Shown here: positions 1-23,441 of the stretch, one piece after another
How the letters are laid out: every line of letters starts with the position of its first letter
Numbering within the stretch: position 1 is the stretch's first letter
Virus record (IMG/VR): IMGVR_UViG_3300009183_000374
Location: 1 to 23,441 of that record
Strand: one strand, 5' to 3'
Length of the DNA: 23,441 nt
Source: a virus
Made by a program: the position numbers and the translations under genes
The notes under the pieces: model-generated
The model's database searches: none
Seen by the model: only the letters and a program-made list of their open reading frames with translations
What the model was told of the DNA's origin: nothing

Positions 1-242
1 GCTGATAATAATGATACAAAAAATGTTTTTTTACTTTTAGGTGGTGCTTGTACAAAACTAAAGTTACCATAAGTTCCTAATGGTACTGGAAATATAATTT
101 CACCATCTTTACTTTCATAACTTTTAACACCGAATGATATTGCTGGTTTTGGATGTTCTATTTTTTCTAATGGATTTAATATAGCTTCATCAACTATAAA
201 TTCCATCATTAAACGTTTTTCTTGTTTTTGTTCTTTTGTCAT
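1..242 (-). CDS. RecA/RepA-like ATPase, N-terminal part (runs off left edge)
   Basis: The first 80 residues are visible, from ATG at 242; the frame is still open at base 1. An N-terminal region of about 55 residues leads into PLGTYGNFSFVQAPPKSKKTFF. This fits the start of a RecA/KaiC-type ATPase core as found in phage replication proteins: a short strand followed by a P-loop. The P-loop APPKSKKT (residues 66-73) deviates from GxxxxGK[S/T]: the first Gly is Ala and the second is Lys, but the Lys-Thr pair is kept. The gene follows the SSB-like gene, with a terminator between them. A role in replication or recombination as a helicase or loader ATPase is inferred from this motif and the neighbouring ERF and SSB genes. 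The Walker B region lies outside the window, so the exact family is unsettled. Confidence 0.55.
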   Translation of the reverse strand, partial: MTKEQKQEKRLMMEFIVDEAILNPLEKIEHPKPAISFGVKSYESKDGEIIFPVPLGTYGNFSFVQAPPKSKKTFFVSLLS

Positions 243-251
243 TGTTTTTGT

Positions 252-285
252 TAAAAAAGGGCAGCGTTTAAACTGCCCAATTAAA
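252..285 (-). terminator. Intrinsic terminator after the SSB-like gene
   Basis: On the minus strand GGGCAG pairs perfectly with CTGCCC (plus positions 273-278 and 259-264) across an 8-base loop, followed directly by TTTTTT. It starts a few bases after the stop of the SSB-like gene and lies before the ATPase start at 242, so it should end or attenuate the ERF-SSB transcript. Confidence 0.85.
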
Positions 286-286
286 T

Positions 287-580
287 TTAAAATGGTAAAT
301 CACTTTCAACTGATGCAGTTACTTTGTCTTTTTTAGGTGCTGTTTTAATTTCACCATTTGTCCATACTACATTACCATTTCCTAAATAAACTTTAGGTTT
401 CTTTGCTTCACGTTCTTCTTGTGTTTGACTATCAGTTAAAGAAACGTTTTGACCAAACTGATTAGCTTCATCATTTACCCCAACTGTGAAATTGTAGTAT
501 ACTGCGCCATCTTTACCTGATACAAATTTTTCTTTTGGTAATTTGTCTACTCTTAAACTTACATTAATAATTGCACTCAT
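287..580 (-). CDS. Putative single-stranded DNA-binding protein
   Basis: This 97-residue protein probably coats single-stranded DNA for the recombination system encoded just upstream. Visible support: a short beta-rich N-terminus (NVSLRVDKLPKEKF), a tyrosine-containing strand (AVYYNFTVGVND), a charged middle (TQEEREAKKPKVYLGNG) and a C-terminal tail ending ESDLPF. A short acidic tail closing with DLPF is the classic SSB protein-interaction tip (E. coli SSB ends in DDDIPF). The body is shorter than a full bacterial SSB, so it is either a small phage OB-fold or a divergent relative. It sits 47 bases downstream of the ERF gene and is followed by an intrinsic terminator, so it is probably the last gene of that transcript. 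The family is inferred from the tail, composition and context. Confidence 0.6.
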   Translation of the reverse strand: MSAIINVSLRVDKLPKEKFVSGKDGAVYYNFTVGVNDEANQFGQNVSLTDSQTQEEREAKKPKVYLGNGNVVWTNGEIKTAPKKDKVTASVESDLPF

Positions 581-627
581 ATTTTTTATATTTAAAATTT
601 GCTTACTCTATATAGTTTTCAGCTTCC

Positions 628-1191
628 CTATTTTACTTTCAACAATTCATCTTTAACTGCTTTTGCTAATTTATATTTATTTTCAATAGTTGCAATATTA
701 CCACCATTTTTTAAATATTCAATAGCTTTGTTAAATTCTGGTGTGTTTTTATTTAACCATTTTAATTCTTCTTCTGCTTTTACTTCTTTATCGTGTTTAT
801 TAGTTGCATCAGCATCTTGTGTATCATCAATTAAAAGTAAGTTACCTAATGCGTATTTTTTAGCATAAGAAGAAGCAGAACCAAATTGTTGTGGTACTTG
901 CATTCCTTTTTGATTTAAATCAACACCTACTATTGCAGTAGCTATTATTTCATTAACACCATTATTATCTAACATACAAGCACTTGAATTAATAATTGGT
1001 GGATTAACATTTATAATATCTTCTCTAATTACAAATGATACTTGGTATTTTTCATTAAATGGTTTTAATGCTTCTAATATATCTTCAGCACTTCTAAAAT
1101 TGTATTTACCAAAACTATTAAATTTTGATTTGTTTGCTTTAAATTCTTTTTGAATTAAAGATAGTTTTTGATTTAAGTTTAAATCTTTCAT
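628..1191 (-). CDS. erf: ERF-family single-strand annealing recombinase
   Basis: This 187-residue protein matches the ERF (essential recombination function) family, which anneals complementary single strands during phage recombination and genome circularisation. The N-terminal helix is followed by FGKYNFRSAEDILEALKP (residues 28-44). The family hallmark lies at residues 97-127: GMQVPQQFGSASSYAKKYAL followed by the GNLLLIDDTQDAD stretch. The C-terminal 55 residues are Lys/Glu-rich and less conserved, as usual for the family, and length is normal. The start lies one base after the stop of the 59-residue gene, so the two are probably translationally coupled. The SSB-like gene follows, giving an annealase-SSB pair. 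The promoter ahead of the 59-residue gene probably drives all three. Confidence 0.88.
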   Translation of the reverse strand: MKDLNLNQKLSLIQKEFKANKSKFNSFGKYNFRSAEDILEALKPFNEKYQVSFVIREDIINVNPPIINSSACMLDNNGVNEIIATAIVGVDLNQKGMQVPQQFGSASSYAKKYALGNLLLIDDTQDADATNKHDKEVKAEEELKWLNKNTPEFNKAIEYLKNGGNIATIENKYKLAKAVKDELLKVK

Positions 1192-1192
1192 T

Positions 1193-1372
1193 TTACTTTG
1201 TTTTTAAATTGTATAATTCTTTTTTAATAATTGTTTTGTACTCTTTTGGGCATTGTTCATCTGCTAATTCAAAGCAATAAGTTTCTAATGTACTTAATAA
1301 ACTTTCTAATTCGCAAATCTTACTTTGCATTGTTTCAATTCTAAATCTGTTGTAGTCTAATAAATCTTTCAT
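1193..1372 (-). CDS. Small coiled-coil protein, 59 aa, unknown function
   Basis: The reading frame starts at ATG 1372 and stops with TAA at 1193, one base before the ERF start. The product begins MKDLLDYNRFRIETMQSK and ends IIKKELYNLKTK. It is rich in Glu, Lys and Leu and probably a single long helix or short coiled coil, with two cysteines. I do not recognise the family. It is the first gene after a candidate promoter (1398-1448) and is tightly coupled to erf, so it is probably an early gene, perhaps a recombination accessory or regulator. Reality is supported by the lack of stops, a sensible start context and filling the gap between promoter and erf. Confidence 0.7.
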   Translation of the reverse strand: MKDLLDYNRFRIETMQSKICELESLLSTLETYCFELADEQCPKEYKTIIKKELYNLKTK

Positions 1373-1397
1373 TGTTATTTGTTTTTTAATTATGGTA

Positions 1398-1448
1398 CAA
1401 ATCTAACTATTAAATTAATACAAAAATAAACTTTAACATTTCTTTAAC
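1398..1448 (-). promoter_or_regulatory. Candidate early promoter with tandem GTTAAA sites
   Basis: The minus strand carries TAGATTTG (plus 1398-1405), a match to the Bacteroidetes -7 box TAnnTTTG, 26 bases before the ATG of the 59-residue gene. Further upstream lies GTTAAAGAAATGTTAAA, a direct repeat of GTTAAA with an 11-base period (plus 1432-1448). The same arrangement at the same distance from a TAnnTTTG box occurs at 20456-20506, which argues against chance. Confidence 0.6.
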
Positions 1449-1456
1449 TTTTATAC

Positions 1457-1490
1457 AAAAAAAAGAGTGGCTATAAAACCACTCCTTCTT
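1457..1490 (-). terminator. Intrinsic terminator after ninG
   Basis: On the minus strand GAGTGG (plus 1479-1484) pairs with CCACTC (1465-1470) over an 8-base loop and is followed by eight T. A-T and G-T pairs can extend the stem to about nine base pairs. It lies between the ninG stop and the next promoter, so ninG forms its own transcription unit. Confidence 0.85.
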
Positions 1491-1512
1491 GACAAAAACA
1501 ATTTAAAAAACA

Positions 1513-1911
1513 TTATGTAAATTTATGCAAGATATTTACCTGTTGTTTATAGTAATCAATCATATCAATTAATTCTACATCAGCAAATTTAACTATTTGT
1601 TTTGATTTTAAATAAAGTTCTTCTGATAACTTATTACCAAGATATAAACTATATTTATATTGTTCACCCGCCTTGAAAACGTTGCAACCCATACATTGAA
1701 CCTGGCAATTATCTTCATCCCATCTTGTTGAGTAATTTGCTCTACTCATAAAATGGCCGTTCTGCATCTTTTTCCAATGGTCTTTTTTGCCACAAGTAAC
1801 ACATTCAGCTATTTCATTTTTTGCATATCTTAAACGAATATACTGGCTAAAAATTGTATCTAATTCTTTTATTAGATTTTTCCTTAAAGGTTTCTTTGCT
1901 ACTTTTGTCAT
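1513..1911 (-). CDS. ninG: NinG/Rap-like recombination protein
   Basis: This 132-residue protein resembles lambda NinG (Rap), a nuclease-like protein that acts on recombination intermediates. A basic N-terminus (KKPLRKNLIKELDTIFSQYI) precedes a zinc-binding core. The core has CVTCGKKDHWKKMQNGHF (C37, C40, H53), then the DEDNCQVQCMGCN stretch (C69, C73, C76), with the typical 'GHF..R' and 'QC..CN' signatures. Two CxxC pairs plus the GHF histidine suggest a treble-clef HNH-like fold. Lambda NinG is longer; this matches the shorter core form common in Bacteroidetes phages. The gene has its own promoter-like TAnnTTTG box upstream and a terminator downstream, and lies beside the ERF-SSB genes. Confidence 0.85.
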   Translation of the reverse strand: MTKVAKKPLRKNLIKELDTIFSQYIRLRYAKNEIAECVTCGKKDHWKKMQNGHFMSRANYSTRWDEDNCQVQCMGCNVFKAGEQYKYSLYLGNKLSEELYLKSKQIVKFADVELIDMIDYYKQQVNILHKFT

Positions 1912-1937
1912 ATAACGTATTTTAGATATGATTTAAA

Positions 1938-1965
1938 CAAAGATAATTGATTTTAAGTATACTTA
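1938..1965 (-). promoter_or_regulatory. Candidate ninG promoter with palindromic operator
   Basis: The minus strand has TATCTTTG (plus 1938-1945), a TAnnTTTG match 27 bases ahead of the ninG ATG. Just upstream, within the expected spacer, is the perfect 12-base palindrome TAAGTATACTTA (1954-1965), a plausible repressor site. No clear -33 TTG is seen at the usual distance. Confidence 0.45.
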
Positions 1966-2323
1966 TATACCTTGACTAAAAATTGTGTCTTAAAAACGTT
2001 TATTTTCTTTATTTTTAATTTCTTAATAATATATATATTAATATAAATAACTTATTTAGTTCAAAGAATATTATAATTTAATATATATTTATTTATTTAG
2101 TTCAAAGAATATTATAATAAATAATAATTTTAAAATATTAAATCTATATTTCAAATATAATATTTAATTATATAAATAAAATAATTACTTATAAACAAAT
2201 ATTTAATATATATAATAATTTAATTAATTCAAGAATATTATAATAAATATATATATATAATTATTTAATTCAAAGATAATATAATATATATATTAAAAAA
2301 TATAATAATAAATATATAATATA
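1966..2323. other. Non-coding, almost pure A/T region between lysis and early genes
   Basis: About 360 bases without a credible gene on either strand separate the end of the spanin gene from the ninG promoter. The sequence is almost entirely A and T with very few G or C, and contains the repeat family listed separately. TAnnTTTG matches on the minus strand occur at 2152-2159 and 2271-2278, but such words are expected by chance here. Candidate roles are a replication origin (easily melted DNA), a regulatory hub between late and early genes, or low-complexity filler. Nothing in the sequence decides between them. Confidence 0.6.
2052..2289. repeat. Four degenerate direct repeats in the A/T region
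   Basis: Four copies of a 25-30 base unit lie in the same orientation. Their plus-strand core is TTATTTAGTTCAAAGAATAT followed by TATAAT. The copies lie near 2052-2079, 2092-2122, 2220-2248 and 2261-2289. Copies 1 and 2 are nearly identical, copy 3 lacks one A, and copy 4 has CAAAGATAAT. Copy 4's CAAAGATAAT also occurs at the ninG promoter (1938-1947). Irregular spacing and lack of spacers of constant length rule out a CRISPR array. Confidence 0.65.
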
Positions 2324-2830
2324 TTAAATAAATAACTTAAATATATAATTAATAATTTTAAATCTATATTTATAAATAATATAAAATAATATAATTAATA
2401 ATATATAATAAAAATATATAACTAAACTTTCTTTTTTATCTATTTTTTTTTCTTTTAATACTTTTGAAGTAGAAACAACTTGCTTACTATGTTTTATTTG
2501 TTGTTTTAAAGCGTTTTGTGACACTTTCTTTTGATTTGTATGTAAACTATTGTCTTTTGTTTTTTTGTGTCTTATTTTAACGTTTTTATAAGTTTTACCA
2601 TTTACAACTATTTCTTTTGTGTTATCTATTGGTTCAATTATAATTTCATCTTCAGTTTTATCTATTTTAGAATTGTTGTTTATTTCAGTATTTTCATTTG
2701 TTTTTATTTCTGTTTTTACATCAACAACTGAAACACTATCTTTCTTTTCTTCTAAATTTGTTTTACTAACTTTTCTTGAACCACAAGATATAAATAATAA
2801 ACTAACTAAAATATAAATCAGCTTCTTCAT
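2324..2830 (-). CDS. Putative unimolecular spanin (lipoprotein with C-terminal membrane helix)
   Basis: The 168-residue product starts with a lipoprotein signal peptide, MKKLIYILVSLLFISCGS, with a lipobox-type cysteine at C16. A long hydrophilic Lys/Glu/Asn-rich region follows. The C-terminus has one strong hydrophobic segment (about residues 135-153) followed by a basic stretch KYRFK. An outer-membrane lipid anchor plus an inner-membrane C-terminal helix in one chain is the architecture of u-spanins such as phage T1 gp11, which join the two membranes in the last lysis step. It overlaps the lysozyme gene by 29 bases, completing a lysis cassette. The membrane-helix codons merge into the A/T-only DNA downstream. 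The alternative is an unrelated lipoprotein; the topology and position favour the spanin. Confidence 0.7.
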   Translation of the reverse strand: MKKLIYILVSLLFISCGSRKVSKTNLEEKKDSVSVVDVKTEIKTNENTEINNNSKIDKTEDEIIIEPIDNTKEIVVNGKTYKNVKIRHKKTKDNSLHTNQKKVSQNALKQQIKHSKQVVSTSKVLKEKKIDKKESLVIYFYYILLIILFYIIYKYRFKIINYIFKLFI

Positions 2831-3248
2831 TTCTTCTATTTGTTAAACCATTAATAACTTTACCACCAGCTTTATTCCATCTTAAAAATTCTGCTTTTAG
2901 TGTTAAGTCATTAGGATTTTTATTTATTTTTTTTAATAATGTAGATGAAGAAAAATTACCAGTTCCAACATTATAAGCAAATGAAACTAAAGCATTAAAT
3001 TGATTTTGTGTTAATTCAGTTATCACTAATTCATCTACTCTTTTTGCAAATCTATTAGCTATTTCTTTAAACATTTCAAATGCTTGTTGTTTAGTAATAT
3101 CTTTGTCTAATAGTGTTACTCTTTTACCATCTGAATAATATGTATTTCCATAACCTATTGTTGGTATTTTAGCTGGACACAAATAAGGATTTAAACTCAA
3201 TCCTTCGTGTTTAGTTATAAATAAATAACCTTTATTATCTAATATCAT
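2802..3248 (-). CDS. GH24 (T4-type) lysozyme, endolysin
   Basis: This 148-residue muramidase cleaves the MurNAc-GlcNAc bond of peptidoglycan at lysis. Catalytic Glu15 lies in KHEGLSLNPYLCPAKIPTIG, followed by the family's TIGYG strand; Thr30 corresponds to T4 Thr26. The position of T4 Asp20 is Cys24, a substitution common in phage GH24 enzymes of the 'YLCPAG..TIGYG' type. Later motifs are LTQNQFNALVSFAYNVGTGN followed by FSSSTLLKKIN, and the C-terminal GLTNRRNEEADLY. There is no signal peptide or signal-anchor, so a holin or similar release step is expected. The start overlaps the upstream stop as ATGA, and the 3' end overlaps the spanin gene by 29 bases. Length is normal for the family. Confidence 0.93.
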   Translation of the reverse strand: MILDNKGYLFITKHEGLSLNPYLCPAKIPTIGYGNTYYSDGKRVTLLDKDITKQQAFEMFKEIANRFAKRVDELVITELTQNQFNALVSFAYNVGTGNFSSSTLLKKINKNPNDLTLKAEFLRWNKAGGKVINGLTNRRNEEADLYFS

Positions 3249-3658
3249 CTGTTTGTTTTTTTATAGCTTTCAAATTGCTTTTTAAGTGCTTCGTGGTCTT
3301 TTTCCAACTGCAAATATTTACCTTCTAATTCATTAAATTTATCTTTCCAATATTTACTTGCTTCTACTTCTTTTGCATAAGCTAAATACAAATCATTAAA
3401 TTGCTTTTGTAAACTTCTAACATCATTTCTTAAATCTGCAATATCTTTAGTTTGTTCAACATTACAAGCTCTTAATTCATCCCTATCAGTTTTTAAATCT
3501 TCAACTAAAGCATCATAGATATTTTGAACTTTAGTTAAAAAGTCACCATTGCTGTTTTTTATTTCAACTTTTTTAGCTTGTTTACCACCAAATATCCAAG
3601 CTATTGGAATTGATATTGTACTAACTATTGCAACCCAATTTTCTAATAACCAAATCAT
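3245..3658 (-). CDS. N-terminal membrane anchor plus coiled coil; lysis-cassette protein, holin candidate
   Basis: The 137-residue product has one hydrophobic helix at its N-terminus (WLLENWVAIVSTISIPIAWI), then a basic patch (GKQAKKVEIKN) and a long charged region with heptad-like spacing from about residue 45 to the end. The positive charges after the helix suggest the N-terminus faces out and the coiled coil lies in the cytoplasm. That topology is opposite to a Rz-type inner-membrane spanin. It sits directly before the lysozyme with an ATGA overlap at each end, as expected for a lysis gene. A holin or holin-regulator role is inferred from position only; the single helix is atypical for classical holins. 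It could instead be a structural or membrane-associated accessory protein. Confidence 0.55.
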   Translation of the reverse strand: MIWLLENWVAIVSTISIPIAWIFGGKQAKKVEIKNSNGDFLTKVQNIYDALVEDLKTDRDELRACNVEQTKDIADLRNDVRSLQKQFNDLYLAYAKEVEASKYWKDKFNELEGKYLQLEKDHEALKKQFESYKKTNR

Positions 3659-4092
3659 ATCACTATTGCTTCAGCTTGTTGAAATATTTCATCTACTTGG
3701 TCATCAGTCATTCCTGTAACAGACTGAATAAATAAAACAGTTTGACTATTTCTTTCTACTGTTGTACCATAGTTCCAAACATTTTTAGCAGCAGTTTTAT
3801 TTGGTTCATCTAATTGGTCTAAAGCACTTTCTATTGTAGTTTCTAAATTCATTAACTTTAAAATAGTTCGCACTCTCCAAAGTTGTACCTCGCTTGGTGT
3901 TTTATCTTTGAATGCTTGGTCTATTTCTTCTGGTGTTGCACCTTCATAAAATGTTCTTGTGTCAAAATTAAAATATGGTTTAACCATTTCAACTTGCAAA
4001 AGTTCATTAATTAAAACTTCAGTTTCTAAACATTCATTTGAGTAAGTAACTCCGACAACTTGATTAGTTGATATATTTATTATTGTTTTCAT
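3655..4092 (-). CDS. Tail-fibre-adjacent protein, unknown function
   Basis: This 145-residue protein begins MKTIINISTNQVVGVTYSNE. Its middle is alpha-helical, with PSEVQLWRVRTILKLMNLE, EPNKTAAKNVWNYG and a C-terminal GMTDDQVDEIFQQAEAI. I recognise the layout as a type of small protein often placed right after the tail fibre gene in phages, but I know no assigned function. It begins two bases after the fibre stop and overlaps the next gene by ATGA, so it belongs to the fibre-lysis operon. Fibre assembly or chaperone activity is possible from position alone. Confidence 0.65.
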   Translation of the reverse strand: MKTIINISTNQVVGVTYSNECLETEVLINELLQVEMVKPYFNFDTRTFYEGATPEEIDQAFKDKTPSEVQLWRVRTILKLMNLETTIESALDQLDEPNKTAAKNVWNYGTTVERNSQTVLFIQSVTGMTDDQVDEIFQQAEAIVI

Positions 4093-4094
4093 AT

Positions 4095-6266
4095 TTAGTT
4101 ATTTATGTAACACATTACAGGTGTTGAGCTATCTCCAGAAGTCCCTAATGTTAAAGTAAAAAACAAGTACAATGTATTTGCAGTATTATAAGAAGTTGAA
4201 CCAGTTACACCAGCAGTATTAGCAATATCTGTAACTGATGAAGTACTAAAAGGAAATCCATACAAATTACCACCGTTCAAAGAAAAAGTTCGTGTTATTA
4301 ATATATTTGATGCTAAAGCAGCAGATGAAAAAGTAGCTATTTGTGTTGCTCCAGATAAAGTATTACTTGTATTTATTCTTAAACGAATTGTAGTAGTTCC
4401 AGTTGTAATTGGTTTTGAAACTAAATATAAAATTTTCATTATATCAGTACTATTAAAGGTATTACCAGAAATAGTTGCAGTTGCTATAATAGTTTCAGCA
4501 GTTGTACCAGTGTGAGCAGTTTGTGAAGTTTGAATAAATCTATAAGGCGTATATGCTAAAGCATTTTGTTTTAATGCCAATGCATCAAACACAGCGTTTT
4601 GACTTGGTGCTATTGTTGTAACACCATCTGTAATAGCATCAGCTACTTTTGCATTTATAGCAGTTGTTTGTGCTGAACTTACTGGTTTATTTGCATCACT
4701 TGTATTATCTACATTACCTAATCCAACAAATGATTTATCTATTGTTTTATTTTTCCATAAATCTGTTGAAGTTTCATAAACTAAACCTTGATTGTTTGCT
4801 ACACTTGAAATAAAAACATTGTGAAGTTCATCAAGTTCCCATCCGTTCATTATCTTAACATAAATCTTACCATTGATTGCGTGAGCATATTCAACGTAAC
4901 CTAAAACAACAATATGACCAGTTGAACCATTTGGTTTAATATTTGTCATTTTACCAGCAGTTGTTGGTGATAAATATAATACATCACCATCTGACCAAGT
5001 TTCACTTTGTAAACTTCCTGTTGTATTTATACCTTCTAATTGACCAACTGTAATAATAAATCCTTCTTGATTTGCAGCAATAGTTTCTGTTACTATCCCT
5101 AAAGTATCAGCACTATTTAAATCATTATTAGCTCTTGCTAAATCAACTGCTAATCTTTGACCTTGAGCACCACTAACTTTTACAACTTGATATGCTGCTT
5201 TTGTTAATGTAGTATTAGGTGAAACTTTGTTTACTATTCTTGCAACTAAATCAACTCCATTTTTTAAAATAACATTACCACCTTTTAAAGTGGTTTCTGT
5301 ACTTCCTAAAGTATCATTCCATCTTGTAACAGCAACACCAGCAGTTCCACTTGGTGTAGTGTCTAATTCTATTTGACCAGCTTTTAATTCATATTCACCT
5401 AAATCAACATCAGCAGTTGCACCTGTATAAGGCACTAAAGTTGAAGTGTCAGGAATATCAGTAGTTAAAGCAAATGTTCCATCTGCATCAGGTAATTGAT
5501 AAACTCTATTATCACTTAATGTTGATGATTGTATTTTTGCTTTAAAATCATTATCATTTATAAAAGATAAAGAATTACTATTTTTATCTACATTAAATAC
5601 TTCTTGTGTTGTATGATTTTTAAATGATAACCCTAAATCATCAGTCCAACTTAAATAACCATAATCAACTACATCATTACTATATAAGCCTAATGAATTT
5701 ACTTCTACATCATTTGTTGTTGTATTTCCAGCATCAGTAACTTGTTGAAGCGTTGGTGTAATACCAGTATTTACTAATTCCCAAACTGCTGCATCTTCTG
5801 TTGGGTCTATACAAAGATAAACATCACCATTGTCTAAAATCCATCTTGTATTTTGAACAAAACCTTTAGTTACATCATCTGTTGCAGTTGGTGTATAAGT
5901 AAGATTATGTGATACTTCACGAATAATAGTTCCACCATCATTCATTATGTAAAGTCTACCAGCTTCCCATTTGTGTTCATATCCTACACCACAAATTTGT
6001 GAAATACCTTTAGAACCACCATTACCAGCATCAATAGTTCCTTTTTTAAGCATTGAACCATTATCTAATATAATAGCATCACCATTTGAAATATTTATAT
6101 TTTCACCATCTGTTACATTTCCTAAATCTAAAGTTTGTGCTAATGTTTGTGTTCCACCACCACCACCTGTTACTTTATTTATATTAACTGTAATAAGATT
6201 ATCAGTAACATTAATAGTAACTTCTTCAATGGTTTCACCTACGTTTATATCTATAATATCACTCAT
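4095..6266 (-). CDS. Tail fibre / receptor-binding protein
   Basis: This 723-residue protein is probably the tail fibre that contacts the host. The N-terminal ~35 residues are Val/Ile/Thr-rich (VTINVTDNLITVNINKVTGG), ending in a Gly run that may act as a hinge after the attachment domain. The central part is Thr/Asn/Gly-rich beta-structure. Around residues 515-545 is GLGNVDNTSDANKPVSSAQT, a signature shared by many phage tail fibres, followed by the helical IAPSQNAVFDALALKQNAL. The C-terminal ~150 residues are a Ser/Thr-rich beta domain, probably the tip; no intramolecular chaperone (peptidase S74) motif is visible. It starts at a TAATG overlap with the BppU-like gene, suggesting coupled synthesis of baseplate and fibre proteins. 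Confidence 0.8.
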   Translation of the reverse strand: MSDIIDINVGETIEEVTINVTDNLITVNINKVTGGGGGTQTLAQTLDLGNVTDGENINISNGDAIILDNGSMLKKGTIDAGNGGSKGISQICGVGYEHKWEAGRLYIMNDGGTIIREVSHNLTYTPTATDDVTKGFVQNTRWILDNGDVYLCIDPTEDAAVWELVNTGITPTLQQVTDAGNTTTNDVEVNSLGLYSNDVVDYGYLSWTDDLGLSFKNHTTQEVFNVDKNSNSLSFINDNDFKAKIQSSTLSDNRVYQLPDADGTFALTTDIPDTSTLVPYTGATADVDLGEYELKAGQIELDTTPSGTAGVAVTRWNDTLGSTETTLKGGNVILKNGVDLVARIVNKVSPNTTLTKAAYQVVKVSGAQGQRLAVDLARANNDLNSADTLGIVTETIAANQEGFIITVGQLEGINTTGSLQSETWSDGDVLYLSPTTAGKMTNIKPNGSTGHIVVLGYVEYAHAINGKIYVKIMNGWELDELHNVFISSVANNQGLVYETSTDLWKNKTIDKSFVGLGNVDNTSDANKPVSSAQTTAINAKVADAITDGVTTIAPSQNAVFDALALKQNALAYTPYRFIQTSQTAHTGTTAETIIATATISGNTFNSTDIMKILYLVSKPITTGTTTIRLRINTSNTLSGATQIATFSSAALASNILITRTFSLNGGNLYGFPFSTSSVTDIANTAGVTGSTSYNTANTLYLFFTLTLGTSGDSSTPVMCYINN

Positions 6267-6601
6267 TATCTTGTTACATCATTTTTAATTACAAAATTTC
6301 CACTTATGTAAGTTTTAACAGTACCATCACCAAATTCAATTTCTATATCATATAAATAATTAAAAGCACAAATATCAATTATTTGTTCATTAATCTTAAA
6401 TAAACCATTTACATCATCAGTTATTGTTATACCAGCATTTGCAACTGAAGTTAAAGATAAAAATGGAATACCACCATATTCTTTACGTAACTGCATTCTA
6501 ATAATAGCATCTTCTAAACTATATGGTTCATCGTTTAATAGTAACTCAAAAGTTACTTCTTCAAATGTGTCTCCTTTAATGCTTTGAAAATTTAATCCCA
6601 T
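6266..6601 (-). CDS. BppU-like small baseplate/fibre-adaptor protein
   Basis: The 111-residue product begins MGLNFQSIKGDTFEEVTFEL and continues with LNDEPYSLEDAIIRMQLRKE, then GLFKINEQIIDI and YLYDIEIEFGDGTVKTYISG. The pattern 'GDTFE..FEL..N..P.dL..A.IRMQ' resembles the N-terminal beta domain of baseplate upper protein (BppU) families, which attach fibres to the tail. It lacks the C-terminal half of BppU. The stop overlaps the fibre start in TAATG. An adaptor between tail tip and fibre is inferred from the similarity and position. Confidence 0.55.
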   Translation of the reverse strand: MGLNFQSIKGDTFEEVTFELLLNDEPYSLEDAIIRMQLRKEYGGIPFLSLTSVANAGITITDDVNGLFKINEQIIDICAFNYLYDIEIEFGDGTVKTYISGNFVIKNDVTR

Positions 6602-6683
6602 CTTTAGTTTTGTTTTCTATTTTTTTTAAAAATATTTCTAACTTTATAATGTTAGATTGTTTTGGTTTATATTTATTTATCAT
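6576..6683 (-). CDS. Possible 35-aa basic peptide
   Basis: A frame from ATG 6683 (overlapping the connector stop as ATGA) to TAA 6576 encodes MINKYKPKQSNIIKLEIFLK and 15 further mostly charged residues. It is strongly basic and has no recognisable motif. It fills an otherwise empty ~78-base gap and overlaps the next gene's start by 26 bases. The ATGA junction matches the style of neighbouring genes, but in A/T-rich DNA such a frame could arise by chance; it could just be leader sequence. Confidence 0.35.
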   Translation of the reverse strand: MINKYKPKQSNIIKLEIFLKKIENKTKDGIKFSKH

Positions 6684-7180
6684 AGTACCCATCCAGTAAA
6701 ATAAGCATCTCTATCTGGATACATATCACCATTTGAATTAGCATTATATTCAGGAAAATCTGCTTGGTTAAAACACATAAAATCTATAAACCTATTTGTG
6801 TAATGTTGTGCTATATCCCTTGCTTTTTCTACCAAGAAATCAATTTCATTCTTTTCAACATTTGTAGCGTTTTCTGATGTATGTTTGTAGATACCTTTTC
6901 CAGCTATTGTAATCGCCAAGAAGGGAAGTGCCTCTACCATTGACCAGTGTATTACCATAGGTTTGATATACTTGCTTAAAAGCGTTGTATATGGTTCTAT
7001 TAAGTCATCATTTACAATATCATCATTTAGTCTATTAAATAATTGTGTCCCTAAATAATTTTGTATATGTGTATCTTGTGCAATCTTAATATATTGAACA
7101 AATTTATCTACATCAATATTTCCATTTAATGCTGTAAACCTAACAATATCATCTCTTGTAACAAATAATGCTTGTGCCAT
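6680..7180 (-). CDS. Head-tail connector (gp6-like adaptor)
   Basis: The 166-residue protein is mostly helical. It opens with MAQALFVTRDDIVRFTALNG, has a TQLFNRLNDD helix and continues with YTTLLSKYIKPMVIHWSMVE. Near residue 150 is the aromatic/acidic DMYPDRDAYFTGWVL end. The helical bundle with 'I..aqdthIq..LGt.Lf..l' resembles the head-tail connector proteins of Bacteroidetes phages, functional analogues of HK97 gp6, which dock under the portal. Its position directly after the portal gene supports this. It starts three bases after the portal stop. Confidence 0.7.
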   Translation of the reverse strand: MAQALFVTRDDIVRFTALNGNIDVDKFVQYIKIAQDTHIQNYLGTQLFNRLNDDIVNDDLIEPYTTLLSKYIKPMVIHWSMVEALPFLAITIAGKGIYKHTSENATNVEKNEIDFLVEKARDIAQHYTNRFIDFMCFNQADFPEYNANSNGDMYPDRDAYFTGWVL

Positions 7181-7183
7181 ATC

Positions 7184-8995
7184 TTAATTTGTAAATCCCA
7201 TTTTATCCCAATATTCTTGTGTAAAACCTTTTGTTGGCATATCTGCTGGTTTCATAGCAACTTCTTTTTCATTTCTTATTCTATAACCATACTTTTCTGC
7301 AATAGCAGCACTAATAACTTTGTCTTTTGCTTTTGGACTTGTAGTGTCAATTTTAACACCTTCAAAATTTGCATAAGTTCTACGTAACCATTTGTGTTCA
7401 CATCTTGGACCACCCTTATAAAGCCAAATAGAATAATTATCAGAACCACCTTTTCCAAAACCAGCATTTACTGCTTGACTTTCCATTGCAATAATATCTT
7501 CTTTTCTATATACTTTATCTGCATTAATCATTTTATTGCAAAATTCTCTTTGACCAGTAGCATTACCACTATAAACATATCTTGTTATGAATTGTACACC
7601 ATCAATAAGTTCATCTTGTTCTGGACTTTTTGCATTTGGTCTTGCAGTACCTGTTGAAACAAATTGCCATATTTTAGATAATGCACTTTTGCTTTTTTTA
7701 TTGTTTTCATTTATAAAATCAATTTCAGCATCATATTCATCTTCTTTTTCATAATCAACTTCTACTTCATCTACTAAAGTCCATTCATTACCTAATTGTT
7801 CACCTTTTGCAATTAAAGCATCTGCAATATCTGAAGATAAACAAGTGTGAGAACTTAAACCAGTTTCTTCTTTTACTTGGTCTGCATTTTGTGTATTATC
7901 TAATTCAGTAAATTCTAATGGTTGAATAGTTTTAAAGTATAATTTTAAACTAATATCATTGTAAAATAATATTTCATTTAATGCTTCTATTATTTCATAT
8001 TGATATGGTTTAATAACTATATTATCAAATAATAAAGTAGCAGTTTTAATTTCATCAGCATTGTTACCTAAACCACCATCACCATTTCTAATTCCTAACA
8101 ACATAGGTGAAGTAACTCTATGCCCTACAATTAACTTATTAAAACATTCATTACTTAAATATTCATAGTGTGCTGGTGCATCTGTTAATGGTATATCTTC
8201 AACTGTTGTTTTGCTTTCAGCATTTGCATTAAAAGCTACAATTACTTTATCACCTCGTGAACCAGTTAGTTTGTTTTTAACATCTGCTTTAATTTGGTCA
8301 CGCATCTCTTCTGTCGGAATTCCATTATTGAAATTGATAACTTTAGTTCCGCTGAAGCCATTCTTTACATCGTTTATTTGATAAACAGATATTTCTTCTT
8401 CTAATAAAGCATAATCTAATGCACCATTATAATCAACTGGTGTATAATAGTGAAATATTGGTAAATAAGGTTTAATAACCATTATTTCTATTTCATTACC
8501 ATTACCAAATCCCCAAGCTGGTATTCTTTTTAATACTTCAGAAGGTTTAACTTTACTCCAATCTGCTGAATAAAAGTAAGCTTCTATTTGTCCTTTATCA
8601 TTACATTTTTCTGCTCTTAATGTATGTATTGGAAAATGCTCAACTTTAACTATTCTATTCTTTTGCTTTACTATTTGCATAGAAGCCATACCCATCAGTT
8701 TGCGTTCTAAACATACTTTACGCAACATATCTGGCTTAAATAAGGTTTTCATTTGTGCGTATTCATTTGGCTTTCTTGCTGCATCTAAAGCATCTAAACC
8801 TTTACCATATATCATATTTGATATACCTGTAATAATAGCACCATTTGTAGTTGAATATAAGAACCTATCAATTAAAAACTGAAAGTAATTATTATCATCA
8901 CCATATTCTATATAACCTTGCTTTTTATTTTCTTGTATTTTAGGTGATGTATAAGCACTTAAATTTACAATAGAAATATTTGAATTATTACTCAT
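7184..8995 (-). CDS. Portal protein with extra C-terminal domain
   Basis: This 603-residue protein is the likely portal, the dodecameric ring through which DNA enters and leaves the capsid. The N-terminal region has QGYIEYGDDNNYFQFLIDRF and AIITGISNMIYGKGL, a recognisable start in Bacteroidetes-phage portals. The middle carries VTSPMLLGIRNGDGGLGNNA (about residues 296-315), typical of portal clip/stem regions, and long helices follow. From about residue 440 an extra domain appears: RPNAKSPEQDELIDGVQFIT, then FCNKMINADKVYRKEDI and GGPRCEHKWLRRTY (around residue 540). This segment is not part of a minimal portal and resembles fused head-morphogenesis domains. It overlaps the 109-residue gene by eight bases and is followed by the connector. 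Confidence 0.78.
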   Translation of the reverse strand: MSNNSNISIVNLSAYTSPKIQENKKQGYIEYGDDNNYFQFLIDRFLYSTTNGAIITGISNMIYGKGLDALDAARKPNEYAQMKTLFKPDMLRKVCLERKLMGMASMQIVKQKNRIVKVEHFPIHTLRAEKCNDKGQIEAYFYSADWSKVKPSEVLKRIPAWGFGNGNEIEIMVIKPYLPIFHYYTPVDYNGALDYALLEEEISVYQINDVKNGFSGTKVINFNNGIPTEEMRDQIKADVKNKLTGSRGDKVIVAFNANAESKTTVEDIPLTDAPAHYEYLSNECFNKLIVGHRVTSPMLLGIRNGDGGLGNNADEIKTATLLFDNIVIKPYQYEIIEALNEILFYNDISLKLYFKTIQPLEFTELDNTQNADQVKEETGLSSHTCLSSDIADALIAKGEQLGNEWTLVDEVEVDYEKEDEYDAEIDFINENNKKSKSALSKIWQFVSTGTARPNAKSPEQDELIDGVQFITRYVYSGNATGQREFCNKMINADKVYRKEDIIAMESQAVNAGFGKGGSDNYSIWLYKGGPRCEHKWLRRTYANFEGVKIDTTSPKAKDKVISAAIAEKYGYRIRNEKEVAMKPADMPTKGFTQEYWDKMGFTN

Positions 8996-9317
8996 AAACT
9001 ATATAATCATTAGTTGTTTGATTTGCTACATATTGACCATCGTTAATTGAAAAATTAGCAATAACTTGATTTGTGCAAAATATTTTGTCTTTATAAACTA
9101 CATCAGTATCATTCAAAATAGATAAAGTATAAAAATTACCTTCTATTAAATCAAATGTAGCTGTTGTGTATAGATAATAACCATCTATATAAAAATCAGA
9201 TGTTATAGTAATACTTTCATTTGTCATTTCATTTACCAAAACTATTGATGTTGCCTTGTATTGTCTTGGAATGAATTTCAAAGATTGTTCTTCTACTTGT
9301 TCTTTTAAAATTATCAT
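8988..9317 (-). CDS. Small beta-rich structural protein, unknown
   Basis: The 109-residue product starts MIILKEQVEEQSLKFIPRQY and is dominated by alternating hydrophobic strands (IVLVNEMTNESITITSDFYI, YLYTTATFDLIEGNFYTLSI). No signal peptide or catalytic motif is seen. It lies between the putative tail tube and the portal, overlapping the portal start by eight bases. A beta-sandwich head or head-tail accessory protein fits the position, but I do not recognise a family. It is the first gene after the tail tube terminator and has the shared A/T leader before its ATG. Confidence 0.65.
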   Translation of the reverse strand: MIILKEQVEEQSLKFIPRQYKATSIVLVNEMTNESITITSDFYIDGYYLYTTATFDLIEGNFYTLSILNDTDVVYKDKIFCTNQVIANFSINDGQYVANQTTNDYIVYE

Positions 9318-9321
9318 TATC

Positions 9322-9340
9322 TTTTTATTTAAAAATAAAA
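9322..9340 (-). promoter_or_regulatory. A/T-rich translation leader shared with the chaperone gene
   Basis: The 19 bases TTTTATTTTTAAATAAAAA (minus strand) lie just upstream of the ATG at 9317. The identical 19 bases precede the tail assembly chaperone start at 20152-20170, and near matches precede the starts at 11977 and 12811. There is no Shine-Dalgarno sequence. A-rich leaders are the normal initiation context in Bacteroidetes, so this is probably a translation enhancer rather than a promoter. Confidence 0.5.
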
Positions 9341-9374
9341 GTAAGTTGAAATTGTTTTAATATAGGATTAAAAT

Positions 9375-9402
9375 AAAAAAGGGACACATAAGCATCCCTT
9401 AA
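9375..9402 (-). terminator. Intrinsic terminator after putative tail tube gene
   Basis: On the minus strand AAGGGA pairs with TCCCTT around an inner T-G, G-T, C-G extension and a short loop (plus 9381-9400), followed by TTTTTA. It lies 25 bases after the stop of the 178-residue gene. Confidence 0.75.
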
Positions 9403-9424
9403 TTAAAAAACAAAAAAACAATTA

Positions 9425-9961
9425 TTAATCTGTAATAATTACATTAAAATTACTTGCAGCTAAACTATTTAATAAGAAGTTAGCTGGTACTGGTTCCATT
9501 CCTGTAAGTGTTAATGTATATCCACTTAAATCACCCATAGCTGCACCGGTTACAATAGTTCCACCTGTTACATCCATTCCGTGTTCTAATCCACAAAAGA
9601 AGAAATTACCATTGTTATCTTCAACAATTACTTGTGGTCTACCATATGCCAAAAGTTTAATTTGTTTGTGGTCTACTATTGACAATTTTTTCAAAGTCAA
9701 TGCTAATTCTTGTTGAAAGAATGTAGTTCCATTTTCTCTTGAAGATGTAATTGTTTGTGTAAAAGATGAAGTACCTTTCAACTCATATCTATAAGCATCT
9801 ACTGGTGCATCAGCGTTATTTTCTTCTATTGCATCTGTTTGGTCACCAGTTCCATAAGTAACACCACCAAGTTCACCCCAATTTACAAAGTAAACTGCTT
9901 TTAATCCACCATTGCTATCTTTGCAAGGTTCTAATCTACCTAAACTAATATCACAAGCCAT
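9425..9961 (-). CDS. Putative major tail (tube) protein
   Basis: The 178-residue protein begins MACDISLGRLEPCKDSNGGL and is mainly beta-strand, with YRYELKGTSSFTQTITSSRE, FFQQELALTLKKLS and a C-terminal LSGYTLTLTGMEPVPANFLL. Size, beta content and the late 'YTLTLTGMEP' strand fit tail tube proteins. It lies directly after the capsid gene, and its own downstream terminator fits a highly expressed structural gene. It could instead be a capsid decoration protein, which would also sit next to the capsid gene. The start ATG follows the usual A/T-rich leader, with the capsid terminator between the genes. Confidence 0.5.
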   Translation of the reverse strand: MACDISLGRLEPCKDSNGGLKAVYFVNWGELGGVTYGTGDQTDAIEENNADAPVDAYRYELKGTSSFTQTITSSRENGTTFFQQELALTLKKLSIVDHKQIKLLAYGRPQVIVEDNNGNFFFCGLEHGMDVTGGTIVTGAAMGDLSGYTLTLTGMEPVPANFLLNSLAASNFNVIITD

Positions 9962-9981
9962 ATTTATATATTTTTAAAGTT

Positions 9982-10011
9982 AAAAAAAAGGTGGTGTTTA
10001 TTCCACCACCC
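9982..10011 (-). terminator. Strong intrinsic terminator after the capsid gene
   Basis: On the minus strand GGTGGTG (plus 10004-10010) pairs perfectly with CACCACC (9990-9996) across a 7-base loop and is followed by eight T. It lies about 25 bases after the capsid stop and is the most GC-rich hairpin in the window. Confidence 0.9.
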
Positions 10012-10034
10012 TTTTAAAATTTATTTATTTATGA

Positions 10035-10979
10035 TTATGCTGCAGGAGTGTAAAGTACAATCTCTGAACCAATTCCGTATTGTACACCAGCAGTGAATCT
10101 CATTACTATTCTTACATTTTGTGAACCATCCAAATCAGCCAAATCAATTAACTTAACTTCTTGGCTATCTGCTAATAAACCAGTTCCAAAAAACAAGTTA
10201 GATTTTTGTGCAGCCATCATATAATCGTTAGCCATTCCATTACAAACAAATATTTTAATTCCGTCAAATGATAAACTTCCGTTATTCCACCATTGTGTTC
10301 CCAAATTATTAGTACCATTAGCACCTAAACCTGATGCACCAAAACCACCCAAAGCACGCACATAATCACGGGCAACTGATTGAGAAACGTATAAATACAA
10401 ATCTTCTTTTCCGTAAAGTGTAGCAGGAATTAAATCAACTACTTTACCCATTTCAGCAATTACGTTAGCAGCAGTTACACCACCTGAAGCAGGAGAAGCT
10501 ACATCTAAAACAGTTGCATCAGCAGTAGCAAGTGTTACAAATCCATCAAACTCACCAGCAGTAGCAGTAGCACCTTTCCAAATGTTTTGTTCTGTTTTTT
10601 CAGCAACTTTAGCAGCTACGTGTGCTAATAAGAAATCAGCAAATGCAGGTGGCAAAGTATCAAATGTAGAATAACCCATTTGAACGGCTTCCCAATCACT
10701 ACGGAAATCTTTCTTGCATAATTGTAGGTTAACTTGGAATTCTTCTGGTTGTATAATTCTTTCAGTTAATGTTACAGTAGAAGTAGCATCAAAATCACAA
10801 GTTGCATTTTTAACAATTCCGTCAGTTGCAATTTTTTTGATAACCTCTTTGTACTTGATTTTTGGTTTTACTTCAATACCACCATTTTCGATAGTTGAAG
10901 CAGATAATAATGCAGCAGATATGTATTTACCTGCAAAAATTCCCGCATAGGTTGTTGTAATACTTGTTGTTGTAGCCAT
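10035..10979 (-). CDS. Major capsid protein
   Basis: This 314-residue protein is the likely major head subunit. It begins MATTTSITTTYAGIFAGKYI, has EEFQVNLQLCKKDFRSDWEA in the middle, and APASGGVTAANVIAEMGKVV-like helical and MAAQKSNLFFGTGLLADSQE segments later. It ends in the beta-rich NVRIVMRFTAGVQYGIGSEI strand. The late 'F.tGl..D.qev..id' to 'vr.v.rf..gvq.g.gseiV.Y' arrangement is typical of capsid proteins in Bacteroidetes phages, with an HK97-type fold expected. Codon choice includes more G/C than most neighbours, as often in highly expressed genes. It follows the scaffold-like gene and is followed by the strongest terminator in the window. Confidence 0.85.
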   Translation of the reverse strand: MATTTSITTTYAGIFAGKYISAALLSASTIENGGIEVKPKIKYKEVIKKIATDGIVKNATCDFDATSTVTLTERIIQPEEFQVNLQLCKKDFRSDWEAVQMGYSTFDTLPPAFADFLLAHVAAKVAEKTEQNIWKGATATAGEFDGFVTLATADATVLDVASPASGGVTAANVIAEMGKVVDLIPATLYGKEDLYLYVSQSVARDYVRALGGFGASGLGANGTNNLGTQWWNNGSLSFDGIKIFVCNGMANDYMMAAQKSNLFFGTGLLADSQEVKLIDLADLDGSQNVRIVMRFTAGVQYGIGSEIVLYTPAA

Positions 10980-11002
10980 TTTTTATTTAATTTTTATTTT
11001 TA

Positions 11003-11551
11003 TTATTTGTTTAATTTACTCAATACTACATCAAATGTTGTAGCATTTCTTTTTCTTGAATATAAATTCATTTTAACTTCATTAGTAGCTTCTGGATTGT
11101 GTGAAAAAACTTCAATGTTATCATTTGATAATTCTACTACTTCTGTTTTTACACTTTTCAATTCAGCAATTTCTGCTCTTAATTTTTCAATTTCAGAAAA
11201 GAACATTTCTTTAGTAACACTTTCAACTACTCTTTTTGGTGTAGCTACTTCAGCATTCATTTCTTCTTCTTTTTTAGTAGTTTCTACTTCTTCTTCAACT
11301 TCAGGTGCTTCTTCTTTTGGCATTTCAATAGATGCAATAACACCTTCTACTTCTACTTTTAATACGTTACCATCTTCTAACATATACTCACCAACTGGCA
11401 TTGGTACTCTTTCATCTTCATTTACAATAAAGACTGCCATTTCTGGTTCAAATGTTTCTGCTTCAATAACAGTAACACCATCCATTAGTTTCATTTGAGC
11501 AAGTTTTACATCCATACCCAAAAGTTCTTTGATTTGATTAATTACATTCAT
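11003..11551 (-). CDS. Scaffold-like capsid assembly protein
   Basis: The 182-residue product has two parts. Residues 1-80 look like a small beta domain (KLMDGVTVIEAETFEPEMAV, PMPVGEYMLEDGNVLKVEVE). Residues 80-150 are an acidic low-complexity stretch (EEAPEVEEEVETTKKEEE) followed by a coiled coil (FFSEIEKLRAEIAELKSVKT). The basic C-terminus contains MNLYSRKRNATTFDVVLSKL. An acidic coiled-coil protein just before the capsid gene is the expected layout of a phage scaffold. The ordered N-terminal domain is unusual and might be kept in the mature head. The prohead protease encoded upstream could process it. No scaffold family signature is recognised with certainty. Confidence 0.65.
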   Translation of the reverse strand: MNVINQIKELLGMDVKLAQMKLMDGVTVIEAETFEPEMAVFIVNEDERVPMPVGEYMLEDGNVLKVEVEGVIASIEMPKEEAPEVEEEVETTKKEEEMNAEVATPKRVVESVTKEMFFSEIEKLRAEIAELKSVKTEVVELSNDNIEVFSHNPEATNEVKMNLYSRKRNATTFDVVLSKLNK

Positions 11552-11566
11552 ATTTACTTAGATTTA

Positions 11567-11977
11567 TTATAAATTTTTATATTCGCTAAATTCTTTATCT
11601 TCTGTATATACTTCTAATATATCTAATATTTTACTTAAAGGACTGTAAGTAGGAATTGATTTTACATCTAATCCTAAATCTTTTGCAGATGCTTCTGCTT
11701 TATTTAAAATTGATGGAATTTTTTTCATAATAGATTCAGCAGAAGATATATTTTTTAACGCTTCTGATTTTAATTTTTGACCTTGTGTAATAGCATCTGA
11801 AATTGCTTTATCTGCATTTCTTAATGAATTATTGTCATTTCTTAATTTAGTAAGCATAGCTTCTGCTTCAGATGTTAATTTAGACATATCTTCAGATATA
11901 CCTAATTCTACTTTTGTACTTGACAATTCTACTTTGTCAAATAACTTGTTACCAATCTTTTTTACTTCTGGGTTCAT
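11567..11977 (-). CDS. Helical coiled-coil head-region protein, unknown
   Basis: This 136-residue protein, starting MNPEVKKIGNKLFDKVELSS, is almost wholly helical: a long Ser/Asn/Lys-rich coiled coil (TSEAEAMLTKLRNDNNSLRN, LKNISSAESIMKKIPSILNK), then a Pro-containing loop and a final helix (LSKILDILEVYTEDKEFSEY). There are no cysteines or catalytic motifs. It lies between the protease and the scaffold-like gene, so an assembly or internal-core role is plausible, but I do not recognise a family. The start follows the AAATAAAAAAAGAATG-type leader. Confidence 0.6.
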   Translation of the reverse strand: MNPEVKKIGNKLFDKVELSSTKVELGISEDMSKLTSEAEAMLTKLRNDNNSLRNADKAISDAITQGQKLKSEALKNISSAESIMKKIPSILNKAEASAKDLGLDVKSIPTYSPLSKILDILEVYTEDKEFSEYKNL

Positions 11978-12024
11978 TCTTTTTTTATTTAAAAATTAAT
12001 ACTATTTATATTTGTTATAAATTG

Positions 12025-12231
12025 TTATCCGTTTTGTCTAACAATAGTTCTTACTCCATCTACAACTGTTACTGTTGATGTACCTTGTGCAACTGTTGAA
12101 CCAATACCTTGATTTATTAATTCACCTTTGCAACATTCATTTGAATATGTGCTATCATCACATAAACAACCTCTTTTTCCATCTTTTGGACTTGTGTATT
12201 TGTTTTTTCCCATTTTAAATATGTTAAACAT
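12025..12231 (-). CDS. Small Cys-rich head-region protein
   Basis: The product is 68 residues from ATG 12231, or 62 if the second ATG (12213, MGKNKYTSPKDGKRGCLCDD) is used. The second start looks better: it is preceded by an A-rich leader and begins directly with the motif region, whereas the first overlaps the protease stop. CLCDDSTYSNECCKGE contains four cysteines, spaced like a small zinc or disulfide knuckle, and the C-terminus (GSTVAQGTSTVTVVDGVRTI) is strand-like. Similar short proteins with 'C.C.D.TYS..CC' occur near capsid genes of Bacteroidetes phages, but I know no function. A minor capsid or decoration role is a guess from position. Confidence 0.6.
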   Translation of the reverse strand: MFNIFKMGKNKYTSPKDGKRGCLCDDSTYSNECCKGELINQGIGSTVAQGTSTVTVVDGVRTIVRQNG

Positions 12232-12811
12232 TAATTAATATTTGTTTTATCTTTTCAATCAATTCTAAATCTTTACTTTCTTGTAAATTTAATTCTGCTT
12301 TTTCACTAAAGTATCCTTCTATGCTATAACCTTGATATAAGCCACTTTTAACATCTGCCCATACTTCATCATTGTCTATTCTTTGAACTACAACCCAAGC
12401 ACCCTCAACTGCATTTAAATTGTAAATTGCAGACTTATCTTTTTTAACATCTTCAACTATCCAACTTTCTATTGTGTAAACACCTTCAGTTTTCTTTTCG
12501 TGTTCTAATGTTGAATTATGAATTTTAAGTTTCTTTAAATAAAGTTCTGATGCTTTTCTAACTGTATCTTTTGAGAAACGAATGTTATATTCATAATCAC
12601 CATTACGTCTGTAAATATCTTTTTCTGGTATTAAAGCTAAACCTATAACTATTCTTTTATCTTCATCAATAGTTTTTAATTCTACTTTGTGTTCATTTAG
12701 TGCAACCCAATTTTCTTCAATAGCTGGAAATTTAACTAAACTAATTGCATCAATCCCATCTTGAATATTTTCTTCGTCTATATCTAAATAAATAGTTTCT
12801 AACTTTTTCAT
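12224..12811 (-). CDS. Prohead protease, XkdF-like
   Basis: The 195-residue protein resembles the XkdF/S78-type capsid maturation proteases of Bacteroidetes phages. After a short N-terminus (LVKFPAIEENWVAL) comes the core strand RIVIGLALIPEKDIYRRNGD, followed by the helix FSKDTVRKASELYLKKL. Next are H104 in TLEHEKKT and S116 in VYTIESWIVED, a His-Ser arrangement as in S78 proteases. The typical C-terminal VKSGLYQGYSIEGYFSEKAE closes the domain. It is the first head gene after the tape measure and lies upstream of the scaffold-like and capsid genes it would process. Catalytic residues are assigned by pattern only. Confidence 0.75.
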   Translation of the reverse strand: MKKLETIYLDIDEENIQDGIDAISLVKFPAIEENWVALNEHKVELKTIDEDKRIVIGLALIPEKDIYRRNGDYEYNIRFSKDTVRKASELYLKKLKIHNSTLEHEKKTEGVYTIESWIVEDVKKDKSAIYNLNAVEGAWVVVQRIDNDEVWADVKSGLYQGYSIEGYFSEKAELNLQESKDLELIEKIKQILINV

Positions 12812-12857
12812 TATTCTTTTTTTTTAAAAATTAAATTATTTATATTTTGTTTTAAAT

Positions 12858-12896
12858 AAGTATCATTAAGTCAAAAAAACATAGTTAATGATACTT
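12858..12896 (-). terminator. Perfect 12-bp inverted repeat downstream of the tape measure gene
   Basis: AAGTATCATTAA (12858-12869) and TTAATGATACTT (12885-12896) are perfect inverted copies around a 15-base spacer. They lie just past the tape measure stop and before the protease start. On the minus strand the stem is followed by ATTTAAAAC, a poor U-tract. It could be a terminator, a transcript-stabilising hairpin, or a protein-binding operator between tail and head genes. Confidence 0.55.
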
Positions 12897-12906
12897 TTAA
12901 GTAACA

Positions 12907-14817
12907 TTATCCTAAACTTGCATTAGTTACTATGTTTCTATTTAAACCTTGTGCAGTTGTTACATCATTGGCTACAACATATGCTTGTATTGGTGCTTGT
13001 GCTGATTTTCCTGCCATTGTTTCTGCTAATTGATTAACACCACTATTTCCAACTACGTTAAATTGTGGAGCAGCACCACCACCACCACCAGCACCACCAC
13101 CCATATCTGGTTTACTTGAAGAACCACCACCACCTAAAGCACTTAATGCTTTTGCAGTAGCTGCTATATTTGCAGCAATACCAATACCAGCGTTAATTCT
13201 ATTTAAAGTGAATTTAGTAGCTTTATATGCAATACCAGCTGGTCCCATTGTGGCAGCAACAAGACCATCAGCAGCATCAGCAGCAACAGTATTAGTAACA
13301 ATTTTAGCAATACCAACAGCACTTTCAACTAACAATAATCCCTTTTGAATTGCTTTGTTTTTTTCAAATAAACCTTTTAATAAACTAATACCACCTTCCA
13401 TAGCAGCAAACGATGCATCTTGAATAGCTTTCTTACCTTCAGCAACTGCTTTTTCTTGTTCAAGAATTACTTTATCAGTTTCTGCTTTATTAGTTATTAT
13501 TGCATTGTTTATTTCTTGTGATTTTGTTTTGTATTCATTTTCTGCATCTATTCTTGCTTGTGTGCCAAATGCAGCACCATCTATTTTAGATTGTAACCTT
13601 GCAAGTTCAATAGCTTTTTCTTCTTCTAATACTGCCCTTAATTTTTCTAATCTTAATAAATCATCTTTTTCTAATTCAGCATTAAATTTCTTTTGTTCAA
13701 TTGATAGGTTAGTTAAATTTTCAAGTTCTGATTGTTGTAATGCAGTTTTCTCTTTTGTTAATGCTATGTTATTTGCTATTTGTTCACTTCGTAATCCTTC
13801 AACCTGTGCAAGTACACCTTCTTTGTTTGCTAAAGCATTTGTTAAAGCTACTTGGTTTTCAATACTTTTATTCATTTCATAAGTATTTCTTGCAGCAGCA
13901 ATTTGCATATCTGCTTGACCAATCATAGCTTTTTGTTGTTTATCTAAAACATCTTTTAAATCATTATTTGCTTTTATTCTGTCATCAATAGAAATTAAAT
14001 CATTGTCTCTTATTTGTCTTAATTTTTCTGCTTGTCTGTCATATTGTTCTACTAACCTTGCTTGATTTGCTTCTGCTAACTTTGCTGTGTTTTGTAATTG
14101 AACATTTGCCTTTGCTTGTTCATAAGCAGCTTTTACAGATATTTTACTAACACCATCTATTGTTCCTTCAACTACTGCACCTACTTCATTTATAGCAGCA
14201 CCTATATTATTTACAACTTTTTTACCAGCGTCTAATGCATCTTTACCAACTTCAACAATATTATCTTTTGTAGTTGAAATTCTTTTATTTAATTTATCTA
14301 TTGTTTTTGTATCACCATCACCGAAGAAACTTTCTTCCCAAGCAAGTTTAGCTTCATCAATAGCTAAAGATATTGCATAGAAACCTAATTTTAAAGGTGT
14401 TAAACTAATTGTAATTAAACCACTTATAGTATTTGTTAATCCTTTAAAACCACCACTTGAATTATTTACTTTTTCAATTACCGAAATAACAACATCAACA
14501 ACTTTTGTGAAAACATTTACAACAGTTCCCATACCTGTAGCAACAGCATCAGCAACCTTTTGATTGCTCATAAATACTTCTTTTAAAGTACCCATAGCAC
14601 TAATCACAAGACCAATACCCATTGCTTTAATAGCTAAACCTACACCTTTGAAACCATCAGCTAAAGTCTTTGTGCTTTTTTCTGATTCTTTAGTATTTTT
14701 ACCAACTTCTTTTACTTCATCAGTTGTTTTTTCTAAACTTTTATTTAAAGATTTTACTTCTTTAGTTACATCATCAATGTTACTATTTATCTTTAAATTT
14801 ATTTCTTTGTTTTCCAT
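12907..14817 (-). CDS. Tail tape measure protein
   Basis: This 636-residue protein should set tail length and later leave the tube during DNA ejection. The N-terminal 60 residues are a charged coiled coil (KSLNKSLEKTTDEVKEVGKN). A Gly/Ala-rich hydrophobic segment follows (GFKGVGLAIKAMGIGLVISA), then further hydrophobic helices, and a long charged coiled coil across about residues 230-460. A second hydrophobic region (KGLLLVESAVGIAKIV) precedes Gly runs around residues 560-585. This mix of coiled coil, membrane-like helices and Gly-rich end is typical of tape measures in Bacteroidetes phages. It is short for the class, implying a relatively short tail if the usual length scaling holds. It overlaps the 49-residue gene by 19 bases. 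Confidence 0.82.
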   Translation of the reverse strand: MENKEINLKINSNIDDVTKEVKSLNKSLEKTTDEVKEVGKNTKESEKSTKTLADGFKGVGLAIKAMGIGLVISAMGTLKEVFMSNQKVADAVATGMGTVVNVFTKVVDVVISVIEKVNNSSGGFKGLTNTISGLITISLTPLKLGFYAISLAIDEAKLAWEESFFGDGDTKTIDKLNKRISTTKDNIVEVGKDALDAGKKVVNNIGAAINEVGAVVEGTIDGVSKISVKAAYEQAKANVQLQNTAKLAEANQARLVEQYDRQAEKLRQIRDNDLISIDDRIKANNDLKDVLDKQQKAMIGQADMQIAAARNTYEMNKSIENQVALTNALANKEGVLAQVEGLRSEQIANNIALTKEKTALQQSELENLTNLSIEQKKFNAELEKDDLLRLEKLRAVLEEEKAIELARLQSKIDGAAFGTQARIDAENEYKTKSQEINNAIITNKAETDKVILEQEKAVAEGKKAIQDASFAAMEGGISLLKGLFEKNKAIQKGLLLVESAVGIAKIVTNTVAADAADGLVAATMGPAGIAYKATKFTLNRINAGIGIAANIAATAKALSALGGGGSSSKPDMGGGAGGGGGAAPQFNVVGNSGVNQLAETMAGKSAQAPIQAYVVANDVTTAQGLNRNIVTNASLG

Positions 14818-14948
14818 TCTCTTTTTATTTGTTTAAATGTTCTTGACCAAGTTGTTGGCAATTCATATTTACCTTTTGCAATTTCTATTGTTTCAGATTG
14901 TCCGTAATGCTCATCTAATTGTAGCATTTCTAATATTAACTTTATCAT
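14799..14948 (-). CDS. 49-aa protein between the hub-like gene and tape measure
   Basis: The frame starts at ATG 14948, sharing TAATG with the stop of the 775-residue gene, and ends with TAA at 14799, 19 bases inside the tape measure gene. The product begins MIKLILEMLQLDEHYGQSET and ends FKQIKREWKTKK. It has an amphipathic N-terminal helix, a central YELPTTWSRT turn and a basic tail. I do not recognise a family, but small proteins at this place beside the tape measure are common in Bacteroidetes phages. The coupled start, fully open frame and good fit to the gap make it a likely real gene. Confidence 0.72.
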   Translation of the reverse strand: MIKLILEMLQLDEHYGQSETIEIAKGKYELPTTWSRTFKQIKREWKTKK

Positions 14949-17275
14949 TATGCGTTTTGTATTATTGGAATATCTATTAATAAATCATTATTGTCAAAAT
15001 CTCTATATGTTATAGTTATATTTTCAGTTCTTTCAGCAGCAGTTGCATTAGCAGCTATTGTAACTATAATACTTGTATCTTGATATTGCACACCACTTGT
15101 TGGCGATGAAATAAAACCTGAAAGTGTTTTAATTGAAAATTGTTTAAACATTCCTAAATAAATATCAAGTTGAAATTCTTGTGCTGTATTATCTACATTT
15201 AATAAATCTATGTTTGCAAATCTATAACCAACACTATTAAAACCTAATACTCTATAATCATTTATTAATTCAAAGTTTGCTTCACCACTTGTTAAATCAG
15301 TAGTAAAAGAATTTATAATATATCTATTATCCCTTATTACTATCCTATCATTTAATCTTAAATTAGTTAAGTTTTGTGGTTCTAATTTTGCTTTTGCTTT
15401 TAAAACTCTTGTCTTTTGATTATATAGATTTGCTATGTATTGTTCGTAGTGTCTTCTGTATAAACCTTGTGGTGCATTTACTAAATACCAAGATGAAACT
15501 TCATTACCAAAATTTATAGAATATAAATAACTTAAATCAGTTGCACCTGTATTTATTTCATTGTTAAATCTTACATAGTTATTTACGTTTGTGTAACCAG
15601 TTCCATTATAAATTTTAATAGGAAAAGCAGAAACATTAGTTAATCCATTGTTATACATTAATATTGGTTTAGGTGTATAACTTTGTAAATCTTTGTTTAA
15701 TAATGTAGCAGTTTGAAAATCATATCCTGTTGCTCTTTCCCACATTACATCTTCAAATGGTAGTTTAATTTCATACTTACTACTTTCAGAAATTGAACCA
15801 CTATCAAAAATTAAATCACCATAATCTCTATTGAATAAACCTCTAAATGCATTGTTTAAAATGTTTTCAGATTTTTCATATTTAAACTCTATTGACTTAA
15901 ATAGTTTTGGCTTTTCAATATCTAATTCATCAGCATAAATAAATGGTGTTAAATCTTTTATTTGACCAGCTTGATAATACAATTCTAAAGGTTCTAATAA
16001 AAATGTAGTTTCATTAACTGGTGTAATAATTAAATTAAACATTTTAACTAAACCCATAAAGAAATCTGCAACTTTAATATCTGGTACATAATTAACAACA
16101 TTTTGTATAGCTGAAAATGATTGACCAGTAGGAGCACCACTTGCTGCATAGTTTACAGAAAATGTAGACCTTGCCCCAAAAGCATTTCTTCTTTCATAAT
16201 TTAGGTATCCTTTAAAATCAAAAGCACCTAATGCTGAAACTTTAATTTTATATTGATGACTTGCTGGGTCTTCTACTTGTTTAACATCTAATAATGTTAC
16301 TTGAGTAGTTCCAACTAAATTATCAAATGTTTGAAATATAACACCATCTCTATATAATTCAACTTTATAATTTGTTGTGGTAAAACCAGTATTTGGAGTA
16401 GTTACAAAGAAAATTCTAATCATCTTATTTCCACCAATAGTATAAGTAGGTGGACCATTATTTGAAAAATAAATACTATCCCAATCTGATGTTATTGTAT
16501 CAGTTGTTGTGTTATATTCTGGAAAAGTAGCAGTATTACTAAATCTATTTTGGTCGTAAAAAACTCCAGCATTATATGCTCTTGGTAATTCGCTATTTTT
16601 CATCAACATTTGCAACTTGCTAAATTGATTGTATCCTAAAAAATTACCTGTAAATGTTAAACCATATTTTGCTTCTATAAAATCTAATATTGATGTTATA
16701 GGTACTGCTGGAAATAAATCATCCCAATTAATAGCACCTGTATTTGTAGTTACATCAAAAGTAGTTGCAGTTTTATATTCAAACTTTCTTGTATTACCAA
16801 TTAATGGATATGTTAAACCACCAGCATTAGTATTTATTTTACCAATAACAGTTGTAGCATCATAAGTATGATTTAAAGAACTAAAATCTAAACTATTTAA
16901 TTTATCTTCACCAAACTTATCTTTTAATTGTGTAAGGTTACCATAAAATGTAAGTGTATAACTTTCAACATAACCATTCTTTTTATTTGCTTTTTCTAAT
17001 TGTACATTACCTTCTTTAAATGGTATTGTTTCTATTTCAATATATGCACTATATCTTATCCTTGCATCATATCCATTATCAACTGCATTATCATACCAAT
17101 GTGAAAATATAGCATTATTTGTAGGTGATGCTGGAATAGTAAATGATTGTGAATAGTCCGTAAATAGCTTTCCAATATCTTGATAATTTTGTATAGTAGA
17201 AGTTACTGAAACTTTTTCATCTTGAAACATTTCAACTCTATGTGCAACATCATCTACATAAATATATAATTCCAT
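14948..17275 (-). CDS. Large distal-tail (hub/Tal-like) protein with BACON-like C-terminus
   Basis: The 775-residue product is probably a tail-tip structural protein. It begins MELYIYVDDVAHRVEMFQDE and has KLFTDYSQSFTIPASPTNNA near residue 35, a pattern I associate with large tail proteins of Bacteroidetes phages. NLIITPVNETTFLLEPLELY (about residues 415-435) resembles hub-type beta regions. The last ~85 residues look like a separate Ig-like domain with NATAAERTENITITYRDFDN and a final IDIPIIQNA strand, the 'a..R...itit.......v.Q.a' pattern of BACON modules. BACON domains are thought to bind glycans or mucin, so adsorption is a possible role. It starts by TAATG overlap with the 372-residue gene. 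Confidence 0.62.
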   Translation of the reverse strand: MELYIYVDDVAHRVEMFQDEKVSVTSTIQNYQDIGKLFTDYSQSFTIPASPTNNAIFSHWYDNAVDNGYDARIRYSAYIEIETIPFKEGNVQLEKANKKNGYVESYTLTFYGNLTQLKDKFGEDKLNSLDFSSLNHTYDATTVIGKINTNAGGLTYPLIGNTRKFEYKTATTFDVTTNTGAINWDDLFPAVPITSILDFIEAKYGLTFTGNFLGYNQFSKLQMLMKNSELPRAYNAGVFYDQNRFSNTATFPEYNTTTDTITSDWDSIYFSNNGPPTYTIGGNKMIRIFFVTTPNTGFTTTNYKVELYRDGVIFQTFDNLVGTTQVTLLDVKQVEDPASHQYKIKVSALGAFDFKGYLNYERRNAFGARSTFSVNYAASGAPTGQSFSAIQNVVNYVPDIKVADFFMGLVKMFNLIITPVNETTFLLEPLELYYQAGQIKDLTPFIYADELDIEKPKLFKSIEFKYEKSENILNNAFRGLFNRDYGDLIFDSGSISESSKYEIKLPFEDVMWERATGYDFQTATLLNKDLQSYTPKPILMYNNGLTNVSAFPIKIYNGTGYTNVNNYVRFNNEINTGATDLSYLYSINFGNEVSSWYLVNAPQGLYRRHYEQYIANLYNQKTRVLKAKAKLEPQNLTNLRLNDRIVIRDNRYIINSFTTDLTSGEANFELINDYRVLGFNSVGYRFANIDLLNVDNTAQEFQLDIYLGMFKQFSIKTLSGFISSPTSGVQYQDTSIIVTIAANATAAERTENITITYRDFDNNDLLIDIPIIQNA

Positions 17276-18393
17276 TATATTACATTATTAATTTGATTGT
17301 AATTGTACTCAAAATCTATTTGGTAATTAATCATCTTATCTTGCAAAGAAGTTTTTAAATCAGTTGTCATTGTTTTTAATTTAACTGGCTTTTGTGTTTC
17401 TGTTTCATAGTCATATAATAATATAGTTTCTGAAACCATTAAATCTTTTATAAGTTCATTATAGTATTCTTCAACCCAACCTGTATTTACTTTTATAGAT
17501 TGTTTAGCTTCATAATTAAATGCTTTACTTTCACCTCTTATTGGATTATAGTTTACATCATCTGGTAATAATTGATATTCTTTATTTTTAACTTCCCAAT
17601 TTTCAGTTCTTGCTTTAAAGAATGTAATGAAATCCCAAGCACCTAATTTGTTTATATAATCTACTCTTATAGGATTGTATTTAGTTTCACATTCTGTTTT
17701 AAAAATATAAGTTGCAATAACTACATCATTTTTTAATATTTCTATTTTATTACCTTCAGTATAATATATACCACCTAAACTAATAGGAATAGAAAATAAA
17801 TATTGTGTTTCTGTTTCTCCATTTAAAATCGTTTCATCAGATATAGTAGGTGATGCATCAAAATTAGTATACCTTACTATATATTCATCAGCGTCATTTG
17901 TGTAATCAATAAAGAAAGTTAGATATTGATAAACACCAATAGGACTATCATAATATTTATATACTTTATTTTCTTGAAATAAATTCATTGGAATAAATGT
18001 ATCATCTATTGAATTATTATAACCATCAAAATAATTTGTATAGCCATTTGTAGCAACAAATGTATTTGTATCTAATAAAGTTGGTGATGGATTATTAGCA
18101 GTAGTTGAATAATATCTTTTAACTTTAACATAACACCAATTATAATTTTCTTCTTCTGTTGGTATATTTATAGATATTGGATTTGTTATATCTATAAACT
18201 CTTTAACGTAATTTGATATATTATATATATTATTAGTTTGTGTAGCTGATGCTGCTTTTTTGCTTAAAGTATATGTAGCTGTTGCTGGTTCACTTTCACC
18301 TTTATGCCATATAAATAATTCAACTTTACTTTCAAGTTGACTTGCTTCATCTACTTGTATAAAATATGGACTTCTTACAAATATTACTTCCAT
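17275..18393 (-). CDS. Putative tail/baseplate structural protein
   Basis: This 372-residue protein starts MEVIFVRSPYFIQVDEASQL and continues with VELFIWHKGESEPATATYTL. It is beta-rich throughout, with many Tyr, Asn and Thr, and shows no catalytic motif, signal peptide or membrane segment. The N-terminal 'vrSPYFI.v.e.....vel.iw.G' pattern is familiar from tail modules of Bacteroidetes phages, but no function is assigned. It starts one base after the upstream stop and shares TAATG with the large hub-like gene. A Dit-like or baseplate role is plausible from position, next to the hub candidate. Confidence 0.55.
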   Translation of the reverse strand: MEVIFVRSPYFIQVDEASQLESKVELFIWHKGESEPATATYTLSKKAASATQTNNIYNISNYVKEFIDITNPISINIPTEEENYNWCYVKVKRYYSTTANNPSPTLLDTNTFVATNGYTNYFDGYNNSIDDTFIPMNLFQENKVYKYYDSPIGVYQYLTFFIDYTNDADEYIVRYTNFDASPTISDETILNGETETQYLFSIPISLGGIYYTEGNKIEILKNDVVIATYIFKTECETKYNPIRVDYINKLGAWDFITFFKARTENWEVKNKEYQLLPDDVNYNPIRGESKAFNYEAKQSIKVNTGWVEEYYNELIKDLMVSETILLYDYETETQKPVKLKTMTTDLKTSLQDKMINYQIDFEYNYNQINNVI

Positions 18394-18394
18394 T

Positions 18395-18955
18395 TTATTT
18401 ATTTGTTATTGTGTAATCTATTAATGTTTCTATATCGTCTCCAAACGCTTTTATTAAATCTGTATCTATGTATTTCTTATATCCATCTTCAAATGGTTTA
18501 GTAAAAAATAAAGAAGGTTTAATTCCCCTTGCCCATACATTTTTAGCTATAATATATCCTATTGATTTATAATTGCCTTTTGCAAATTTACCTTTTGCAT
18601 CACGCAATCTAATGTTTCTAAACTTTGCCCATTGTTCAAATGGTGCTGATGGTATTCTTCTTTTAAATTTAAATCTACTGTTTGGTGCTTGTTGTCCTTT
18701 TATCTTTGCGTTCTTTGATACTTGTGAAGGGTCTGCACCTTTAACACCTTCATCTTGATAAAAGCCATAATCAGGCATTTCAAAGCCTAATAAGAAATAA
18801 TTATTCTCAAATAGTATTTCACCTTTGATTTGATTATAAAGTTGTTTAGAAACGTTTTTATTGCCTTTAGATAAATTACTTCTTGCTTGTTGAATAACAT
18901 ATTTTTTATATGCTTCTAAAACTTCTTTAGTAGATGTTAAATTATTAGCATTCAT
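18395..18955 (-). CDS. Tail completion / HK97 gp10-like protein
   Basis: The 186-residue protein has a helical N-terminus (STKEVLEAYKKYVIQQARSN), then EMPDYGFYQDEGVKGADPSQ, a basic middle (RFKFKRRIPSAPFEQWAKFR) and a C-terminus with WARGIKPSLFFTKPFEDGYK and LIKAFGDDIETLIDYTI. The 'YG.Y.deGvkG' element and the 'rGikpS.FftkPFe' element are typical of HK97 gp10-like/neck and tail-completion proteins of Bacteroidetes phages. It overlaps the preceding tail gene by 11 bases. Attachment of tail to head is inferred; exact placement in the virion is uncertain. Confidence 0.62.
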   Translation of the reverse strand: MNANNLTSTKEVLEAYKKYVIQQARSNLSKGNKNVSKQLYNQIKGEILFENNYFLLGFEMPDYGFYQDEGVKGADPSQVSKNAKIKGQQAPNSRFKFKRRIPSAPFEQWAKFRNIRLRDAKGKFAKGNYKSIGYIIAKNVWARGIKPSLFFTKPFEDGYKKYIDTDLIKAFGDDIETLIDYTITNK

Positions 18956-19412
18956 TTTCGCAACTTGTCATTTCATTACTAACCATAACATCAAATGTAA
19001 CTGTCCATCCAGCTATTTTATTTTCAAATCTATCTACAAATGGTTCACAATTTGGTGTGCCTGATAACTGATATAAATCATCAAATAAACTTCCCCTTCT
19101 TAATACTTCTAATAATCTATTAATAACCATTAGTTGTGTATGTAAAACATCTTGTTCATTATCATTTGTTAAAAATTGGTCTGTTTGTTCAGTCTTACTA
19201 AAGTCTACAACATCCATACATAGAACTGATATATTAAACAACCAAGTGTTGCCATTATATGTTGCATTGTTTACTATTATATGTGATAAAGGGAATATAG
19301 TTTGTTTGTTTAAATCAATTTCAAATATATCACCTGAAGAAACTGTATTAACAAATATATCTTTATATAGTTGGTCTTTAATTGCTGTTGTAACTTGGTA
19401 AAATCCTCTCAT
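18945..19412 (-). CDS. Tail terminator/completion candidate
   Basis: The 155-residue product begins MRGFYQVTTAIKDQLYKDIF and has FPLSHIIVNNATYNGNTWLF, then the helix TQLMVINRLLEVLRRGSLFD and the C-terminal strand KIAGWTVTFDVMVSNEM. An N-terminal 'i...L..d..vn.v..gd' helix followed by beta strands and a late 'f...iaGW...f.v.v' strand resembles tail terminator and minor tail proteins. The C-terminus has two close cysteines (CENEC). Its ATG at 19412 shares TAATG with the stop of the -1 frame extension of the chaperone, which suggests coupling to the frameshift product. Function is inferred. Confidence 0.55.
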   Translation of the reverse strand: MRGFYQVTTAIKDQLYKDIFVNTVSSGDIFEIDLNKQTIFPLSHIIVNNATYNGNTWLFNISVLCMDVVDFSKTEQTDQFLTNDNEQDVLHTQLMVINRLLEVLRRGSLFDDLYQLSGTPNCEPFVDRFENKIAGWTVTFDVMVSNEMTSCENEC

Positions 19413-19660
19413 TATCTTTTTATTAATTCTGTTTCTATTTGGTTCTTTTCTTTTTCAAATGTTAAAAATGTTAATGCAACTGATAATCGAAGTTTGGAAA
19501 CATCTTCAAATCTTCTAACATCTCCTTGAGACAAAGCATAGAATGATGAATACCAACCCCATTTACTTCCAAATTGTGATTGTTTACTATATTCTGAAAC
19601 TCCTTGTTGTTCTCCAAATAATGTATCGTAGACTTCAACAATTCGTTGCCTAAATTGTAA
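19412..19660 (-). CDS. -1 frameshift extension of the tail assembly chaperone (GT-like)
   Basis: Read in the -1 frame from the T run, this DNA encodes 82 residues: LQFRQRIVEVYDTLFGEQQG, then KWGWYSSFYALSQGDVRRFE, DVSKLRLSVALTFLTFEKEK and a basic end. It contains no ATG, and a TGA closes the frame about 30 bases upstream of the T run, so it can only be reached by frameshifting. The 'L..GD...fe.V..L.....L..L.f.K....E' pattern is that of the C-terminal extension of tail chaperones in Bacteroidetes phages, analogous to the T part of lambda gpGT. The stop is TAATG with the next gene. The fused protein would be 163 zero-frame residues plus 82, or 245 residues. Confidence 0.82.
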   Translation of the reverse strand, partial: LQFRQRIVEVYDTLFGEQQGVSEYSKQSQFGSKWGWYSSFYALSQGDVRRFEDVSKLRLSVALTFLTFEKEKNQIETELIKR

Positions 19661-20148
19661 AAAAAAACCACTGCACCTAATGCTACATCAACTGGCATAA
19701 ACTTCATAGCATCACAATAAGTATAGCTGCCATTATATTCTTCTATTTGATATTTATCTTTTAACTTCTTTGTTATTGGTCTATATAATACTGCCATTGC
19801 ATTGTGCATCATATCCCAATTACTTATGTACTTATCCAAATCAGTATATTCACCTAATGTTATTTCATCAAGGTTAGTTATAAAACCAAATTCAGTATTG
19901 CCTAATTTAAACGTTCTTTTCAAATCATATTTTTGATTGAATAGATTTGATAAATTAGTTGTTATTTCATTAACATCTTTAAAACTTATTTTAGCAGCAT
20001 TCTTTAAATCTATACCACAAAATATTTCTACCATTTTATGTTGAAGAAATTCACCATCAGGATTATCTTTAGCTATTGATAAAAACTTTTGATATTGTTC
20101 TAATGTTATTTCTGATAAACTTGTTGGTATGGTAATTTGTAACTTCAT
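19471..20148 (-). CDS. Tail assembly chaperone, zero-frame product (G-like)
   Basis: This 225-residue protein is the short form of the tail assembly chaperone, which coats the tape measure during tail assembly. It begins MKLQITIPTSLSEITLEQYQ (a 'p.s..eitl.qy.kfl' start common to this group). Further motifs are FITNLDEITLGEYTDLDKYI, ILYRP-like AVLYRPITKKLKDKY, and FMPVDVALGAVVFFYNLGNE at the slippery site. After the slip position it continues 62 residues in the zero frame, with LLKSTIHYLENNKEF resembling the usual C-terminus of the short form. It is followed by two tail-completion candidates, not directly by the tape measure, which is unusual. The start follows the shared A/T leader and a terminator ends the preceding gene. 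Confidence 0.8.
   Translation of the reverse strand: MKLQITIPTSLSEITLEQYQKFLSIAKDNPDGEFLQHKMVEIFCGIDLKNAAKISFKDVNEITTNLSNLFNQKYDLKRTFKLGNTEFGFITNLDEITLGEYTDLDKYISNWDMMHNAMAVLYRPITKKLKDKYQIEEYNGSYTYCDAMKFMPVDVALGAVVFFYNLGNELLKSTIHYLENNKEFQNIVNNHNLEVNGVGIHHSMLCLKEMLEDLKMFPNFDYQLH
19659..19667 (-). promoter_or_regulatory. Slippery site for -1 ribosomal frameshifting
   Basis: Nine consecutive T on the minus strand are read in the zero frame as G GTT TTT TTT TAC, giving a T TTT TTT heptamer that fits the X XXY YYZ rule. Immediately downstream ACAATT (19653-19658) can pair with AATTGT (19638-19643) as a small 6-bp hairpin. A weaker 4-bp alternative lies beside it. Transcriptional slippage on the same run is also possible. 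Confidence 0.8.
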
Positions 20149-20194
20149 TGTTTTTTATTTAAAAATAAAATAAAGTCTAAATTGTATTAAACTA

Positions 20195-20209
20195 AATAGC
20201 AAAGCTATT
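20195..20209. terminator. Second small hairpin after the 56-aa gene terminator
   Basis: AATAGC and GCTATT form a perfect 6-bp stem with a 3-base loop, just past the T tract of the stronger terminator at 20214-20243. It may be a backup terminator, or protect the following chaperone transcript; no long T run follows it. Confidence 0.4.
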
Positions 20210-20213
20210 AAAA

Positions 20214-20243
20214 AGAAAAAAGACCTACATTTCTGCAAGTCTT
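20214..20243 (-). terminator. Intrinsic terminator with GAAA tetraloop
   Basis: On the minus strand AAGACTTGCA, GAAA and TGTAGGTCTT form a 10-bp stem (two G-U pairs) closed by a GNRA-type tetraloop, followed by a T-rich tract. It lies 25 bases after the stop of the 56-residue gene and before the chaperone start. Confidence 0.82.
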
Positions 20244-20267
20244 TCTTCAACCATTATTAACCTAAAT

Positions 20268-20438
20268 TTAAACCAATTCTTTTACACTTTCTATTTTCTT
20301 ATGTACTATATTCATATCATAGAATTTTCTTTGTGCATCTATTTCATTATAAGCATAGATTATTAATTCTACATCTGTACTTTCATCATTTCTTTCAGTC
20401 CAGTAAGTTATGCAATACTTTGTCATATATGTTTTCAT
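20268..20438 (-). CDS. 56-aa protein in its own promoter-terminator unit (moron-like)
   Basis: The frame runs from ATG 20438 to TAA 20268. The product starts MKTYMTKYCITYWTERNDES, continues with DVELIIYAYNEIDAQRKFYD and ends KIESVKELV. The strand-helix pattern (a Tyr-rich strand, an acidic turn, a helix 'eidAqrkFyd..i') suggests a small alpha/beta fold that resembles short phage proteins of unknown function. It is preceded by a TAnnTTTG promoter-like box 18 bases upstream with the tandem GTTAAA element, and followed by a clear terminator. This separates it from the late genes on both sides, as in moron genes. Early expression and a host-directed role are inferences. Confidence 0.75.
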   Translation of the reverse strand: MKTYMTKYCITYWTERNDESTDVELIIYAYNEIDAQRKFYDMNIVHKKIESVKELV

Positions 20439-20455
20439 TTGTTTGTTATTTGTTA

Positions 20456-20506
20456 CAAATATAATTATTTTGTTTTAAATGAAATACATTTTAACATTTA
20501 TTTAAC
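20456..20506 (-). promoter_or_regulatory. Candidate promoter with tandem GTTAAA sites before the 56-aa gene
   Basis: The minus strand has TATATTTG (plus 20456-20463), a TAnnTTTG match. Upstream lies GTTAAATAAATGTTAAA (plus 20490-20506), direct GTTAAA repeats with an 11-base period. Distance from the element to the -7 box equals that at 1398-1448, and 16 of these 17 bases agree between the two sites. Confidence 0.62.
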
Positions 20507-20509
20507 ATA

Positions 20510-20525
20510 GTAACTTATAAGTTAC
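20510..20525. promoter_or_regulatory. Perfect 16-bp palindrome, candidate operator
   Basis: GTAACTTATAAGTTAC is its own reverse complement. It overlaps the stop codon of the 76-residue gene and ends four bases before the tandem GTTAAA element. No T tract follows on the minus strand, so a protein-binding site is more likely than a terminator. Confidence 0.5.
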
Positions 20526-20752
20526 GTTTCAAAGTTTTCATCATATATCATTCCAATATGTAAATCAATTAAAGCTAAAGACTTTCTTCTTATTTCTTTA
20601 ATCTTAAATGCATCTTCTTTGCTTATCATTCCTGTATCAAAACCTTCAACTGAACTTAATGCTTGATTGCACATAGATATTATTTCATATCTTGTATCAC
20701 ATTGTTCAAACTCCATATTCTCAAATATCAAATCTTCTTCTTCTTCTTTCAT
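20522..20752 (-). CDS. Small acidic protein, 76 aa, unknown
   Basis: The product starts MKEEEEDLIFENMEFEQCDT and contains YEIISMCNQALSSVEGFDTG, then KEDAFKIKEIRRKSLALIDL near the end. It is acidic at the N-terminus and helical after residue 20, with two cysteines. No known family is recognised. It starts by TAATG overlap with the 48-residue gene and lies between the terminase genes and the moron-like gene. An accessory packaging or regulatory role cannot be told apart from the sequence. Confidence 0.65.
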   Translation of the reverse strand: MKEEEEDLIFENMEFEQCDTRYEIISMCNQALSSVEGFDTGMISKEDAFKIKEIRRKSLALIDLHIGMIYDENFET

Positions 20753-20898
20753 TATTCTAAATATTGTGCTGCTACATTATACATTTGTTTCATCTTTTTT
20801 ATTTCACCTACATTTCTTGGTAAGTTAATCTGAACTTCTTTATCAGTCATATGGTGTATATAACATTGTATTGCTGCTATTATTTGTCCGTATGTCAT
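20752..20898 (-). CDS. 48-aa small protein, unknown
   Basis: The frame runs from ATG 20898 to TAA 20752, sharing TAATG with the next gene. The product starts MTYGQIIAAIQCYIHHMTDK and continues with INLPRNVGEIKKMKQMYNVA before QYLE. Two amphipathic helices separated by a short loop are likely. I do not recognise the family. The coupled stop-start and the lack of other content in this gap support a real gene just downstream of the large terminase. Confidence 0.65.
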   Translation of the reverse strand: MTYGQIIAAIQCYIHHMTDKEVQINLPRNVGEIKKMKQMYNVAAQYLE

Positions 20899-20983
20899 TA
20901 GTAAAATGATATTATAATGTTATTTTGAATATATTTTAAATATTAAAAGTATTAAATACACTTAAAATAACAATATAATGTTA
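20899..20983. repeat. A/T-rich inverted repeats after the large terminase gene
   Basis: The gap holds two near-inverted copies: ATATTATAATGTTATTTT around 20908-20925 and AAAATAACAATATAATGTT around 20965-20983. On the minus strand AATAACA and TGTTATT next to the terminase stop can also form a local 7-bp hairpin. It may act as a weak terminator or a binding site; the T tract is poor. Confidence 0.4.
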
Positions 20984-22150
20984 TTAGTATATAAAGTAAT
21001 TACCTTTATGTGGATTTTCTAATTGACTTGTCATTGCATATCGCATAGCATCTATTGCGTGGTTATATGCATCTATTGGCCTATTCATTTTAATTCCTGT
21101 CTTATCTGTTTGCCAAATGTAGTTCCTTAATTCATTTATTAAGTTTTTGCTTCTTGATGTAACATAAACTTTGTTTTGATTAATTAAATTAAGACCAAAT
21201 AAGATACTATCTTTTCCTTTTGTAACTGGTAACACATTGTGACCATAACTGTTTAATTCAGCTATTGATTTTGGTTCTGCACTATCAGCGTAAACAATTT
21301 CGTTTACATTATTTGCTTTTAATAGATTTGATATTTCGCTATTCAATAATCCCTTCTTATAAATTACTTCATCAAATATATAAGCATCATTATATTTGTA
21401 CATTGTAACTAAACTTGTTGGGTCATTACTATAACCAAAATCCATTCCGTAACATAATATTCTTGCATCTTGTGGTAAATCTATTTCTTGCCAATCTGGA
21501 ATGCATACACCTTCTAAACTACCTGTTTGACCTAACCCATAAACTTGCCACCAGTTTGACCAATATGTAGATGTTAATGCTTTTACTTTTGCTGCTTCTA
21601 TTTCTTGAACTATTGTTTCTGATAATGCTTCATTGTCTAAATAAGTCAATGTAATAAAATCAACATCTGATTGTGTTAGTATTTCTTTATCAACCCAAAA
21701 TGCTGAAGTAGGATTATAGTCTAACCAAATATCACCACTTGTTCTAATTGCTAATTGATAGTAACTTTCAAAATCTATATTGTTGCACTCGTTTACATAT
21801 AATATATTTCTTCTTGCACCTCTTAATTTATCTGGCTGGTCTACACTAAAAAATTCAATATAACTTCCGTTTGCAAATGTGTACTTTAAAGTAGACTTAT
21901 TAAACTGACTATCATTATACCTACCTAATGCCATTATAATCTTTAAGAAGTCTTTTAAAGCACCTCTTCTTAAATGTGGTATGCTTTCAGATACTACACT
22001 AATTTCTAAATTAGGTTCTTTAATTGCTTTATCAATTAGCAAAGGTAGAATTCCAAAAGTCTTACCTGCACTCGTGCCTCCTCTAATAACTTTAATACGT
22101 TTCTTTAAACGCAATAACTTTTTAATTGCAGTAGTAAGTATAAACTCCAT
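20984..22150 (-). CDS. terL: Terminase large subunit
   Basis: The 388-residue protein is the packaging motor and nuclease. The ATPase half has Walker A GGTSAGKT (residues 24-31) and a Walker B strand NILYVNEC with Glu121. The nuclease half has the three expected acidic positions: D237 in CYGMDFGYSNDPTS, D289 in IVYADSAEP and D367 in NHAIDAMRYAM. The layout and size match the PBSX/Terminase_3 group. It is on the short side but complete, with both domains intact. The small subunit is encoded 11 bases upstream. The two small unknown genes that follow are separated from it by an A/T-rich inverted repeat. Confidence 0.95.
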   Translation of the reverse strand: MEFILTTAIKKLLRLKKRIKVIRGGTSAGKTFGILPLLIDKAIKEPNLEISVVSESIPHLRRGALKDFLKIIMALGRYNDSQFNKSTLKYTFANGSYIEFFSVDQPDKLRGARRNILYVNECNNIDFESYYQLAIRTSGDIWLDYNPTSAFWVDKEILTQSDVDFITLTYLDNEALSETIVQEIEAAKVKALTSTYWSNWWQVYGLGQTGSLEGVCIPDWQEIDLPQDARILCYGMDFGYSNDPTSLVTMYKYNDAYIFDEVIYKKGLLNSEISNLLKANNVNEIVYADSAEPKSIAELNSYGHNVLPVTKGKDSILFGLNLINQNKVYVTSRSKNLINELRNYIWQTDKTGIKMNRPIDAYNHAIDAMRYAMTSQLENPHKGNYFIY

Positions 22151-22161
22151 AAGATAGTGTC

Positions 22162-22416
22162 TTAAACTTCATCTAAATCAATATTAAAGATAGGTTGTTC
22201 ATTTGTTAAAGTTATATCTTTTGTTTCTCTTGGTTTACCAGCATAGTAGTTATAAAATAATTGTGTGAATTTAAAATCACCAGCATCTAATCCAGCTTCT
22301 AATGCTTTAAATGCTTTTTCTTCTAATGGTTTTAATCTTTCAATTAGTTTTACTTCTTCTGCTTTTGATGGTCTACCTGCACCTTCTCTTTTGCCACCAT
22401 AGTTATTATCATTCAT
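22162..22416 (-). CDS. terS: Terminase small subunit
   Basis: The 84-residue protein begins MNDNNYGGKREGAGRPSKAE. The 'GGkReGAGRPsK' motif is characteristic of many small terminase subunits. A helical region follows (KLIERLKPLEEKAFKALEAG) with KFTQLFYNYYAGKPRETKDI, and a short acidic tail (NIDLDEV) that could contact the large subunit. It should recognise phage DNA and start packaging together with the large subunit encoded directly downstream. It is shorter than typical small terminases (often above 120 residues), as is common in Bacteroidetes phages. Confidence 0.82.
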   Translation of the reverse strand: MNDNNYGGKREGAGRPSKAEEVKLIERLKPLEEKAFKALEAGLDAGDFKFTQLFYNYYAGKPRETKDITLTNEQPIFNIDLDEV

Positions 22417-22466
22417 CTTGAAAAAATTTGATTATTCAAATTAAAAATAATAGTTTTTGTTTATTG

Positions 22467-22859
22467 TTATTTGATATTATTAATAACTAAAGAAAAAACT
22501 TGGTGACTTTCTTTTTCTGCCCAACTAATTATATCTTCTTCTAAATCTATATTATAATTATGTAATTCAAAAGAATGATGCATTAGTTCGTGAAATACAC
22601 AACCAAAAGTTTCAAAGTCATTATTACATCTTTGTAAATTAATAAATATAAATCTTTCATCACCTTGATTATAATTATTATTATTTTTTGGGATATAATT
22701 TGACCATCCAAAAATATATGCATCTTGTTTTGAATTTTTATATTCTTCACAATCATAACAATTTAATCCGTGCATTTCTTTAACTGAATAATAATAAAAT
22801 ATTTCACAACAATTTTCACTTAACAATAAAGTATAGTTATTTCTTTTTATTGTTATCAT
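22467..22859 (-). CDS. Putative HExxH zinc metallopeptidase
   Basis: The 130-residue protein contains HELMH at residues 90-94 in CVFHELMHHSFELHNYNIDL, followed by an acidic helix DLEEDIISWAEKESHQ that could supply the third zinc ligand (E108 or E115). This matches the short 'HExxHH ... E..I.WA.E' metallopeptidase-like proteins found in phage early or terminase-proximal regions. The N-terminal 50 residues are Cys- and Tyr-rich (C17, C18, C34, C37), possibly a second metal site. There is no signal peptide, so it would act in the cytoplasm. The substrate is unknown. It overlaps the 47-residue gene by ATGA and precedes the terminase genes by about 50 bases. Confidence 0.65.
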   Translation of the reverse strand: MITIKRNNYTLLLSENCCEIFYYYSVKEMHGLNCYDCEEYKNSKQDAYIFGWSNYIPKNNNNYNQGDERFIFINLQRCNNDFETFGCVFHELMHHSFELHNYNIDLEEDIISWAEKESHQVFSLVINNIK

Positions 22860-22999
22860 TGTTTATATAACTTACCTAATTCAATAGCTATTTGTTTCCA
22901 TTCATCATAACCTTGTTTAATATAACCTGATACAACAAATCTATTATATTCTTTGCTATACTTATTGTAAAGTATGTTTGCTCTATATTGTGGTGTCAT
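22856..22999 (-). CDS. 47-aa protein, unknown
   Basis: The frame begins at ATG 22999, overlapping the upstream stop (ATGA), and ends in TGA at 22856, overlapping the HExxH gene start (ATGA). The product starts MTPQYRANILYNKYSKEYNR and ends GYDEWKQIAIELGKLYKQ. It is basic and Tyr-rich with two predicted helices. No family is recognised. The matched ATGA overlap at both ends strongly supports expression. Confidence 0.7.
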   Translation of the reverse strand: MTPQYRANILYNKYSKEYNRFVVSGYIKQGYDEWKQIAIELGKLYKQ

Positions 23000-23214
23000 A
23001 AGTTTTCTATTTCTATTTTTACTTTTTCCCAATATTCTTTTGTTACTGTTTCATCATAGTCACTATAATCACAAGCAACTTCTATTATTAAATTTATTGT
23101 TATTAATGCACATTGTTTTATTTGATTATCAAATACAATAGGATTCATAAAATCTTTGTTTAATAAATCATCATACTTACTATATAATTCATTTGATTTT
23201 TCTTTTGCTGTCAT
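22996..23214 (-). CDS. 72-aa acidic helical protein, unknown
   Basis: The product starts MTAKEKSNELYSKYDDLLNK, has NQIKQCALITINLIIEVACD in the middle and ends YWEKVKIEIENL. It looks like three short helices. The pattern 'a.eka.eLy.ky......' resembles small phage proteins of unknown function common near terminase genes. It overlaps both neighbours by ATGA. Confidence 0.68.
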   Translation of the reverse strand: MTAKEKSNELYSKYDDLLNKDFMNPIVFDNQIKQCALITINLIIEVACDYSDYDETVTKEYWEKVKIEIENL

Positions 23215-23303
23215 TCGTTTCCTTTTTTAATTAAGTAATACCATAAAGATATTAATTTTTCTCTAATAAATTCATAAGCTATTAATACTAAAATATATTT
23301 CAT
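23211..23303 (-). CDS. Possible 30-aa membrane peptide
   Basis: From ATG 23303 to TGA 23211 (ATGA overlap with the next gene) the frame encodes MKYILVLIAYEFIREKLISL followed by WYYLIKKGNE. The N-terminal hydrophobic stretch with a charged tail could be a small membrane peptide. It starts two bases after the upstream stop. The size is very small, and chance in A/T-rich DNA cannot be excluded, but coupling at both ends fits the local gene style. Confidence 0.45.
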   Translation of the reverse strand: MKYILVLIAYEFIREKLISLWYYLIKKGNE

Positions 23304-23305
23304 AA

Positions 23306-23441
23306 CTATTTCTTTTTAAATTGTTCAAATAAATTTTTAACTCCTTTGGAATGTGCTAATAGCGTATGTTTAAATATAAACTCTCCAAATGATATCATTT
23401 CTTCCTCACTATAACTTTTTTCTTGTTGCCATTTAGCACCA
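23306..23441 (-). CDS. Partial gene from right edge, C-terminal 44 aa
   Basis: The frame enters from the right edge and stops with TAG at 23306. The visible residues begin GAKWQQEKSYSEEEMISFGE, then FIFKHTLLAH and end VKNLFEQFKKK. The 'GAkWQQE.sYSEEEvi' pattern is a familiar C-terminus among small Bacteroidetes-phage proteins of unknown function. The start lies outside the window, so length and domain content are unknown. Confidence 0.65.
   Translation of the reverse strand, partial: GAKWQQEKSYSEEEMISFGEFIFKHTLLAHSKGVKNLFEQFKKK

Follow-up and report, generated by a model that had tools for sequence, protein, structure and literature searches.

The window (the whole stretch of 23,441 nucleotides of viral DNA that was analysed) contains a gene that appears to make two proteins, which have a 163-residue N-terminal domain in common and carry different tails. 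This explanation as a whole, including the parts that it gives to RNA polymerase and to a chaperone function, is held with modest confidence. The two products diverge at a run of nine T on the coding strand (T9), and comparison of the related genes indicates that it is probably RNA polymerase that slips at this run and not the ribosome, i.e., that programmed transcriptional slippage takes place. Slippage of RNA polymerase on T9 would result in a fraction of transcripts with ten U (U10), and ordinary translation of these transcripts would give the -1 fusion of 245 residues with its conserved -1 domain. Transcripts with eight U (U8) would lead to an early stop in the clade of the window gene, and the ratio of the products would be set by slippage. 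In a wider sense, the balance tips slightly towards a Bacteroidota phage clade, together with chromosomal elements derived from it, that sets the ratio of its chaperone-like products by polymerase slippage on an invariant T9, with the site retained in a dispersed gene set resembling a gene transfer agent.

Known frame changes in tail chaperone genes are explained by ribosomal frameshifting, and slippage by the polymerase rather than the ribosome would be new for such phage genes. A description of transcriptional slippage in tail-chaperone-like phage genes was not found in the literature searched. If this explanation is true, phages attain the same two-product outcome at another stage of gene expression, it is RNA polymerase on which the ratio of the products would depend, and annotation software that only searches for ribosomal heptamers would assign the wrong mechanism. 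The family is phylum-wide and its T9 is held against a background in which such runs are avoided.

Gene layout and dual coding

The features of the gene and its surroundings are listed in Table 1. A preliminary description of this DNA had proposed a nine-T run with a T_TTT_TTT heptamer on the coding strand, a -1 frame that is open for 82 codons without an ATG and is closed by a stop just upstream of the run, a stop that overlaps the start of the next gene as TAATG, and products of 225 (short) and 245 (fused) residues. All of these points are borne out by the sequence and by the coordinates of the open reading frames. The run counts exactly nine T (19667-19659) and contains a single heptamer in the phase of the 0 frame; on the coding strand, residues 160 to 166 read GTG GTT TTT TTT TAC AAT TTA, followed by GGC. 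The stop that closes the -1 frame lies 20 nt 5' of the run, and the length of the fused form follows from the 163 residues of the common domain and the 82 codons of the -1 frame, which carry an F-x-x-KWGWY-x-S motif. What had been missed is that the 0 frame goes on for 61 codons beyond the run. The difference between the products thus lies mainly in the tails, and some 60 codons serve both reading frames.

Table 1. Positions of the gene, its parts and its neighbours in the window.
Feature	Position	Strand	Basis or remark
0-frame ORF, short form	19471..20148	-	225 aa/codons, ATG start; AlphaFold2 mean pLDDT 82; PHROG 32199 (no function annotated)
N-terminal domain common to both predicted products	19660..20148	-	163 residues; kept in all relatives
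T9 run (coding strand), putative slippage site	19659..19667	-	codons 161-164; at least nine T in all 249 + 23 distinct relatives
T_TTT_TTT heptamer within T9, phased with the 0 frame	19660..19666	-	read from sequence
-1 frame extension, KWGWY-motif domain	19415..19660	-	82 codons, no ATG; 78-94 codons in 244/244 complete relatives
Dual-coding overlap of 0-frame tail and -1 frame	19474..19658	-	codon-position and randomisation tests
-1 frame stop, TAATG overlap with start of downstream gene	19412..19414	-	sequence
Next gene, 155 aa, PHROG 30964 (no function annotated)	18945..19412	-	same neighbour in isolate prophages
Terminase large subunit, PBSX type, upstream neighbour module	20984..22150	-	NCBIfam TIGR01547
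Tape-measure candidate, 636 aa, five genes downstream	12907..14817	-	PHROG 32985 match (no function annotated); length, coiled-coil/hydrophobic make-up

In most relatives, the 0 frame is likewise open for about 60 codons past the run, which makes dual coding a common trait of the family. Among 45 close relatives, 106 of the 160 third positions of the 0 frame are variable before the run, against 21 of 62 in the overlap (Fisher P 2e-5); for the third positions of the -1 frame, the change from 10/19 to 20/62 variable positions is not significant (P 0.17). For most representatives, the openness of the 0-frame tail exceeds that obtained by synonymous randomisation with genome codon usage (P 0 to 0.05); the excess is less clear when the gene's own codons are shuffled (P 0.005 to 0.37), and the tail residues are moderately more similar than expected (mean z 2.3). 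Pure chance as the origin of the tail is disfavoured by these tests of openness and residue similarity, albeit not cleanly. The tail has a median length of 61 codons, with just 6-39 codons in six sequences and 23-40 codons in a marine clade, one contig-truncated case aside. Since it comprises merely 6-40 codons in some clades, the tail is not essential everywhere. We read the constraint on the 0-frame tail as real but secondary, the -1 domain being better conserved.

Elsewhere in the window, another run of nine bases (A9 when read on the coding strand) is found at 2443-2451 within a gene of 168 aa (2324-2830, minus strand). Such runs are otherwise rare in the coding sequence of related phages.

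Conservation of the run and the mechanism of the frame change

When viral contigs were scanned with each half of the gene separately, the same loci were returned, and the second half was always in the -1 frame. In this way, 249 distinct relatives with identities down to about 20-25% were found, as well as another 23 from the marine clade. All of the relatives found have kept the N-terminal domain, a run of at least nine T and, where the sequence is complete, the extension of 78-94 codons. The preliminary description had pointed to conservation of the T run and of the -1 frame as the way to check its proposal, and both are conserved throughout. The carriers include isolate genomes (L229, L231) and isolate prophages of Galbibacter pacificus and Flagellimonas onchidii, along with a contig of 3.9 Mb (L238) and phage P12024L, an isolate from Nonlabens. 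Two contigs binned as Epsilonproteobacteria and Pseudooceanicola MAGs (L233, L235) also carry clear relatives of the gene and are probably misbinned phage contigs.

A trivial origin of the offset, in which a sequencing or assembly error or gene decay splits one continuous gene of 245 codons, has a negligible probability. Homopolymers are error-prone, and one relative (L353, G872:C6) has ten T and reads continuously, but some 270 distinct sequences from many assemblies have the same offset, as do isolate genomes, the 3.9-Mb contig and phage P12024L, and synonymous randomisation predicts a shorter open 0-frame tail than the one observed. L353 is the sole relative with a continuous frame, and its sister copy in the same genome (L351, G872:C4) has T9 and the -1 arrangement, a difference of one T; the T10 of L353 is either a natural variant or a homopolymer error. 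The presence of T9 and the -1 offset in isolate prophages and in phage P12024L excludes a sequencing error, and the doubt on this point that the preliminary description had raised is thereby removed. Chance openness of the -1 frame is also ruled out, as the arrangement recurs in every relative with this one in-frame exception.

The run can be written as n5 + TTT TTT + n3, in which n5 and n3 are the numbers of flanking T's before and after the two TTT codons. In the 249 sequences, type (2,1) occurs 190 times, (1,2) 45 times, (2,2) eight times, (3,1) three times, (3,0) twice and (1,3) once; the odd phases of two loci (L125, L292) probably result from a frame that is broken upstream. Throughout the 249 and the 23 marine sequences, the run counts nine or ten T, never seven or eight, and occurs in three codon phases. 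The sum of n5 and n3 is never below three, though a heptamer needs only an n5 of 1 and an n3 of 0. In a maximum-likelihood phylogeny of 95 representatives, the run types change 12 times without the run ever dropping below nine. The (1,2) label needs six changes, four of which are forced by well-supported branches, and at each (1,2) change a T is lost on one side and a T is gained on the other. This is also visible in the codons: where the upstream codon provides one T (Ala, Ser, Gly, Asn or Tyr), the downstream codon is TTR in 45/45 T9 cases, and where it provides two (Val, Leu or Ile), the downstream codon of T9 runs encodes Tyr or Trp, and Cys in one case. For runs of the (2,1) type, replacing the eighth T by C would be silent in both frames and would leave a U_UUU_UUC heptamer. 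Such a C is present in none of the 53 representatives with measured codon usage, while about 22% of the local Phe codons are TTC (naive P ~3e-7, a value that is only indicative, as the sequences are related and non-independent). The base 3' of the run varies freely between A and G (TTA 37, TTG 17). Taken across the relatives, these patterns demonstrate that selection holds the run at nine T or more.

In many bacteria, avoidance of A and T runs begins to show at a length of nine (Baranov et al. 2005, PMC1088944), and depletion of long coding runs is a published mark of genomes whose RNA polymerase slips at nine (PMC1088944). Avoidance of such runs elsewhere, as expected around a slippage site, is clear for A runs and in chromosomes. 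Relative to synonymous shuffles, coding A9 was seen three times in the phage loci against 41 expected, and in the coding sequence of Bacteroidota chromosomes neither runs of nine or more T (about 4.4 expected) nor runs of ten or more A (about 11 expected) were seen. For coding T9 in the phage loci, three were seen against 4.7 expected, which are small counts without clear depletion.

The preliminary description had ascribed the frame change to a programmed -1 frameshift at T_TTT_TTT. The conserved -1 frame change stands, whereas the role of the ribosomal heptamer is doubtful, with at least nine T kept in any phase. In classical programmed -1 ribosomal frameshifting, pairs of tRNA-Phe would slip on U_UUU_UUU and the extra T's would arise from amino-acid constraints, an account that we regard as somewhat unlikely for this gene. 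A correctly phased heptamer is indeed present in every relative, in all three codon phases, slippage by the ribosome is the rule for G/GT-type genes (PMC5009743), and Phe-Phe followed by an aromatic residue or Leu in both frames accounts for some of the flanking T's. Furthermore, ribosomes may slip less well on U_UUU_UUC, in which case C at position 8 would be selected against too, and the avoidance of long runs could stem from replication slippage instead of transcription. These points are opposed by a run that is never reduced to seven or eight T, by flanks that covary so that the total stays at nine or more, by the absence of the doubly synonymous C, and by the lack of any other heptamer among relatives that have diverged to about 20-25% identity. 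Nor was a stimulatory structure, an element that is common though not obligatory at ribosomal -1 sites, clearly seen: in the 95 representatives, no RNA structure was clearly beyond shuffled controls, with mean z values of -0.4 (downstream 60 nt), 0.1 (downstream 100 nt) and 0.2 (upstream 45 nt), in a model that leaves pseudoknots and SD pairing outside. A terminator-like slippage hairpin upstream of the run was also looked for and not found. Slippage by the polymerase is ranked above slippage by the ribosome because the run stays at nine or ten T in three phases, its flanks change in a coordinated way, C is absent, no clear structure is seen and long runs are avoided. Reinitiation, by which the -1 domain would be translated as a separate small protein, is very improbable. 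The -1 frame of phage P12024L has been annotated as its own gene (gp41) from an internal ATG, but the -1 frame of the window has no ATG, and conservation of the -1 frame begins right at the run with an LxFRxR motif, far upstream of the ATG in P12024L.

Protein identity and copies in Bacteroidota chromosomes

In sequence libraries, the N-terminal/0-frame half of the gene corresponds to PHROG 32199 and the -1 half to PHROG 38404, both without a function. Informative matches for the gene products were not obtained with Pfam and NCBIfam profiles, the PDB gave no solved-structure match for the AlphaFold2 model of the short form, and sequence comparison with lambda G and T revealed no similarity. 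A BFVD search with the short-form model returned numerous phage proteins that lack characterisation, along with weak matches to two proteins annotated as tail assembly chaperones (E 0.29 and 0.42). The -1 domain alone was modelled by AlphaFold2 at a low-confidence pLDDT of 65, and its BFVD matches are therefore weak. BFVD entries such as A0A516L611 match both halves of the gene and may be continuous-frame relatives.

By analogy with known systems, the gene quite likely works like a tail assembly chaperone. Many short copies would coat the tape-measure protein, as is the case for lambda gpG/gpGT, and a minority of long copies would recruit another tail component. The preliminary description had already named the gene a tail assembly chaperone. 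This assignment has indirect support from two genomes with otherwise dispersed virion genes, in which a tape-measure-like gene is its direct neighbour, but no profile, sequence or solved-structure match was obtained, and the neighbour of the gene in the window is the terminase. The gene has the terminase on one side and neck-like genes on the other, with the tape-measure candidate five genes away, in an order that is kept in isolate prophages; the order major tail protein, chaperone, tape measure is not found in the window. The gene could therefore code for another virion-assembly or structural protein, with a real frame change and independently of the slippage mechanism. This is unlikely, although it agrees with the lack of homology to known chaperones, the lack of a PDB fold match and the position directly after the terminase instead of before the tape measure. 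Among tailed phages, a two-product -1 architecture with a common N-terminal domain is above all a trait of tail chaperones, and tape-measure-like genes adjoin the gene in some genomes with dispersed virion genes: among 18 dispersed loci in Bacteroidota, such a gene lies immediately upstream in two (L360, L379) and within about 3 kb in three (L366, L368, L375). Because gene order and homology both came out negative, the chaperone-like gene is not filed as a lambda-family homologue.

In one Bacteroidota family, the gene is present in 28 of 101 genomes, with T9 in all but one of the copies analysed. Homologues of the terminase large subunit (TerL) and the portal were found in 16 of the 16 genomes of this family that were tested, mostly far from the gene and among host genes. 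In the dispersed set (loci L360, L361 and L365-L379; genomes G749, G787-G816 and G871), homologues of terminase, portal, tape measure, the T9 gene, neck/tail genes and protease are scattered singly or in small groups among host genes. On the 5.2-Mb contig C1 of genome G805, TerL (4,539,011) is about 435-460 kb away from the portal (4,985,912) and from both copies of the T9 gene (4,973,791 and 5,001,076); on C1 of G816, the portal is at 2,795,659, the T9 gene at 2,930,773 and TerL at 2,979,189. In chromosomal copies (L324-L352), a strong hairpin fold (mean z -2.4; 48% below -2) directly follows the -1 stop, at 260-320 nt downstream of the run, which suggests a dedicated terminator of a stand-alone gene. 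Gene transfer agents look like dispersed, intact sets of virion genes. The dispersed virion genes of these Bacteroidota are a candidate for a domesticated gene transfer agent; a report of a gene transfer agent in Bacteroidota was not found in the literature searched.

Comparison with known systems

Frameshifts in tail assembly chaperone genes of dsDNA phages, including lambda gpG/gpGT, have been reviewed (PMC5009743). Like gpG/gpGT, the gene described here combines a common N-terminal domain with a second product that has a C-terminal domain from the -1 frame, and it belongs to the virion module of a tailed phage and has a slippery site at the junction. The lambda-type X_XXY_YYZ heptamer is present at this junction as T_TTT_TTT, always inside at least nine T, and the anatomy and conservation of the gene fit the lambda-type scheme of two products from one start, the longer via a -1 change, as predicted from sequence. 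Unlike gpG/gpGT, the gene has no sequence similarity to G or T, follows the terminase at five genes from the tape measure, has a long 0-frame tail with products of similar size, and has an invariant run of nine or more T as its slippery site. Work on the lambda-type chaperone frameshift includes that of Levin (1993) and Xu (2004).

A homologous counterpart is found in the Nonlabens phages P12024L/S, in which gp40 and gp41 correspond to PHROG 32199 and PHROG 38404, respectively. These phages have a homologous N-terminal domain and -1 domain, T9, the -1 relation and the position after the terminase, with the differences that the halves are annotated as two unrelated hypothetical proteins and that the 0-frame tail is short (24 codons). 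In P12024L (L149), gp40 and gp41 are the two halves of one gene at 12001-12695. PHROG 32199 and 38404 are halves of one gene and should be joined, which corrects the annotation of two 'unknown' families.

Transcriptional slippage at runs of nine A or nine T has been described for Thermus dnaX, genes of IS elements and type III genes of Shigella (PMC1088944, PMC5009743). The gene of the window resembles these slippage genes in having a conserved coding run of nine A/T of a length that is otherwise avoided. As at such slippage sites, a conserved A/T run of about nine or more is present and its length is conserved rather than its codon phase, and as in the bacterial genes, a phase-dependent ribosomal signal would be unnecessary.
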